From a virus, in the IMG/VR virus record IMGVR_UViG_3300032050_000075, positions 16,960-80,959 of that record: a DNA stretch of 64,000 bases, one strand, 5' to 3'. Below, in pieces: positions 1 to 64,000 of the stretch. The notes below the pieces were generated by a model. That model saw only the letters and a program-made list of their open reading frames with translations. It had not been told where the DNA came from and made no database searches. Positions within the stretch are counted from its first letter, which is position 1. Every line of letters starts with the position of its first letter. The translations under genes were made by a program, and so were the position numbers.

Positions 1-159
1 GATAAATATCAGCAGATATATGTGTTTGATGTTGAAAAAAATACTATGTTATTATGGAGAGAAAAACTTAAAGACAAACTTGAAATAGCTAAATATCATT
101 ATAATAATAGATATTACGCTTTACCATATGAGTTTGCAACAGGTAAAATCACCCTATAA
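1..159 (+). CDS. C-terminal fragment of an unknown early protein
   Basis: An open frame runs from the window edge (frame 1) to a TAA at 157-159, giving the last 52 residues of a protein whose start lies to the left. The visible part is rich in Lys, Tyr and Asn and ends in ALPYEFATGKITL. It stops 2 bases before the next plus-strand gene, so it belongs to the same early operon as the DNA polymerase. I do not recognise the family, and too little is present to assign a role. Confidence 0.7.
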   Translation, partial: DKYQQIYVFDVEKNTMLLWREKLKDKLEIAKYHYNNRYYALPYEFATGKITL

Positions 160-161
160 AA

Positions 162-713
162 ATGGTAACTAAACTGTATACTGAATATATCCAAAAGTCT
201 AGATTATTTATATATCCTCTTTTGGATATTAGAAAAGGTTCTGAGGCTGTTCCAATTGAGAGTTATATCAGTTGGACTGGTCTTCATGATCCTGAAGATA
301 TGAAGTTTGTATGTGTATATCACTTGAGGGACGATGATGTATTTAGAAGATTTGAAAAGAATAAACTTACCAGCAATAAACTTTTCCATTCTTTCTACGA
401 AACAACAAACGATGAGGGTGTGTATGTTTTTGATATGTCTAGTTATAAATATGACTGGGAACAATTCTTAGCCGGTCGGTATTCTCATATGACTACTGAT
501 ACTAAGAATAAAGTACTTAAGTTTTTTATGGCTAATAAGTCTAATTATCATCAAATAAACAGCTATCTAAATCCCGAAATTTACTATGAGCAATATGCTA
601 ACTTACTGAATGTCAGTGAAAAGATCCTACGTGATGTTGGCGAGTTATGTTCAAAGCCAGATTTAAAGAAAGAAAATTTGAAAGCAAAGGTTAAATCTAT
701 ATCTTTGTTCTAG
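162..713 (+). CDS. Hypothetical protein of the replication operon
   Basis: This 183-residue protein starts 2 bases after the preceding stop and ends with TAG. It has no signal peptide or membrane segment. It is a mixed alpha/beta sequence with many aromatic residues (for example SYISWTGLHDPEDMKF near residue 35) and a basic C-terminal tail. The position directly upstream of a small protein and a family B DNA polymerase suggests a replication-associated or early takeover role, but that is inferred from context only. No motif allows a family assignment. Confidence 0.75.
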   Translation: MVTKLYTEYIQKSRLFIYPLLDIRKGSEAVPIESYISWTGLHDPEDMKFVCVYHLRDDDVFRRFEKNKLTSNKLFHSFYETTNDEGVYVFDMSSYKYDWEQFLAGRYSHMTTDTKNKVLKFFMANKSNYHQINSYLNPEIYYEQYANLLNVSEKILRDVGELCSKPDLKKENLKAKVKSISLF

Positions 714-731
714 TATCCTTAAAAAACCAAC

Positions 732-1103
732 ATGAATAATATGATGTTATTTACGTCTAGTTGGAAAAACAACCAGACGTTTAAAATGATTCCTGCAACG
801 GAAGACTGTCCATTTGTAGAATGTATCTTTGATTCACAGCTAAAAGTCTTGGCTGTTATCGGTAAGAACAAGAAAGATCAATTCCATTTAATCACAAAGC
901 TAGATGCTAATGGTGATCCAGAACCTAGGAAGAATCCTAAGTCTGCAGATAAAATGGTTAAAGAAGAAAGAAGAACTCTTGAAACATACCAAGAGTATTA
1001 TTTAGAAGAGAGATCTGATATTGAAGCATTTGTAAATCATTTTGCTTTTAACTCAGACAAGTATGACTTTAAAAAGTTTTTTGAAACAGCGGTAACGGAA
1101 TAA
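732..1103 (+). CDS. Small hypothetical protein next to DNA polymerase
   Basis: A 123-residue soluble protein lies 6 bases upstream of the DNA polymerase start. The N-terminal half looks like a small beta domain (KVLAVIGKNKKDQFHLITKL) and the C-terminal half is charged and helical (KEERRTLETYQEYYLEERSD). An A-rich stretch precedes the ATG, as is usual for Bacteroidota genes that lack a Shine-Dalgarno site. Tight linkage to the polymerase suggests a replication accessory protein, though I see no recognisable domain. Confidence 0.75.
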   Translation: MNNMMLFTSSWKNNQTFKMIPATEDCPFVECIFDSQLKVLAVIGKNKKDQFHLITKLDANGDPEPRKNPKSADKMVKEERRTLETYQEYYLEERSDIEAFVNHFAFNSDKYDFKKFFETAVTE

Positions 1104-1109
1104 TAACTA

Positions 1110-3098
1110 ATGAATCATTGGATTATAGACTATGAGACATTAGTAGATTGTACTGTTTTATGTGCTCAGCACTATAAAGATCCTGAAGATTTAAGGGTAT
1201 TCGTTGTATCTAGGCTTCGTAATGATATACAGAAGCTATATCTATTCCTTGTAGATAATGTACTTGATGACGAGTTCCATATCAGCTTTAATGGTATTGG
1301 ATTCGATAATCAGATTACTTCATTTATAATGAACCGTTTTGGTATTGGTATTTATGATACCATGAACGGTGAACATATAGCTGCTGAAATATATGAAGAG
1401 GCACAGAGGATAATCACTGAACAAGATTTTAAGCCGACTTGGAAGAACAATGTAATTAATACCATTGATCTATATAAGTTGAATCACTGGGATAATCCTG
1501 CAAAGAAATCTAGTTTAAAGTGGATACAGTATAGCATGGATTGGTATAACATTCAAGAGATGCCAATTCATCATACAACGTCTATAACAAAACAAGAACA
1601 GCTAGATACTATTATTCAGTATTGTATTAATGACGTTAAGTCCACTACTAAGATATATCAGCTTAGCAAGAGTCAGATAGCTTTACGGAAAGCACTGACA
1701 AAGGAATATGATATTGATATGTTTAGTGCTTCTGAACCTAGGATTTCTAAGCTTTTATTTATGCACTTCTTGAGTAAGAAGACTGGTATAAATAAGTATG
1801 AGCTGAATCAACTTAGGACAAGAAGAGAAACAATACGGATAGGTGATATCATACTGCCATACATTAAGTTTAAACATCCTGAATTTAAGAGTGTGCTAGA
1901 TAAGTTTAAATCCATAGTTCTTGATACAAGAAATACAAAGGGTGGATTTAAATATTCTATTACACATAAGGGTGTTAAAACTGACTTTGGTCTTGGCGGT
2001 GTTCATGGTGCAACATCTCCAGGTATCTATGAGGCTAAAGATGGGATGATTATAATGACGTCAGACGTTACTAGTTTCTATCCTAATCTAGCCATCATGA
2101 ATAAATGGTCTCCAGCACATCTACCTAAGGAAGAATTTTGTGAGCAGTACCAATGGTTCTTTGAGGAAAGGAAAAAGATACCGAAGAAAGATCCTAGAAA
2201 TTATGTTTATAAGATCATTCTGAATAGTACCTATGGTCTTAGCAATGACGAGAATAGCTTTTTGTATGATCCTGAGTTTACTATGCGTATTACTGTAAAT
2301 GGCCAGCTTTGTTTGACCATGTTATATGAAATGCTTAGCACTGGAATTCCCGGATCAATTCCTATTATGCAGAATACAGATGGTCTTGAGATGATGATAC
2401 CAGCACATTACAAAGACAAGTATCTAGAAATCTGTGCAGAATGGGAGAAACTAACGAAGCTAAGTCTAGAGCATGACCAGTACAATAAACTGATTCTTGC
2501 TGATGTAAATAATTACATTGCTGTACATAAAACTAAATCATGTTCCAAGGAAGAGTGGGAAAACTTGAGGTCGCAAAGTCCACATTATATATTTACCCAA
2601 GACAAAGATTGCTATTATTATAACGCAACTAAGTGCAAGGGTAGATTTGAATTTTCGGATCTAGCTCTTCATAAAAACAAAAGTTTCCTGATTATTCCTA
2701 AAGCTATTTATTATTACTTCGTTCATGATGTACTACCAGAACATTATTTACGGGACAATAAAAACATATTTGATTATTGTGCAGGTGTAAAGGCTAAGGG
2801 TGACTGGAAGTTTATTGAGACCTGTATCGTAGGGACAGAGAAAATAAGCAATGAGCTACAGAAAATAGTACGCTACTATGTATCAAATAAAGGATGCAAA
2901 ATAGTAAAGCGTAACACTATGGACGGTAGAGAAATACAAACAGAATCAGGCAGATGGCAGCAGAAAGTATTTAACGAGTATGTAGATCTTCCCTGGTCTG
3001 ATTATGATCTAAATGAAAAGTATTATATAGATCGTATCTATAAAGAGATTAGTAATGTTACTAGTTCTCAAAACCAATATCAATTAACACTTTTTTAG
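1110..3098 (+). CDS. Family B DNA polymerase with 3'-5' exonuclease
   Basis: The 662-residue protein is a replicative DNA polymerase. The exonuclease domain shows Exo I (D7, E9), Exo II (N61 with F65-D66) and Exo III (Y171xxxD175). The polymerase domain shows motif A DVTSFYP (D319), motif B KIILNSTYG (residues 368-376) and motif C QNTDG (residues 421-425), where the first Asp of the usual DTD is Asn. A GGVHGA segment just before motif A matches the conserved Gly-Gly region between the two domains. It is short for family B, so thumb and accessory insertions are minimal. The last five residues are QLTLF, the consensus peptide that binds the bacterial sliding clamp. The next gene starts one base after its TAG stop. 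Confidence 0.95.
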   Translation: MNHWIIDYETLVDCTVLCAQHYKDPEDLRVFVVSRLRNDIQKLYLFLVDNVLDDEFHISFNGIGFDNQITSFIMNRFGIGIYDTMNGEHIAAEIYEEAQRIITEQDFKPTWKNNVINTIDLYKLNHWDNPAKKSSLKWIQYSMDWYNIQEMPIHHTTSITKQEQLDTIIQYCINDVKSTTKIYQLSKSQIALRKALTKEYDIDMFSASEPRISKLLFMHFLSKKTGINKYELNQLRTRRETIRIGDIILPYIKFKHPEFKSVLDKFKSIVLDTRNTKGGFKYSITHKGVKTDFGLGGVHGATSPGIYEAKDGMIIMTSDVTSFYPNLAIMNKWSPAHLPKEEFCEQYQWFFEERKKIPKKDPRNYVYKIILNSTYGLSNDENSFLYDPEFTMRITVNGQLCLTMLYEMLSTGIPGSIPIMQNTDGLEMMIPAHYKDKYLEICAEWEKLTKLSLEHDQYNKLILADVNNYIAVHKTKSCSKEEWENLRSQSPHYIFTQDKDCYYYNATKCKGRFEFSDLALHKNKSFLIIPKAIYYYFVHDVLPEHYLRDNKNIFDYCAGVKAKGDWKFIETCIVGTEKISNELQKIVRYYVSNKGCKIVKRNTMDGREIQTESGRWQQKVFNEYVDLPWSDYDLNEKYYIDRIYKEISNVTSSQNQYQLTLF

Positions 3099-3099
3099 A

Positions 3100-3987
3100 A
3101 TGAGCAGAACATTGCCAAGTGGTATAACCCGTTCCTTCTTGGAGCAGGTTGCAATACCGAATCATGGGGGTAGGTATACTCCCATTAGCCATAAGTCAAT
3201 TATTGACAAGAGTCTTGAAACAATTGTAAATAAAGGCTTTAATATTAAACAGGAACTGTATGCATCTAATGCATCCGGTACTGTTGCTATGGGTAAAATT
3301 TTATTGGATTACGGAAGTGATCCAGATTTGAAGATGATGTTTGTATGGGGTAACTCATATGATAAGTCAACAAGATTTAAGTGCGGCATCGGTGCATATA
3401 TTGAGAGAACTAACTCTTACATATTTGCAGGACATCTATCCAACTTTGCTAGAAAGCATACGGGTAATGCTGATCAATTAGCTGTAGAGATGATTGAAAC
3501 ACAATTGAATCAGGCTAATATGTTCTACAATTACTTGTGTAATGGTAAGAACCAAATGATTGCCAAAGAGCTTACTGTTAAAGAGATGTCTGAGATTACT
3601 GGTAGATTGTTTATTGAAGAGCAAGTTCTTAATAAAGAACAAGTATCTATGGTAAGGGATCACATTGTTAATGAGGTAGCATTATTTGAAGAATACTCTA
3701 AAAATAATTTGTGGAACTTCTATAACAGTATCGGTTATGCATTGAAGCATTCTCATCCTAAGACCTGGTTTGAAGATCAGAGCAAAGCATACAGCCACAT
3801 TCTAAATAATGTTATCAATCAACCTAGTGTTGCAGTAAACATTACTCCGTCTGAGACTGAAGAGCAAGTGCCTGATAATCAAATGAATATATTTGATGTC
3901 ATTGATGAAGCGGAACCTGTTACAAATTCTGATGAGATTCTTAGTATCTTTGACGATAATAGTCCATTAGAACTTCCTGAACTTTAA
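3100..3987 (+). CDS. Conserved phage protein, DUF932-like, with acidic tail
   Basis: This 295-residue protein follows the polymerase with 1 base between stop and start. Residues 75-125 (MMFVWGNSYDKS, then AGHLSNFARKHTGNA) resemble the central part of DUF932/phage-plasmid-like proteins, a family of unknown function common in phages and plasmids; this match is by eye and weak. The last 45 residues are strongly acidic and contain QMNIF at 261-265, close to a beta-clamp peptide, then FDVIDEAEP. An acidic, clamp-like tail next to a DNA polymerase suggests a protein acting at the replication fork, perhaps on single-stranded DNA. That is inference. Confidence 0.6.
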   Translation: MSRTLPSGITRSFLEQVAIPNHGGRYTPISHKSIIDKSLETIVNKGFNIKQELYASNASGTVAMGKILLDYGSDPDLKMMFVWGNSYDKSTRFKCGIGAYIERTNSYIFAGHLSNFARKHTGNADQLAVEMIETQLNQANMFYNYLCNGKNQMIAKELTVKEMSEITGRLFIEEQVLNKEQVSMVRDHIVNEVALFEEYSKNNLWNFYNSIGYALKHSHPKTWFEDQSKAYSHILNNVINQPSVAVNITPSETEEQVPDNQMNIFDVIDEAEPVTNSDEILSIFDDNSPLELPEL

Positions 3988-3994
3988 TTAACCA

Positions 3995-4019
3995 GGGGAG
4001 GGGCATGAAATCCCTCCCC
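3995..4019 (+). promoter_or_regulatory. Perfect hairpin spanning the start codon of the 146-aa gene
   Basis: GGGGAGGG (3995-4002) and CCCTCCCC (4012-4019) form an 8-bp perfect stem with a 9-base loop, GCATGAAAT, that contains the ATG at 4005. It lies 8 bases after the preceding stop. There is no T-run on the 3' side, so it is a poor intrinsic terminator. If the 4005 start is used, the hairpin would limit access to it. The alternative start at 4035 (Met11) lies outside the hairpin. Confidence 0.6.
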
Positions 4020-4445
4020 ATACCTTTAACTGCTATGAACTTCGAAGATTTTGAACAGATGTCATTGCATAGTCTTGCTGAGATTATGGAAAGATTTCAC
4101 AAGAAGAATGCTGAATATGCATCTATAGATGATGTATTTTCTAATTTTAAAAGAGCGGCAGGAGGACTGTCGTACCATTGTAAAGCTGAACAGGTAGCAT
4201 GGGAATATGCTGTTAAACACCTGCAGTCTGTAAAAGATATGATTGCATCAGAGACATCAACGGCTGAGGCAATAGATGAAAAGATCGGTGATGTAATTGC
4301 TTATATGCTAATCATAAAGGGTATGTTGTATAAAAGGATTAATTATAATCCTAATTATCCGAACTATGAAGGTGGAAGTGATAATCTTTGGAGTATTACC
4401 GAATCCTTGCATGATAGATTAATTTATACCCTTAAACCTGAGTAG
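4005..4445 (+). CDS. NMAD1/DUF1599-like, MazG-related protein
   Basis: A 146-residue, mainly helical protein. Residues 30-60 (RFHKKNAEYASIDDVFSNF) and 92-112 (DEKIGDVIAYMLIIKGML) follow the pattern of the nucleotide-modification-associated domain 1 / DUF1599 group, which is related to all-alpha nucleotide pyrophosphohydrolases. The assignment is by eye. The next gene encodes a MazG-type pyrophosphohydrolase, so the pair probably acts on nucleotide pools during replication. The first ATG lies in the loop of a strong hairpin, and ATG 4035 is a plausible alternative that would drop the unusual KSLPIPLTA leader. No base-modifying enzyme is visible in the window to pair with it. Confidence 0.5.
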   Translation: MKSLPIPLTAMNFEDFEQMSLHSLAEIMERFHKKNAEYASIDDVFSNFKRAAGGLSYHCKAEQVAWEYAVKHLQSVKDMIASETSTAEAIDEKIGDVIAYMLIIKGMLYKRINYNPNYPNYEGGSDNLWSITESLHDRLIYTLKPE

Positions 4446-4450
4446 TAGAT

Positions 4451-4831
4451 ATGAGAGATTATATTCAAATGGTTGGTGACTTCCATACTGTATTTGACCA
4501 GAAAGATGGAAACAAACCTAGGCTGATCAGCGCTAATGAAGGTAAGTTACGATACTCCTTACTTGCAGAAGAGAACAATGAGTACCTAGAGGCAGTAGAA
4601 AATGATGACCTAGTTGGAATTGCTGATGCCCTAGGAGATCAGCTTTATATTATCTATGGTACAATACTAAAGCACGGTCTTCAGCATAAGATTGAGGAAG
4701 TCTTTAGAGAAATTCATAGATCTAATATGAGTAAATTGGGTGCCGATGGTAAACCAATTTATAGAGAAGATGGTAAAATATTAAAAGGTCCTTCGTATTT
4801 TCGTCCTGATATTAAAAAAATAATCCAATGA
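4451..4831 (+). CDS. MazG-like nucleotide pyrophosphohydrolase
   Basis: This 126-residue protein fits the all-alpha NTP pyrophosphohydrolase fold (MazG / PRA-PH, HAD-Cof-like branch). The metal site is visible as E40-E41-xx-E44 in LLAEENNEYLEA and D59xxxD63 in IADALGDQLY. The C-terminal part, HRSNMSKLGADGKPIYREDG, is typical of phage members. Such enzymes hydrolyse (d)NTPs to monophosphates and can lower alarmone or non-canonical nucleotide levels; the exact substrate cannot be told from sequence. Its TGA stop overlaps the next start as ATGA, indicating translational coupling. Confidence 0.85.
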   Translation: MRDYIQMVGDFHTVFDQKDGNKPRLISANEGKLRYSLLAEENNEYLEAVENDDLVGIADALGDQLYIIYGTILKHGLQHKIEEVFREIHRSNMSKLGADGKPIYREDGKILKGPSYFRPDIKKIIQ

Positions 4832-5112
4832 AAGAACCAACAATCCAAATCCATGATTCAAAGAGAAGAATCATGGTAGCTAATGAAGAAACTGGTGAGA
4901 AAGAAAGAACAACTGTCTATGGCTATGTTGTAAAAACAGTAGCTAAAAATGGTCAGATTCTTCAAGTATCCGAAGTATTTAATGACATCAAAGCAGTTAA
5001 AACGCACATCAAAGCAATGATGACTGCTTGGTGTTCAGATGAACTATCTATCACAATCGTTGACAAAACCAAAGAAACTAAGTTTAGCAAGTTTGCTACA
5101 ACTTTAGTGTAG
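4828..5112 (+). CDS. Small YegP/DUF1508-like protein
   Basis: A 94-residue protein coupled by an ATGA overlap to the pyrophosphohydrolase. The segment AKNGQILQVSEVFNDIKAVK (residues 39-58) resembles one YegP repeat, in which a short beta hairpin with an NG turn is followed by SE and a helix. The match is weak and the family itself has no settled function. It is the last gene of the plus-strand operon; a strong terminator follows 33 bases after its stop. Confidence 0.6.
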   Translation: MKEPTIQIHDSKRRIMVANEETGEKERTTVYGYVVKTVAKNGQILQVSEVFNDIKAVKTHIKAMMTAWCSDELSITIVDKTKETKFSKFATTLV

Positions 5113-5145
5113 TGTTTTAGTTTGTTATTATTTGATTAGGAGAGG

Positions 5146-5168
5146 CCCCGGGTAATACCGGGGTTTTT
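5146..5168 (+). terminator. Rho-independent terminator of the early operon
   Basis: CCCCGG (5146-5151) and CCGGGG (5158-5163) form a GC-only 6-bp stem with loop GTAATA, followed by TTTTTCTTT. It is the most GC-rich hairpin seen at a gene end here and sits exactly where the plus-strand and minus-strand operons converge. The T-run is on the plus-strand side only, so it should stop early rightward transcripts rather than the late leftward ones. Confidence 0.9.
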
Positions 5169-5170
5169 CT

Positions 5171-5314
5171 TTACCTACCCTGACCGCGATATTTCTTCTT
5201 GTAGTTTTTACTGGACTTTAATCCACTGTTTCTACTCTTAGCTACTACACCTGGTCTTTTTTTTCTTGTGCCTTTAGGTGCAAAGGCATTCTTTACTGAT
5301 ACTGTTTTTGCCAT
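5171..5314 (-). CDS. Tiny basic virion-module protein (47 aa)
   Basis: A 47-residue frame runs from ATG (5314) to TAA (5171). It begins MAKTVSVKNAFAPKGTRKKR and ends SSKNYKKKYRGQGR. Nearly one third of the residues are Lys or Arg. Short proteins with the same NAFAPKxTRxKRPGV and KNYKKKYRGQGR segments recur in other phages, in my recollection, without known function. It starts 4 bases after the stop of the 1910-aa gene and is the last gene of the late operon. A nucleic-acid-binding or packaging role is plausible from its charge but not shown. Confidence 0.75.
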   Translation of the reverse strand: MAKTVSVKNAFAPKGTRKKRPGVVAKSRNSGLKSSKNYKKKYRGQGR

Positions 5315-5318
5315 TCTA

Positions 5319-8300
5319 TTATCTCCAATTTGATGATTTAACCCAGTTAGTTGTTGCTTGTGCAGGATCTAATGATTTACCTGTAACGCCAAATGATCTA
5401 AAGAAATAACTTATTGCTTTACTTCCTTCTTCTCCTTCTTGCATCCATGAGTATGGTCCTTCTCTCTGATCCCAATATGCTTTAGTGTCATCTATTCCGA
5501 ATAGAGCATTACCTGCCACAAGACCTAATGCACCACCCATCTTCTTATAGTTATCTAAAGTATTTTTCATTGCTATGGCATCTAACTTGAGAATCTCTAG
5601 ATAGTTATCTGCACCTAGTCCAGGCAAAGGTAGCCATTGAACCGTTTCATTTTTAAGTTGCATTGTCATAAGAAGTGCATGGTTAGTTAACCATCCTCCT
5701 AATTTAAAATCAGCTTCATTCTCACTTACCCCAAAGAAGGGCAATGGTCCTGATCTATTTCTAAGTTTCTCAAATTTATCTTCATCATCTTCATCAAATC
5801 CGAAGATCATTGAGATAGCCATGCTAAATAGAATAAGATATGCTACATCGGCAGTTGTCTTGTATAATGCAGCCTTCTCTGATGGTGATAAGAAACTAAA
5901 GTATTCTCCTCTGCTTTGTATTCCTCTGAAGAGTGCTCTCATTGCTTCAACATGGAATCCCATTACAGTATCTCCAACAGCAGCATCATATCTGTATTTA
6001 GGATTACGTATACTACCTCTAAACTGATATCTGTTCAAGAACATTCTAATAAACCAGCGCTTAAAGGCTATTATAAATCTGAAGGCCATAAACTTATCGG
6101 CCTCAGCATAATCAAACTTAGCAAAAGAACCGTTCAGGTTATTGTTTACACCCTGTACCTTATTCTTAAATGCTTTAAACTTAACTCCATTAATCCCCCA
6201 TTCAGGGTCTACACCTTCTTTTAATCTTATTTGATTGTCTACTGTTTCCCATGCATCGATATATGCAATTCTTTTAGTAACTCCATTAATTGTTTGGGTT
6301 ACATTTTTCTCGTGATGCATCATTGCACCGAATATAGACAATGATGAATTTAATTCTGTCCATTTACGGAAGCTAGTCATCCAAGTTAGTCCACCAAGTG
6401 CATCTTTAGTTAACGATCTTGAACCATGGTCTGCAAACTTTTCCTCAAATCTACCCTGATATGCATCAAATATTTCAACAAGCTGTTCGTCATGTGACTT
6501 AGGTCCAAACTTATTTACGTTAAGACTTATCTCCCACATTGTTTTATTTGACCATGCTACTCCTTTAGCATAGTTGGTCATGTTGTAGTATTGACCTCCA
6601 GCTGCTTCTTGAATACTCTGGATTCTAGCAGAAAAAGAGTTCTTAAGTGCACTAGGTACGTCCATAGCAAAGTATCCAAAAGCGGATAACTTCATAATGT
6701 TATCTACGGCTTTGTTAATCCAGTGATTGTCCTTATCCTTACCTAGAACACCTTTACGTACTACTCCTTCAAATTCTCTTTCTATAAAGTTATCTATTGC
6801 TGTTTCTCTTATTGATTTCCCTTTACTCTTACCTAGTGTTGTTTTTTCTCCAACAAGACTCCAGGGACTATTGTTTTTCTGTGTTCTTTTATTAATGTTT
6901 TTAAATTCATTAATAGCATCTTCGGAACCTCTCATTACCATCTGTAGTGCCCTAGCCATTGGATTCATCTCAACAAGCTTTCTCTGCTTTTCAGATGCAA
7001 TCATAAATTTTAACATACCATAAGTTAAATCTAATGACACATCATCAGCTTCTAGAGCAGATAGTCCAGTGATTGGAATTCCGGCATTCTCATCATTGTA
7101 TACTTCGCCATCCATCATCATCATCTGATCTTTGAAGTTGTATCCTTCGTCAGCATCATCAGCTGCAGGTTTCCACAGTGATCTAATTCTTCTCCACCAC
7201 CTAGATATTGGATTTTCTAATTTACCTTCAGCAGTAAAGTATTCCATTCTAGACTCATAACCTTCCTTTCTATATCTAGGTATATCAAAACCTAATTTAG
7301 AATTATTGGGACTGTTTTCCTGGAAGGTAAAATGCCATTTAGTTAAGGCAATAATAGCATTATACAAGTTCTTATCCGTGTTGCGGATATTAAAGAACTT
7401 TTCATTTACATATTTCTTATCGTCAATGTCTAATCTAGGTAACCAGTTACCTTTATTATCTATGTTGGCCTTGGTGATATCTCCCTGTTCAATTGCCTCA
7501 AGTACAGATACAGGCTTCGTAACAAACTTCTGCCTTACAGTTCTCTCATAGTAAAGGTGATTAGGCATACCTACAATTGCCTCGTCCTGACCTAATGAGT
7601 TAGTAAAGCTAAATATTTCATAGTACTGTATGTTCTTGGGTCTTACTACACTCCAAGCTTTTACACGTTCTATCTTTCTAGTCTTTACCCCAAATTTATC
7701 GGTAACTGTTTTGATAATATGATTTTTATCAAACCATTCTTTAAATTCAGGATTAGTACTAACTATAGTATTATAGAAGTCCATGTTCAACACTCTATCT
7801 GCAGTATCCATTGTAAGATCTTTCATGTCAAAGTTTGACTCTAAAAGATTCATATCAACAAGGCTCAGATAGTTATTGAACATATCCATGTAATAATCTG
7901 TTGGATATGATTGCTGTAATTCTCCTAGCTCTGAGTATAGCTGGTACAGTTTAGTTTTATCTTCTTTAGACAAACCAAACTGTGATTTCTTATCTAGTAA
8001 TACTTTTACCTCATCTCTTTCTTCTTGAGTAACTGGCTCCCCCTCAGATAATTTTTCATAGTAATTACTAAGGGTAACATGTTCCAATTCTGTTAGACCA
8101 GTAAGCTTGGGTAAATTTTCTTTTGCAAGATTAATTAACTCCTGTGTTTCCTTTATGGCCTCGATGTTACGTAGGTCCATGGCTGTAGCTTCAGGCTGGT
8201 TATCCTCATCTCTATAGGGATTCATCAGCTGCAAAAGCTTTTCATAATGCTTGCTTATATCATAATCAGCCTGTAAGTTTTTGGGAAGTTTACTAGTTAT

Positions 8301-11051
8301 CTTTTTAATTTCATCTGTAATTCTTTTTTGTTCAGCATAAAAGCTATCCTTAATTACAGTTCTAGTATTCTTTTCAATCCACTTATTTCTAAGTTTCATA
8401 AATGGTACACCCCATTTCTCGTAGCCTTGGTCAATAAGTGACTGCTCATATAGAGCAAGAGAATTAGTAAATAGTTCTGGAATTAGAGTATTATCATACA
8501 AGTCCTTAGAACTATTTCTAAACTCTCGTAATCTTTCTGCAATTTTAACTCCTTCCTCATCTTTTAATTGACCTGAAGAAGTATAGTTAGAATGCAGCTG
8601 TCTGTATTCTCTCCAAAGATTTGCTAATTCATCCCTAGTATCAAAGTTCTCATTTGTTGTCGAGATACCAATTGATGTGGTAAGATTTTGAATTCTTGAC
8701 AATAACTCGTTTCTAGCAGCTTCTGCTTTTGCACCGATAATATCCCCAGGACCTTGATTAAAGATATTAAATCTCTTATAGTACTCCTCCGTATATGGCG
8801 TATGAAAATACTTTTGTTCGTAGTCTCTTTTTTCTTTCTTAAGTCTTAGAACCTCATCATTGTTTCCTGATGCATATGCCACCTCAGTTGCTGCTCTAAT
8901 TTCAGATTCCAGTCTAGCAATGTCAGATCTATAGTCTTTCCAAGGATTAATAATAGTATTTACATCTTTAGTAACGTATTTACCATCCTTATCTATGCCA
9001 CCTTTCTTATCTCTAAAGGTTGCTCTTCTTCCAAATGCAGCAGGATTAGATTGGTTATAACCAGCAGCCTCAAGTATAGGTTTAACCTCATTAAGGAATG
9101 TATTACCTTTTCTTTGGGATGAGGTAAATACTTCAGTAAGATTATTCTTTACCCATCCAGCAAATCCAAATACAATTGGATCTTGGTTATATACAAAAGC
9201 TTCCATAAAGGAATTAAGGGCATGACCATCACCAAGTCTACCGGTCATTAAGTAATCAATCTTCTCATCGGTAAGATATGCACCGTCTCTATAGCTTTTC
9301 ATTTTTAGAATCTCATAGTTGTGAGATTCAATAGAAGACATTGGTAGTCCTTTATCTTTCTTATTTTTAAGATCAAGGAATTCAGAAAGTTCTGGTCCTT
9401 CAAGACCCCAATAGTCTTTTTGTTTCTGGGCTATAATACTTGCAGGAGCATTTCTTCTACGGAGATCCTCCATAATCTGGTCATACTTATCATCAATAGC
9501 AGTTTTCATCGGTGCTATCTGAGACTTGAGAACCTGAGATACACCTTCAGTATATACTTTGTTTGCTGTCTTCTGTGCGTTGGATATCTTTCTTCTGATA
9601 CCTCCGACTAAGGATATAATAGGATTATCAGGTTTAATTGCTCCTGCCTGTAGTTCATTGTTAATGGTAGTCTCCATACCATTTAAGAACTCATCCCATG
9701 AATTCATAATGTTGTTAAAGTAAAATACCTTAGCTACATTATCTTGGGAATTCATATCCTTCACAAGATTGATGAGTTCAGTATGCACTCTATCAGTCAT
9801 TACATTCAGACGCAATAAACTATCAAGAAATGCTTTAGTGTGTTGCTTAGCAAATTCAGCATCCTGTTGAAGTCTTGTCATTTCATTTACCAAGTATACA
9901 TTCTTACTTTGGTAAGGTGCTAAGCTTTCGTAAATCTCCCTAAGGTCAGACCTCTGGTACAAATCTTTAAGGATTTGTTCCATTGCCTTATAATCCTTAT
10001 TATTTTTTATAAGCTGGATATGACCAGAGATCATACTAAATAACTCATCAGTTGAGTTTTGCAAAGTATTCTGTGATACTTTTTCCATTGACTCAATCAA
10101 GTTATCATACTCGGTCATGTAAGCAGCTATGTCTTCACGAGTAATAGATTTTGTATCTATATCAAACTCTTCCATCATCAGCATATCTGCAAGCTCCCCA
10201 ATAGTAGTATTAGGATTAAGTTTTTCAACTTTTACTTTTCCGAATACTCTACGTAGAAGTTGCTTGATTGCATACAACAGATTGGAAATGAACTTGTTAA
10301 ATGCAGAATCAGATGTATCTGTTGCTGCCTGAGTTAAAGCCATAACCAATACTTCCTCCATTATGATTGGATCATTTGGTGCAGCAGAAGGATAAGCTTT
10401 CTTTGAACGGTCAAGTAATTCTTGACCCTTCGATGTAGCCATTACCTGTTTATAGAGGCTATTAAATAGTTCAGGATTGGCTGTTGCAATTGCTCTTACT
10501 AAAGGATGAGCAAATTCATGGAAGACAGACTTCTCTGTTGCTAGTTCTGGTAAGATATAAATGGTATCTCCGAAATAAAATGCAGGTTGTCCAGACCAAA
10601 CATTCACATCTTTAGTAATCTCTTGTGCTTCAGCAGCAGTAACAAACTGATAGGGTACGCCTAAATTACTACTTAGTTTTTCTGCAATAGCATTTATAAT
10701 GGCACGACCTTTAAGATTTGACTGAGATTCAGTGTCAATCTGCAGACCTTCTCTTATAACCTTATACCAAGGGAATGCATTCTCTATATCAACAAAATAA
10801 TCCTTAGAACCTACCGGAGCTTCTGTCACGGTTTGCCTATCAGGAGAGTTAATGAAGATATTATAATCATCCATTATTTTATTGAACTCATCACTAGTCG
10901 GCATAGTAGGTTCTTCCCCTGGCTTAAGGCTAGAGTTATGAATCATATATGCTCTCAATGCCTGACTTACAGCAGATCTTTCAGGTATACCTACGGATAT
11001 AGCATGTTCTACTAATGGTTCAAATTCTGATGGTATCGGACAAGAGTTCAT
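5319..11051 (-). CDS. Giant virion cargo protein with zincin site (1910 aa)
   Basis: This 1910-residue protein immediately follows the RNA polymerase gene, with stop and start overlapping as TAATG. Near residue 177 it has HEFAH, an HEXXH zinc-protease motif, preceded by a beta strand (FYFGDTIYILPEL) and followed about 50 residues later by IIMEEVLVMAL, a candidate third ligand. That is the layout of a small zincin domain. The middle is long and helical. Near residues 1735-1755 there is one strongly hydrophobic helix (VAYLILFSMAISMIFGF). In crAss phages the giant proteins beside the RNA polymerase are virion cargo ejected with DNA. It could be a further polymerase or ejection subunit; only the zincin and the hydrophobic helix are directly visible. 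Confidence 0.8.
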   Translation of the reverse strand: MNSCPIPSEFEPLVEHAISVGIPERSAVSQALRAYMIHNSSLKPGEEPTMPTSDEFNKIMDDYNIFINSPDRQTVTEAPVGSKDYFVDIENAFPWYKVIREGLQIDTESQSNLKGRAIINAIAEKLSSNLGVPYQFVTAAEAQEITKDVNVWSGQPAFYFGDTIYILPELATEKSVFHEFAHPLVRAIATANPELFNSLYKQVMATSKGQELLDRSKKAYPSAAPNDPIIMEEVLVMALTQAATDTSDSAFNKFISNLLYAIKQLLRRVFGKVKVEKLNPNTTIGELADMLMMEEFDIDTKSITREDIAAYMTEYDNLIESMEKVSQNTLQNSTDELFSMISGHIQLIKNNKDYKAMEQILKDLYQRSDLREIYESLAPYQSKNVYLVNEMTRLQQDAEFAKQHTKAFLDSLLRLNVMTDRVHTELINLVKDMNSQDNVAKVFYFNNIMNSWDEFLNGMETTINNELQAGAIKPDNPIISLVGGIRRKISNAQKTANKVYTEGVSQVLKSQIAPMKTAIDDKYDQIMEDLRRRNAPASIIAQKQKDYWGLEGPELSEFLDLKNKKDKGLPMSSIESHNYEILKMKSYRDGAYLTDEKIDYLMTGRLGDGHALNSFMEAFVYNQDPIVFGFAGWVKNNLTEVFTSSQRKGNTFLNEVKPILEAAGYNQSNPAAFGRRATFRDKKGGIDKDGKYVTKDVNTIINPWKDYRSDIARLESEIRAATEVAYASGNNDEVLRLKKEKRDYEQKYFHTPYTEEYYKRFNIFNQGPGDIIGAKAEAARNELLSRIQNLTTSIGISTTNENFDTRDELANLWREYRQLHSNYTSSGQLKDEEGVKIAERLREFRNSSKDLYDNTLIPELFTNSLALYEQSLIDQGYEKWGVPFMKLRNKWIEKNTRTVIKDSFYAEQKRITDEIKKITSKLPKNLQADYDISKHYEKLLQLMNPYRDEDNQPEATAMDLRNIEAIKETQELINLAKENLPKLTGLTELEHVTLSNYYEKLSEGEPVTQEERDEVKVLLDKKSQFGLSKEDKTKLYQLYSELGELQQSYPTDYYMDMFNNYLSLVDMNLLESNFDMKDLTMDTADRVLNMDFYNTIVSTNPEFKEWFDKNHIIKTVTDKFGVKTRKIERVKAWSVVRPKNIQYYEIFSFTNSLGQDEAIVGMPNHLYYERTVRQKFVTKPVSVLEAIEQGDITKANIDNKGNWLPRLDIDDKKYVNEKFFNIRNTDKNLYNAIIALTKWHFTFQENSPNNSKLGFDIPRYRKEGYESRMEYFTAEGKLENPISRWWRRIRSLWKPAADDADEGYNFKDQMMMMDGEVYNDENAGIPITGLSALEADDVSLDLTYGMLKFMIASEKQRKLVEMNPMARALQMVMRGSEDAINEFKNINKRTQKNNSPWSLVGEKTTLGKSKGKSIRETAIDNFIEREFEGVVRKGVLGKDKDNHWINKAVDNIMKLSAFGYFAMDVPSALKNSFSARIQSIQEAAGGQYYNMTNYAKGVAWSNKTMWEISLNVNKFGPKSHDEQLVEIFDAYQGRFEEKFADHGSRSLTKDALGGLTWMTSFRKWTELNSSLSIFGAMMHHEKNVTQTINGVTKRIAYIDAWETVDNQIRLKEGVDPEWGINGVKFKAFKNKVQGVNNNLNGSFAKFDYAEADKFMAFRFIIAFKRWFIRMFLNRYQFRGSIRNPKYRYDAAVGDTVMGFHVEAMRALFRGIQSRGEYFSFLSPSEKAALYKTTADVAYLILFSMAISMIFGFDEDDEDKFEKLRNRSGPLPFFGVSENEADFKLGGWLTNHALLMTMQLKNETVQWLPLPGLGADNYLEILKLDAIAMKNTLDNYKKMGGALGLVAGNALFGIDDTKAYWDQREGPYSWMQEGEEGSKAISYFFRSFGVTGKSLDPAQATTNWVKSSNWR

Positions 11052-14000
11052 TACGCTAATTTACAAGATTTTTTAAGGTCAAATATTTCTTCATCTGTTA
11101 CAGGCTGCCTAGACTGTACAATTCTTCTACCCTGAAGTGTCTTTAAGTAATTAGGATTTAGGTATCCGAATTTCTCAAATAACTGCTGCGAAAGATAGTT
11201 AAAAGTTTCTGGAGCTGATGGTTCAAAATCTGGTTTTTCTTTAAGCGGTAAGTACTCATTATATCCAGCCATATATTGACCATAACCGTTAGCATCAAAT
11301 AATAATTCATAACCCTCAGCTTGCTTGCTTTTTAACTCATTGATCATTGCATCAATCATTTCCTTGTTTTGCTCTAGGGTATCGTCAGTAAACATTAGTT
11401 TTTTGTCTTGTTTACCAGCACGAGTAGTAGGCATTGAACCTTTTTTAGTTATAATACCGTAGGCATATTCTCCCATTGCTCTATAAGCTGAGTTGTTGCC
11501 CTGTGCATTTTTAGTTCTTCCGTCTATCTCATTAAATACAACAAGTTGTTTATCAGTGCTTTGTGCAAGAACACTAGCAAACTCCTTCATTATAGCTTCC
11601 GTGAGATTTTTATCTCCAGTTGAAAACTGTGTACTATTAGTTAAGTTATCTTTTACTAGTGTAAATTTATCTAATTCAATACTCATCTTTCCACTAGGAG
11701 CATCAAGATCAATATACTCTTTTGTGTATCGTCGATATGTGGTTATTTCATCAATAGATTTAGCAAAGGCTTTTACTTTTACCTTCAGAGCCTTATTACC
11801 TTCTTCAGAATACTGTGCTTCAAATAAACTATCGTATAAATCTAATGGGCTAGCATCAGGATTAGCTAAGAACTGCTCATATGGTTCCTTAACTAGATTA
11901 AGATAACTTTCGTTTGATACAAATGGAATCAGACTAAATGTGCTTGCAGTATCAATACCGGACTGAAGTAATGCAAAGTGTGTCATTTTCTGAAACAAAT
12001 TGCTTAGTAGGGCATTTTCAAAAGAATCTTTTACCTTTCTTACTGTAGCATCTGAAAGCTCTTGTAGATTGTCATACAGTCTTTCTATATCTTTTCCTTT
12101 TGGTCTTCCCCCAATTCTAAGGTTAGATATTTCTGTATTTCCGTATCTAGTATTAACAATCTCCAAGTCACTAAGGAACTGGTACTTTTCAAACAGTTCT
12201 GGATTAGTATCTTTCAGAGCCATGATTTGCTTAGCATATGCTCTCTTGCCAAAGAACATATGCCCATGGTAATTCAAACCATCTAATGTTCTATCTCTAA
12301 GAACCATCTCATATGCTTTGAAATCTGCATTTGCATCCCCAGTAAATTCTTTTTTATACTCAAAGAATTCTTTGGTCTTAGATATGTTTTCAAAACTATT
12401 AGTAGCTATTGATCTATTGATCTCTCTTTGGTATGTGTACTTATAATATAATCCCTCTGCAACATCTTTATCGTATAGAGATAAAACTGTTGGATCTATA
12501 GGTGCAATTGCATATCCCCAGGCTTGTCCTGATTTATATTTTTCAGAATTAAATATCTCTTTAATTTTTGCCCTATCTACATAAAGTACACCGTCCTTTA
12601 CAAAAGCACCATTATTAAGTGATTTTACTTCTTGAATATCATAAGTAAGATCTACGCCATTATATGTTTTTGCATTTGGGTCAAACTTATAGTAGTTCTG
12701 CTGAAAGATAAACGAAATAAGATCTGATCTATATTTATTGATTACATCCTCATCATCTGCCATACCTATTCTTTTCTTGAGTGTTGACAGCTTTTGTCTA
12801 AAATTCTTATCCCGTGCCAATAAAGCAGAAGATATATGATTATTTAATTTGTCACCATCTCTTAGCGGGAATATATCTTTGAAAACATCAACAATAAAAT
12901 CTTGAATTTTAAACGCACCCTTAGGAGAGTTATTGATTATCATGTCAATAGACTCCTGTGATATGCCATTTGCCAGGTCATTTAATTCACTGAGTTTTGT
13001 TCTTGCTTCAAACAGTGTAGAGGTTTTACTAGTATCAAAGTTTAACTTCTGTGTAAGATTAGTAACCCCATTTGCCATCTCTTCTATTTCTAGATAATGT
13101 GCAAACACTGCTCTATCTACATCTGTATACTCTTTACTTTTAATATTATCCTCAAGTGCTTTTTCTGAGAAAAGATTTTTGTCCGCACTTTTAGCAATTC
13201 CTTCAATTGTTGGCCATAGCATCCATTTCTTTACCGTACCATCTTTTTCGTAATCTTTTTTAACTAGACCAAACCCAAACTCCTCATCAAATAAAATCTG
13301 ATCTCTTGCCGTAATTCTATAGTATGTGCCTGGATCTTTGATACCAAGCGGTTCATTGAATTTACTACGAAGCATTTTCTGTTTTCTAATGTATTCTCTA
13401 ATTATGGGCTGTGACATAAACAGTGCAACCTGTTTAGCAGGTACACCAGCCTGAATCATAAATACAATTTTAGAAATAGCCTCTTTATCAGCCTGCAAAT
13501 CAAAGATCCAATCATCCTTAGCAACGTCTACAGAACCATTAATCATTTGACTAATTAAGTCTGAAATTTTATCAATACCATCAGCAGAGTATAAACTAGA
13601 CAATGAGATATTACCATCTATAGTATTGTGTGGTAATTCTAGGGTTTGTCTACCATATACATTTCCTGATTCAGTACTTGTTACAACTCTTTCAGGAAGT
13701 AAGACAAGACCTGTTCTATTAAATATTGTACTGAAGGTATTATTAACTGCAATAATTCCTAGAATCATCTTACCAATATTGTTGGATTGATGCTTCTCCA
13801 GGTTAACCTCTGATTCAAAAATATCTGTTGCAGATCTCTTTTGTTTTTTACCTTTTAGTTTTTCAGCAATCTGTTCTGCAATATCCTTTAGAGTGATTGT
13901 TGTATTAGGAGTTACAAGAGAAAGGAAGTTATCTTCTTTCTCCAAAATTTCTTTTGTAATAAATAAGATATCATTTTCAACCCCATTGATTGTATCTCCT

Positions 14001-17000
14001 GTTTCAATCTGTGCTACACCATCCTCGTCAACTTTAATATTTGGGAATAGCGTAAACATCTTATCAATGTCAAAGTCACCACCAGTCTTACCTACAATTT
14101 CTGCGGGGAGTATAATGATATTACCAGATGATTCGGGTAAGAATTCGGCAATCTCCATAAACTCCATTGAGTTTAATCCCTGAGTCGGAATCCTTACTGC
14201 AACAGATGTAATAAGGTTTCTATTATTATTTACCCATTCCTCATCCTTAAGGCGCATATTTAATGCATCTAATGGGGATATATCTTGTTCTCTAGCCAAG
14301 GTTCTTACATCCTCTAGTCTAAGGAGTTCTTTAAACTTACCCTGCATTGCAATTTTTATTTGCATTGCCTGTGTTTTTCCATCCTTTAGGTCATAGAATC
14401 TCAATCCTCTTTGGCCATATTTTTTTGCTTCTTCTTTAGACGGCTTACGGAAATTAGCTTTTTCAAATCCAGTACCTGCAACTTGTACAAGACTTTCACC
14501 ATTTACTTTTTGGTTTATTAAGTTCTTTTGTACAACAGCAACAAGACCTCTCTCAATGCTATCTGCCATTAGAGAAAGATCTAAGCTATTCTTGAATTTA
14601 TTCTTTTGCTCATCAAAATCTACAAATTCAATACTATGTTCGGCCATTTCTCTTCTAGTAAGTTCCCTTCTAATGAACTTAACTAGATCTATTGGATTGG
14701 TTCCAATTTCTTTTTGTAGCTTTTGTTTTTTAAGTTCTACTAACTTTTTTAGTCTAGACTCATATAAGTCAAGTAATCTGTAGTTATTTGAACCTCGCTT
14801 ATTAGTCTCTTCTTTCCACTGCTTAATTCTTTCAAACTTATCCTTAAGTTCTGGTTTCCAGTCAGTTGGAACACCATTCTCCATAAGACCTTCCTCAATC
14901 AATGTTCTCAGCTGAGTTGGGAATGTTACATATCCTTTGTATGCATCATTTACTTCAAGTTGATCTTTAAAGTAATCAAGGAATATATTGTTTTTAGTAA
15001 AGGTGTAGGCAGGATTAGCAAATGCTACAGACTGATCTTTCTCATTAGTATTATCATTATAGAACTTATCTACAGCACCATTATCAGTAATTGTATTGAT
15101 CTTAGACCCGGATTGGAACATTGCGTAGTCTACACCTTGTTCCAACATTCTTTGCTGTAGTATCTCCATATGAGTATCTACAGTAATGTTAGGAATCAAA
15201 GGCATCAAAGAATACTTATGGAATCCATAAACAGGAAGACCATCTGTTGCAAGTGGTCCCCAGTATTGCATCTTTTTAACAGGGAAAAACTGAAGTAATT
15301 CTCTTACATCTACCTGTTCATTATTTATCACCTTAGAATAAAGCTGTTCCTGATAATGTGACCATTTATTAAGTGATAACAGTAAAGATCTATATGCATC
15401 GAAGTTGATCCATCCTTGGCCATCACCTTCTTTCATAGAAGCATAGGCATCATTAAAAATATCCTCAGTCTTTTTTAATGCCTGATTTATTGTATCCTCA
15501 GATAAGTTCAGGTCTCTTAGTCTTGCCTCTTCTTTTTCTTTGGCATACTTAAGATAATCATCTAGATATAATGATCTGGTTGCTGTATCCTGCATTACTG
15601 CAGCAGACATAATTTTGCCAAATGACTTAGGTGTAATACCTAATTTACCGGCTAAAGAATCCTCCCTAAGTTTTTGATTGATGTACTCAATCATATATTT
15701 ATCTGTACGAGGAATGTCTCCTGTAGCAGAGAAACCAGCATTTCTTTTAAAGAATTCGTCTTTACTATGATCATATAATGCAGGGTCACCATAGAACAAA
15801 AGAGTAGACTCATATTTATGTAGCCAGTCATTTGCTGTATAAGCAATAGCTATTGAATCTACAATCTCCTTCTTTCTGTCTCTAGATAGGGTTGTAAGGG
15901 TTTCTGATTTCTCATATCCCTTTTTCTTAGTACGAAGCATTCTCTTAACAAGCTCATCTACAAGCTGATCATTCTGAAAGAAGTTTACTTCATTTAATTT
16001 TTCAGTAATTATATTGCTTCTGCTAAATATATACTCCGTAATTTCTTTTTCAACTGTATTTTTAAGGTCTCGGTTAATTGGGTCATTCAGGTATCTGTAA
16101 AAATTTTCGGCAGTTCTAATACTATTTTCTTTAGCACCTCTAAATGCTTTTAATTTATTCTTAGTAGTATCAGATAAAATTTTATCAAAGATTGCAAACT
16201 GAGTACCTGTCTTGTAATAATTAGATTTACCTACGGTAACTGTTCCTGCAGAATCTCCATCTTCTAGTTTTTGAATACGTTCATATTCACTTGCCAAATA
16301 TTGTACAAGTTGGTTTACGTATTTCTGTACACCTGTAGACATATTTTCTCCAACCGCATCAGAAAAAGAAGCAATATCAATTAAATGAACATTACCTTCT
16401 TCATCTACAACTTTATATAAGTATGTAGTAGACTTATCTGCGTGACGTGTTGCTTCATTGACGCCATATAGCATCATCATAAGCATGTCTTCTAGCCTCT
16501 TAGTAACAGCATCTGCACTAGATGATGCTACTCCAGAATTCTCAACAATACTTTTTACGTTTACTAACTCCCGGCTTACTCCTGACATATTCATCAGTTC
16601 TATTCTAGCCGTAGTCATCTTATTGTTTACAATACCAGTTTTCTTTTTCCCGTTCTTATCAAACAGTCTTCTGAAGAAAGCTGATGTCTTTACAAACGGA
16701 TTACGTCTGCGGGACAAATGATTCATACTTAAATCATCTGCATTGGTCACACCATCCTGAGTAAGTTCAGTTTCAGTATTAGCAGCATTTAACTTAGAGA
16801 TTGTCTGAGAAGCTGAACTTCTTAATGATCTTTCGTACTGGTTCTGGTTCTCCGCATTAGATACAGTAGTGTCAGAAAAGTCGTCAGACCATTTCAATTG
16901 AAACTTCTGAAGATTATTAAAAGTAGCTGTACTTCCTCCAAGTTTTATCTGCGTACTTATTGCTCTTCTTTTTTCAGAATCAGAAGCACCTGGATCCAGA

Positions 17001-20000
17001 CTTATTTTTACTTTAAAGTCTTTTAGAATTTCAGATGGTTTAGTAATTACCAAACGTTTAGTGGGGGAATATTGATTATGATATTCCTGAATTCCCTTTA
17101 GCGTTGTATGAATATTACGAACATCAACAAGCATGTTAGATTCTCTAAATGCTTTCTCGGCAACCTTAGTTGATTCTAACGGCATACCTACGGCCTCCAT
17201 AAACCTGTCAGCATTATCAAATGTAACAACTGGAAAATCTGCTAGTACCTTATCTATATTAAGAGTGTTGACGTTATTCTCATCTACGGTAATATATGGA
17301 CCTGTTGCAATAGCAAATTGGCTATCCCATTTTTTACCAACCTTAGTATATTCTCCAGTAGCCTGAGTAGCCGTTAGGATAACCGTCTTTTTAATCTTAT
17401 CAGAACCTTCGGGTTTACTATTTTCTACCTTTACTCTAAGGCTTACAAGACCAATGCGAGGCATGGTCATAATCTTTTCTATGTCTGACCAAAGTCTAAC
17501 AGAGGAGTTCTCCAGATTAGCAGGACTACCTACCTTATCAATAAACTGTTTTATAATAGGGTAATCAGCAGATGCATCTTGAAGCTTCTTATAGATATCA
17601 TCTACGTTGTTAGACCCTTCAGTAATATTAGTAATCCTATTCCAGCTTCTATTAAAGTCAGCAAGTTTCGGGAAACCAAGCATGTTCTTTTCTACATTAC
17701 CATTAGAGTCATGTGAATGCAGTGTCTTTATAGTATAGAGTAGAGAAGTACCTGCTAATGCCTTCATAGCAGTTTCGTTACCAGCCTTACGGTCAAATTC
17801 ATTACGTTCGTATACATTGACATCCTCAGGCATATCACCAAGTCTATCCTCAAATTCCAAGAATTCTGAAGTCTGACCGTGGTATTTTACAAGACCGAAT
17901 GTGTTGAAGGGGTTGTTACTATCACCAAAGTTGCGTAATGCATATGCAAGCAAACTAATCTTATAGTCAATCTCCTGTCTATCAGCATTAGCATCCATAG
18001 CATTATGCTCTAGTAGGAGTTCTTCTAGCTTATTAGTAAGCTGTTCCTCTACATACTTATATGCAAGGGTTCTTCCTTCCTTATCTAGTAGCAGTGCTCT
18101 AGTAAATGTCTTAGTATTCTCTGCCTGGTTTAGTTTATCAATCAGTTCCCCGATTAATGCATCTGTGCTATCTACTAATAGTTTTGCATCCTGCCTAGAG
18201 ATAGTTCCAGGACCATCCATCAAAGGATCTAATGGTTGTATAGTACTATTAAGTAAAGAGAATTCAGCATTAGCCTGATTAAAGGTGTACTGATTTATAT
18301 CTCCTACTCTTAATTTCTCAAACATCTCACTAATAACAGGGTTACCCATGCTATTATCCTGTACATCCTGTACACTAGTCTTACCAAACAGATAGTTTAG
18401 TATATCTAATAAGAGTTGGAATATCTTGTTTCTTACCGGAGTCTTTTGATTTACCTTCTTACCTTTAGATAGCATAAATTCTCTAAAGTCTTCGGCCAGT
18501 TTCTCTTCTAGTTCTTCTCTGGTAGCATTAGCATATGATACTTCTCTTCCTCTGAAACTCTTAAAGGTTCCTTTATTCTTTCTAGCCTCAGCATATAATG
18601 AATCTCTTTGTTCTTTAGTCAAGAATGTCTGAGTAAAGCCGTGCCATGCTTCATGGTATAGATCTGAGTAGTTAGACCCTTTGTATAGGGTAATGCCGTG
18701 CACATCCCAGGTAGCAATAGATCCTCTAGTCTTAGTATTGACTACATTAAATGCTACAGTAAATGGGATAAACTTAGCAAGAGGACTGTTTTCATACCAT
18801 TCTTTGGCCAGTTTTATCTGCTCTGCAGTAGCCTTGACATTGGTTTGGTCATCAAGTTTGTTACGCAATCTCTTAAGCAAATCATTATTCTTAAGGATCT
18901 TACTTATAGTATCTGCATCACTTGATGATTTACCTTCTTGTTCTTTTACAATTGGTTCAGCCTTTGCAATAACCTCTTCAGTTTTTTTAGGTTGTTTAAA
19001 GTCTGTCTCCTGAATATTTCCTACATACTTATCTCCGATGTATACTTCTACAACATCAAAGAATTCTCTCCCATCCTCAGTAACAACTCTATCTACAAGC
19101 TTTAATGTAGCTTTCTTACTAAGGTCTGATTCATTTATAGGCTCTGCATTTCTATTATAGAAATTAACTACAGTACCATCAGCCTTTATAAATTCAAAAC
19201 GAGTAACACTGTTCTGTGGTCTCTGGATATCTCCTATTACTTCCTCACCTCTAAGTAACTGATCAACTATTGTATCTTTCTTTTCTCTAACTGTAGAATA
19301 AGTTGTAGGTTCTTCTGCTTTAAGTATAGTTTTTCCAATACTCTCCGGTGTAGAAACCAAACTAAAGTATGGATTGTACTGCTTTATAGTTCCATCAGGA
19401 GCAAGTTCTGTTTTTACTTCTGTGACATGGCTCATGTATTCAATAGGAGACATGGCCTTTACTCCAGAAATATATGCGCCACCAGTTCTTTCATCGATTT
19501 CTACGGTATAAAAAGGAACTGCTTCTTCGCTATTAAACTTGTTTGTCAGGAAAGTATATTCACGAAGATTGCCGGTCTTATCTTTTGTAATAGCATTCCT
19601 TACGGCCTGCTCATTATCCAAATCAATAATTTCATTTTTATACTTAAGTACTAATCTATTCTTTTCTGAGTCAGTAGATATGCTTATATCATTAGCAGAC
19701 ATCTTAATATATGTCTGAATGATATTCTTTCTAGTCTCAAGAGATACAGGTTGACCTGCCTGATTAGTAATACTTTTAGTAAGTACATTATAAATAAGAT
19801 TAGTATCTGAATCAGATAGCTTCTTATTCTTCATATACATTAATCCTTTTCCAGAAACAGAAAGATAGAATCCGCCCTTAGAATTTGAAGAACCGGTTGC
19901 CTCAACAATCTGATTCTTATTAAGCAGCATTACCTTCTTAGCAGCACCCTCAAAGTCAATAGTTTTAGGATCTACAAAAGCGGCCTTTTCGTTTACTATT

Positions 20001-21058
20001 GCCCCATAGCTTCCACCTGAAATTGAAAATAAAATCTTCTCTTCAGGATTAGATTTAAGATAGGAGTATGATTGCTCTAATGCTGTAAACTGCGCATTCA
20101 AAAGCTTCTCAGCTTCTAATTCAGTTATGTTAAGATTTTTAGATAGTTCAGTAGGATTCTGAACGTTCTTAACATTTGTTAAAATAAATTTTCCGTCTCT
20201 TTTTGCAGGTAGGAATCTGGTATTATAATAAATCATTTTACCAGATAACGAAACATTGTAGTCCTGATCAAAAATTACCGGATTACCTTCACTATCAGTT
20301 ATCGTATAAACAAAACCGTTATCATACAACTCTTTATCTTCAGGTCTATTAAGATCCATCTTAGAGTGTAGCTGTGCTGCAGGTATTTGATTATACCGCA
20401 TCATTGTAACAAATAGGCCACCGTATACTCCTGGATAATAGATACCAGACAATTCTGTGGCCCCTACACGCTTACCAATATGATTTCTAAGGATCTCATG
20501 AACAAATTTTGTGTAGTACTGCATTCCTGGGTCAGCCCCAAGACTTGGATCATCTGGATCTACTAATTCATTTATAGTAGTAGATATTGCTGTTTGTGGA
20601 CGTAATCTTGCTAACTGAAATGTATTTTCTGATATTTTTTGCTCAACTTTTTTTTGTTGTATTTCTTTTTCTTCTTCCTTAAGAATATCTTCTACTACAT
20701 CTTTAGAAACAATAGGTGCAACATATTCACTTACAAGATTTAATCCATTGACTGGATCTGCAAACTCAATGTTTTTCTTCATTAACTCATTGAGATCCAA
20801 ACCTTTAAACAGAAGCTTGGCAATATCATTCGGTCTATTTGTAGTCAATTGTGATATAATCACAGATCCCATCCTTGCATAGTCTAATGCAAGATTCTTA
20901 TTACCGTTTGATCCGGCTTCAATAAGATTATAAAGATCTTTCAAGTATGACTTAACGTCAAACTGTGATTCTGAACTTGTAAGTATATCTAACAAGTCAC
21001 CTGAAATCTTTACTCTAAGGGTTCTGATTTGATCAGGCGTGAGACTACAATTTATCAT
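11051..21058 (-). CDS. Giant virion RNA polymerase polyprotein (3335 aa)
   Basis: The largest gene of the window. Near residues 2328-2332 it has GGDFDIDKMF, the DxDxD metal-binding loop of the crAss-like single-polypeptide RNA polymerase known from Cellulophaga phage phi14:2 (gp66), a two-barrel enzyme related to multisubunit and RNAi-type polymerases. That enzyme travels in the virion and transcribes early genes. Around residues 801-805 there is HEAWH (HEXXH) followed by EEKLAEDF, giving a complete zincin-like site upstream of the polymerase part. At 3335 aa it is larger than phi14:2 gp66 (about 2200 aa), so it carries large extra N-terminal regions. It lies in a cargo operon, 1 base after the 1288-aa gene, and overlaps the next start. 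Confidence 0.9.
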   Translation of the reverse strand: MINCSLTPDQIRTLRVKISGDLLDILTSSESQFDVKSYLKDLYNLIEAGSNGNKNLALDYARMGSVIISQLTTNRPNDIAKLLFKGLDLNELMKKNIEFADPVNGLNLVSEYVAPIVSKDVVEDILKEEEKEIQQKKVEQKISENTFQLARLRPQTAISTTINELVDPDDPSLGADPGMQYYTKFVHEILRNHIGKRVGATELSGIYYPGVYGGLFVTMMRYNQIPAAQLHSKMDLNRPEDKELYDNGFVYTITDSEGNPVIFDQDYNVSLSGKMIYYNTRFLPAKRDGKFILTNVKNVQNPTELSKNLNITELEAEKLLNAQFTALEQSYSYLKSNPEEKILFSISGGSYGAIVNEKAAFVDPKTIDFEGAAKKVMLLNKNQIVEATGSSNSKGGFYLSVSGKGLMYMKNKKLSDSDTNLIYNVLTKSITNQAGQPVSLETRKNIIQTYIKMSANDISISTDSEKNRLVLKYKNEIIDLDNEQAVRNAITKDKTGNLREYTFLTNKFNSEEAVPFYTVEIDERTGGAYISGVKAMSPIEYMSHVTEVKTELAPDGTIKQYNPYFSLVSTPESIGKTILKAEEPTTYSTVREKKDTIVDQLLRGEEVIGDIQRPQNSVTRFEFIKADGTVVNFYNRNAEPINESDLSKKATLKLVDRVVTEDGREFFDVVEVYIGDKYVGNIQETDFKQPKKTEEVIAKAEPIVKEQEGKSSSDADTISKILKNNDLLKRLRNKLDDQTNVKATAEQIKLAKEWYENSPLAKFIPFTVAFNVVNTKTRGSIATWDVHGITLYKGSNYSDLYHEAWHGFTQTFLTKEQRDSLYAEARKNKGTFKSFRGREVSYANATREELEEKLAEDFREFMLSKGKKVNQKTPVRNKIFQLLLDILNYLFGKTSVQDVQDNSMGNPVISEMFEKLRVGDINQYTFNQANAEFSLLNSTIQPLDPLMDGPGTISRQDAKLLVDSTDALIGELIDKLNQAENTKTFTRALLLDKEGRTLAYKYVEEQLTNKLEELLLEHNAMDANADRQEIDYKISLLAYALRNFGDSNNPFNTFGLVKYHGQTSEFLEFEDRLGDMPEDVNVYERNEFDRKAGNETAMKALAGTSLLYTIKTLHSHDSNGNVEKNMLGFPKLADFNRSWNRITNITEGSNNVDDIYKKLQDASADYPIIKQFIDKVGSPANLENSSVRLWSDIEKIMTMPRIGLVSLRVKVENSKPEGSDKIKKTVILTATQATGEYTKVGKKWDSQFAIATGPYITVDENNVNTLNIDKVLADFPVVTFDNADRFMEAVGMPLESTKVAEKAFRESNMLVDVRNIHTTLKGIQEYHNQYSPTKRLVITKPSEILKDFKVKISLDPGASDSEKRRAISTQIKLGGSTATFNNLQKFQLKWSDDFSDTTVSNAENQNQYERSLRSSASQTISKLNAANTETELTQDGVTNADDLSMNHLSRRRNPFVKTSAFFRRLFDKNGKKKTGIVNNKMTTARIELMNMSGVSRELVNVKSIVENSGVASSSADAVTKRLEDMLMMMLYGVNEATRHADKSTTYLYKVVDEEGNVHLIDIASFSDAVGENMSTGVQKYVNQLVQYLASEYERIQKLEDGDSAGTVTVGKSNYYKTGTQFAIFDKILSDTTKNKLKAFRGAKENSIRTAENFYRYLNDPINRDLKNTVEKEITEYIFSRSNIITEKLNEVNFFQNDQLVDELVKRMLRTKKKGYEKSETLTTLSRDRKKEIVDSIAIAYTANDWLHKYESTLLFYGDPALYDHSKDEFFKRNAGFSATGDIPRTDKYMIEYINQKLREDSLAGKLGITPKSFGKIMSAAVMQDTATRSLYLDDYLKYAKEKEEARLRDLNLSEDTINQALKKTEDIFNDAYASMKEGDGQGWINFDAYRSLLLSLNKWSHYQEQLYSKVINNEQVDVRELLQFFPVKKMQYWGPLATDGLPVYGFHKYSLMPLIPNITVDTHMEILQQRMLEQGVDYAMFQSGSKINTITDNGAVDKFYNDNTNEKDQSVAFANPAYTFTKNNIFLDYFKDQLEVNDAYKGYVTFPTQLRTLIEEGLMENGVPTDWKPELKDKFERIKQWKEETNKRGSNNYRLLDLYESRLKKLVELKKQKLQKEIGTNPIDLVKFIRRELTRREMAEHSIEFVDFDEQKNKFKNSLDLSLMADSIERGLVAVVQKNLINQKVNGESLVQVAGTGFEKANFRKPSKEEAKKYGQRGLRFYDLKDGKTQAMQIKIAMQGKFKELLRLEDVRTLAREQDISPLDALNMRLKDEEWVNNNRNLITSVAVRIPTQGLNSMEFMEIAEFLPESSGNIIILPAEIVGKTGGDFDIDKMFTLFPNIKVDEDGVAQIETGDTINGVENDILFITKEILEKEDNFLSLVTPNTTITLKDIAEQIAEKLKGKKQKRSATDIFESEVNLEKHQSNNIGKMILGIIAVNNTFSTIFNRTGLVLLPERVVTSTESGNVYGRQTLELPHNTIDGNISLSSLYSADGIDKISDLISQMINGSVDVAKDDWIFDLQADKEAISKIVFMIQAGVPAKQVALFMSQPIIREYIRKQKMLRSKFNEPLGIKDPGTYYRITARDQILFDEEFGFGLVKKDYEKDGTVKKWMLWPTIEGIAKSADKNLFSEKALEDNIKSKEYTDVDRAVFAHYLEIEEMANGVTNLTQKLNFDTSKTSTLFEARTKLSELNDLANGISQESIDMIINNSPKGAFKIQDFIVDVFKDIFPLRDGDKLNNHISSALLARDKNFRQKLSTLKKRIGMADDEDVINKYRSDLISFIFQQNYYKFDPNAKTYNGVDLTYDIQEVKSLNNGAFVKDGVLYVDRAKIKEIFNSEKYKSGQAWGYAIAPIDPTVLSLYDKDVAEGLYYKYTYQREINRSIATNSFENISKTKEFFEYKKEFTGDANADFKAYEMVLRDRTLDGLNYHGHMFFGKRAYAKQIMALKDTNPELFEKYQFLSDLEIVNTRYGNTEISNLRIGGRPKGKDIERLYDNLQELSDATVRKVKDSFENALLSNLFQKMTHFALLQSGIDTASTFSLIPFVSNESYLNLVKEPYEQFLANPDASPLDLYDSLFEAQYSEEGNKALKVKVKAFAKSIDEITTYRRYTKEYIDLDAPSGKMSIELDKFTLVKDNLTNSTQFSTGDKNLTEAIMKEFASVLAQSTDKQLVVFNEIDGRTKNAQGNNSAYRAMGEYAYGIITKKGSMPTTRAGKQDKKLMFTDDTLEQNKEMIDAMINELKSKQAEGYELLFDANGYGQYMAGYNEYLPLKEKPDFEPSAPETFNYLSQQLFEKFGYLNPNYLKTLQGRRIVQSRQPVTDEEIFDLKKSCKLA

Positions 21059-21059
21059 T

Positions 21060-24000
21060 TTATTTACAGCCTAATGAGTTTAAAAGGTCGTTATCTCTTT
21101 GTTCTTTTGTCATGGACTTGGCTTTCTCCACGTCCTCATTAATAGTATTTATAAGGTCTTCCTCCGTAGTAACAGTATTCAAATTCTCATTTGACAACTG
21201 TTGTTCTTCAGTAGTAACCTCAGGAGTAACCTCTATAGAGGGAATCCCCGTCTTATATATACTAGCAATTTCGTTAGGTATTTCACTTTCTATAAAAGTT
21301 ACTCTATCTTCAGTACCGACAGGTTGAACCGTAATGGTTCTATTAGCTGCATCAGTCTCAATAACTCTTGCGCGTTTTAATGGGAACTTGCCAGAATCTT
21401 TCATTACAAGTACAGTGTTTTCTGTTAACTCTTCAAATTTAACTAATTCTGTAGGAACCGCAGTTGCTTTTTCTGATACTTCTGGTCTAGGTGTACTCTT
21501 ATCTATAAGATTATTCGCAACATTCCAATTATAGATAATGTTAGCCGCATTAGCAGTTGTTTGAACCCATTTTGCAAACTCAGAATCCATCATGGCTTTC
21601 TGACCAGCATTGATCAGATTGTTATTATCAATTCTAAATTGTGCACGTAACTGAGCAATTAGATCTTTAGGAATATCTCCTACGGCCATATCTGTAGTAA
21701 CTGGTTTAGTTACAGTAGGAACTTCTGGTTTAAGACTTACCTCTTCTTCAACCTCAGCAGGCTGTTCTTCTACTACTTCTACAGTCTCTGGCATACCTTC
21801 AAACTTATACCCCATAGCCTCTTCAAAGTCTTTGAGATATTTTATTATGTCGGCATACTTAGGACTATCTTTTTCAACAGCGGTCTTAGTTGCAACATCA
21901 ATAAAGACAGAAGGCAATGCTTTACCTTTTACAAGATTCTCAATTTCATCAGGTAAGATGAATACTTGAAACTTATCGTATAGTTCTGCAATTACTTCAT
22001 TAGAATCCTTCCTACGAATAAACTCAGAATAGGCATCCTCTAAATACTTTTTACTTACCTCTACAACCTGTCTTTGCGAATCACTAAATCTTCTGGCTGT
22101 TTTAAAGAAAAAGTTTGGGTCATTTAATTTATTTACGTTAGCTGCTGCTACTCGTTTATCATGATCTAATTCATAGTAGTCCTGAAGATCGATAACTAAC
22201 TTGTTCATAGAAGCATCGTTCTTAGGTAGGTCAGTCACAATAGATATATATGCTCTTAAATCTTTTTCAAGTTCATTTCTAGAATATTCCAAATAATCTG
22301 GAACAGCATCCTCATCAACTGGAGCCTCTTTATCTACTAAACTTTTTCTGTATTTTTCAAGGTCCATACTGTACAAATCAATACTAGCACCTAATGCAGC
22401 CAATGCCTCATAGCTTTTCTGCTTTTGTTTTGCTAGTTTCTTTTGTTCACTATCTCCTTGTGATAACACTACTGCTTCACTTTTTAAAAGATCTAATTCT
22501 TCTTTTAGCTGAGTAGTATTAAAGATATTAGTAAGCTTTCCTGCAATTGCTCCACCTGCAAATCCCCTAGCTTCCTGAAGAATGCTACCCATTCTTTTTT
22601 CAGCTTGGTCAAAAGTATATTCATTATAGATGGCAGCTTTTCTTGCAAGCTCAAATCCCATATAATCAACAATCTCATCTGAGTCTGGATCAAACGGATT
22701 CTTTATAGTGCTGTATTTTTGATGACGCTTAGAGATTTCTTCAATCTTATTTTCAACACCAGTAAGCTTTTCTCTAATTGATTTATTATATTCATCAGCA
22801 TTTCCATTTTCTTGGCTATAGCCAAATGCCTGGAGTAATTCATCATCAGTTAATTGCTTGAAACTTCTAATCTGATCTTTTAATAAGTCTATATAACCTT
22901 TATTCAAAAGGAGTTCAACATGTTCAAAGATTGAATCTTGTGACGCATCCTTATGTTCTTTTTTATTGCCATCAGATTCAGCACGATCCATTGTTGTTGC
23001 AAAGTCCTTCTGTGCTTGTAGATTAGCATATACAGAATCAAATAAAGTCTTAGGGTCTGCAGCAACATCATTTAAGAAGTTAGTTATCTTTTCTTGCTGT
23101 TCTTTTCTTGTTTTTTGTCTTTCAGCATATTTTGTAGGATCCTTTCTTCTTTCCTGAAAATCTTTAACTACTTGCGGAGCATACTGAAATGCCAATGCTT
23201 GTGGCCCTTGAACAAGACCTCCCATCAAGAAACCAGATAAGAATGTCTCAGCACCCCTACCTGATATTTGATTTCCAAATCCCTCACCTAATGCAGCAGT
23301 ATATGATAAATATCCTGCTCTTTCAGGATTAAGATACTTTTGAGTAAAGTAATTTGTTGTTGCTTCACTTACAGCCTCTTGATATACTTCTTGTAAACCT
23401 TCTGTAAGGTTGGCCGATAAATAGCGCATGCCACCTTTAACTAAGTTTTTAGGCTTAAATTGGTTAGCAATTCTTTTAGCATTTCTTGTAGTAAACCACG
23501 TCTTAGGGTCAGCTGGATCAATGAATCCTTCATATTTCTTACCCTTACCACCTAATCTCTTTACCATTGTTCCAAGACTACCTTCTCCAACTTCTCTAAA
23601 TGGTTTAAACCCATTTAATGCTTTATCAAAAACTATCTTGTTAGAATATACAATGGCCGGCATATTCATCAGTGTAGTTCTAATACCTGCATCTTTTGCT
23701 GTTTTAAGCATCTTATTAGCAGCAATGTCATCCGGAGGCACTACATTATTTTTATTCCAGTCTTCAATAAGTTTATTAAAGACCTCATTCTGTACAAAAC
23801 CACCTTCTAATCTTGATTCAGCTAGTGCAGTATTCATCAGTCGCATATCTCTGAAGAAAGAACCAAATGTTTTAGTTGCCTTAGCTACATCAGTTAGCTT
23901 ATCAAAACCGTTTGCACCAGTGCGTACATTCTTAATAGTTTCAGCAGTATCTGAAAAAGGATTTATAAATCCAGCTACCCCATTCCAAAACTTTCTAGCC

Positions 24001-24926
24001 TGAGAAACATCTTGTACTGAATTAACAGCACTTGTCATTGAGGCAGCTTCTGCAACTGTCTTACTTGCTTTAACTGCGTCGGCCGCATTCTCAGCAGCGC
24101 TCCCCATAGAGAATAATTTTTTTATATTAGCTCCAGTTCTTGCTATAGCTGGTGCTGCTAATGCACCTTCAGTTAATGCTGCTGCACCCCATAATGCTAC
24201 TTCTTCGGCAAGCATTTCCCCCATTACACCGAAGGTATATGCAGAATTTGCAAATTGGTTAGTCATAAAACCACCAATACCACCTCTTGATGTTGATGCA
24301 ATAGACATAAGCCTATTCATCTCCCTAGCATTTTTGGTATCTCCTGCTGTATTTAGAGTAAACAAATCATCCCAGTTTTGGGCAGTTTGTTTAAATCCTA
24401 AACCGGCAAGTTTACCCCACTGATTCCATGCCCTACTAAAATCATCTGTCCAAGAACTATTAGCATTATAGATAGATTCATTATCTACATATGGATTCCA
24501 TCCCAATTGTTTGAATGAGGGATGTGCATAATATCTATCAAAATTTAATTTATTAGGTCCAGCAGTAAATCCAATCTTTCTTGGCCCTATAACAGCTGTA
24601 TTTTCAGGGATTGCTCCCGGAGCAGATATACCACCAATTAGTCCTTTTACATAATCAACATTACCTCCTTGCTTTGGTCTAACAACATTAGGCTTAAATG
24701 AAGCCATACCGTTGTATGTACCTAATTGTTCGTTTGCTTTCTGTATATTTCCACCAGTATAGACACCACCATTACCTGGTTTTTGTAATAACAACTGATC
24801 AATACCCTGTTCTAATCTAGGTACTGCTTGATCTAAATACTGTTTAGTTTGAGCAAGAGTATTTAAATATTGATCAATAGGATCGACACCCTGTATGCCA
24901 GGAGGTATTTGAAAGTTATCTACCAT
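21060..24926 (-). CDS. Virion cargo / candidate ejection protein (1288 aa)
   Basis: A 1288-residue protein between the 1098-aa cargo gene (TAATG overlap) and the RNA polymerase gene (1 base gap). The N-terminal 110 residues are Gly/Pro/Gln-rich. Two stretches are rich in Ala, Gly and large hydrophobics, near residues 235-265 (EEVALWGAAALTEGALAAP) and 548-575 (ETFLSGFLMGGLVQGP), and could insert in a membrane. The remainder is long, charged and helical with coiled-coil character, ending in an acidic Val/Glu-rich linker. This fits an internal virion protein that is ejected and helps DNA or polymerase cross the envelope, by analogy with crAss cargo proteins. No enzymatic motif was seen. Confidence 0.75.
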   Translation of the reverse strand: MVDNFQIPPGIQGVDPIDQYLNTLAQTKQYLDQAVPRLEQGIDQLLLQKPGNGGVYTGGNIQKANEQLGTYNGMASFKPNVVRPKQGGNVDYVKGLIGGISAPGAIPENTAVIGPRKIGFTAGPNKLNFDRYYAHPSFKQLGWNPYVDNESIYNANSSWTDDFSRAWNQWGKLAGLGFKQTAQNWDDLFTLNTAGDTKNAREMNRLMSIASTSRGGIGGFMTNQFANSAYTFGVMGEMLAEEVALWGAAALTEGALAAPAIARTGANIKKLFSMGSAAENAADAVKASKTVAEAASMTSAVNSVQDVSQARKFWNGVAGFINPFSDTAETIKNVRTGANGFDKLTDVAKATKTFGSFFRDMRLMNTALAESRLEGGFVQNEVFNKLIEDWNKNNVVPPDDIAANKMLKTAKDAGIRTTLMNMPAIVYSNKIVFDKALNGFKPFREVGEGSLGTMVKRLGGKGKKYEGFIDPADPKTWFTTRNAKRIANQFKPKNLVKGGMRYLSANLTEGLQEVYQEAVSEATTNYFTQKYLNPERAGYLSYTAALGEGFGNQISGRGAETFLSGFLMGGLVQGPQALAFQYAPQVVKDFQERRKDPTKYAERQKTRKEQQEKITNFLNDVAADPKTLFDSVYANLQAQKDFATTMDRAESDGNKKEHKDASQDSIFEHVELLLNKGYIDLLKDQIRSFKQLTDDELLQAFGYSQENGNADEYNKSIREKLTGVENKIEEISKRHQKYSTIKNPFDPDSDEIVDYMGFELARKAAIYNEYTFDQAEKRMGSILQEARGFAGGAIAGKLTNIFNTTQLKEELDLLKSEAVVLSQGDSEQKKLAKQKQKSYEALAALGASIDLYSMDLEKYRKSLVDKEAPVDEDAVPDYLEYSRNELEKDLRAYISIVTDLPKNDASMNKLVIDLQDYYELDHDKRVAAANVNKLNDPNFFFKTARRFSDSQRQVVEVSKKYLEDAYSEFIRRKDSNEVIAELYDKFQVFILPDEIENLVKGKALPSVFIDVATKTAVEKDSPKYADIIKYLKDFEEAMGYKFEGMPETVEVVEEQPAEVEEEVSLKPEVPTVTKPVTTDMAVGDIPKDLIAQLRAQFRIDNNNLINAGQKAMMDSEFAKWVQTTANAANIIYNWNVANNLIDKSTPRPEVSEKATAVPTELVKFEELTENTVLVMKDSGKFPLKRARVIETDAANRTITVQPVGTEDRVTFIESEIPNEIASIYKTGIPSIEVTPEVTTEEQQLSNENLNTVTTEEDLINTINEDVEKAKSMTKEQRDNDLLNSLGCK

Positions 24927-27900
24927 TATTCTTCAGTTTCTGATAGTTGAGCTGGATCTTTTACAGAATTATTTCTTATGGAGTTTAACTGATTAATATT
25001 AGACTGGCTTACCTGCGCAAAGAAATCCTTGAAGTAACTTGTAATGCTGTTTAAATCGCTATCAGAAGATCCAAATATTGGATTGCTAAGAAACTTTCCT
25101 AGTTCATCAACTGCTTTTGCATGTCCACTATAACTATATCCGCCAAGTGCATTTCTAGTTACAGTAAGTTCACCAGCATCTTTAAAGCTAGTTATGGTAA
25201 TTTTACCATCTAGATTCATAAGCATTTCATCATTACTCATTCTCATTGCTTGAAATGGTGCCGATACGGCTTTATTGGCATCCATAAAGAAAGTAATCTT
25301 GGTATCTTTACCTTCTGATAGTCTTTGTTGTAATTTCCAAGTAGGTCCTTGTTCCTTTTCATTACCTGCATGTTCCATAATCCAGTCAGGAGAAGGATCC
25401 AATGTTACAGCTACTTTATTGGCATCATTAGCGGCAACCGCATTTAAATAATATATTCCCGTTGGTCTCTTTTGATTTTCACCAGTCTTGCCACCATAAT
25501 TCATACTAGCTGAAGCAAAAAATGTTTTTAATGCAAGTTCAGCACTATTATCATGTTGAAAATCCTCAGAAGCATATTCTTCTGCTGTAATGTCGAATCC
25601 AGAACCATAAACGACTTTTGCACCATAATCATCTCTAAATGATGGAGATGCCATCTTTGGAAGGAAATCTTTTTGAAAAATGTCCATTCCCATTGCATAT
25701 CCTAGTGTATTATAGTTAGCTGCATCAAATCCATAGATTTTTGCGTTTGTAAAAAATCTATTTAATCCATCTTTACTGACAAGATTATCATCAAATACTG
25801 ATTTTAATTTTAAATTACCATCAGGATTTTTAGATAGAGTTTCATGTGCTTCTTTAAGATTCTCATAAATATCAATTGCATCATCTCGCATATCTGCAAT
25901 TCTTTCTTCCTCAGAAATGCCATATTCAGTATCTCCACTAAAGTCAGTACCCATAAAACTTCTAATTCCAGTTTTAGGATAATCCTGCATATTATTTTTA
26001 TTGGCCTCAATATATGCTGCAACAAATTCATTTTCAGTTCTAGCACTAGTCATGTCAGGTCTCCAGAATAACTTACTTGTTTCTGCAGTAGTACCAGCTT
26101 CATTTGCCATAGCTACACCTATCTGCTGATTGTTTTGAGTCATTGTGTTTTTAAGGCTGGCAATTAATCGATTACCATTATCAATATTTACTTGCCTTCC
26201 TTCCATTGCAATTTTTGCCTGAGAAATACCATCTTCGTATGATGTACCTTTATATAAAGTATGGGCTTGATTGGTGGCATTTAAAACTCGTTTGTTTACT
26301 TCATTATAGTAATCAGTAGAACTTGGGTCCGATAAATTTGTAAGATCACCTACAAGTTGGTATATGCCATTTTGATCTTTTGCTACTAATCCTCTACTCT
26401 TTACAGCTCCAGGAACTGTAATGGTTTCTTTACCAGTAAAGCCTTCTACAATATTTGCAGCACCAGCACCAAGTGCAGCAGTACCAGCAGCACCGATTGC
26501 TATTTGTGCTGGCAATGTCGCTCCGCCAGTAAATACAGTACCAAGTAATGCCTCTGCCCATGCTCCTACACCAAGTACAGATTGCATGAAACCTTTTCCA
26601 ACTTTACTCCAGTCAGTCGGAAGATCTTCGCCATCTTTAGTATAATCTTGTTGCTTATCAATTATTTGGTATTCTACTACTGCTTCTTTTATATCCTGTT
26701 CAGCTTTCTGCTTCTGCTCAGGCGTTGTATTAGGATCAGTAAGAATGGTATTTTGAAAATCTAAAAATGACTGAATATTTTCTTTTACAAGAGAAGTATT
26801 AGTAGTTGTTGTCTGATCCAGGGCAGCTTCATTTTCTCTTTGAATGGCAACATTTTCAGTCGTTGTTCCACCAGGTCCAGGAATAGCAACATCTGCACCT
26901 GTATTAAGTAATGGATTTAATGATCCACCAGGTACTGCATTTCCTGTTTCTTTAAGTATCTCCGTTGCGATATCCATAATTTTGAGAGTCTTCTTTTTCT
27001 CAAAATCATCTTGTTGTAGCATCCATTTATTTCTAAACTGAACTGCTTCAAGATCATATGGATTAACCTGAAAATCTACCTTAGCTTTACTAGTAGCATA
27101 TTGTGATGCAGTAGTAAGAGCAAGATCATCTATCTTAAAATAAGATAGTGCATTATCAACTCGGTATCTTAATGACTCACGGTCCAAGCCGTTAATATCA
27201 ATACCATCTACTTGTGATAATACTTCTTTATTTTTATTAGAGTCAGCAGCTAATACAGATTGGTCACTAAGAGTGCCTTGATACATTGCAACCAGATCTT
27301 TATCTAACTCAGGATCAATACCATAGGTAGCAACTCTATTTTCAATTACTTTTTTATTTGTATTAGCAGCTTCTAGTTTTTCAGTTGTCTGCTTATTTAA
27401 TTCCGCATAGTACCGATTAATTTCAGTTACTTTATTTTGCAAGTATTCCGTTTCAGCAGCAAACTCATCACCATTAAACTTTATGGCATTCTCTTTAGAG
27501 TAATTCTTTCTTTCAAGATATGCCTGAGTTTCGGTCATTGCCTTTACTCTAGGGTCGGAAAGCAATACTGATGAAAATGTATTTTGAAGAGTAGGAATTG
27601 CCTGTTGACCATTGGTATGCTTAAAAATAAATCCATTAGAGAAATCTAGGTACTCAGGATTAATGTTGTTATCTTTAGCAAACTTAAATAGTTTTTCTGT
27701 GGTATCAATATACGGTGTATACTCTGGATTTCTATATCTCAATGACTCATCATCACTTGATTTAGCAAAATCTTCGGCCTGATAATGTAATGCTGTTACA
27801 CCTTCATTCCAGTATCTTTCATCATTTTTAGGATTAGGATTCCTCTTAAGTGCATCAGCTCTTTGCAGCTGACCATAATACTGTTTTGTAAATGCTATAT

Positions 27901-28222
27901 CTTTTCTGAAATAGTCATTATCAATCAGAGGTTGGAATAACTTACTTGCTTCCAGAACATTTTCCTGCAGAGATAAATCCACACCAGAAAGTCGCTTTAT
28001 ATCAGCATCAATTTGTGTAAATAATGAATCCCTTCTATCTTTATTATCTTGTCTAAGTAGTTCAGAATTAAGCATTTGGCCATAGATAGAACTGATTCTA
28101 TTATAGCCAGCTTGATACTGCTGCTGCTTATGTTCAAGTGCAGATTGGAAAAAGTTAAAATCCGGCTTAAACGGCTGGATTTGTGGAATGTAATCTTGTA
28201 TACCAGGTATGTACGTTGCCAT
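24926..28222 (-). CDS. Virion cargo protein, crAss-conserved (1098 aa)
   Basis: The N-terminus (YIPQIQPFKPDFNFFQSALE, then QQYQAGYNRISSIYGQML) matches a segment I know as conserved in crAss-like phages, in the large virion protein that follows the muzzle-proximal genes. Residues 544-598 form a glycine/alanine-rich hydrophobic region (LGVGAWAEALLGTVFTGG and AIGAAGTAALGAGAANIV) able to make two membrane helices. The rest is soluble and largely helical. Its likely place is inside the tail barrel or capsid as a cargo protein. A 57-base gap with a 7-bp palindrome separates it from the upstream gene; its stop overlaps the next start (TAATG). Confidence 0.8.
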   Translation of the reverse strand: MATYIPGIQDYIPQIQPFKPDFNFFQSALEHKQQQYQAGYNRISSIYGQMLNSELLRQDNKDRRDSLFTQIDADIKRLSGVDLSLQENVLEASKLFQPLIDNDYFRKDIAFTKQYYGQLQRADALKRNPNPKNDERYWNEGVTALHYQAEDFAKSSDDESLRYRNPEYTPYIDTTEKLFKFAKDNNINPEYLDFSNGFIFKHTNGQQAIPTLQNTFSSVLLSDPRVKAMTETQAYLERKNYSKENAIKFNGDEFAAETEYLQNKVTEINRYYAELNKQTTEKLEAANTNKKVIENRVATYGIDPELDKDLVAMYQGTLSDQSVLAADSNKNKEVLSQVDGIDINGLDRESLRYRVDNALSYFKIDDLALTTASQYATSKAKVDFQVNPYDLEAVQFRNKWMLQQDDFEKKKTLKIMDIATEILKETGNAVPGGSLNPLLNTGADVAIPGPGGTTTENVAIQRENEAALDQTTTTNTSLVKENIQSFLDFQNTILTDPNTTPEQKQKAEQDIKEAVVEYQIIDKQQDYTKDGEDLPTDWSKVGKGFMQSVLGVGAWAEALLGTVFTGGATLPAQIAIGAAGTAALGAGAANIVEGFTGKETITVPGAVKSRGLVAKDQNGIYQLVGDLTNLSDPSSTDYYNEVNKRVLNATNQAHTLYKGTSYEDGISQAKIAMEGRQVNIDNGNRLIASLKNTMTQNNQQIGVAMANEAGTTAETSKLFWRPDMTSARTENEFVAAYIEANKNNMQDYPKTGIRSFMGTDFSGDTEYGISEEERIADMRDDAIDIYENLKEAHETLSKNPDGNLKLKSVFDDNLVSKDGLNRFFTNAKIYGFDAANYNTLGYAMGMDIFQKDFLPKMASPSFRDDYGAKVVYGSGFDITAEEYASEDFQHDNSAELALKTFFASASMNYGGKTGENQKRPTGIYYLNAVAANDANKVAVTLDPSPDWIMEHAGNEKEQGPTWKLQQRLSEGKDTKITFFMDANKAVSAPFQAMRMSNDEMLMNLDGKITITSFKDAGELTVTRNALGGYSYSGHAKAVDELGKFLSNPIFGSSDSDLNSITSYFKDFFAQVSQSNINQLNSIRNNSVKDPAQLSETEE

Positions 28223-28260
28223 TTCTTATACTAAAATACGAAGAAATTTATAAAGTTTAA

Positions 28261-28277
28261 TAAACTTCTCAAGTTTA
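28261..28277 (-). repeat. Short palindrome between two cargo genes
   Basis: TAAACTT, CTC, AAGTTTA forms a 7-bp perfect inverted repeat with a 3-base loop just after the stop of the 938-aa gene and 39 bases before the 1098-aa start. It is AT-rich with no clear T-run, so it would be a weak terminator. It might instead be an mRNA processing or binding site. Confidence 0.4.
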
Positions 28278-28279
28278 AA

Positions 28280-31096
28280 TTATCGTGTATAACCTACTGT
28301 ATATGCAAATGGAACTAGTCCTCCTTTTTTATAACCCTGTCCATCGGTATAGTAATTACCAGGTCCAGGATTTTGCACAAACATATCATTAGGTATCGCA
28401 TTAGAATAGGCATTATAGAAATTCTGTTGCGCTGAATATTGTTGTGGCTTTAATCTAGAATTTGCGTTCCAAATTGCTACAGCAGATTCCTCAGAAATAT
28501 CAGGATGCTGATTTTTCCATTGAACAAAGGCATTAGCATTTTGTGTCATTGCAGATGCCTGTCCAGCATTCTCGTCTGCCATCATCGGCATACCAGATCT
28601 GAAGTTCATAAATCCGCCTGTAGATGGGTCAACAATATAATTTGGATAGAGTTGATTCAATACCTGTGCCTGTGCACGATTAGTAACTGCATCAATATAT
28701 GCTTGACGCAGGTTACCTCTTGCCATGCGCTTGGCATTATCATAATTCTGATTAAGAGTATTAAACTCATCAACATACTGTTTTGTAAACTGCTGATTCT
28801 TGATGGTGGCCTCATTTAGAATATCAGTCTTCTTATAAGCAAACTCATTAGATACACCAACATTTAAGTTATTATATCTACCCATTGTGTTGGCAATACT
28901 TTCAGCAGCAGTTCCTTGTATGGCAGCCAAACGTGCTCCCATTGACTGTGCAGATGTACCCATACCTCTAGCTACATCAGCAGCCATTCCAGCCGTTTCC
29001 TGAATAGCAGCAATCTCTCTTGATGGATCATAGAATGTAGGCTGTGGAACGTACGGGGTATATGTAGGTTTGTAAGGCTTATACCTCTTAATGCTATACA
29101 GATCTTGAAGTGCGCCAGATGTTTTAATAATATCCTGTAACCACCAAGGCGAATAACTACCTGATCTTGTATATTTAGGAGATTCGCCACGGACAACATC
29201 TTTAATTTCTTCTTCAGTTGTTACTTCCTCATCAGAAATTTGGGTAATTGGTTTATCATAGGTAAAGGCATCAGCATGTTCAAGGCCTAGTTTTTTATCT
29301 GACCCAAGACTTGGTCTAAAGTCCTCATCTGCAAAATAGGATTCTACAGCATCTGCAAAACCAAGACTAGAGTATTCCTTACCATCACGATCCTTTATTA
29401 CTCTTTTAGGGTCAAGCTTTGCTACTTTTCTACCTGAGATAAAATCTTTACTGTAAAGCTTTTCTGGATTTTCTATGTTAGCTGCAATATGTGGATCTGA
29501 AATATCAAATCCTAGATTGTACAGCATTTCTTTTCTATTCTTTCTTTTCTCGTCGTTAGTAACAACATTTGGATTATTCCAGTCAGCTCCCGTCTTATCT
29601 TGATTCTTAGCTTTCCAGAAACGGTACTCATAAAAATCAGAGTCAGTATATCCGTAGAATCCAGAGTCACCAGAGCCTTGTAATGAGACATTTAGTTCAG
29701 GAGTACCTACACCAATTTGTCCATTAGCCTTACCTACAGAAAAGAAGTCAGTTAAGAATTCTTTCTCCTCTGTATTTAGTTTACTCTTTGCTGAATCCTT
29801 AATTTCCCATCCAGGATTTCTTGTCTCATTCCCTACTTTAAATGGTTTATCATGATATACAGCTGCTTTTTGATTCTCAAGTTTATTAAGAATTTCTAAT
29901 GCTTTGCCTTTATTTTGTTCAAACTGTGCAGGATCAATTTGCTGTCCTGACTTAGTCGCCCTAATAGGTTTATTAATATCATATCCGCCTATTTGGTAAT
30001 ACTTACCATCTGTTTCTAAATAGATATCACCAGTACTAACTGCTTTATCTTTAGGTACTACTTTAGTGGGGTCAATATTAGTTGTCTTCTTAGTCGTAAC
30101 CCGGTATCTTTTACCATCACGTTCAATTATTCTTTCTCCCTCTTTAGTAGTAGGAAGATTATTTTGTCCGTAGAATGCTGAATCAAAACTCTTAACACGG
30201 ATACCTCTACCATCTACATAGTAAGGATTACCATTTGAATCTTGTCTATAGAATATTCCCGTAGATGGATCTGGTTTTTCTTCTTTGGTTACTGTGCTTT
30301 CAGATACTACTTGAGTAAGTAAATCTGTATAAAGCTGAACTAAGTAATTTCTTTCTGCATCTCTTCTTGCTCTTCTTTCTGCTTTTCTAATTTGTCTATT
30401 AGACGGCAAAGAATTTAATTCTGCTTCTTGTTCAGGAGTTACTTGTCCACCAACCTGATATGTAGACATACTTCCACCATATCTAGCCATTGGCATCTGA
30501 CCTCCACCAGCTGACTGTAAATCAGTTGGTAAAATCATTGCAGGATCTATGTTATACTTTGCCAAGTATGGCATAGCAACTAAAGGAATTCCTCCTGGGA
30601 ATCCTTTCATAGATTCTTGAATCAGTGCTAGTTTTCCAAGCTTAATCTGAAAGTTTGCAATGTTTAGTTCAGCAGTTTGAATCTGTAACTTATCCGAATC
30701 TGGATCTTGCAGAATTCTTCTAAACTTATTTATATCATACTTCTTAGCAATCTCAGCAGGAGTGTATCCTTTATTGCTTGCTGGCATTCCAAATTCCTTC
30801 AGAAGATCTGCATCCTTAATCCTCATACTCTTTGTATCACTAAATACAAAAGAGTCTGGAGGTATATTCATCGGTACACCACCCTCATAGTGTCTTGGAC
30901 CGTGAATTCTATAATGTGCTGGCAATCCTTCTTTATCTGGAAGGAATACAGTTTCACCACCTTCTGTCTCAACATTAGCCATAGACCTGTCTACAGGTCC
31001 TAATGATTGGCGTACAGATAACGGCTTTTTAGCTAATGAGTTTGGGATATATGTTGGGGCCATTTGATAGGCCTGTACAAAGCTTTTATTATACAT
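28280..31096 (-). CDS. Virion structural/cargo protein (938 aa)
   Basis: The N-terminal region contains NVETEGGETVFLP, HYEGGVPMNIPPDSFVFSDT and FGMPASNKGYTPAEIAKKYD (residues about 40-130), a block I recognise as highly conserved among crAss-like and related Bacteroidota phage virion proteins. The long central part is charged. Residues about 690-800 have helices with Ala/Gly (AGMAADVARGMGTSAQSMG) and the C-terminus is Gln/Asn-rich. It lies between two other large virion genes and starts 9 bases after the preceding stop. An alternative start is Met12 (MAPTYIPNS). Function is inferred from the family and position only. Confidence 0.75.
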   Translation of the reverse strand: MYNKSFVQAYQMAPTYIPNSLAKKPLSVRQSLGPVDRSMANVETEGGETVFLPDKEGLPAHYRIHGPRHYEGGVPMNIPPDSFVFSDTKSMRIKDADLLKEFGMPASNKGYTPAEIAKKYDINKFRRILQDPDSDKLQIQTAELNIANFQIKLGKLALIQESMKGFPGGIPLVAMPYLAKYNIDPAMILPTDLQSAGGGQMPMARYGGSMSTYQVGGQVTPEQEAELNSLPSNRQIRKAERRARRDAERNYLVQLYTDLLTQVVSESTVTKEEKPDPSTGIFYRQDSNGNPYYVDGRGIRVKSFDSAFYGQNNLPTTKEGERIIERDGKRYRVTTKKTTNIDPTKVVPKDKAVSTGDIYLETDGKYYQIGGYDINKPIRATKSGQQIDPAQFEQNKGKALEILNKLENQKAAVYHDKPFKVGNETRNPGWEIKDSAKSKLNTEEKEFLTDFFSVGKANGQIGVGTPELNVSLQGSGDSGFYGYTDSDFYEYRFWKAKNQDKTGADWNNPNVVTNDEKRKNRKEMLYNLGFDISDPHIAANIENPEKLYSKDFISGRKVAKLDPKRVIKDRDGKEYSSLGFADAVESYFADEDFRPSLGSDKKLGLEHADAFTYDKPITQISDEEVTTEEEIKDVVRGESPKYTRSGSYSPWWLQDIIKTSGALQDLYSIKRYKPYKPTYTPYVPQPTFYDPSREIAAIQETAGMAADVARGMGTSAQSMGARLAAIQGTAAESIANTMGRYNNLNVGVSNEFAYKKTDILNEATIKNQQFTKQYVDEFNTLNQNYDNAKRMARGNLRQAYIDAVTNRAQAQVLNQLYPNYIVDPSTGGFMNFRSGMPMMADENAGQASAMTQNANAFVQWKNQHPDISEESAVAIWNANSRLKPQQYSAQQNFYNAYSNAIPNDMFVQNPGPGNYYTDGQGYKKGGLVPFAYTVGYTR

Positions 31097-31105
31097 AGTA
31101 CAAAA

Positions 31106-33022
31106 TTACTTTTTACCTTTAGTTTTCTTAAGCATCTGAGGTGTCAGAAAAAACAAATCTGCAGTATCATACATCATCATACCACCATATTGTGCCCCTG
31201 TATATCCTACAGGAACCATTTGATCTGGCGCAGAATCAGCACCTGCTGGATTATTAAATGCGGTCCAACCACTATATTGACCTACATTATTTGCCCATTG
31301 GTCAGGACGCATACTTATACGCTCAAATTTCTTCTGATTTGGAGCCTCAAACATGCTATTTATAACATTAGTTCCTAAATCAACCTTAGGCATAAAATTA
31401 GGATCAAAGTTTTTAACTCTACTTACATCATATCCTACTTCAAATTCTCCTTGATCTGCTGGTTCAGCAGCTTTGGATGGATCAATGTATTGAGATTTAC
31501 CTTCTGCATTAAGCTTGTAGTTATCCATGTTAACCATGTCTAATGTTTTCTGCCAAGGTGCTTGAAATCCAGTTTGGCTAGGTCCTGTCATACCTTGATA
31601 CATTGGCAATACATATGGTCCTCCCATTCTGAATGGAAGGTTATCTTCGCCATCAGAGAATTCACCAGAAAATCTAGTATCTAGATTTTGCTTAGGTGCG
31701 GTTTGATTATCTATATAGGGTTGATTTACAACAGGCTTCTTCATTGCAGCTTTTTTCTTAGCTACATTAGGATCCATTGAGTTAGTATTAGAAGGTGCTT
31801 GACTAGTCCCAGAGTTTCTACCAACCTGCATAGCATCCCAATCCTGCATTGCTCCTATTCTATATTTTGCATATTCAACTTCTTTAGGATCATTAGAATT
31901 TAATTGCTGAAGCAATCTTTCTCTTTGGGTCATGTTTGTCCCAATAAACTTTTCATCTAAATCAGGATACTTACTATTTGTAATATAATCAGCATCAGGA
32001 CTCATAGACGAGGCAGCAGTTCTAGCAGCAGCTTGTTGTGCAGCAACTTGTGCATTAACACTAGGTGCATTATCAGGACCAAATAGATACTCATTCATGT
32101 ATGGCCCATATGGACTCATTCCTTGAGTACCTGGTGCTGTTTGCTGATTCTGAGCTGGAGCAGGAGTAGTAGTTGTTGCTGGTTGACCTGGTACCGTTGG
32201 ATCAAACCCTTTTTGACCAGGCATTAGATAAGGGGTACCCTTAAATTCTTGTTGGCCAGGTTGATTCTTAAATTTAATATTTACCTTTTTAATTCTATTT
32301 TTAGGGAGTATAGCCGCTCTTGTTTCATAGGAAATATCAGCAATATTAGCTGCGCCTGTTTTAATAGCTTCTAATTGTTCTGGAGTAAGATCTCCAAGTC
32401 CTTTTCCTTTTTGTTCTCTAATATTTCTCCAACTGGTTTTATTATTTGGAATATAGAAGTTAAAAGGTTGGTTTCCACCGAATTGACCAACGGCTAATTG
32501 CTTCATATCACTTGATGAATCGTCTTCACTATTCATGATACCAGCCATTATGTTCTTATACGCAGTTTGACGAAGTTTGTCAAAAAAGTCATTTGTCTTT
32601 TGCGTATAGAACGTCTGATCCTTTCCTGGTTCCTGCATCGATGATCCACCGTTCTGCATAGCATAAAAAGCAGAACCTCCTACAGGACCCTGTGGATATA
32701 ATTTAGCTTGAGGATATGCCTCCATATAACTACCACCTACAGCATAAGCATTATTACTGTTACTATAGACAGGGCTAAAGAACTGTGCTTCAGTCTGGAT
32801 TTGTGGATATACAGGTCCTCCATAAGCATGAATGGTCGGAGGCACAGGTACGCCGTAACTAAAGAAGTTATTGGCAGTTGCTATTTGAGGAAATGCTTCA
32901 GGTAAACCTCCCATTTTCATTTTATAGGCGGGATAAGCATTAGTAAATGCTTCTTCTGTAGGATACATTCTATAGAATTCATCCTCAGTAAAACCTGTAA
33001 GTTTTAGAATTTCTTTTTTCAT
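31106..33022 (-). CDS. Virion-associated protein rich in Pro/Gly/Gln (638 aa)
   Basis: A 638-residue protein. The start, KLTGFTEDEFYRMYPTEEAF, is a small helical module. It is followed by low-complexity Gly/Pro/Tyr-rich sequence with repeated PQ and GGP motifs (GGLPEAFPQ, YGGPVYPQ, GGSYMEAYPQ) and a Gln/Pro/Thr-rich linker around residues 280-300. No catalytic motif is seen. Position among cargo genes downstream of the muzzle suggests an internal or tail-associated structural protein. Its own 77-base upstream gap holds a TAnnTTTG promoter-like element, so it may begin a transcript of its own. Confidence 0.7.
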   Translation of the reverse strand: MKKEILKLTGFTEDEFYRMYPTEEAFTNAYPAYKMKMGGLPEAFPQIATANNFFSYGVPVPPTIHAYGGPVYPQIQTEAQFFSPVYSNSNNAYAVGGSYMEAYPQAKLYPQGPVGGSAFYAMQNGGSSMQEPGKDQTFYTQKTNDFFDKLRQTAYKNIMAGIMNSEDDSSSDMKQLAVGQFGGNQPFNFYIPNNKTSWRNIREQKGKGLGDLTPEQLEAIKTGAANIADISYETRAAILPKNRIKKVNIKFKNQPGQQEFKGTPYLMPGQKGFDPTVPGQPATTTTPAPAQNQQTAPGTQGMSPYGPYMNEYLFGPDNAPSVNAQVAAQQAAARTAASSMSPDADYITNSKYPDLDEKFIGTNMTQRERLLQQLNSNDPKEVEYAKYRIGAMQDWDAMQVGRNSGTSQAPSNTNSMDPNVAKKKAAMKKPVVNQPYIDNQTAPKQNLDTRFSGEFSDGEDNLPFRMGGPYVLPMYQGMTGPSQTGFQAPWQKTLDMVNMDNYKLNAEGKSQYIDPSKAAEPADQGEFEVGYDVSRVKNFDPNFMPKVDLGTNVINSMFEAPNQKKFERISMRPDQWANNVGQYSGWTAFNNPAGADSAPDQMVPVGYTGAQYGGMMMYDTADLFFLTPQMLKKTKGKK

Positions 33023-33063
33023 GAAATTTATTTGTAATTATCCAACTACCATATGCCTTTTGA

Positions 33064-33071
33064 CAAAGATA
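33064..33071 (-). promoter_or_regulatory. Bacteroidota-type -7 promoter element before the 638-aa gene
   Basis: Read on the minus strand the sequence is TATCTTTG, an exact match to the TAnnTTTG -7 element used by the primary sigma factor of Bacteroidota. It lies 41 bases before the ATG at 33022, giving a leader of about 35 bases. No clear -33 TTTG partner is visible at the right distance, so this is a candidate only. Confidence 0.4.
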
Positions 33072-33099
33072 AGTCTTTATACTTAATATAGTTATAATC

Positions 33100-34683
33100 T
33101 TAATAGTTATCTAACCATCCACCTTGTTTTTTTACTGGAATTGTTGGGTCAAAAAACTTTGGAATAGGTCTATCATAATCTAGCCCATGCATTCTTTTAT
33201 TATAACCCCTCCAATAATTTGCTTCATTTCCCCATCTACCGCTAAGTTCATCCATTAAATACATCTGTTCTTGCTTGTCAAGTTCAGGATATTTTTTTAG
33301 GTATGGTGCATTTGCTGTAGAATTAGGCTGAGGCTTTGGCTTAGTAGAATTAATTATTTGTTCTGTTCCCCTTCTTAATGCCTTTCTTATTTCTGCTAAC
33401 TCGGTGTCCTTGTTATCTGGTCGATACTGCATTAATTCTACAACTGGCTTAGCCGAACCAAGTAATGCGTAATCTATTGGACCTAGAGTAGATTGAATAG
33501 CACCGGAAGGCAATTGCCTACTATTTCTTACTGCTTCCTGTAATTTTTGTTCTTGGAGCAGCTGTGCATTTTTTACAGTAGGGCCAATCTCTGGATTGTA
33601 TCCTGGCAGATTAGCTTTTACCTGAGTTCCTTCTTGATACTTATCTAGCCAACCACCATATCTAAAGTTAGGTGCAGGTACTACCTTAGGTGCCTGTTTA
33701 TATATATCCTCTTCTTTAATCTTAGATAGAACTGCTGCTGTATTACTTGGAGGCATATATGTCATAGGCATAAGACCTGTATTCGGCATTTCAAGTCTAG
33801 CCTCTCTATATGGTGTAGGTTCTACTTTAGGCTTTTCTTTATATACTGGTTTAATTGGTAGGTCAATAGCTTTAATTTTTTTTGCTTCTTTCGTAACCCA
33901 AGGATAATCCTCTCTTTCCCAACCATATGCTTTTTCATTTTCTCTGGCCAGTGCAACAGCAGCATCATATGTGCTCTTTCTGTATCTATCAGGAAGACTA
34001 TTCCAAGCATTTGCGTTTTGTAAATATTCCTGATATACTTTATTATAAGATTGATTAGCTTTTTTAAACTCTAATGGATCATCATAGTATTTTACCTGCT
34101 GACCTTTCTGAGCTTTATCTAACCAATTAGGTCTAGATAGATCTGGTATAGATATATCTCCGCCGTTTGCATAATTTGGATACCTTAAAAATCCTTCTTT
34201 GTTTTCTATAGGAAACCCTAGTTTATTAACTTCTGGATTTAAACTATACTGTAAAAACTCTTTCCAGGATGTAGGATACCTTTTAGCCTTTAGCCATTCT
34301 CCTGTTTCATAATCTATAGATGGTAGATGCCCAAACTCATCCTCATTGTATAGTTCTTTGGCCCTATTAATATTATATCTCTCATCTTTAAACAGTGCAG
34401 AAGTTCCTTCGTACGGAAAACTATCTTCTGGCAATTCCTCTGCAGATACAATAGATTCTTTTATTTGCTTACCATATTGTGCCATTGGTATTTCATATAC
34501 CATTTTTCCAGGAAACTGATAGTTACCTCCGGGCTGCATTATAATTGGAGGTTGACCAGGTACATATCCCATTACAGGATATGGTACACCTTGCATTGTT
34601 ATTCTACCATCTTCTGTTGGAACTGCAGTAGGCTGTCCTGGATACTTCCATTGTCCGTACTTGCTTACTTTAAACTTTGCCAT
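33100..34683 (-). CDS. Virion protein with repeated WLD motifs (527 aa)
   Basis: The N-terminus GQWKYPGQPTAVPTEDGRIT, followed by MQGVPYPVMGYVPG and QPGGNYQFPGK, is a block I know from many crAss-like virion proteins. The motif WLDK(Y/A)Q occurs at RPNWLDKAQKGQ (about residue 190), YGGWLDKYQEG (about 345) and GGWLDNY at the very C-terminus, so it is a three-copy internal repeat. The rest is Tyr/Pro/Lys-rich and helical. Its start overlaps the muzzle stop (TAATG), indicating co-production with the tail barrel. No enzyme motif was seen; a structural or cargo-docking role is inferred. Confidence 0.75.
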   Translation of the reverse strand: MAKFKVSKYGQWKYPGQPTAVPTEDGRITMQGVPYPVMGYVPGQPPIIMQPGGNYQFPGKMVYEIPMAQYGKQIKESIVSAEELPEDSFPYEGTSALFKDERYNINRAKELYNEDEFGHLPSIDYETGEWLKAKRYPTSWKEFLQYSLNPEVNKLGFPIENKEGFLRYPNYANGGDISIPDLSRPNWLDKAQKGQQVKYYDDPLEFKKANQSYNKVYQEYLQNANAWNSLPDRYRKSTYDAAVALARENEKAYGWEREDYPWVTKEAKKIKAIDLPIKPVYKEKPKVEPTPYREARLEMPNTGLMPMTYMPPSNTAAVLSKIKEEDIYKQAPKVVPAPNFRYGGWLDKYQEGTQVKANLPGYNPEIGPTVKNAQLLQEQKLQEAVRNSRQLPSGAIQSTLGPIDYALLGSAKPVVELMQYRPDNKDTELAEIRKALRRGTEQIINSTKPKPQPNSTANAPYLKKYPELDKQEQMYLMDELSGRWGNEANYWRGYNKRMHGLDYDRPIPKFFDPTIPVKKQGGWLDNY

Positions 34684-37600
34684 TATCTCGGAGAATTTAG
34701 AAGCTTGTTGTTGATTACTTTGAGTAGCATTTTTACGTTGCCTGATATCTTCTTAGTCAGCACTACGTGATTTAAGTAATGTCTAAACTTTTTACGCTGG
34801 AATGCTGGTTTAGCATAATTCAGATTATTAGGATTTAGAACTCTTATATAACCATTAAGCTCTGTATCCCAGATTGATTGCTGTACAAGTGTACCAGCAA
34901 AGAATTCTCCTCTGTCATTCGTAATGTCCCAGAACTGATTAAATCTAATCTTCTGCTCTTCCTTAGAGTAAAGGATATCTATATTAGATAGATTTACTTT
35001 TGGGAATCCTAAAATCATTGGTGCATTATTCTTAGGAGTTGCATTTAGCCTAAGTACACCAGATGTCTGCTCTGTATTGTAAACAATAGCCTCATCAAAG
35101 TTATGATCTAATACTTGGAATCTGTCAATGCCATCTCTATCGTATACATACGATTCAAGTAAGTATTCTACGCTTCTTGTTGTATTAACTGTTTGACCTG
35201 TAGATGATACATAATCAATCTCCCAAGGATATTCAATTCCATAAAAACGGCAGAAAGTACTGCTTGTAAAATTAGCATGCTTCCAAATAAAACTATCATA
35301 ACCAGCATACTTATAGGTAAGGAATCCTCTTGAACTAGCCATCACATAATCAGGATGCCAATCATGGAATGATAACCAAGATTTTGTTTTAGTATCAAAA
35401 CTTACTGTCCATGACACGTCATCAAAATATCTTAAATCTCTTACAGTAGTTCTTACATTAAGATTAAAACCACGGATTGATATCTGACCATCTCCTAAAT
35501 AACGTACCCCACCTTCATATTCAGGTTTAATTTTAAAATCCCGCTTAGAGAAATAAAGTACTCCATTGTCATTATCATATACAACTTGACATGCAATACC
35601 TAGTGTTGGATTACCTATCAAATCAAAATCTGGTATTCTATCTAATAAAAAGTATTTTAGGTACTTAGAGAACCACCATTTCATACCCATATCGGATATT
35701 GCCATAAGGCCATCAGCTACAGTAAATATCTTACCCTGTGCAGCGCTCATCCAGTAAATACCTGCTGGAGTATTGACAACGCTTAGTCTATCTTGACATG
35801 ATCCATGTAAGAACTGAGCATCAGCATTATTTAATGTTTGTAATGGCTGACTAAATAATCCTCCATCACCAATGGTAATTTTAGTTCCAGCAACAGTTTG
35901 AAGTTGGTCTACAGCATTAAATAACAGCGGAGTAGAATTCTCAAATAATATGATTGCCCCGTTCTTATTGATTGATTTAAAGGCAGTTACACGATCTGAA
36001 AAGTCATTATAGTTATTTACAAGATAAACTCTCCAGTAATCTTTCTTATCCTCTTTAGTCTGGGGTAAGGAGTATATTACCCTATTAGGGAAATAAGTAA
36101 AGCATGTTTCGGCTACCTCTGGATTATAGGATCTGTCTTGCAGATTTCCCCAAGATATATAACTATTGTAAATCTTAGAAAGACCAAGAGAAATATCATA
36201 TTTATAGTAGTTTCCAAACTTAATAATATCTGTATCGAATAGCTCCCTTAGGTTGCTATAACCATAAGGGTCATATATGCGTTCTTGTTTTATTTCTCCC
36301 CAGTCCCTTAAATCAACGTTGTATTCTGATTCTACAAAGAAATCTCTTACTCCTGATTGAAATAAATACATGTAACTATTTCTTACCCCAAATCTAAACG
36401 TTAGAGTAACAGGCAAGTCTAAACCAAATATAGAAAGACCATCCGTATCTAAATTATACTTTGATGAGGGTAATAATAACGATAAGGAATCTATAAATCC
36501 AGTAGCGTCATCATCATCAAATATATTTTCAAAAACCTCTCCAAATCCTTGAAATAAATCCGATCCATCAAATTTGGTAAAATCAGCATAAAATCTTGGG
36601 TAATTGATCATATATCTGGTAGTATAATCAATCTCAGTCCCATCAGTAACATTGTATAACCAATCAAAGAAATAAAAGAAAGTATTCTTTTCTGTGTATC
36701 TTCCAATATAAACATCACCTCCTAATATTACAGATGTAGATCTCACCACTACTCTAGCACCAGTCGCATCAGCAAAAAATGATGGTATTTCTTGTCCATT
36801 AGAAAAAACATTTACCGAACAACCTGTTGGAATTTGTTTTGGTGAATCTATCTGACCGTATTGATTTCTATATCTTACTTTTAATCCAGCATAATAACAC
36901 GAACTTGTTGTTCTAAAATATCCTGAGCTTGGATCTTTATATGTAATACCATAGTTTTTGACATAGTCGGAAGTCTCGCCTAATGTTATTACTGTTCCAA
37001 TTGTTTGTACAGATGCATCAACTAATAATGGATTCTGTACATTAAATGGTCCAACTTGCAATCCTATGCATTGGGATCTATATAAATTATTTACTTCTTT
37101 ATCACCAAGAACACTAAATTGATTTTCTAAATAAGTAGAATCAGAAATCGATCTACGGGTATTTCCTAGTTTTACATTACCTGGTTTTATTACAGCAAGA
37201 TCAATATGAGAAATTGATCTATAGACATAGTCTCTATAGGGCACTATGGCCCTTACTAAATCTAATACTGCGCTAGTACTTGACCCCCAGTAAAATGCAA
37301 ATGTTGGGATAGACCCAAGAAGTTGTAAAGCCTGAGGTAAATGCTTAAAATCTGAAGATGTAAGTTCTACCGATTGGCTACCTCCTCCAATAAATGCACC
37401 TGGAAGTGAGGCAGTTAGATATGTACCATATGCAGCATCTTCTCCAAAAATGTTACTTGCAAAATTAGCAAAGGTGTTATATGTTTGTGAATATGCTGTA
37501 AAGGCTCCTGGGGCATTAGCTTCTATTTTTCTTACATTATCACCCCGCATGGCCCTGGCTGCGTAAGCCATACCTACTATTGTTGATATTAGATATGCAA

Positions 37601-39755
37601 AATTGGTTAGCAGTTTTTGTTTTGGATATCCTGGAACAGGTTCAAAACTACCCTTCATGTTGTAGTTATGCCCTAGTTCTCCATATAACTTTAATTCTGA
37701 TGCAGATAAAAAAGGTCTCTGAAAATTAGTGTCGGGAGAATGAAATGTAAAAAAGGTTTGGCTATACGCACTTAACCAATAGTCTGGATCATCTTTTTCT
37801 TGCCTAACATTACCACCATAACTAGTAAGAGTAAAATCACGCCCAAGATAATTTCCAACATAGTTAGGATAAAGTATTTCTTTTGCATCTGGTGATGGTA
37901 GGTCAGTTCCAAGATCCTCCCTATAGGATCTCATATTATTAACTATACCTTTGGCTACTATGGTTCTATTACCTTGTCTATTACTTCTTAATATTTCATA
38001 TCCAACAATTCCAGGAATAACTAGACCATTATTATCTACAGGAGCTTTAATATTTTCAAACTCAACACCTAGTAATCTTATTGCAACTGGTCGTGCAATA
38101 CCACCTCCAATTGTAGTATCTACCCTTACATGACTATAGTTTAAATTAGGATATGGATCAATAACCCCCTCACCATCGGAATATAAAAAGTCAGCAGGCA
38201 TTTTATGGTGCCTAATTGGTAGTCCGCATAAGTCATTAATAGGGTCACTTGTACCGGCCCATTGATATTGAGTAGCATTCCAAACATTTGGTTTATCAGC
38301 AGGATATGATTCTGTAGATTCCCAATATCCCATTTTACCTCTAGCAATAACATTTCCTACTACTAGAGGTGCGTTATCATTTGGAAGTATATTAGGTAAC
38401 GATGTAGCATATGCTGTATTTACAACTTCCCAAACTTTTGTATCATAGTTAGGATCATTAAACCTTTCTATATTATCTCTATTTATTGCTCCATAGGTAG
38501 CTATTTCCCATGGCTGTGCAGCTCTTCCTGGAATATGATAAGAACTTGATCTTTCTCCAGTATTATAAACCCATCTAATCCAGAAACAGTATTGCTCATC
38601 TCGCATGTATCCAGTTTCATTACCACCTTTTTCATAGTAATCTGCTGGATATTCTACCATTACCCAATTTGTTCTAATCTGATTAGCCAGTGGCTGATAA
38701 TTAAAATCAAATCGTCCAGTAGGTGCAGTTCTAATCAAATAGTTATTTACAGCATATACTGCTTCTGATTTTTCGTATATACCAGATCTTAAAGGAATGT
38801 ATTGAATGGGAACGGTTTCAAGTTCTGGATTTATATTATCAAGAGATATGGCATTAGTTTGCGTACTATAATAACCAATAATTCTAGCTACAGTCTGTTG
38901 ATTAATAGTAGAAACTATAACTAATTGAAACTCGCTAAAGTTATCTGTATCAAGATTACTAAAATTAATATCAATAGAGCCTTGAAGATTCTCGTGACTA
39001 AAAATTGGCTGAACTTGAGAAGGGTTGAAATAATCTGTAACACGTTGTTGATTAATACTATAGGCAACTGTTGCATAATATGATCCATTTGGTAACTGAC
39101 CGCCGCTGTATCCTTTTTGAATAGTAATACAAGGAATACTCATTAAACTGCTTATTCGTGTTCTTTCTACATCTAGAGTAAGCGGTACATTTGGAGTACA
39201 GTCTATGCAAGGTCCTGGTAAAGAATCAGTACATTCATATGGTACACCCGTCCATGGTTCATCATTTAAAACTTCCGGATAATTACCCAATGTAATATCT
39301 CCAATGTTTAAAGTCCTATCTGGATTAAGTCCATCTGCCCAATAAATTTGATATGTGCAATCAAAATTTGATTTAGCTGCACCAATTATATTATTAGATC
39401 TTCTAAAATTCCATTGTGCATCACGACTGATAACATAATAACTTCGGGACTTTTCTTTAAATAGGCCTACCTCCGACATTATATCGTCGGTACTAAATAA
39501 TACCCAATAGTCTTCAATAACAGGTACAGCACCTATTAATGAATAAGATAGTTGTGTCCAGGGAATGTTTGATGGTTCATTTCCAACAACACCTAAATCA
39601 CCCTGACTAGAATTATTTACAAGATTTCTTGCGTGGTACCATGTGCCTTCAGGCATAAATGACTCAGACATGTCCTTAACCATTCCTTTGTTAAAGGAAT
39701 TAGTTGTGGCACTAGATGTTTGATCAGATGGTGTATTTTGATTTTTCTTAGCCAT
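34683..39755 (-). CDS. Muzzle/tail barrel protein (1690 aa)
   Basis: A 1690-residue, beta-rich protein beginning MAKKNQNTPSDQ, with the segment NSFNKGMVKDMSESFMPEGTWYHARNLVNN conserved near residues 18-48. Size, this N-terminal block and the place directly after the ring protein genes fit the crAss muzzle protein (gp44 of phiCrAss001), related to the P22 gp10 tail hub family. It would form the wide barrel at the end of the tail through which cargo and DNA leave. It has many Tyr/Asn/Gly turns and no signal peptide. It starts 2 bases after the 301-aa gene and its stop overlaps the 527-aa gene start. Confidence 0.85.
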   Translation of the reverse strand: MAKKNQNTPSDQTSSATTNSFNKGMVKDMSESFMPEGTWYHARNLVNNSSQGDLGVVGNEPSNIPWTQLSYSLIGAVPVIEDYWVLFSTDDIMSEVGLFKEKSRSYYVISRDAQWNFRRSNNIIGAAKSNFDCTYQIYWADGLNPDRTLNIGDITLGNYPEVLNDEPWTGVPYECTDSLPGPCIDCTPNVPLTLDVERTRISSLMSIPCITIQKGYSGGQLPNGSYYATVAYSINQQRVTDYFNPSQVQPIFSHENLQGSIDINFSNLDTDNFSEFQLVIVSTINQQTVARIIGYYSTQTNAISLDNINPELETVPIQYIPLRSGIYEKSEAVYAVNNYLIRTAPTGRFDFNYQPLANQIRTNWVMVEYPADYYEKGGNETGYMRDEQYCFWIRWVYNTGERSSSYHIPGRAAQPWEIATYGAINRDNIERFNDPNYDTKVWEVVNTAYATSLPNILPNDNAPLVVGNVIARGKMGYWESTESYPADKPNVWNATQYQWAGTSDPINDLCGLPIRHHKMPADFLYSDGEGVIDPYPNLNYSHVRVDTTIGGGIARPVAIRLLGVEFENIKAPVDNNGLVIPGIVGYEILRSNRQGNRTIVAKGIVNNMRSYREDLGTDLPSPDAKEILYPNYVGNYLGRDFTLTSYGGNVRQEKDDPDYWLSAYSQTFFTFHSPDTNFQRPFLSASELKLYGELGHNYNMKGSFEPVPGYPKQKLLTNFAYLISTIVGMAYAARAMRGDNVRKIEANAPGAFTAYSQTYNTFANFASNIFGEDAAYGTYLTASLPGAFIGGGSQSVELTSSDFKHLPQALQLLGSIPTFAFYWGSSTSAVLDLVRAIVPYRDYVYRSISHIDLAVIKPGNVKLGNTRRSISDSTYLENQFSVLGDKEVNNLYRSQCIGLQVGPFNVQNPLLVDASVQTIGTVITLGETSDYVKNYGITYKDPSSGYFRTTSSCYYAGLKVRYRNQYGQIDSPKQIPTGCSVNVFSNGQEIPSFFADATGARVVVRSTSVILGGDVYIGRYTEKNTFFYFFDWLYNVTDGTEIDYTTRYMINYPRFYADFTKFDGSDLFQGFGEVFENIFDDDDATGFIDSLSLLLPSSKYNLDTDGLSIFGLDLPVTLTFRFGVRNSYMYLFQSGVRDFFVESEYNVDLRDWGEIKQERIYDPYGYSNLRELFDTDIIKFGNYYKYDISLGLSKIYNSYISWGNLQDRSYNPEVAETCFTYFPNRVIYSLPQTKEDKKDYWRVYLVNNYNDFSDRVTAFKSINKNGAIILFENSTPLLFNAVDQLQTVAGTKITIGDGGLFSQPLQTLNNADAQFLHGSCQDRLSVVNTPAGIYWMSAAQGKIFTVADGLMAISDMGMKWWFSKYLKYFLLDRIPDFDLIGNPTLGIACQVVYDNDNGVLYFSKRDFKIKPEYEGGVRYLGDGQISIRGFNLNVRTTVRDLRYFDDVSWTVSFDTKTKSWLSFHDWHPDYVMASSRGFLTYKYAGYDSFIWKHANFTSSTFCRFYGIEYPWEIDYVSSTGQTVNTTRSVEYLLESYVYDRDGIDRFQVLDHNFDEAIVYNTEQTSGVLRLNATPKNNAPMILGFPKVNLSNIDILYSKEEQKIRFNQFWDITNDRGEFFAGTLVQQSIWDTELNGYIRVLNPNNLNYAKPAFQRKKFRHYLNHVVLTKKISGNVKMLLKVINNKLLNSPR

Positions 39756-39757
39756 TA

Positions 39758-40663
39758 TTACACAGCATTATTTACTCTCAAGTTTGACGTTGGATAAGGA
39801 TATGACTTAAACATATCATAGTACTTACCATACATTGCTTTTCTGTTAGCAGCCCATAATTTTTCCATTTCAGAGAAATTAGGAGTATTAACAACAGAAA
39901 GAGCATTGTTTCTTGCGGCTCTGTATTCCTGCATTACCAACTGTAACTGGGCAGTTACATTACTGCCATCCATTAAAAGATTTTCTAAAATCCTTTTCTT
40001 TAGTGCGTACTCATAGTACTCATTAAGGTAAGGATGATCTGGTACCATAAGATTACCGTCTTCATCCTCAAGCGTTCCCTGGTAGTTTATATATAAGTTG
40101 CCTTCCTCAAAATTTGTATAAATCCAACCGTCTTTAATATAAGCCTCGTCCTTTGCTATGTATCCTAAGCTAGGACAGTCTTTATCAACGTATTGCGAAT
40201 TTTTAAATCTAATTGGTGTAAAATGAGAATACGTTCTTGTCTCAGTATTAACTACTTGAATTAACTGATAACTTGATCCGCACTGAGTTAAACATACTGG
40301 CTGTTGAGGTAATGACACATTGGAACAATAGTTCTGCTCTACCCAAGGTCTCCATTCTGGTGTAACCTGTTGAATATTAGTACCTTGTGGTGGTGTAAAT
40401 GTATATGTTGCATCTCCACAAAGAAGTGCAAAGTTCATTACATAAAAATCATCTGGTAACTTAACGCGACTCTTGCATACCTCTACAAGACGTTCTTTGG
40501 TCATATAGATTCTTAGACCAAGGTCATAATTTACACGTATTGCAACTTTAAGAAGTTGGGCAGGATCTACAGTACCGTCAGTTGCTAAACTTCTAAGATC
40601 AAGCTTAACATCCTCAAGTAAGGAATCAAATGACCGGTATTTAAGAGTATATGCAATGTCCAT
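39758..40663 (-). CDS. Ring/tail connector protein (301 aa)
   Basis: A 301-residue protein with N-terminal helices (SFDSLLEDVKLDLRSLA, LLKVAIRVNYDLGLRIYMTKERLVEV) followed by a beta domain (VKLPDDFYVMNFALLCGDATYTF) and a C-terminal helical tail. This layout is that of the tail-accessory/ring proteins between portal and muzzle in crAss-like phages (P22 gp4/T7 gp11-like connector function). It lies directly upstream of the muzzle gene, as expected. The upstream neighbour is an inserted homing endonuclease, with 1 base between its stop and this ATG. The exact ring (R1-R4) cannot be assigned from sequence alone. Confidence 0.7.
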   Translation of the reverse strand: MDIAYTLKYRSFDSLLEDVKLDLRSLATDGTVDPAQLLKVAIRVNYDLGLRIYMTKERLVEVCKSRVKLPDDFYVMNFALLCGDATYTFTPPQGTNIQQVTPEWRPWVEQNYCSNVSLPQQPVCLTQCGSSYQLIQVVNTETRTYSHFTPIRFKNSQYVDKDCPSLGYIAKDEAYIKDGWIYTNFEEGNLYINYQGTLEDEDGNLMVPDHPYLNEYYEYALKKRILENLLMDGSNVTAQLQLVMQEYRAARNNALSVVNTPNFSEMEKLWAANRKAMYGKYYDMFKSYPYPTSNLRVNNAV

Positions 40664-40664
40664 C

Positions 40665-41357
40665 TTAGCGTTCTATTATATAATTAGAATAATTGATTTT
40701 TTTAAGAATCTGTCTAGGCTTGCCATAATAAAACTTATGGATCAAAGTATCTCTTTTGATGTTTAAGAAATCTTCAACTTCTCTCTTACTATTAAATATA
40801 GTAACTTCTCCTGTTATTGTATTAGTAAGAGTTACTAGTTTTCCTTTTTTTCTAGATCCTATTGATTTTTTTCTAGCTTCTTTTATAGCTTCAATATGAG
40901 ATTCGGTATAGTTTCTTTTTTGCCCTATAAGTTTTTTTGTTCTTGCGGCAACCCATTCCTTAGGTTGTTTCTTTCCTTTTAAAGATGAAGATTTTCCTAT
41001 TCTGTTTAATCTTTTACGCTCTTTAGCTTCATTTGTTAAAGAACCTAAATCTTCTCCACCATGCGTAAGATTATAACCTTTATCTCTATTACATGTTTCA
41101 TAAGAACTTATCCAAAACATTTCAAATTCTTTAAGTTCTTCCTGCAAGCATTCCTGAACTAGAAATGCAACAAAAGGAGATTTTGAATATGCTGCTTGAA
41201 GATATTCATTGTAATGCTGCTTCCTTACTAAATCTTTTGTGTGTTGATTTATTCTGCTTAGTATATTTCTGGAAAGTCCAATATATTTCTTACCATTGCT
41301 TTTATTCAAAAGACAGTAGATACCGCATGTATTATTTTTTATGTTTAGTATTTCCAT
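40665..41357 (-). CDS. Free-standing GIY-YIG homing endonuclease
   Basis: A 230-residue endonuclease. The GIY-YIG nuclease occupies residues 11-100: GIY at 12-14, YIG at 25-27, Arg35, the catalytic Glu79 in FEMFWI, and GYNLTHGG at 94-101. Downstream are NUMOD3-like DNA-binding motifs (KRLNRIGKSSSLKGKK, SHIEAIKEARKK) and a C-terminal NUMOD1/helix-turn-helix region (FNSKREVEDFLNIKRDTLI). It cuts DNA to copy itself into alleles that lack it. It sits exactly between two structural genes, sharing the A of TAATG with the upstream stop and ending 1 base before the next ATG, so the late operon is not disrupted. Confidence 0.93.
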   Translation of the reverse strand: MEILNIKNNTCGIYCLLNKSNGKKYIGLSRNILSRINQHTKDLVRKQHYNEYLQAAYSKSPFVAFLVQECLQEELKEFEMFWISSYETCNRDKGYNLTHGGEDLGSLTNEAKERKRLNRIGKSSSLKGKKQPKEWVAARTKKLIGQKRNYTESHIEAIKEARKKSIGSRKKGKLVTLTNTITGEVTIFNSKREVEDFLNIKRDTLIHKFYYGKPRQILKKINYSNYIIER

Positions 41358-42022
41358 TATCTAAGAACGTTTTGTTTATCAGAAATAAAAGTATCCTGAG
41401 GTATTTGAGCAGACTTCATAAAGTCATTTACAACTTGCTGCTCTATTTCTGCAAATAATTCTGGTGGAATATTCATAGCCTGATCTTGTATTGCAGTACA
41501 TGGATCATCGCAAGTATATCCTGATAGGTCACTATCAAAGATACCTTCAACCAACACAGAATCCCATTCAATACCTGGAATATAAATGTATCCATCCATA
41601 AACCAGTAGTACTTATTCTTATTGTATTTAAACGCACTAGTCTTGGTCATACTAGTATATAGTGCTGGAGTTGTTCTATACACCTCTATAGAGTTATCCA
41701 CAGAACTTACAGAACGTAGCAACGGTCCCTGTATTCCTTCCATTACACCAGGTAGTTTTTCTCTGGTTCTCATTATCTTACAACCAGAAGACACATTGCA
41801 ACAGGCCTCAACCTTATCTACCTCAATTAGTTCAATGCATGGTAGTTTTCTAAACAGGCTTCCAAACTTTGCTCTTGTAGCAATGCCGTCCTGTCTTTTA
41901 ATATACATCTTTGCATACTTCTGAATAAGGCTATAAATAACCCTGTCTGTAACAAAGGCATCCATAGTTACAGCCTTGATTATATTTCTTACTCTTGATA
42001 TTGATTCGCCTATAGTAGTCAT
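41357..42022 (-). CDS. Ring/connector structural protein (221 aa)
   Basis: A 221-residue protein. N-terminal helices (ESISRVRNIIKAV, VTDRVIYSLIQKYAKMYIKRQ) are followed by a beta domain containing Cys residues (KVEACCNVSSGCKIMRTREK) and an Asp/Cys-rich loop (DLSGYTCDDPCT). The pattern fits a crAss ring protein of the tail assembled on the portal. It overlaps the upstream IHF-like gene and the downstream endonuclease by TAATG. The family is known to me as conserved in this gene position; the structural role is inferred from that. Confidence 0.7.
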   Translation of the reverse strand: MTTIGESISRVRNIIKAVTMDAFVTDRVIYSLIQKYAKMYIKRQDGIATRAKFGSLFRKLPCIELIEVDKVEACCNVSSGCKIMRTREKLPGVMEGIQGPLLRSVSSVDNSIEVYRTTPALYTSMTKTSAFKYNKNKYYWFMDGYIYIPGIEWDSVLVEGIFDSDLSGYTCDDPCTAIQDQAMNIPPELFAEIEQQVVNDFMKSAQIPQDTFISDKQNVLR

Positions 42023-42606
42023 TAGTCTATATCAAATTCGTTATACTCATTAAATTGCTTTTCCCGTATAGTATCAAAATAATCTTTTTGTCTCATCTTT
42101 TTATACATTTTTGATACTTTCGTAGTATTATCAATTACAAGATATTTTCTCCAGTCTTCCTTAAATGATTTTGTCACTGCTCTTTTAAAGTACCTTGCGC
42201 CATTAAAGGCCCATATACTTCTATCCCGTAATTTATATTTTGCACTGTAGTTACTGTAGAATATCTTCCCTAGATAACCATCAGTGTCATAGTTCTTATG
42301 CGTAACGGCCATACCGTATTTAATTGATTTACCATAATCTATGTTATCTTTTTTAACATATGGACAGGCACCAATAAATACGTATCCTAATCCTTCAGGT
42401 AGCTCTACACCATCTCTATTATCTATAATTGCTTCCCAAAGAAAACCGTTAAACTTCCTTACAATATCTTTTATATCTTTTTTCTGATACTTGGATAGTT
42501 CAGGATGTCTAGAACAAAACTCCTCCATATAGTCATCAGTTATTATATTCTTTTTCTTGACTCTATATCTAGGGGCTGATAAATCTGGTTTTCTAAACTC
42601 GCGCAT
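42022..42606 (-). CDS. IHF/HU-like crAss structural protein (194 aa)
   Basis: A 194-residue basic protein. Residues 42-80 (KKDIKDIVRKFNGFLWEAI, GVELPEGLGYVFIG) show the IHF/HU pattern of two helices then a beta wing with a conserved LPxGLG turn. The next segment, DYGKSIKYGMAVTHKNYDTD, is also conserved in crAss-like phages, where this gene is annotated as IHF-like and stands at the head of the ring protein cluster. In the virion it may be a structural ring component that reuses the fold rather than a nucleoid protein. It is first in its transcription unit, behind a terminator and a TAnnTTTG element. Confidence 0.75.
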   Translation of the reverse strand: MREFRKPDLSAPRYRVKKKNIITDDYMEEFCSRHPELSKYQKKDIKDIVRKFNGFLWEAIIDNRDGVELPEGLGYVFIGACPYVKKDNIDYGKSIKYGMAVTHKNYDTDGYLGKIFYSNYSAKYKLRDRSIWAFNGARYFKRAVTKSFKEDWRKYLVIDNTTKVSKMYKKMRQKDYFDTIREKQFNEYNEFDID

Positions 42607-42656
42607 AGTACAGTTATAATTTACAAAATATTACTTAAACTTGTGTATACTAGGTT

Positions 42657-42664
42657 CAAATATA
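42657..42664 (-). promoter_or_regulatory. Bacteroidota-type -7 promoter element before the ring/muzzle operon
   Basis: On the minus strand TATATTTG matches the TAnnTTTG -7 consensus of Bacteroidota primary sigma promoters. It lies 51 bases before the ATG at 42606 and directly downstream of a strong hairpin terminator, so it is well placed to restart transcription for the ring, muzzle and cargo genes. No good -33 element is visible because the hairpin occupies that position. Confidence 0.45.
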
Positions 42665-42668
42665 AGTA

Positions 42669-42700
42669 AAATACCCCTAAGTCATTACCTAGGGGTATTT
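42669..42700 (-). terminator. Strong hairpin after the fibre module
   Basis: AAATACCCCTA (42669-42679) and TAGGGGTATTT (42690-42700) make an 11-bp perfect stem with a 10-base loop. On the minus strand the hairpin is followed by TTTTACTTATAT. It lies 32 bases downstream of the 236-aa fibre gene stop and ends that transcription unit; being symmetrical with A/T-rich ends it might act in both directions. Confidence 0.8.
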
Positions 42701-42731
42701 AAGGAGTCACACAAAAACCAACAAATGTGGA

Positions 42732-43442
42732 CTAATCATTCGGTATACAGTCTCCTACTTCAGTTATACTGAGTATAAAGTCATTGTCTGTTTTATTTAC
42801 TGGCCAAACACTATTCTCAGCAGCACATACTGTGACACCAACTGGATCATCAGATACAGAAATAACATCAATTGTTTGATTGCAGTCTGTGTAATAAATA
42901 TCAATTGGACTAATTACAGTTACTTGGTATAACTTACATACACAACAAGATGTCTCAGCAAACGTAATTGAATATCCAGCCCCAATAGGTCCATCACCAC
43001 CAGAACATACACTTATATAAGTAACGGAACCAGGATCAGATCTTAATTCGTATTCTGTTCCATCATCCTCACCATTACAATCTGTAACAGTAAAGGTTCC
43101 ACAGTCTGGATCTGAACATTCAACGAAATATGATGTACATGGTGTTGTCTCTGGGAATGGGGTAACAAATAATACCTTGTTCTGATTTGAATTTATATCA
43201 GAACAACATGGTTGTATATATCCTGTAACTGTAACAGCAACATCGCAAGTAGGCAAATCGGTGGGGATATCTACTAGGCAGTCTACATAATCTGAAAGTA
43301 GTATCTCAACCGTTTTTGCAGTGTTTATTACTGAAGGACTATCATCTTGGTAGCAGCAATACTCAGCGCCTGTTGTTTTAAAACATATTCTATGACATCC
43401 AGAATACCTTGGAGTATATGTAACAACAATAGTTGGGATCAT
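42732..43442 (-). CDS. Cys-rich tail-fibre-like protein (236 aa)
   Basis: The start is placed at MIPTIVVTYTP (43442), 2 bases after the FN3 gene stop; a longer frame starting at 43481 would overlap that gene and has a poor leader. The 236 residues are beta-rich with about 24 Cys, in clusters such as CHRICFKTTGAEYCC, CSDPDCGTFTVTDC and SCCVC. It looks like three or more small disulfide- or metal-stabilised beta domains, in keeping with an extracellular virion adhesin. It is last in the fibre module, ends with one of only two TAG stops on this strand, and is followed by a strong terminator. No catalytic motif was found. Confidence 0.65.
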   Translation of the reverse strand: MIPTIVVTYTPRYSGCHRICFKTTGAEYCCYQDDSPSVINTAKTVEILLSDYVDCLVDIPTDLPTCDVAVTVTGYIQPCCSDINSNQNKVLFVTPFPETTPCTSYFVECSDPDCGTFTVTDCNGEDDGTEYELRSDPGSVTYISVCSGGDGPIGAGYSITFAETSCCVCKLYQVTVISPIDIYYTDCNQTIDVISVSDDPVGVTVCAAENSVWPVNKTDNDFILSITEVGDCIPND

Positions 43443-43444
43443 GA

Positions 43445-43723
43445 TTAAAGTGTGCTTTTTAAAATTGTAGCAGAATAGCATGAGGTACCAATACCGCAGA
43501 GTGTATTTACTCTAAACAAGTACTCGGTTCCTGATGTTAAACTACCAACAATAGCAGAAGTAGTTGTTTGTTGAGGTAGTAAAGTATATGTAGTAACAAG
43601 CGGATTATTTACTTTATATTCAACTTGATACCCGGTTGCATCTGTAACAGTACTCCAACTAAGTGTTACTGTTGTACTAGTTACATTAAGTGTAGTAACC
43701 GGAATTGTGGATAAACAAGGCAT
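43445..43723 (-). CDS. Single fibronectin type III domain protein (92 aa)
   Basis: The whole 92-residue protein is one FN3 domain: VTSTTVTLSWSTVTDATGYQ gives strands B and C with the core Trp, YQVEYKV is strand C, and SGTEYLFRVNTLCG is the typical GTxYxFRV strand F with the conserved Tyr. It begins with Cys near the N-terminus (MPCLSTIP) and lacks a signal peptide. FN3 domains in phage proteins are usually surface decorations that bind carbohydrate or other virion proteins. A stand-alone copy between two fibre genes suggests an accessory fibre or decoration subunit. Confidence 0.8.
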   Translation of the reverse strand: MPCLSTIPVTTLNVTSTTVTLSWSTVTDATGYQVEYKVNNPLVTTYTLLPQQTTTSAIVGSLTSGTEYLFRVNTLCGIGTSCYSATILKSTL

Positions 43724-43736
43724 ATTATTATATCAA

Positions 43737-46301
43737 TTAGATTTGACAAATTTTTATGGTAGAACTAGAGTCTCTATATAAAGCATACTGTGGTACTCCT
43801 GCTCCACTAGCTGCAGTATCGTCAGCATATGGTCCAGGTAAGTTTTGTGGGAATCTAATTGTTTGACCTGTACCAACGGAAACCATGGTAAGTTCTGTTC
43901 CAGATTCAACAACATTTATTTTAAATAATGCGTCCCTTGTTGCAGATGTTACATCAGTATACTCATAAGTAAGACTACCTGCGGCATTTGCATTGCCAGA
44001 ATCGTCTTCTATAGTAACACTTAATCCAGTTCCAATACCTATAGCGGCAGTACCTGTTGTAAGTTTTACAAATCGTAATGCAGTCTCAATAGTATTAGTA
44101 CTTTGATTTCTTGTAAGTGATGCTGCTATATTTCCAGATGAGGTTGCTTGTAAAGCAATTCCGGATGTTGATGTTGCAACAACACCAGCACCTGAGTTTG
44201 ATATACCTTGAACTGCAGTACCACTACCTGCATTACCATACACAGAAACAGTACTTACTGCACTAGAGGAAGCATATATTGCAGAACCACTAGTTCCATT
44301 TGTTGATACCCTTAATGCTGTAGAATTTGTAGTACCTGCTGTATTATCAATTGTTAATACAGATGCACCTGAACCGTTCTGTATACCAGATAATGTAATG
44401 TCATATGGGCCAGTATTGATAAACCTGTTTCCAGTTAAATCAGCACCAGCTGATAATGTTGAATAACCTAATTCAACCTGACCAGGTGTTGCACCAATTG
44501 ATAAACCTTCGGCTGCACTAACAGTAATACCTGACGCTGGTTCTGTAATTACATTTCCAGAAGCATCAAATCCTAATAGACCAACAGCAGTTCCTGCAAA
44601 TGATGATGTTGCAGTATATTTATTTAGTACAAGCTGACCAGTTCCAAGTAATTCTAAATTACTTACAGGGTTAATATCACCTGTATTTTTAGTTGAGAGT
44701 GTTAACTTAGTTGCACCTGTCCCAGTTGTAACATCGGTATAAGATGATGTAATAAAACTAGAGTACTGTAAACCTCCAGAAGCAACAAGATCGTTTAGAG
44801 TAAATGATAATTGAGCACCATATCCAACTATTGGAAGTGATGACAAATATGGTGACCTGATACTTAATACTTCCCTTACTCCACCTGTATCATTAACTGT
44901 AGATATGTATGAAGGTCCACCGGTTTGTTGCGCTTCAAATGCAACAGTTTGTGAATCAATTAAAATACCTGTACCATTAGCAGTAATATCAATTGCTCTA
45001 CCTAAGGAGTCACCAGACAACTGGTTAATTTTAATTACTGTACTGCTATTATTACTATTTTCAAGTTGAAGTACTTCTCCGGCTCCGGTTGATGCAGTTA
45101 GGTTTAAAAAGAATCCAGCAGTATCGATATATCTATCCTGAGTAAATGTTGCTGGTGTAGCTAATGTACCGCCTAGCAATGTTTCATTTGGATTTAAAGG
45201 ATTGATTGTCAAACCTTCTGCTGCAGAAATTGAAGCAATAACGGGTTCCCATTCTGCTTCACCTGTAAGTGCTTTCAGGGTAAGTACTTGATTTACAAGT
45301 GCAGTACCAGCATCAATTTTAGGAGTATGTATAATAATTTCATTATCAGAAGTCCCTTCATTAACCTCAAGCCAAGCATCCCCATAAGGAGAAGATACAT
45401 ACATTGCACTGTATAAACTGCCGATTTCTAGACCTGTAGATTCAATAGCACTTGCAGAATCTGTATATACAAGTGATGCAATATTCTGGGCAATATTCAG
45501 CTCAGTTTTATCTGTTGCAAACTCAGTTTTAATATTAGTATTTACACTTGCAGAACTAGAAAAACTATCTAAATCATCTAGCGCAAGACTATATGCATTA
45601 GAGTCACCGTCAATTGTAGTATTCTGAAGCAGTGTACCTCCGAGCCATACTTCCTCATCATTTAATGGATTTTTACTAAGTCCATTATCTGCAGAAATAA
45701 CCACATTTATATCTGTATCTAGGATACCTCCGGCAAAAGAAAGATTAGGACCAATAGTTACATTAGTAAATTTACCAGCACCATCCCCCATTAATACAGA
45801 TGAACCCGTAGTAAGTGTAGGAATATCATCAATTACTAATGCTCTAAACTGTGGTGTATCATCAGGTCCAGAAACAGGCCCTGCAAATACAGTATTAGAT
45901 GGCTGATCCTCTAATGCAAGAGTCAAATTTCCACCAGGCGTAGTTACAGGAACAATAGGAGTAACAAAGATATTTGTTGGAACATCAACACCTACTTCTA
46001 CAATACCGCCACCAGCAAATGGTAATTCATTTCCGATACCTACACCAAAACCTCCAGCATATTCAACACAAAGAGGATTTGTAAGAATCATCGCAATTCT
46101 TTGTAGAATACTATCTAATGTTTCTCCTGGTTGAATACCAAGATCATTAATACCATCAGAAAGTACAATACATGCCGCACTCATATATTCTGAGCATCTT
46201 GGTGGACATGCTGGTAAACATGTTGTTACAACAGGAGTTGTATAAGCGGTATCTTTACAGCCGCATACTTTACTTCCACTTGCACATTTTTTACAACTCA
46301 T
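43737..46301 (-). CDS. Repeat-bearing tail fibre protein (854 aa)
   Basis: The N-terminus is a Cys cluster (MSCKKCASGSKVCGCKD, then CLPACPPRC), followed by an adaptor-like helix (ETLDSILQRIAMIL). Three copies of a module of the form (I/V)SAxxGL......LGGTL start near residues 203, 362 and 595, each followed by Ser/Thr/Ala-rich beta sequence. This is the pattern of a long trimeric fibre with an N-terminal attachment domain. The C-terminal region ends YADDTAASGAGVPQYALYRD then KICQI, a compact tip. It likely binds the cell surface or extends the tail. Receptor and chaperone domains are not evident. Confidence 0.75.
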   Translation of the reverse strand: MSCKKCASGSKVCGCKDTAYTTPVVTTCLPACPPRCSEYMSAACIVLSDGINDLGIQPGETLDSILQRIAMILTNPLCVEYAGGFGVGIGNELPFAGGGIVEVGVDVPTNIFVTPIVPVTTPGGNLTLALEDQPSNTVFAGPVSGPDDTPQFRALVIDDIPTLTTGSSVLMGDGAGKFTNVTIGPNLSFAGGILDTDINVVISADNGLSKNPLNDEEVWLGGTLLQNTTIDGDSNAYSLALDDLDSFSSSASVNTNIKTEFATDKTELNIAQNIASLVYTDSASAIESTGLEIGSLYSAMYVSSPYGDAWLEVNEGTSDNEIIIHTPKIDAGTALVNQVLTLKALTGEAEWEPVIASISAAEGLTINPLNPNETLLGGTLATPATFTQDRYIDTAGFFLNLTASTGAGEVLQLENSNNSSTVIKINQLSGDSLGRAIDITANGTGILIDSQTVAFEAQQTGGPSYISTVNDTGGVREVLSIRSPYLSSLPIVGYGAQLSFTLNDLVASGGLQYSSFITSSYTDVTTGTGATKLTLSTKNTGDINPVSNLELLGTGQLVLNKYTATSSFAGTAVGLLGFDASGNVITEPASGITVSAAEGLSIGATPGQVELGYSTLSAGADLTGNRFINTGPYDITLSGIQNGSGASVLTIDNTAGTTNSTALRVSTNGTSGSAIYASSSAVSTVSVYGNAGSGTAVQGISNSGAGVVATSTSGIALQATSSGNIAASLTRNQSTNTIETALRFVKLTTGTAAIGIGTGLSVTIEDDSGNANAAGSLTYEYTDVTSATRDALFKINVVESGTELTMVSVGTGQTIRFPQNLPGPYADDTAASGAGVPQYALYRDSSSTIKICQI

Positions 46302-46314
46302 TTATTTAATTTTT

Positions 46315-47883
46315 TTAGTTCGGAACTCGGATTATATCAGTTTCACAAGAAATCTCCTTAAGACCATACTGAGCACTTGATTGCTGTGACACAACTTTTA
46401 CTTTATATCTGTTATTTACAGAGTATAAACCCGGAAACACATATGTTCGTGCTCCGCCATTATATGTAACTTGGTCAGTAAATATTACCGATCCCCATGC
46501 ATCATTAGGGACATATTCATATAACGAGATATTGTAAGTTGTATCTGCACTTGCAGCATTCCAGGTTAAAGTAAGTCCGCCACTAACATTAGGATTAACA
46601 TTAGTACCTATCAATGCAAAGGACCTATCCTGACACCAGTTCTCATTATAGAATTCATACTGAGCATTATTATTACAAGTTAAACCAGTATCTGTAGTTA
46701 CTTGCAGATTTGCTCCAATAGCATACCATACTGACTGTGCAAGAACAGGACCGATTGCGTTACCAGATATATCAACTGAGAATACTGCACCAGAGTTAAT
46801 GCTAGTAACTATATCTGGATTAAAAGCAACACCAGTGTGACCAAAAGCATCAATAATGGCAAATGGTTGTGGTGTGCCAGCGCCACCAGCAATAGTAAAT
46901 TCAGCTGGAACATCACCTGAAAAATAAATATCTATAAATCTTCCTGCCCTTACTCCTGACGCTGTAAGACCAAAATCTACATCACTGCAGTTAGGTCCAC
47001 AACATGAAAGGTTAGCTGCTTGAAGTGTAATTAGTGCTTCCCTCATATCACATACAGTACGCCATAAATTACTTACTGCATCTGCTAATGCTGTATACTC
47101 TACTTCTGGTACCCAACCAGGAATATTTGCCATAATAGCTCTGGGGTTTGCTAATTGCGGAAGTTCAGCTAATCCAGCACATTGACCATTAAGTGCATTA
47201 TTAACTTCTGCTGTAGTACCAATAATTGCAGTGTATCTACAATATTCTTGTTCGAAGTCTAGCAAAAAAGTCTCAATAGTCTTTTCTACTCCACCCCCTA
47301 TACAGAAACCAGATGTAATAGTTTCTGGTTCTAAACCACCATTAATAATATTTTGAATTTCTGTTTCTGTACTAGTAACTCTGTTTTGCAAATCAGTGAC
47401 GGCGGAAGTTAAGGTATTTACTTCGGCAACAATTGTACAGATTCTTGTACCAACTAGGATTATATAATCTCTAAGTGGTAATTCTGTAATTACATTTCCC
47501 AGGGGATCCGTAGGTTGTAAGCACAGGGCAACTGAAACCAAACAATCATCTGGACATGTTGATGTATTAGGATCTAAGTCAAATCCATTGTTTTCAAGTA
47601 CTGCCTCAACAGTACATGTCTTATTGATCAAAATTTGAATAACATCTGCAAAAGTTCCAGGTTCTGGAGCAATTGCACCAAAACAAGAAATGTCTAATAC
47701 ACTGATATTCAATTGATCAGTAATTGTGCAAAGTTCTTCTGCAAGTTTTGCTACTGTGTCACTAACACTATCCCCTGTACAAAGTTTAATACAGGGAATA
47801 TCTGGACCTTGCCAGATCACACAGTTAGAAGAAATAGGATTACATCCCTCTTGCGTATCTTTTGGTTTTATAGGAAGTGCCAT
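46315..47883 (-). CDS. Tail fibre/adaptor protein, crAss-type (522 aa)
   Basis: A 522-residue protein. The N-terminal segment NCVIWQGPDIPCIKLCTGDS followed by VSDTVAKLAEELC resembles the start of adaptor or fibre proteins in other crAss-like phages. Residues about 150-180 form a short coiled coil (EVNTLTSAVTDLQNRVTSTE) that could trimerise. The C-terminal half is beta-rich and ends in a region resembling an FN3 or carbohydrate-binding fold (GLTLTWNAASADTTYNISLYEY). Many paired Cys are spread through it. It stands next to the 854-aa fibre and shares its general plan. Likely a baseplate-to-fibre connector or fibre shaft. Confidence 0.65.
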   Translation of the reverse strand: MALPIKPKDTQEGCNPISSNCVIWQGPDIPCIKLCTGDSVSDTVAKLAEELCTITDQLNISVLDISCFGAIAPEPGTFADVIQILINKTCTVEAVLENNGFDLDPNTSTCPDDCLVSVALCLQPTDPLGNVITELPLRDYIILVGTRICTIVAEVNTLTSAVTDLQNRVTSTETEIQNIINGGLEPETITSGFCIGGGVEKTIETFLLDFEQEYCRYTAIIGTTAEVNNALNGQCAGLAELPQLANPRAIMANIPGWVPEVEYTALADAVSNLWRTVCDMREALITLQAANLSCCGPNCSDVDFGLTASGVRAGRFIDIYFSGDVPAEFTIAGGAGTPQPFAIIDAFGHTGVAFNPDIVTSINSGAVFSVDISGNAIGPVLAQSVWYAIGANLQVTTDTGLTCNNNAQYEFYNENWCQDRSFALIGTNVNPNVSGGLTLTWNAASADTTYNISLYEYVPNDAWGSVIFTDQVTYNGGARTYVFPGLYSVNNRYKVKVVSQQSSAQYGLKEISCETDIIRVPN

Positions 47884-47920
47884 ATCTATAATTTACTAAA
47901 AATTTACTCTATTAAAAAAA

Positions 47921-48859
47921 TTAAGGTAGAAAAAATGGTTCTACCGTTAGATTTACTATTGGTGAGCAGTTAAGTGGTGCTGGTGGTTCTGGATCAGGGG
48001 ATACGCATGGTTCTTCAATAGGGGGAATAATTACGACACACTGATCAGGAGGATTGATTCTAGAATAATCAGATAACTCTTTTTTAATCCAAAGCTTCTC
48101 AAAATTTACATCTGCACAGCAATTGCTGATTCCATTCTTAACCTGATTAAATAACTTATAGTAGTTATTAGCAAACATCTTATTATCTTTTATCTCACAG
48201 TCTGAATCTACTATATGATAAAACTTTTTATAGGGTTTTTGCTTAGATTGAGGAATATCACAACAATCAATATCTTCAATATTTACAGGAGGATAACAGC
48301 ATTCACAATCTGGATATGCATAAGTGATCGTGTATTCATCACATGGGCATCCTGTATCCTCTGTATATGGTCCAAGTACCGTAAAGCAAACCCCTGGATA
48401 TTCTTGAATATTAACTACCATATCAACATAGGCAGTCATATCTGAAGTTGTAACTAACGCATAATCAGGCGATTGAATAATATCTTCTGGTGCTGCTGGT
48501 GGATTATTAAAGAACTCTGTAGATCTACAGTTTGCTAACACATAAGCTCTTGCTAGGTTTGGACAAACTGTCCCAAATTCTGTAGTTGTCCAAAACTGGA
48601 CTAAGGTTCCTAGATCATCATTTATTCTATTAGCGCTATTTGCACATTCAATGCATTCAACTGTTTGTCCAAATCCGTCACATACGTTTGTAATTGTATA
48701 ATATTGCTCAGCAAAATGCAGAGGATCACTAATCTGGATTACATTACCAATACCAGCTAGGTTTACAATATTATCAACCTCTGTTGTATTATAAGTAAAA
48801 TAGTAAGAGACCTCTTGTCTCCTACAACTTACTAGTGTGACGCATCTACTTGCATTCAT
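47921..48859 (-). CDS. LTNC-repeat virion protein (312 aa)
   Basis: A 312-residue Cys-rich protein. Its middle part carries a copy of the repeat found in the neighbouring giant adhesins: AYVLANC, then DMTAYVDMVVNIQEYPGVCF, near residues 105-160, with a more diverged copy before it. A CxCxxCC cluster (YPDCECCYPP) follows and the C-terminus is Pro/Cys-rich (CVVIIPPIEEPCVSPDPEPP). It starts 12 bases after the 1158-aa gene. Shared repeats and position suggest that it assembles with, or is a short version of, the adhesins. Function is inferred. Confidence 0.65.
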   Translation of the reverse strand: MNASRCVTLVSCRRQEVSYYFTYNTTEVDNIVNLAGIGNVIQISDPLHFAEQYYTITNVCDGFGQTVECIECANSANRINDDLGTLVQFWTTTEFGTVCPNLARAYVLANCRSTEFFNNPPAAPEDIIQSPDYALVTTSDMTAYVDMVVNIQEYPGVCFTVLGPYTEDTGCPCDEYTITYAYPDCECCYPPVNIEDIDCCDIPQSKQKPYKKFYHIVDSDCEIKDNKMFANNYYKLFNQVKNGISNCCADVNFEKLWIKKELSDYSRINPPDQCVVIIPPIEEPCVSPDPEPPAPLNCSPIVNLTVEPFFLP

Positions 48860-48871
48860 TTTTCTTTTTCC

Positions 48872-51800
48872 TTATATACATTTTATACATGGTGTACAAT
48901 CAGCAAAATCAAGCTCAGGAGATATTGCGTATATATCATCTGGACAGAATGTTACTCTACTTATAATATACGAAGATCCTTGCTGAATTGTCCAAAGATT
49001 TGCAAATGGACATTCAGAATCATTTGTATTAAACCCATATATTTCTAGGGTATTCTGATCAAAAAGCTCCCACCTATTAGGATTAACATTCCATGCAATA
49101 GCTAATTGACCGCCATCCTCCGTAGCAAATCTGTAGTTTTTTCTACCATTAAAAAGATTTACTTCAGCATTTACATTATACTCTACTCCATTTACTATTA
49201 TTTTTATACAGTTACATTTTGGATCTGATACTGTAAAGCATAATCCTGGGAAACCAGCCGCTGTTATAGTTCTACCTAAATAAGGTAGTAAGTTTGTATT
49301 GCTAATAAGATATACGTTTTCATTTGCACAGTTGGTCAGTTGGTAATACCTTACAAGACAAGATGGGCAATCAAGATATGGCGGACCACTTAACGTTAGT
49401 ATTTCTGGATTTGGTAAAGCACTTTGCTCATCAGTACATGCCCAGCAATTTCCAGGATACTCCTGTAGTGTAACTACTTGACCAACATATTGAGAAAAGT
49501 CTTGTCTTGTATTTATAACTACATTCTCATTATCGCAATTAGTGAATACGTATGATGTAACAGGCGTACATATTTCGCAAGTTGCATATGCTTGAGTAAC
49601 AACAACATCTTGATATATGGCTTGTATTTCAGTATCTAATTCGACTAAGTAACACTTAGTTCCAAAGCCTTGTATATTAACATATTGACCAACATATCCT
49701 TGCAAATCATTAGTTGCGGCAGCACAATAGATTACATCACTTTCATTATTGCAATCTGTTAATTTATAATTTATAGTAACTTGCCTTGGACAATCTTGGC
49801 AACCTCCTCCAGTAAAATCAATGCCTGCTGGAGTAATACCGCTTTCTTCATAAGTATTATCTGAACCAATGTTTTCAATTAAGAAACAACGATCAGGGTA
49901 ATTATTATGTGTAATTACATTAGTTCCTGCATCTAGTAAAGTTTGAAACTCAGAATTCTGAGTATAAATAATAAACGTGTTCTCTAGGCAATCTGTCAAT
50001 CGATACCAAGGTTGTGGAGGTGGTGCAAGACAAGCAGGACAACCATCATATTCAGTATCTTGCTGTCTAATGTAGAAAAAATTTGGATTTGCTACGCCTG
50101 TTTCATTTATTTTCCAGCATCCGGTTCCGCCATCATAAAAAAATGGATCAGAATCAACAGCACCTTTTGGTCGTAACTTTATTACTTGTCCTGGAGTTAA
50201 AATAGAAAATGGACTTATTACATTTACCTTTTCTTGAGTAGCGCAGTTTTCTAATTCAAACGTGCAAGGGGTTGAAGTATATTGCTCATAGCATAAACAA
50301 TAGCCTAGATTATCATTTCCTGGGTTTGGTATACACCCCTCAGGACAAACAGGAGATGAGATGATTTCAGCAGCCAATCCTAATCTAATTTGATCTGCAA
50401 CAAACTGTGCGTTATCAAAATATCCACCATCAAGAAAATAATAATTATCTCCCCTATTTGGCACTCTTGAAGGTATTACATAATCAGGACCTAAAGGTGG
50501 ATTATTTTGCGCACGTACATATGGATAAACTACTAAAAAACCCTCTGTTGAATATCTTTCAAACGGACTTCCTAAAACAATTGTCATATAGGTAAATCCT
50601 ATACCATTATTCAGCTGCTCCTTGGCATTTTTAATCAGCTGATACATATTATTTGGAACATTTGCCCAGTTTGCTTGCAAATCTGGAAGATCTGATGGAA
50701 CAATGGGTAAAATTCCAATATCACTTAAATCACAGCTTCTTTGTATTCCAGGTGCATTACCCGTACCATCAGGACCATCAGTAAATAATAGTAATACATT
50801 TTTTGCATTTGGTCTACGCACTGAAGCATCATTTAATGCCCTGATTGCAACACAATTTATTTCTGTATGATTTGTGCCATTATTATTACATAAATTACCT
50901 GGCGGGGTTGTTTCAATTGCCTCTCTAAGTGAAGTAATATCACTTGTAAAATCTTGTATTATACATGTCGCAGAAGACCAACCTATGACAGATATTTCTA
51001 TTGATTGATCTAATAATCTATCCTCTAGCTTTGTTAATAATAATTGTATTAAAGATCTAAAAATTGTTAATTCGTCAGGAGGAGTTGGTGGACGACTAAC
51101 ACTTTGTGAATAGTCCAATGCAATTACAATATTCATTGGAACGATAGTGCTTGGTTTTGCACAGGCACCAAGAAATTCTGAATAAATATATGGTGGTTTA
51201 CATAAAGTACCAACCAGTCTATCGTCTCTATAGCAGTCCCCGGCCACGCCTACCAAAGTAGAAAAAGCTTCACTGCAGGTACTGCATTCAACAAGGGGAG
51301 TTGCTGCTATTGCTTTAGGATTTATCCAGGACGGTTGTGGATTAAATATAAAAGTCCTACCTCCATCAACTGATTTATAGGTACCGGCGGGAGATTTGCT
51401 TAAACCTAAAACAATATTTTCTGATAAGGCAATAATATCAACGCACATTCCTGGAATTGTTGATCTGAGTTGCCAAGTAAATCCGTTGTCATTAGAGTAA
51501 TATAGTCTGCTACTGCTATCTAAAAAATAAACCTTTGATCTATACTCTATATAATCTATAGATGCATCTTCTACATAGGGATCGGTGTTATATGTTGGTG
51601 GTACTGATGCAAACTTTACAGACAAGTCATTTGCTATACTACCTACTGTAACCCCACCTAATAATACTGGTACCGGTGCTTCAGTTAAAGATGGATTTAT
51701 GCTATACAGCGATCCTCTAACTGAATCAGGATCACCAATTGCAAATACTACATTTCTTTCTGGACTTGCCCATACCCCTCTTATTATTCCCATTGTTCCT

Positions 51801-52348
51801 GGAAGAACTAGGGCATCTGGAAATGATTGTCCTCTATCAAATGTGCGTGTTAAAATCTGATCTGCCGATGCATTGTTCTGATCTCCGGCAATAGTCACAT
51901 ATCCACCAGCACTATTTAAAAAATCAAAACTTGTAACAGTAATATTATTATAAACAGAACCTGCATAATTAAAAAGTGGAGCGACATCAATAGTAGTTCC
52001 TATTGTTTGCCCATTATCAAATGACATTCCTAATCTAGAACCACTACCTGTTCCAGAATTTGTACTGCCAAAAACATAGGTAGATTGCCCAACATATGTA
52101 ACTTCTTTACCAAATGTATTTTGTCCAGCTTGGTACGTAACACCATTATCAGAAGAATAATATGGTGTAGTATTAATACCATCACCATATGTAATTACTG
52201 AATCTGAGGATAGGCGGTCACCTAAAGCAATATCATGAACTTCTGATGTTAATGCATTAGATGTTACTTGTGTAAAAGTAGCTCCCTCATCTTCTGAAAC
52301 ATATACCCCATTAGTATTTCTTGTAACTACGTATATAATATTAGCCAT
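48872..52348 (-). CDS. Giant adhesin A: Asp-box propeller, vWA domain, LTNC repeats (1158 aa)
   Basis: Residues 1-370 hold Asp-box (BNR) motifs S-x-D-x-G-x-(T)-(F/W): SEDEGATF (18-25), SSDNGVTY, SFDNGQTI, SNDNGFTW and SVDGGRTF, a sialidase/sortilin-like beta-propeller. About residues 405-640 are a von Willebrand A domain with a MIDAS: DYSQS near 410, a TNHT segment, and LLLFTDGPDG. Residues about 695-1040 contain five copies of an (L)T(D/N)C...yvGq-v-l-eyPg-CW repeat. The last 120 residues form a conserved end domain finishing PCIKCI. There is no signal peptide, as expected for a virion protein assembled in the cytoplasm. It is paralogous to its upstream neighbour. Likely a host-binding fibre; ligand unknown. 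Confidence 0.85.
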   Translation of the reverse strand: MANIIYVVTRNTNGVYVSEDEGATFTQVTSNALTSEVHDIALGDRLSSDSVITYGDGINTTPYYSSDNGVTYQAGQNTFGKEVTYVGQSTYVFGSTNSGTGSGSRLGMSFDNGQTIGTTIDVAPLFNYAGSVYNNITVTSFDFLNSAGGYVTIAGDQNNASADQILTRTFDRGQSFPDALVLPGTMGIIRGVWASPERNVVFAIGDPDSVRGSLYSINPSLTEAPVPVLLGGVTVGSIANDLSVKFASVPPTYNTDPYVEDASIDYIEYRSKVYFLDSSSRLYYSNDNGFTWQLRSTIPGMCVDIIALSENIVLGLSKSPAGTYKSVDGGRTFIFNPQPSWINPKAIAATPLVECSTCSEAFSTLVGVAGDCYRDDRLVGTLCKPPYIYSEFLGACAKPSTIVPMNIVIALDYSQSVSRPPTPPDELTIFRSLIQLLLTKLEDRLLDQSIEISVIGWSSATCIIQDFTSDITSLREAIETTPPGNLCNNNGTNHTEINCVAIRALNDASVRRPNAKNVLLLFTDGPDGTGNAPGIQRSCDLSDIGILPIVPSDLPDLQANWANVPNNMYQLIKNAKEQLNNGIGFTYMTIVLGSPFERYSTEGFLVVYPYVRAQNNPPLGPDYVIPSRVPNRGDNYYFLDGGYFDNAQFVADQIRLGLAAEIISSPVCPEGCIPNPGNDNLGYCLCYEQYTSTPCTFELENCATQEKVNVISPFSILTPGQVIKLRPKGAVDSDPFFYDGGTGCWKINETGVANPNFFYIRQQDTEYDGCPACLAPPPQPWYRLTDCLENTFIIYTQNSEFQTLLDAGTNVITHNNYPDRCFLIENIGSDNTYEESGITPAGIDFTGGGCQDCPRQVTINYKLTDCNNESDVIYCAAATNDLQGYVGQYVNIQGFGTKCYLVELDTEIQAIYQDVVVTQAYATCEICTPVTSYVFTNCDNENVVINTRQDFSQYVGQVVTLQEYPGNCWACTDEQSALPNPEILTLSGPPYLDCPSCLVRYYQLTNCANENVYLISNTNLLPYLGRTITAAGFPGLCFTVSDPKCNCIKIIVNGVEYNVNAEVNLFNGRKNYRFATEDGGQLAIAWNVNPNRWELFDQNTLEIYGFNTNDSECPFANLWTIQQGSSYIISRVTFCPDDIYAISPELDFADCTPCIKCI

Positions 52349-52360
52349 GTAAATTTTTTA

Positions 52361-55300
52361 TTATATGCATTTTATGCATGGATCACAGTTATCAAAATCA
52401 AGTTCTGGTGCAATATTGTATATTCTTTCTACACAAAATGAAACTCCTGTTATGATATATGGTGATCCTTGCTGTATAGTCCAAAAGTTACTAAATGGGC
52501 ATTCTGCATCTCTTGTGCTAAACCCATAGGTTTCTAATGTCTGACTATTAAATAACTCCCATCTACTTGGATTATTATTCCAAGCTAATCCTAAACTATC
52601 ACCAGACTCTGATTCAAATAGATATAATGTTCTTCCATTATATAGAGTAGATGCTTTACTTACATCATATTGTATATCATTAACAGTTATTCTTACGCAA
52701 TCACATTTTGGTTGTGTAACACTAAAACATAGACTTGGAAATCCAGCAGCAGTAATAGTCCTACCCATATACCTTGATAGCTCTAAAGATGAACTTATTA
52801 AAAATATATTTGGATTTGCGCAATTTGTTAATTGATAATATGTAGTTAAGCAAGCCGGACAACTATCAAACGGATTCCCATCTATAGTAAGTTGTTCTCT
52901 TGGTGCAGCAGATGCAGCCACAGCATTACAGGTCCAACAATTTCCTGGATATTCCTGTAATCTAACAACTTGTCCATCATATTGAAAAAAGTCATTAGTT
53001 GTTGCTAATATAGTTTGTTCCTCCTCACAATTTATAAATTCAAAAATCTGGGGCGGGTTACATTCTATGCAATCTGCAAATGATTCAGTTATAACAACAG
53101 GTTGTATAATAGGTGAATCATCAGAAGTTAATTCAACTGTCCAGCAAGTTGTTGCAGAAATATCTAACTTTACTACCTGACCTAAATATGCTTGTACGTC
53201 ATCTTCAGTATAAATAAAATTATTTGGATCGTTACAGAAATCTGTTAATTTATACCGTATTGCTGCTCTTGGACACAGTCCACAACCATCTAATACTAGA
53301 TCTATACCTGTAGTAAAATCATCAACAAGAGTATAAATATCAGCAGGCACTGGATCAATCCTCCAACATCCAGGATATACACTGTTCGTTACAACAGGTG
53401 TATTTGCAGAAATATAGGATGATAAATCCTCTACTGTATAAAGTATTTCTAATGGGTTATCGCAATTTGTTAAGCTATAATAATTAGGTTCTGGTGTACC
53501 AGTACAATCTTCGCACCTAGTAAAAAATGTGTCTTCATATATAACTAGTTTAAGAAGTCCCGGATTTTCATTAACAAAAGGTGGATAATCAACATAAAAA
53601 CATCCAGGATAATAAATAAAATCATCGGGATCACCAGTATTTTCTGGAGTAGGTTCAATTAATCTTATTATTTTCCCAAGCAGTCCGTTTGCACGAGGTG
53701 TAGTAAATCTAACTTCAAACGGTGGAATTTGACCAGAGCAATCTGTAAGTAGGACTGTGCAGTTTGGTAAACTAAATGTCTCATTAGCATTACAATATCC
53801 TAAATTATCTTGTCCAGCAATACCAACTGTACCCGTCGGGCAAGGTGCCGACGCTATAATTTCAGCAGCTAGACCTAATCTTAGTTGATCAGCAACAAAT
53901 CCAGCTGTATCAAATGTACCAGCATCAAAATAAAAATAATTTCCACTTGGTGCATAATAAGTAGGTATAGCTAAACTAGGACCTGGAGTACCAATTGCCC
54001 AATTATAAAGATTAAATCTTTCGAATGGTGTACCAAGGAACACCATCATAACCTTCATTCCTTTATTATTATTAAGCTGTGTTTTAGCATTTTTTAATAA
54101 TGCAAACATGCTAGTATTAATAGTACCTGCCGACTCAAAAAAACTACTTGTTGCTGGAACTATGGGGAGTAAACCTATATCAGAAAGGTCACAAGATTCA
54201 ACAGAAGAACCAGGAGGATAGGGTGGATTACGAGGACCACTATGTGCACCATCGCTAAATAAAATAAGCACATTTTCAGCATCCGGTCTAGCAACAGATT
54301 CCTCATAGAGGAGCCTTATTCCTTCACACATTCCAGGTGTATGATTTGTCAAACTTGCAAAACATTCCCCAGGAGGATTAGTATCAATTACTTCACGTAA
54401 TATATCTATATCTGAAGTAAAAGGTTGTTGTATACAAGCTTTATCTGACCATCCAATAACTGCAATTTTCATACTACCATCTAAAAGCCTATCTTCTAAT
54501 TTTGTTAGAAGCAGTTTTAGATATTGTCTATACAATAGTCTTTCTTGTGAACCAATACTACCAGAATAATCAAGACTAAGTACAAGATTTGTAGGTACAA
54601 TTGTAGATGGTTTAGCACATGCTTCAAAAACAGTTGAATACTGATATGGCGATTTGCACAATGGTCCTGTAAAGGAATTTTTGATACACCTTATTGGTAG
54701 GTTACCGTAGATTCCCTCATACTGTTCAGGACAATCTTCACATGTAGCTATTGATGCACTAGTTATTCCTACTGGAGAAATCCATGCTGGTTGAGGATTG
54801 AATATAAATGTTGTTCCTCCATCAACCGATTTATAGACGCCTATTGGTGATTTAGATAATATAATTATTATATTTTCAGATAGAACAATCATATCAACAG
54901 GTTGACACGGCACTGTTGATTTAAACGTCCATGTAAATCCATAATCTGAGGAATAATATAATTTTCCTCCACTATCTAAAAAATATACACGAGATCTTGA
55001 GGCAATAGATCCTGCCTGTGGATTAACGTTTTGAGGAGGGTTGGGATCATCATATATTTGAGGGACAGATACAAATTTTACAGCAAGGTCATTTGTTATA
55101 CTGCCGATAGTTATTCCATCTAATACTTTTACGGGAGCTTCTGTTAATGAAGGATTTACACTATATAATGCTCCTCTAAGCGTATCTGGTTCTCCAATTG
55201 CAAAAACAATGTTTCTATCAGGACTTACCCATACATCTCTAATGATTCCCATATTACCAGGAAGTATTAAAGCATCAGGAAATGTTAATCCCCTATCAAA

Positions 55301-55822
55301 TGTTCTTGTTAAAATTTGATCGGCTGATGAATTATTTTGATCGCCAGCAATTGTAATATAACCACCAACAATATTAGGAAAATCGAAACCAGTAATCGTT
55401 ATATTATTGTAGACTGCCCCTGGATAATTAAAAACCGGTGTTACATCAACTGTAGCGCTAATGGTGCCACCATTATTCAATGATATACCGATTCTAGCAC
55501 CTGATCCCGTAATTGTTTTAGGGCCGCCAAAAACAAATCCAAAACTATTTACATATTTTACCTCCTTACCAAAAGTATTTTGCCCAGCAATAAATGTAGA
55601 ACCGCCATCAGATGACCTGTATACACTTGTTGATAAGCCATTTCCATATGATACTACAATATCAGAGTTTTTTCTATCGCTGATAGCAATATCTTGAATT
55701 TCTCCTGTAAGTATATCTGAGGTTACTTGAGTAAATGTAGCTCCCTCATTTTCAGATTTATATAAGCCGCCTGGATTTTTTGTGACGACATACACTACTT
55801 TTTCTAGTACGGGGCGAGCCAT
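52361..55822 (-). CDS. Giant adhesin B: Asp-box propeller, vWA domain, LTNC repeats (1153 aa)
   Basis: This is the tandem paralogue of the downstream 1158-aa protein, 12 bases away, with the same domains in the same order. Asp boxes include SENEGATF, SSDGGSTF, SSDYGFTW and SVDGGTTF. The vWA MIDAS is fully formed: DYSGS near residue 415, TNHT, and LILFSDGAHSG. C-terminal repeats include YSLTNCDNPLEILYT, YKLTDFCNDPNNFIYT and YYQLTNCANPNIFLIS, then the same end domain finishing PCIKCI. Divergence is spread along the length, so the duplication is not recent. The two could be alternative receptor binders or a heteromer. Confidence 0.85.
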   Translation of the reverse strand: MARPVLEKVVYVVTKNPGGLYKSENEGATFTQVTSDILTGEIQDIAISDRKNSDIVVSYGNGLSTSVYRSSDGGSTFIAGQNTFGKEVKYVNSFGFVFGGPKTITGSGARIGISLNNGGTISATVDVTPVFNYPGAVYNNITITGFDFPNIVGGYITIAGDQNNSSADQILTRTFDRGLTFPDALILPGNMGIIRDVWVSPDRNIVFAIGEPDTLRGALYSVNPSLTEAPVKVLDGITIGSITNDLAVKFVSVPQIYDDPNPPQNVNPQAGSIASRSRVYFLDSGGKLYYSSDYGFTWTFKSTVPCQPVDMIVLSENIIIILSKSPIGVYKSVDGGTTFIFNPQPAWISPVGITSASIATCEDCPEQYEGIYGNLPIRCIKNSFTGPLCKSPYQYSTVFEACAKPSTIVPTNLVLSLDYSGSIGSQERLLYRQYLKLLLTKLEDRLLDGSMKIAVIGWSDKACIQQPFTSDIDILREVIDTNPPGECFASLTNHTPGMCEGIRLLYEESVARPDAENVLILFSDGAHSGPRNPPYPPGSSVESCDLSDIGLLPIVPATSSFFESAGTINTSMFALLKNAKTQLNNNKGMKVMMVFLGTPFERFNLYNWAIGTPGPSLAIPTYYAPSGNYFYFDAGTFDTAGFVADQLRLGLAAEIIASAPCPTGTVGIAGQDNLGYCNANETFSLPNCTVLLTDCSGQIPPFEVRFTTPRANGLLGKIIRLIEPTPENTGDPDDFIYYPGCFYVDYPPFVNENPGLLKLVIYEDTFFTRCEDCTGTPEPNYYSLTNCDNPLEILYTVEDLSSYISANTPVVTNSVYPGCWRIDPVPADIYTLVDDFTTGIDLVLDGCGLCPRAAIRYKLTDFCNDPNNFIYTEDDVQAYLGQVVKLDISATTCWTVELTSDDSPIIQPVVITESFADCIECNPPQIFEFINCEEEQTILATTNDFFQYDGQVVRLQEYPGNCWTCNAVAASAAPREQLTIDGNPFDSCPACLTTYYQLTNCANPNIFLISSSLELSRYMGRTITAAGFPSLCFSVTQPKCDCVRITVNDIQYDVSKASTLYNGRTLYLFESESGDSLGLAWNNNPSRWELFNSQTLETYGFSTRDAECPFSNFWTIQQGSPYIITGVSFCVERIYNIAPELDFDNCDPCIKCI

Positions 55823-55828
55823 ATTAGT

Positions 55829-56032
55829 TTATTTTAGATTGGCACTATTAATAATTGGAGCAAAAGGATCTATTGAATCTTTTAGATTCGTGTATCTAGT
55901 TTTTGCTGGCTCTGGTTTTGCAGGTTGTGCTGGATTAGTAATACACTTTGTGCATCCTACTTTACCATCAGCTGAAGTTCTTTTTTGACATCCGCAACTC
56001 ATAGTTGCTCCGCAGTTTTGACATTTTGCCAT
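55829..56032 (-). CDS. Small Cys-rich (zinc-ribbon-like) protein (67 aa)
   Basis: A 67-residue protein that opens MAKCQNCGATMSCGCQKRT, two CxxC/CxC pairs resembling a zinc ribbon, with another pair, GCTKC, near residue 27. The second half is Pro/Ala/Lys-rich and disordered. Its Cys head is similar in spacing to the first residues of the 854-aa fibre (MSCKKCASGSKVCGCK). Located just upstream of the adhesin pair, it may be a metal-binding assembly factor or a small fibre-attachment protein. No function is established. Confidence 0.65.
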   Translation of the reverse strand: MAKCQNCGATMSCGCQKRTSADGKVGCTKCITNPAQPAKPEPAKTRYTNLKDSIDPFAPIINSANLK

Positions 56033-56049
56033 AATATATTGGTTTTTAA

Positions 56050-56610
56050 TTAGTTACATGAATCACAGCCACAACTGCAGGCCAGTTTGTCTAATCTCTT
56101 AACAACATAATTATAAATATCCATACCTAACCTAGGAGAATGACAATATTCAACTTTTGCCTTAGCTGCTTTTAACATAGTTGTAAGTAACTGTATTTCC
56201 TTAAGTTTCTCCTTTAGTGGAGCTTGAGGATCACAGTCCTGTATATCTAAGCAACAAAGTAAATCATTTATTTTATTCAAAGCAACAGTTGTACGTAAAT
56301 GATTATACTCTACATTAACAATATCGTTTGGATTAACACTATACTTAACAATGTAGACACCATCAGCAAATTCATTATAGTAATTCCCACAATTAGCTGT
56401 CTGAAGTCCTAAGTCACAAGCACTTATGTTTTCCAAAAAACCAGTTTCCAGATTCTCTATAGAGTAAGAGGTAGTAAAACCAGGAGGAGTAATTTCAATT
56501 TTGGTGCAGTCTATAGGTGCCATGTCACTATAGATACTTGCATCTACTACACGAAAAATACACTTGGTCAGTGTATCCGGTATATCTAAAGCTAATTGAT
56601 GTTTTTCCAT
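56050..56610 (-). CDS. Conserved virion protein with Cys-rich tail (186 aa)
   Basis: A 186-residue protein. The N-terminal 110 residues form a beta domain (FRVVDASIYSDMAP, KIEITPPGFTTSYSI, FADGVYIVKYSV), and residues 115-175 are helical with coiled-coil character (LKEKLKEIQLLTTMLKAAKA). The protein ends LACSCGCDSCN, a CxCxCxxC cluster. This beta-domain-plus-helix layout looks familiar from crAss-like tail proteins at the start of the fibre module. It is the first gene after the terminator that follows the 450-aa gene. Probably a tail or fibre assembly protein; that role is inferred from order. Confidence 0.65.
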   Translation of the reverse strand: MEKHQLALDIPDTLTKCIFRVVDASIYSDMAPIDCTKIEITPPGFTTSYSIENLETGFLENISACDLGLQTANCGNYYNEFADGVYIVKYSVNPNDIVNVEYNHLRTTVALNKINDLLCCLDIQDCDPQAPLKEKLKEIQLLTTMLKAAKAKVEYCHSPRLGMDIYNYVVKRLDKLACSCGCDSCN

Positions 56611-56635
56611 TATAGAAATAGTTGTATTTATAAAA

Positions 56636-56677
56636 ATAAAAAAGGAGAGGAGAGTTTATAGCTCCCTCTCCCCTTTT
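56636..56677 (-). terminator. Terminator after the 450-aa structural gene
   Basis: On the minus strand a long purine arm (AAAAAGGGGAGAGGGAG) is followed by a short loop, a pyrimidine arm (CTCTCCTCTCC) and then TTTTTTATTTTTAT. The arms pair with one or two bulges around a 7-bp GGAGAGG/CCTCTCC core. It lies just downstream of the 450-aa gene stop (56693), so that abundant-looking structural gene has its own strong 3' end. Confidence 0.75.
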
Positions 56678-56692
56678 TACTATTTGATTAGA

Positions 56693-58045
56693 TTATGGTG
56701 CTGAAACAGCAGTAACAGCAGTACAAGCTTCTCCAACTCCAAAACAACCTACAGTTTCAAGTTGAACACAGTTAACACCCTGTGCATTTTCAATCCAAGT
56801 CTCTACAAATGTTTCAAAGTCAGTTTGAACACCATCAGCAGCATCTGTAATAATCTCAAGCAAGTATTGATCATTATCAAATGTACCAGTTGGATTATTG
56901 AAACGTGGAACGCTGTGCTGGATGTAGTAACGATAGTATTGTCCTGATCTGTCAATTGCACTATTTACATCATATCCTTGAGTAATCTCACGGATACGAA
57001 GATCCATACCAGTATAGAAGTAGTTCTGACTGTACATTTCGGATTGAATTACATCACGAATAACAGTTTCACCAAAACCAGCACCTTGTACAGGCAAACA
57101 TACTTGTGTAGAACACAGACCTGTAAATGTGCAAGGATCACCATTGTAATCTACTTCAGAAGCATAAATCTTAACTGGTTCAATATATGCCAATACTGAA
57201 TCATTAGGATAGAAAGTACAATCTCCAAAACGAGTATCAATATAACCACCGTTGATAATCAAGCCTGCCAAAGTATCAGCAGGAACCGCATTTGCAGGCC
57301 ATGCTGTAGTACCTTGAATATATGGAATCAAATCTTCCAAGCTAGTTGTAGCACCAGCTGGTACAGATTCGCCATTATCTACATATGCAGCACTTGGAGC
57401 AAGTTGTTCCCAAGTTGCACCAGCGTCAGTAGAATAAGTAATTTGAACATTTACAAAAGGTGAAATCAAAGGACTGTTAACCAAGTTATATGCCCAGTTA
57501 GCATATACAATCAATGGATTAACTGCAACTGGTGCAATAGCATCCTCAGGGCAGCAACCAGTATAAGCATCAGCAGTGTAGTATGTATTACGACTCAAAG
57601 TACGAAGTACAGGTGAACCTTTAACATCTAGACGCAAGTAGTATGTTTCCCCACAGTAGAATACTTTTTCGCAGCTACCAGGATCTTCAAAATTAATCTG
57701 ATTCAAACCAACAGTAACTTGTGAATTTTGAGGATCACAAGGATCAACACGGTAGAATCGAGTAATATACTTTGGATTAATAGTCTTTGACTTGTTTGAC
57801 TCTTGGTAACCTCCGTGAAAAGGACCAATCTTGTCATTCTGATACAAAGAACCAGCAGCAAGAACCAAAGGACAAGCAATAGTACCAGGAACAATTGGTT
57901 GTACTTCCCAAGTCTTAGGATCTACAAATGCAAATTCACCAGTCTGAAGAACGTTATTGGCAGTGCCAAGTACGCCCTCATCAAGTGAGGTAAAAGCACT
58001 TGTTCCAACAAATGCTTTTTGAAAAGCGTGATTAAAATAAGCCAT
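56693..58045 (-). CDS. Major structural protein, possible auxiliary capsid protein (450 aa)
   Basis: A 450-residue beta-rich protein with conserved start MAYFNHAFQKAFVGTSAFTS and a Cys-containing middle (CGETYYLRLDVKGSPVLR). It contains several tidy beta domains and no enzyme motif. Codon choice looks more selective than in neighbouring genes and like that of the capsid gene, and the gene has a 70-base leader and its own terminator, all signs of high expression. In crAss-like virions a second abundant head protein (auxiliary capsid) exists, which makes this a candidate; a tail role is the alternative. The family start sequence is conserved among crAss-like phages in my recollection. Confidence 0.65.
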   Translation of the reverse strand: MAYFNHAFQKAFVGTSAFTSLDEGVLGTANNVLQTGEFAFVDPKTWEVQPIVPGTIACPLVLAAGSLYQNDKIGPFHGGYQESNKSKTINPKYITRFYRVDPCDPQNSQVTVGLNQINFEDPGSCEKVFYCGETYYLRLDVKGSPVLRTLSRNTYYTADAYTGCCPEDAIAPVAVNPLIVYANWAYNLVNSPLISPFVNVQITYSTDAGATWEQLAPSAAYVDNGESVPAGATTSLEDLIPYIQGTTAWPANAVPADTLAGLIINGGYIDTRFGDCTFYPNDSVLAYIEPVKIYASEVDYNGDPCTFTGLCSTQVCLPVQGAGFGETVIRDVIQSEMYSQNYFYTGMDLRIREITQGYDVNSAIDRSGQYYRYYIQHSVPRFNNPTGTFDNDQYLLEIITDAADGVQTDFETFVETWIENAQGVNCVQLETVGCFGVGEACTAVTAVSAP

Positions 58046-58115
58046 TTTTATACAAAAAATTTAAGTTAATAAATATATACTCAATATAGGAAATCCTACA
58101 TAAAGTTCCAAATAA

Positions 58116-58721
58116 TTAGAGATAATCTTTCATCTCATGGTCAAGAAGCCTCATGGCAATCTTGTCTTCTCCAAATGCTTTTAACTGATCTTTCCAGTTT
58201 TGCATTTTATTATGTTCTTCAACTTGCTCCTTCAAAAACTTAAGTGCAAGTTCATACAGCATATGATCACCTTTTTTCATAGCATCACTAGCTAAATCTT
58301 TGATTTGCATAGAGATGGTTAATTCATGATCAAATGAGGTTTTAATAATTTCAGGTAAGCCAGAAAAATTTTGGTTAGGTGCATTAAGCATAGGTGTAGA
58401 TGGTTGTACACCCATTGACAATAGATATGTTCTTGACCAATCAGCATGTGCAAGTTCTTCAGTAGAGTAATTCTTCCAAAGTTTAGCAGCATTAACATAA
58501 CCATTGTTATCTAGCCACATGGACATTGCAAGATAAATTCTAGAAGAATATTCTTCTTGCTGTACTCTATAATTCAAATAATCAATACATTCAGTAGAGA
58601 TCAATGGATTATGGTCTATTGATATCGGGGTTGGTATACCTGCTGCTTTACTAGAAGCACTAGCTGGTGCGGATTCTGCTGGTTTACGAGATAATAAATT
58701 TCTAGATGGTGTTTCGGCCAT
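58116..58721 (-). CDS. Phage ferritin with N-terminal extension (201 aa)
   Basis: Residues 44-200 align with bacterial non-haem ferritin (FtnA type). All ferroxidase-centre ligands of E. coli FtnA have counterparts: E57 (in QQEEYSS), E89 and H92 (in TEELAHADW), E133 (in FDHELTI), Q166 and E169 (in KEQVEEH). Four long helices of the right length are visible, plus a fifth short C-terminal one. The first 40 residues (MAETPSRNLLSRKP, then Ala/Ser/Pro) are extra and look disordered, perhaps a targeting or virion-docking tail. It would oxidise and store iron in a 24-mer cage. It lies inside the structural operon, 4 bases after the connector gene, which is unexpected for a metabolic protein. Confidence 0.9.
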   Translation of the reverse strand: MAETPSRNLLSRKPAESAPASASSKAAGIPTPISIDHNPLISTECIDYLNYRVQQEEYSSRIYLAMSMWLDNNGYVNAAKLWKNYSTEELAHADWSRTYLLSMGVQPSTPMLNAPNQNFSGLPEIIKTSFDHELTISMQIKDLASDAMKKGDHMLYELALKFLKEQVEEHNKMQNWKDQLKAFGEDKIAMRLLDHEMKDYL

Positions 58722-58725
58722 TTTC

Positions 58726-59433
58726 TTATGTATTTGATTCTGATGAATTATTTGCTATGCTGTACTGATTCATAGACTCAATATCTCCAGCTAAGATTTT
58801 AACAGTGTCGTCTATTAATATTTCTGTGATATTATCCTGAAATTCACATTCTACATCTATGGGAGAAGCAGTTAGTGTATATGGATCTACACAATCTAGA
58901 ATCTGAAGTTTTCTTGGTTCACGATAATACATTAAATGCGGATCATGAATATCGAACTCATTGTTATTGTAGATCCTGACTCTATTTGAAACAATTGTGC
59001 AGAAGGTTTCTCCCCATTCAAAACTTGGTTTCTTTAGAGTATCCTGTAAAAGAATTGGAACATTTTGTTCCTCGGCTATAAAAATAACGGCAAGATCCAT
59101 AGGATCTTTACAGCAATCTTTTTTAGCACCAGCACTAATTCTTTTAAACTGCAAGTAGTCATCTGGTAATGGATATGATTCAGCATATAGATTCTTTTGT
59201 AGTACTAGTATTGGAGTTTCTTTTAATAGAATCTGAAGATCATCAATCTTACGGGTAGTTTGTTCATCACCCTGTCTTTCAACATTAAGACCAATAATCT
59301 GTCTTCTAACCCATTGAATCTGTGCCTTATTAAACGCCTCTACAATCTGCCAACATTCAATGTTGTCATAATCATTACTAGCTAACTTATTAAGTCGCTG
59401 TTTAATTTTTAATTGTAGAGTTGTATTGTTCAT
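58726..59433 (-). CDS. Head-tail connector/ring protein (235 aa)
   Basis: A 235-residue protein with an N-terminal helical hairpin (LKIKQRLNKLASNDYDNIE, CWQIVEAFNKAQIQWVRRQI), then RKIDDLQILLKET, and a beta domain (SYPLPDDYLQFKRISAGAKK) ending in an acidic tail. The pattern WxIVEAFNKAQxxWVRRQ with IDDLQxLL is one I know from crAss-like phages, where such proteins sit at the portal as ring/tail-stabilisation proteins (P22 gp4-like function). Its start overlaps the upstream gene stop as ATGA. Ring identity cannot be fixed by eye. Confidence 0.7.
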   Translation of the reverse strand: MNNTTLQLKIKQRLNKLASNDYDNIECWQIVEAFNKAQIQWVRRQIIGLNVERQGDEQTTRKIDDLQILLKETPILVLQKNLYAESYPLPDDYLQFKRISAGAKKDCCKDPMDLAVIFIAEEQNVPILLQDTLKKPSFEWGETFCTIVSNRVRIYNNNEFDIHDPHLMYYREPRKLQILDCVDPYTLTASPIDVECEFQDNITEILIDDTVKILAGDIESMNQYSIANNSSESNT

Positions 59434-59762
59434 CCTTTACGCTTAATGTTTTTCCACATTGCTGCAGCTGCAATTTTTTTTCCTTTTTCTCCACCACCTG
59501 CCTTGGCAGCAACATCGGCAAAAGATTTACCCTTTTTACCAATGTCCTTACCAGCCGATGCTTTTTTTGCAACAGATGATTTTTGTTTCTCTGTTAATCC
59601 AGAAGATGGTTTCTTTTTACCAGTAGTTCCTCCTTTTTTCATAGGAATGCCCATTAGTGCACCTATACCAAGTCCTGCACCAGATCCCCCAATAGCATCC
59701 ATTGCGTTCTTTGCGGTATCAATTAGTGCATTAGCTTTTCTCATTTTTCTAAAGAATCCCAT
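59430..59762 (-). CDS. Small basic virion-module protein (110 aa)
   Basis: A 110-residue protein. The N-terminal helix MGFFRKMRKANALIDTAKNA leads to a Gly-rich hydrophobic segment (GGSGAGLGIGALMGIPM) that could form a short membrane-active helix. The rest is a Lys/Ala/Gly-rich region with KSFADVAAKAGG and KIAAAAMWKNIKRKG, a pattern that recurs in small phage proteins of unknown role. It overlaps both neighbours (TAATG upstream, ATGA downstream), so its level is probably tied to that of the connector protein. Confidence 0.65.
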   Translation of the reverse strand: MGFFRKMRKANALIDTAKNAMDAIGGSGAGLGIGALMGIPMKKGGTTGKKKPSSGLTEKQKSSVAKKASAGKDIGKKGKSFADVAAKAGGGEKGKKIAAAAMWKNIKRKG

Positions 59763-59947
59763 TATTTTTTCTTTTTAATTGTTCCACCTTTTTTAAATAC
59801 ACCGCGTCCCTTTAGAACATCAGCCTGAGTTAGTTTACCATCACCGGTAAGATCTGGAAAAGAACCACCTTTAGCCATTTTAGGTTTCTTACCTGCAGCT
59901 TTCATTGACATTGCAATAGCTGCTTGTTTTTTTGAATTTTTTGCCAT
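59762..59947 (-). CDS. Tiny basic protein with EF-hand-like loop (61 aa)
   Basis: The start is set at MAKNSKKQAAIAMSMK (59947), because a longer frame from 60010 would overlap the previous gene by 50 bases. The sequence FPDLTGDGKLTQADVLKGRG contains a 12-residue loop, DLTGDGKLTQAD, with acidic or polar residues at positions 1, 3, 5 and 12, Gly at 6 and Leu at 8, as in an EF-hand or dockerin calcium site. The tail is KKGGTIKKKK. Proteins with the same FPDLTGDGKxTxADxLKGRGVF segment recur in crAss-like phages, in my recollection. Possibly a calcium-dependent capsid glue or packing peptide; unproven. Confidence 0.7.
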   Translation of the reverse strand: MAKNSKKQAAIAMSMKAAGKKPKMAKGGSFPDLTGDGKLTQADVLKGRGVFKKGGTIKKKK

Positions 59948-59960
59948 TATAGTAATTGAT

Positions 59961-60212
59961 TTAACATTTCCATTTACGTAATGCCTTATTGATCCTACTA
60001 TTAGGGTCATTAGCAGTTTTGCTAGAGGTTAGTTTCTTTTTCATACCAGACATTCTAGCACAAAATGATTTCTTTCTAGGTCCACCTTCAGGTTGAGGAG
60101 CCTTTAAATCTGAGCCAGGATTCTGTCTTTCATAAGACTTTCTTCCCTTTTCATTAAGTCCACCACTTGGTGACTTACCAGATTTCTTTTGCCATGCAGG
60201 TGACTTTGCCAT
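59961..60212 (-). CDS. DUF6321-like small basic protein (83 aa)
   Basis: The 83 residues MAKSPAWQKKSGKSPSGGLN, GRKSYERQNPGSDLKAPQPE and CARMSGMKKKLTSSKTANDP, ending NSRINKALRKWKC, match the consensus I know as DUF6321, found in many phages of aquatic and gut origin. It is strongly basic with two Cys near the ends. Function is unknown; a DNA-binding, packaging or structural role is often guessed. Its start overlaps the previous stop (TAATG) inside a cluster of small basic genes between the 338-aa gene and the connector gene. Confidence 0.8.
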   Translation of the reverse strand: MAKSPAWQKKSGKSPSGGLNEKGRKSYERQNPGSDLKAPQPEGGPRKKSFCARMSGMKKKLTSSKTANDPNSRINKALRKWKC

Positions 60213-60403
60213 TACTTTTTAGTTTTTTTAGCTACTGATCCACCCAGCATTTTAAGTTGCTGTTCAGTAGCTTTCTTAACCTGATTAATCAAACCTTTGT
60301 CCTTCATGATATTATTATATTCATTAATAGTTCTCATGGCAGACTCAATTTTCCATTGCTGCTCACGTCTTTTATCTTCAGCAGACATTCTAATACTTGG
60401 CAT
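60212..60403 (-). CDS. Small helical basic protein (63 aa)
   Basis: A 63-residue protein, almost all helix, with a charged N-terminal half (MSAEDKRREQQWKIESAMRT) and a basic C-terminus (LGGSVAKKTKK). It starts 2 bases after the TAG of the 47-aa gene and overlaps the DUF6321-like gene by TAATG. No family recognised. It shares Lys-rich ends with its neighbours, consistent with a set of small proteins that bind nucleic acid or fill space in the head. Confidence 0.6.
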   Translation of the reverse strand: MPSIRMSAEDKRREQQWKIESAMRTINEYNNIMKDKGLINQVKKATEQQLKMLGGSVAKKTKK

Positions 60404-60405
60404 AA

Positions 60406-60549
60406 CTATTTGGTTTTTTTAGATTTAGCTTTAATCTTTTTTTCCTGTTCAAGCATAGCCTTAGTAGGCTTCTTACCAGAACCAGCATTTGCACGGATAT
60501 TATCCCATAGTCCTCTCTGACTATAGGATCCATCTTTCCGTTTAATCAT
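60406..60549 (-). CDS. Tiny basic protein with GLWDNIRAN motif (47 aa)
   Basis: The frame from ATG 60549 to TAG 60406 gives 47 residues, MIKRKDGSYSQRGLWDNIRA, then NAGSGKKPTKAMLEQEKKIK and a Lys-rich end. In-frame GTG codons at 60567 and 60573 could extend it by 6 or 8 residues, overlapping the previous gene. The segment RGLWDNIRAN-x-GSGKKPTKxML is a recurring small-protein signature in phages, including crAss-like ones, in my recollection. Function unknown. It is one of only two minus-strand genes here that end in TAG. Confidence 0.75.
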   Translation of the reverse strand: MIKRKDGSYSQRGLWDNIRANAGSGKKPTKAMLEQEKKIKAKSKKTK

Positions 60550-60556
60550 TTGTTTC

Positions 60557-60691
60557 TTAGCAGCCACAGGCACATTTTTTTAAGGTTTTAACAGGTCCCC
60601 CGTTTTTATAGGGGGACTTGTTATTCTTTCCTTGAGGTTTACCGTAAGAAACCATTTTCTTCTGTTCCTCTGGGTTAAGTAGCTTATTCAT
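60557..60691 (-). CDS. Tiny protein ending in CACGC (44 aa)
   Basis: The frame from ATG 60691 to TAA 60557 gives MNKLLNPEEQKKMVSYGKPQ, then GKNNKSPYKNGGPVKTLKKC and ACGC at the end. It starts 1 base after the stop of the preceding gene. The terminal CxCxC is striking in such a short protein and parallels Cys clusters in the 186-aa, 67-aa and 854-aa proteins. The GC-rich palindrome GTCCCCC/GGGGGAC within it (60595-60618) encodes the SPYKNGGP part and could also fold in the mRNA. No known family. Confidence 0.65.
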   Translation of the reverse strand: MNKLLNPEEQKKMVSYGKPQGKNNKSPYKNGGPVKTLKKCACGC

Positions 60692-60692
60692 C

Positions 60693-60956
60693 TTACTTCT
60701 TTTTACCCATTTTCTTCATGCCACCGTAGGACATCTTGCCTCCCATTTTCATCTTACCGCCATACATTGCAGCAGGAATAGCAGATGAAGGAGGAGTATT
60801 TACACCACCGGATGATTTGCCAGTAGCAGCTTTTTGTGCTGTGGCAGCAGTATTACCGCCACCAGATCTACCAGTAGCTACTTTAGATGCCACGGCTTTA
60901 GCATTTGTATTTGCCATGCCGCCGGTCATCATTTTCTTTTTAGACATTTTTTTCAT
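60693..60956 (-). CDS. Low-complexity Gly/Met/Lys protein (87 aa)
   Basis: The start is set at MKKMSKKKMMTGGMAN (60956), since the longer frame from 61007 would overlap the preceding gene. The sequence is low complexity: repeats of KAVASKVATGRSGGGN and AQKAATGKSSGGVN, then a Met/Gly/Lys tail, YGGKMKMGGKMSYGGMKKMG. It is basic and disordered. Related Gly/Met/Lys tails occur in small phage proteins without known function. It opens the cluster of six small basic genes, consistent with head-filling or DNA-associated peptides. Confidence 0.6.
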   Translation of the reverse strand: MKKMSKKKMMTGGMANTNAKAVASKVATGRSGGGNTAATAQKAATGKSSGGVNTPPSSAIPAAMYGGKMKMGGKMSYGGMKKMGKKK

Positions 60957-60984
60957 GTTACAAATATTTATATTATTAATATAC

Positions 60985-62001
60985 TTATTGATTCCAATAC
61001 TTCTCAACTTTTTTTGTCAAATTCACAAGAATTTCTTCATTTAGAGGATTCTTGAGGTATTCAACAACTTCTGAGGGGGTTCTACCCATCATAGCACCAG
61101 AGGAGACTTCATAGATAAATCCGTCAGCTTTAGTAGCAATTAACTTATAGTAAGTAGCATCTTTAACAATAGATCTCAGTTTTAATGATTCCATGTCCTG
61201 ATTAACTGCATCCAAGAACATTTGTGCTGCTCTGTTTGCATTTTTCTCAGTACCCTGGCCATTAATAAATGTATCCATGTTATCATACAATACATCTGTT
61301 GGTGTAGACTTCTTGTATTGAACACTACTTACATCAACTACCTTAGCAATGTAAAGTAGTTTATTTGTATTCTTATCAAACAACTTCTGCAACTCAGCAA
61401 GTGCTTTGTTACGAAGCTTTTTACTTTCTGTTTTAGTAGACACAGTATCTTCATACTTGTCTAGGTAAAACTTCGGTGGTTTTTGTCTTGTTCTAGCCTC
61501 TTCATAGCTTTTAGCAATTATAGAAAAGCCACCAGCCTGAATAGCATATAATTTAATCAAATCATATGGATCCTTTGCTGGATCTAAAAACAATGGTTCG
61601 TTACCACAACGAAGTGTTATCTTACTCCAGAACTCATGATTATCAGGTCTAAGTAATTTAACCTTATTCCAAAATTCTGGATCATCAGGATTAATAACGT
61701 TTGCAGCAAGTTCTTTTTCAAGCTGACAAACCGTACTTCTAATCTCTTTAATCTTAGCCTCACGTTGCTCAGGATCTGGTAGCAATTTTACATCTGGTGC
61801 AAATTCATTCAATCCTGTAAGATATCTACTGATACCGTTTAATTCAACACAAGCTAATTGTTCTTCATGATGTACACCATCATATAATGCCAGTCCATAC
61901 TTTTCTAATCCCATGTTCTGTACATTACTATTAAAGTATGGTTTAATAGCAATGGGTCCCTTCTTAATAGCAGGGTTCTGTTCAATTAATGTAAAACTCA
62001 T
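60985..62001 (-). CDS. Capsid-module protein downstream of MCP (338 aa)
   Basis: A 338-residue soluble, mostly helical protein. It has a helical segment with conserved-looking DPEDPEFW/DNHEFW repeats (NPDDPEFWNKVKLLRPDNHE, about residues 100-120), and a C-terminal domain (KLIATKADGFIYEVSSGAMM, GRTPSEVVEYLKNPLNEEIL). The family is known to me only as a conserved crAss gene near the capsid gene. It could be a scaffold, auxiliary head protein or portal-vertex protein. It begins a transcription unit after a terminator, and no protease or scaffold motif is obvious. Confidence 0.6.
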   Translation of the reverse strand: MSFTLIEQNPAIKKGPIAIKPYFNSNVQNMGLEKYGLALYDGVHHEEQLACVELNGISRYLTGLNEFAPDVKLLPDPEQREAKIKEIRSTVCQLEKELAANVINPDDPEFWNKVKLLRPDNHEFWSKITLRCGNEPLFLDPAKDPYDLIKLYAIQAGGFSIIAKSYEEARTRQKPPKFYLDKYEDTVSTKTESKKLRNKALAELQKLFDKNTNKLLYIAKVVDVSSVQYKKSTPTDVLYDNMDTFINGQGTEKNANRAAQMFLDAVNQDMESLKLRSIVKDATYYKLIATKADGFIYEVSSGAMMGRTPSEVVEYLKNPLNEEILVNLTKKVEKYWNQ

Positions 62002-62035
62002 TTTTGTTGGTTTAATAAATTTATGATAAAAGTAT

Positions 62036-62065
62036 AAAAAGGGGAGTAATTATCCTCCCCCTTTT
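62036..62065 (-). terminator. Terminator after the 68-aa gene
   Basis: On the minus strand AAAAGGGGGAG, an 8-base loop, and CTCCCCTTTTT form a stem of a GGGGAG/CTCCCC core extended by A-T pairs past one bulged G, followed by a T-run. It lies 10 bases downstream of the 68-aa gene stop and has the same design as the capsid gene terminator. Confidence 0.85.
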
Positions 62066-62074
62066 AAATATTTT

Positions 62075-62281
62075 TTAGTCTGCCCAAATCTGAATCCAAT
62101 CAGATGGAGAAGAAGTACCGATTGAAATATAAATAACTAATGCATCAGTATTTACATATACAACACCTGGTGCAGCAGGAGCAAAATCAGGAGCAGTTGT
62201 ACCACTCAGTGGTCCAAACTTAGCAATGTCCTGTCCAAGATTTTGCCATACTTTTTTCTTAGGTTTATTATAGATTCCCAT
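62075..62281 (-). CDS. Small structural protein after MCP (68 aa)
   Basis: A 68-residue protein beginning MGIYNKPKKKVWQNLGQDIA. The C-terminal half, PGVVYVNTDALVIYISIGTS followed by SPSDWIQIWAD, is a short beta module of the kind found in phage decoration or fibre proteins. It is flanked on both sides by terminators, giving it a separate short transcript just behind the capsid gene. Decoration of the capsid is a reasonable guess; nothing more specific is visible. Confidence 0.65.
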   Translation of the reverse strand: MGIYNKPKKKVWQNLGQDIAKFGPLSGTTAPDFAPAAPGVVYVNTDALVIYISIGTSSPSDWIQIWAD

Positions 62282-62296
62282 TTCTTATATTTTTAT

Positions 62297-62324
62297 ATAA
62301 AAGGGGAGGTTTCCCTCCCCCTTT
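62297..62324 (-). terminator. Terminator of the major capsid gene
   Basis: On the minus strand AAAG-GGGGAGG, loop GAAA, CCTCCCC, then TTTTATAT. The 7-bp GC-rich stem with a GAAA tetraloop and T-run is a classic intrinsic terminator, 11 bases after the capsid gene stop. It would separate very high capsid expression from the genes that follow. Confidence 0.9.
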
Positions 62325-62335
62325 ATTATCAATTA

Positions 62336-63958
62336 TTAGAATGAACCTCCTGTAACAGGGTTTCTCATAACAATCTTCAACACCTTGGTTGGGTCTTTAA
62401 CCCAGATTGCAGGCATTGTTTGTGTCATGAATACACGGTAACCATTGAACTGACCAGAAGACTGGAAGCCTTGGGTACGACCCATGTAGTCCATAGTACC
62501 GTTTTGATACCACCACTTCAATTGATTATCCCAAGACAACTTCAACAAGAAGATGTTATCATTAGTATTATCAGTAATATCGAAGATGATGAAGCTATAA
62601 GATGACAATGGGAAACCATCAATGATTGGGTTTTCAATGTCATTTGTATGCAAGTTGTCAAATGCTGGGTTCAATACGAACTTAACATTTGCCAAGAATG
62701 GAATCACATATGATGTGAATGCAAATCCAAAGTTCAAGTCCATGCTCTGACCAGAAATTGCACCAATACCTGCATCAGATGCAGCTTGGATAACAAGACC
62801 TGAAGATACAGCCTCTCTACGGATTGCTTCATTTACCATTCTCATACCACCCATACCGGTTTGTACAATCAGTTGACGCTTAGGATCTGGACCCTTGAAT
62901 TCAACCTTACCAGCATAGAAGTTGTAGATTTCAGAACGGAACAAATCCAAGCTAAAGCCTGACTTGTTGTATACACGCTTGAATGAGTTATCAAGCTGCT
63001 TCCAGAGACCGACAGACAGACGGATATCATCTGGACCATCCTGACGTACTCTACCTCCTTGTCCCCACATCAAGTAGGTTTCAATGTCATTAGCAACCTT
63101 AGTAAGGTGTGCTGCTTCCATTGTAGTCAAGAAAGTACGAGACAATGAACCATTATTCATTGCACGTTTAACATAATCCTTACCCATACGGCTAACCATA
63201 GTATCCAAGTTAGCTACAGCAGGATCAATGTTCTTATCAAAGTTACGCCAGATTTCAGTTACAGGTACAGTACCATCTGCATTCATACCACCTTTGATCA
63301 TAAGATCAGCACGGCTAGAAATAGAGTAATGTACGTGTGCTTCAGCACCACCTACAAAGTTGTAGAATTCACGGAAGCCAGTAGCTGTGATGATATCAGA
63401 GAATCTTTCTCCGTATTCACCACGAGCAGAACCTTTACGGAAGATCTTGGTACCAGATACAAGATACTGATCAGAATCAATACCGTTACCAGTATCATTG
63501 TTTACGAGTTGTACAGTGTACAAGAAACCATCACCGAGAGGAAGAATATCATCTGCGGTAACGTACATTTCAAAGCCATTGTACTTGTCATAAGTGATGA
63601 TATCACCATGACCAAATTCTCTGCGTGACAATTTGATCTGGAAGGTAGTACCATCAAGACCAACAATACCCGTAGCTTGTGAATCTACAATGTAAGGAAG
63701 ATCCTGTACAACAGGAGTCTGCCACTTGTATTCACCACGTGCATTGTCTACATTAATTACGTTCTTACCACCAAAGGAAGACATCTGATAAAGCGGCATC
63801 TCAACCTTTTGTGCCATTGCCCAAAGGTCAACTGGTCCAAGGTCCATCGGCTCCGCATTCTTCAGCATGTTAACCAGGTGATATGAATCTACGTGCGAAC
63901 TAGCCGCATAATTGGTATCTCGTAGAAATATACCATTGTTTAAAACTGGAGTTGCCAT
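62336..63958 (-). CDS. Major capsid protein (540 aa)
   Basis: A 540-residue protein recognised as the crAss-like major capsid protein, expected to have the HK97 fold. The N-terminal arm region has VDLWAMAQKVEMPLYQMSSF. The middle has GGMNADGTVPVTEIWRNFDK and SRTFLTTMEAAHLTKVANDI, and the C-terminal part has GQSMDLNFGFAFTSYVIPFL and ends VMRNPVTGGSF. Codon use is more selective than in neighbouring genes, as in highly expressed genes. It has its own strong terminator, and the 40 bases upstream visible here contain tandem AAACGAT copies. Portal and terminase genes are expected just beyond the window on the same strand. Confidence 0.93.
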   Translation of the reverse strand: MATPVLNNGIFLRDTNYAASSHVDSYHLVNMLKNAEPMDLGPVDLWAMAQKVEMPLYQMSSFGGKNVINVDNARGEYKWQTPVVQDLPYIVDSQATGIVGLDGTTFQIKLSRREFGHGDIITYDKYNGFEMYVTADDILPLGDGFLYTVQLVNNDTGNGIDSDQYLVSGTKIFRKGSARGEYGERFSDIITATGFREFYNFVGGAEAHVHYSISSRADLMIKGGMNADGTVPVTEIWRNFDKNIDPAVANLDTMVSRMGKDYVKRAMNNGSLSRTFLTTMEAAHLTKVANDIETYLMWGQGGRVRQDGPDDIRLSVGLWKQLDNSFKRVYNKSGFSLDLFRSEIYNFYAGKVEFKGPDPKRQLIVQTGMGGMRMVNEAIRREAVSSGLVIQAASDAGIGAISGQSMDLNFGFAFTSYVIPFLANVKFVLNPAFDNLHTNDIENPIIDGFPLSSYSFIIFDITDNTNDNIFLLKLSWDNQLKWWYQNGTMDYMGRTQGFQSSGQFNGYRVFMTQTMPAIWVKDPTKVLKIVMRNPVTGGSF

Positions 63959-64000
63959 TTACTTATTTATTTAAATTAAAAGGGTTATCGTTTATCGTTT

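Follow-up and report, generated by a model that had tools for sequence, protein, structure and literature searches.

The window, a stretch of 64,000 nucleotides from IMG/VR virus record IMGVR_UViG_3300032050_000075, carries a block of phage structural genes on its minus strand, to which all feature coordinates of the window below refer. Downstream of a crassvirus major capsid protein (MCP; 62336..63958; PF23898, E 4e-31) follow, in this order, a gp33-like protein (60985..62001; hhalign to phiCrAss001 gp33, probability 69%), small basic proteins, a tail-barrel ring protein of the R3/R4 type (58726..59433; hmmsearch, and hhalign to phiCrAss001 gp34/gp35 and phi14:2 gp100), an FtnA-type ferritin (58116..58721), a capsid auxiliary (AUX-like) protein (56693..58045) and a structural protein (56050..56610) homologous to phi14:2 gp098, itself detected by mass spectrometry. 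The MCP family, the matches to gp35/gp34 and gp33, the AUX-like fold and the expected gene order identify the phage as Crassvirales-like. Its nearest annotated MCP is that of Leptolyngbya phage Lbo-JY46 (28.5% identity), followed by those of gut crAss and Cellulophaga phages. Lbo-JY46 (PP438436, L097) is a cyanobacterial phage whose record is not classified within Crassvirales, yet it harbours crass-like MCP, ring and AUX-position genes.

The AUX-like protein was recognised from its AlphaFold2 model, Foldseek comparison and gene position, the model matching 266-residue chains of the phiCrAss001 unique-vertex structures (7qoi_Be and 7qoh_e; E 5e-9, TM 0.53 by target). Because gp36 is present in the unique-vertex entries and the gene position corresponds to that of gp36, the protein is probably the gp36 counterpart, an assignment made from these two correspondences and not from the chain label; gp57, of about 104 aa, is too small to be the matched chain. 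An earlier note on this DNA, made from the sequence alone, had placed the ferritin between a head-tail connector gene and a structural gene, which was right in kind for both the ring protein directly upstream and the AUX-like protein directly downstream. Elsewhere in the late block (5319-28222), very large ORFs of 1,910, 3,335, 1,288 and 1,098 aa are placed where crAss phages carry the virion RNA polymerase and cargo proteins. The phiCrAss001 virion contains MCP, ring proteins and AUX encoded in the corresponding order, and stores cargo proteins in its capsid and tail (PMC10172136), but in contrast to the window no ferritin or DUF5856 gene is found between its ring and AUX genes. Ring and AUX-position genes are likewise adjacent, with no ferritin between them, in phi17:2 and Lbo-JY46 as in phiCrAss001, and the structural regions retrieved for phiCrAss001, phi14:2, phi17:2 and Lbo-JY46 showed no ferritin or Dps-type match.

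The plus-strand frame at 58116-58721 is full of stops, and the 201-aa ferritin ORF runs on the minus strand, left unstated in the earlier note, from 58721 to 58116. Its product matches Pfam Ferritin PF00210 (E 5.6e-21; 75.4 bits, cut-off 24.5), and its best solved relative by sequence is the Vibrio cholerae ferritin 3qz3 (E 4.7e-21); against the NCBIfam FtnA equivalog it scores 66 bits, below the cut-off of 178. Structure prediction, suggested in the earlier note as a check, returned the ferritin fold: the AlphaFold2 model (mean pLDDT 86) consists of a four-helix bundle plus a fifth helix (A-E; residues 43-72, 76-102, 122-150, 153-183 and 187-200), and Foldseek aligned it to 3qz3 with a TM of 0.92 and an rmsd of 1.4. 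In the alignment to Escherichia coli FtnA, E17, Y24, E49, E50, H53, E94, E126, Q127, E129 and E130 correspond respectively to E56 (58554..58556), Y63, E88, E89 and H92 (E88-E89-x-x-H92; 58446..58460), E133 (58323..58325), and E165, Q166, E168 and E169 (E165-Q166-x-E168-E169; 58215..58229). All ten of these iron-binding or assisting residues, the third iron site included, are invariant in 66 distinct sequences (the window's and 65 relatives). The intrasubunit ferroxidase centre is accordingly represented by E56, E89, H92, E133, Q166 and E169, together with Y63; the ligand set listed in the earlier note stands, with the exception of its E57, which was off by one residue.

Among close pairs of phage ferritins the dN/dS of the core is about 0.02-0.12, indicating that the core is under purifying selection, and the N-terminal tail evolves faster than the core. 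A chance ORF is ruled out by the profile match, the structure and the dN/dS values. The gene apparently encodes a catalytically competent FtnA-type ferritin, with ferroxidase activity and 24-mer assembly predicted from the fold and ligands, and the claim that an entire ferritin, catalytic site included, is encoded among the late structural genes of a crAss-like phage was borne out by profile, ligands and neighbours alike. Bacterial non-heme FtnA proteins (PF00210; 3qz3, 1eum) share the A-E fold, the ferroxidase ligands, Y24 and the third iron site, whereas the phage ferritins differ from them in an N-terminal tail of 13-47 residues bearing a shared tag, and in being viral genes within a structural operon. 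Encapsulated ferritins (EncFtn), in which a ferritin-like enzyme is sent to the HK97-fold shell of an encapsulin by a short peptide, are alike in concept only, as EncFtn subunits consist of two main helices and carry their tag at the opposite end, and the shell dedicated to them holds no phage genome. An encapsulated ferritin identity was rejected for the window's protein, which combines five helices, an N-terminal tail and an ordinary phage MCP, versus the two-helix subunit, C-terminal peptide and adjacent encapsulin of that system.

Searching IMG/VR with the ferritin alignment recovered 123 relatives. The ring gene lies directly upstream of the ferritin in 70 of the 80 relatives that were fetched, the two genes being -4 to 21 nt apart, while in the remaining ten the ferritin lies elsewhere upstream of the MCP or on a short contig. 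The same gene therefore recurs at the same locus in crAss-like relatives, as the earlier note had proposed to verify, and with 123 relatives sharing the gene and a conserved slot an assembly artefact or contamination is ruled out. Among cultured phages, a tblastn search over 50,697 phage records gave weak matches only, mostly to unannotated contigs, some of them probably host DNA. In the phylogeny, the 54 distinct phage ferritins group together in a single clade (support 91/89); its sister is a chromosomal Flavobacteriaceae ferritin (87/97), and the ordinary Bacteroidota FtnA proteins are far removed from it. These sister ferritins (Winogradskyella, Maribacter, Lutibacter; L083-L093) are 44-50% identical to the phage proteins and, unlike them, are chromosomal, lie amid cellular genes and have no tail. 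A single cellular origin of the phage ferritins, presumably by transfer from cell to phage, is the simplest reading of this tree. One ferritin nested in the phage clade is carried by a 5.5-kb contig binned as Bacillota (L082 1090-1689, from a Tissierellales MAG), probably a misbinned phage fragment.

A second scan, with the downstream AUX-like protein as query, showed that in many relatives another ORF, 135-174 aa long, occupies the slot between ring and AUX genes. This alternative occupant belongs to DUF5856 (PF19174; Pfam E 1e-13 to 1e-21) and to PHROG_858, annotated 'starvation-inducible', and its profile matches Dps/HP-NAP structures weakly, over about 50 residues (best E 1e-5). The Dps ligand pattern H-x(8-11)-H-x14-D-x3-E, with the spacing of H51, H63, D78 and E82 of Dps, occurs in 98/98 Dps-type sequences, and H62, H74, D89 and E93 are invariant in the alignment of the slot protein. 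The DUF5856 protein thus occupies the same slot with the same tag as the ferritin and differs from it in size and in its Dps-type ligands. Across 222 loci with both flanks present, the slot holds the Dps type in 131, ferritin in 74, neither in 13 and both in tandem in 4, frequencies that are biased by the queries used and by the many loci that are near-copies. The relatives with an empty slot indicate that its function is dispensable. A ferritin search in the records of Dps-type phages, run with no positive control, found none. In another crAss-like lineage, a ferritin and a Dps-type gene sit side by side between portal and MCP, their order being reversed between two phages (L014 9546-10492 and L059 9956-10914).

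The ring-protein tree, whose support is SH-aLRT only and some of whose branches are long, requires at least 17 ferritin/Dps changes, and the nearest relatives of the window include both alleles (L129 with ferritin, L134 with the Dps type). One pair of nearly identical phages, L142 (ferritin) and L145 (Dps type), shows 100% identity between the ring proteins and 98% between the AUX proteins. At the DNA level the two agree at 99% as far as codon 11 of the slot gene, which is itself identical through that codon (MAEQPRNLLKR); beyond it the cores differ, and identity returns at the end of the slot gene. Identity through the tag followed by divergent cores shows that the tag stayed in place while the core behind it was swapped. 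The slot is allelic, FtnA-type and Dps-type cores being exchanged behind a common tag, which the earlier note had no means of seeing. Between the slot and the AUX-like gene, the window has a spacer (58046..58115) with a promoter-like TTTG-N20-TATATTG (58112-58109 and 58088-58082), and in most of the relatives aligned a TTTG-N~20-TATATT arrangement is kept ahead of the AUX-like gene, irrespective of whether ferritin, the Dps type or nothing fills the slot. Its resemblance to a Bacteroidota promoter suggests that the AUX gene may start its own transcript. The same spacer in relatives often contains an inverted repeat (GGAAAG...CTTTCC-like).

The N-terminal tail of the window's ferritin (codons 1-38; 58608..58721) is predicted to be disordered, with pLDDT below 50 at residues 1-7 and 13-28 and the first helix beginning at residue 43; the tail was correctly described in the earlier note as absent from normal ferritins, the nearest cellular ones having none. 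Conservation within it is concentrated in a short hydrophobic-K-R motif. The commonest form of this tag, found in both the ferritin and the Dps type, is [LM]-L-K-R followed by P, T, S, N, D or E and then by a variable linker; the window's version is NLLSR (codons 8-12; 58686..58700). The N-terminal pattern occurs in 35/57 distinct ferritins, in 76/98 distinct Dps-type proteins and in 1/1,423 other distinct ORFs of these loci, so that a general feature of late proteins is ruled out. An earlier, looser estimate had put the background at 3%, probably by counting overlapping or antisense ORFs and bacterial loci. Tail match scores have a median of 36, against 23 for shuffles. The same residues can open both kinds of protein, MAEQPRNLLKR in L003 (ferritin) and L145 (Dps type), MEAKPRMLKRP in L071 and L192, and the two proteins of a single phage (L055) start with MQKIVRPTVF and MQKIPRPSVL. 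The strict pattern is absent from about 40% of distinct ferritins, the window's own being NLLSR and not LLKR, and five distinct ferritins sited elsewhere in the genome have no LKR tag. In the portal-MCP lineage (L014 and L059), the ferritin and Dps-type N-termini (MALDIN.../MIDIN...) are apparently alike in a few sequences and differ from the LKR tag. The sharing of tails could partly reflect the placement of recombination breakpoints.

A precedent for a virion location comes from the Kuttervirus Sajous1, in which gp217, named 'Ferritin' in a 2024 paper, was detected by mass spectrometry in CsCl-purified virions with 10 spectra, the authors warning that low counts may be debris (PMC10892097). 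By its coordinates and a Pfam scan we identified gp217 (L292 7948-8301, MW021757) as a DUF5856 protein (E 1.3e-28); it is of the Dps type, not the FtnA type, and has no LKR tag. Kutterviruses are unrelated myoviruses in which the DUF5856 gene lies close to a tail-completion gene (PMC10892097), versus the ring-AUX slot of crAss-like phages. The virion evidence derives from the DUF5856 protein of this other phage. DUF5856 is also present in many Ackermannviridae records, where it is named hypothetical, putative structural or starvation-inducible regulator.

Characterised members of the ferritin superfamily oxidise and store Fe(II), and the N-termini of ferritin are exposed on the exterior of the cage. 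The ferritin and Dps-type cores have little sequence similarity, both belonging to this superfamily, and the exchange of one for the other argues for selection on iron oxidation or sequestration and not on a specific structure. The tag common to both argues for a shared destination, and N-termini outside the cage would leave the tail able to bind a partner. A virion site is favoured by the position of the slot between ring and AUX genes and by the DUF5856 protein of Sajous1 in purified particles, encoded near a tail-completion gene. The best explanation, which we consider just on the probable side, is that a tagged, interchangeable iron-oxidising core is sent to the virion and limits Fenton damage, the virion location and role being deduced from these lines of evidence. 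The fuller version, a modular iron-detoxification slot in which a docking tag and repeatedly swapped FtnA/Dps cores yield a particle-borne, iron-oxidising cage that protects the genome, is more tentative and falls somewhat short of an even chance. In the best explanation, the ferritin derives from a cellular ferritin resembling that of Flavobacteriaceae, has an N-terminal tag specific to the phages joined to it and is produced alongside tail-ring and capsid proteins. Up to 24 outward tags could dock the cage to the virion or to an assembly component, where the core would oxidise Fe(II) with O2 or H2O2 and store the mineral, with less Fenton chemistry around the packaged genome and the particle. 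The DUF5856 core with the same tag would do the equivalent job in sister phages, the cores being swapped at the locus, and protection from Fenton chemistry both in late infection and in the free particle would be the most economical function. The earlier note had left several roles side by side, from iron withdrawal or oxidative protection in the infected cell to protection of packaged DNA or a cage on the virion; the cage attached through its tail now gains most support, from the motif, the tag on a Dps-type core at the same locus and the Kuttervirus virion homologue.

The main rival, which we regard as unlikely, is a soluble scavenger of iron or peroxide that acts in the host cytoplasm late in infection, outside the particle, and guards replicating DNA and enzymes until lysis. 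Ferritin and Dps act so in cells, and the close spacing of the ferritin to the ring gene suggests late transcription. Phages are also known to carry ferritin-superfamily stress proteins, including the Dps and manganese catalase of Gratiaviridae, which have been linked to host oxidative tolerance (PMC8008677), and the Dps genes near replication genes in Lactobacillus phages (PMC6669764); these are Dps or catalase and not FtnA, and are not known to show a shared tag or allelic exchange. A cytoplasmic role would nevertheless leave unexplained a specific N-terminal tag common to two very different cores, the constant position of the slot between ring and AUX genes, and the presence of a DUF5856 protein in virions.

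The positively charged tail might instead bind the phage DNA, much as E. coli Dps does through its N-terminus, so that the protein would be co-packaged with or coat the DNA and would not attach to a capsid or tail protein. Tails are mostly net positive (median +3 in ferritins and +2 in the Dps type), and the exchange partner is of the Dps type, but the charge is modest (-1 to +8) and a short conserved hydrophobic-K-R motif with a variable linker is more like a peptide-docking motif, which makes DNA docking improbable. Bacteroidota have many TonB receptors, which would suit a ferrojan-horse entry in which virion-borne iron aids adsorption via host TonB-type iron receptors. Such entry has been suggested for Vi01-like phages because the same DUF5856 protein is encoded close to a tail-completion gene, but Salmonella TonB and FeoB mutants were infected normally (PMC10892097), mineral within a closed cage would not be displayed as a siderophore is, and nothing in the loci ties the slot to receptor-binding genes, so that we judge it very improbable here. 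Repurposing of the cage as a scaffold or decoration for which iron chemistry is irrelevant would fit the fixed place among structural genes, but is scarcely credible given the invariance of ten ferritin iron-site residues and four Dps-type ligands that a scaffold would not need.

Ferritin-superfamily genes in phages, and the Dps-type virion protein of Sajous1 noted as 'ferritin', are already known. Several phage ferritin-superfamily proteins are present in BFVD; three from uncultured Caudovirales phages named 'prohead protease' (A0A6J7XDU5, A0A6J7WPK9, A0A6J7WIS1) contain ferritin-like stretches with weak Foldseek E-values and probabilities of 0.98-0.99, and may represent a Dps-like domain fused with a capsid maturation protein. 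As the earlier note had supposed of an iron-storage protein in a crAss structural module, we found in the openly licensed literature no account of the shared tag, of an FtnA-type ferritin in such modules or of swaps between it and a Dps-type core, and no mention of DUF5856 in the part of that literature searched.

Virions are usually thought to be metabolically inert. If the preferred reading of a tagged core sent to the virion is true, crAss-like particles would carry their own chemical protection through a recurrent, tagged and interchangeable iron-oxidising module, with the N-terminal tag as a concrete candidate docking peptide. It would likewise provide a likely function for PHROG_16594 and DUF5856, both listed as of unknown function, and would turn the ferrojan-horse idea and the oxidative damage of free phages into specific experimental questions.
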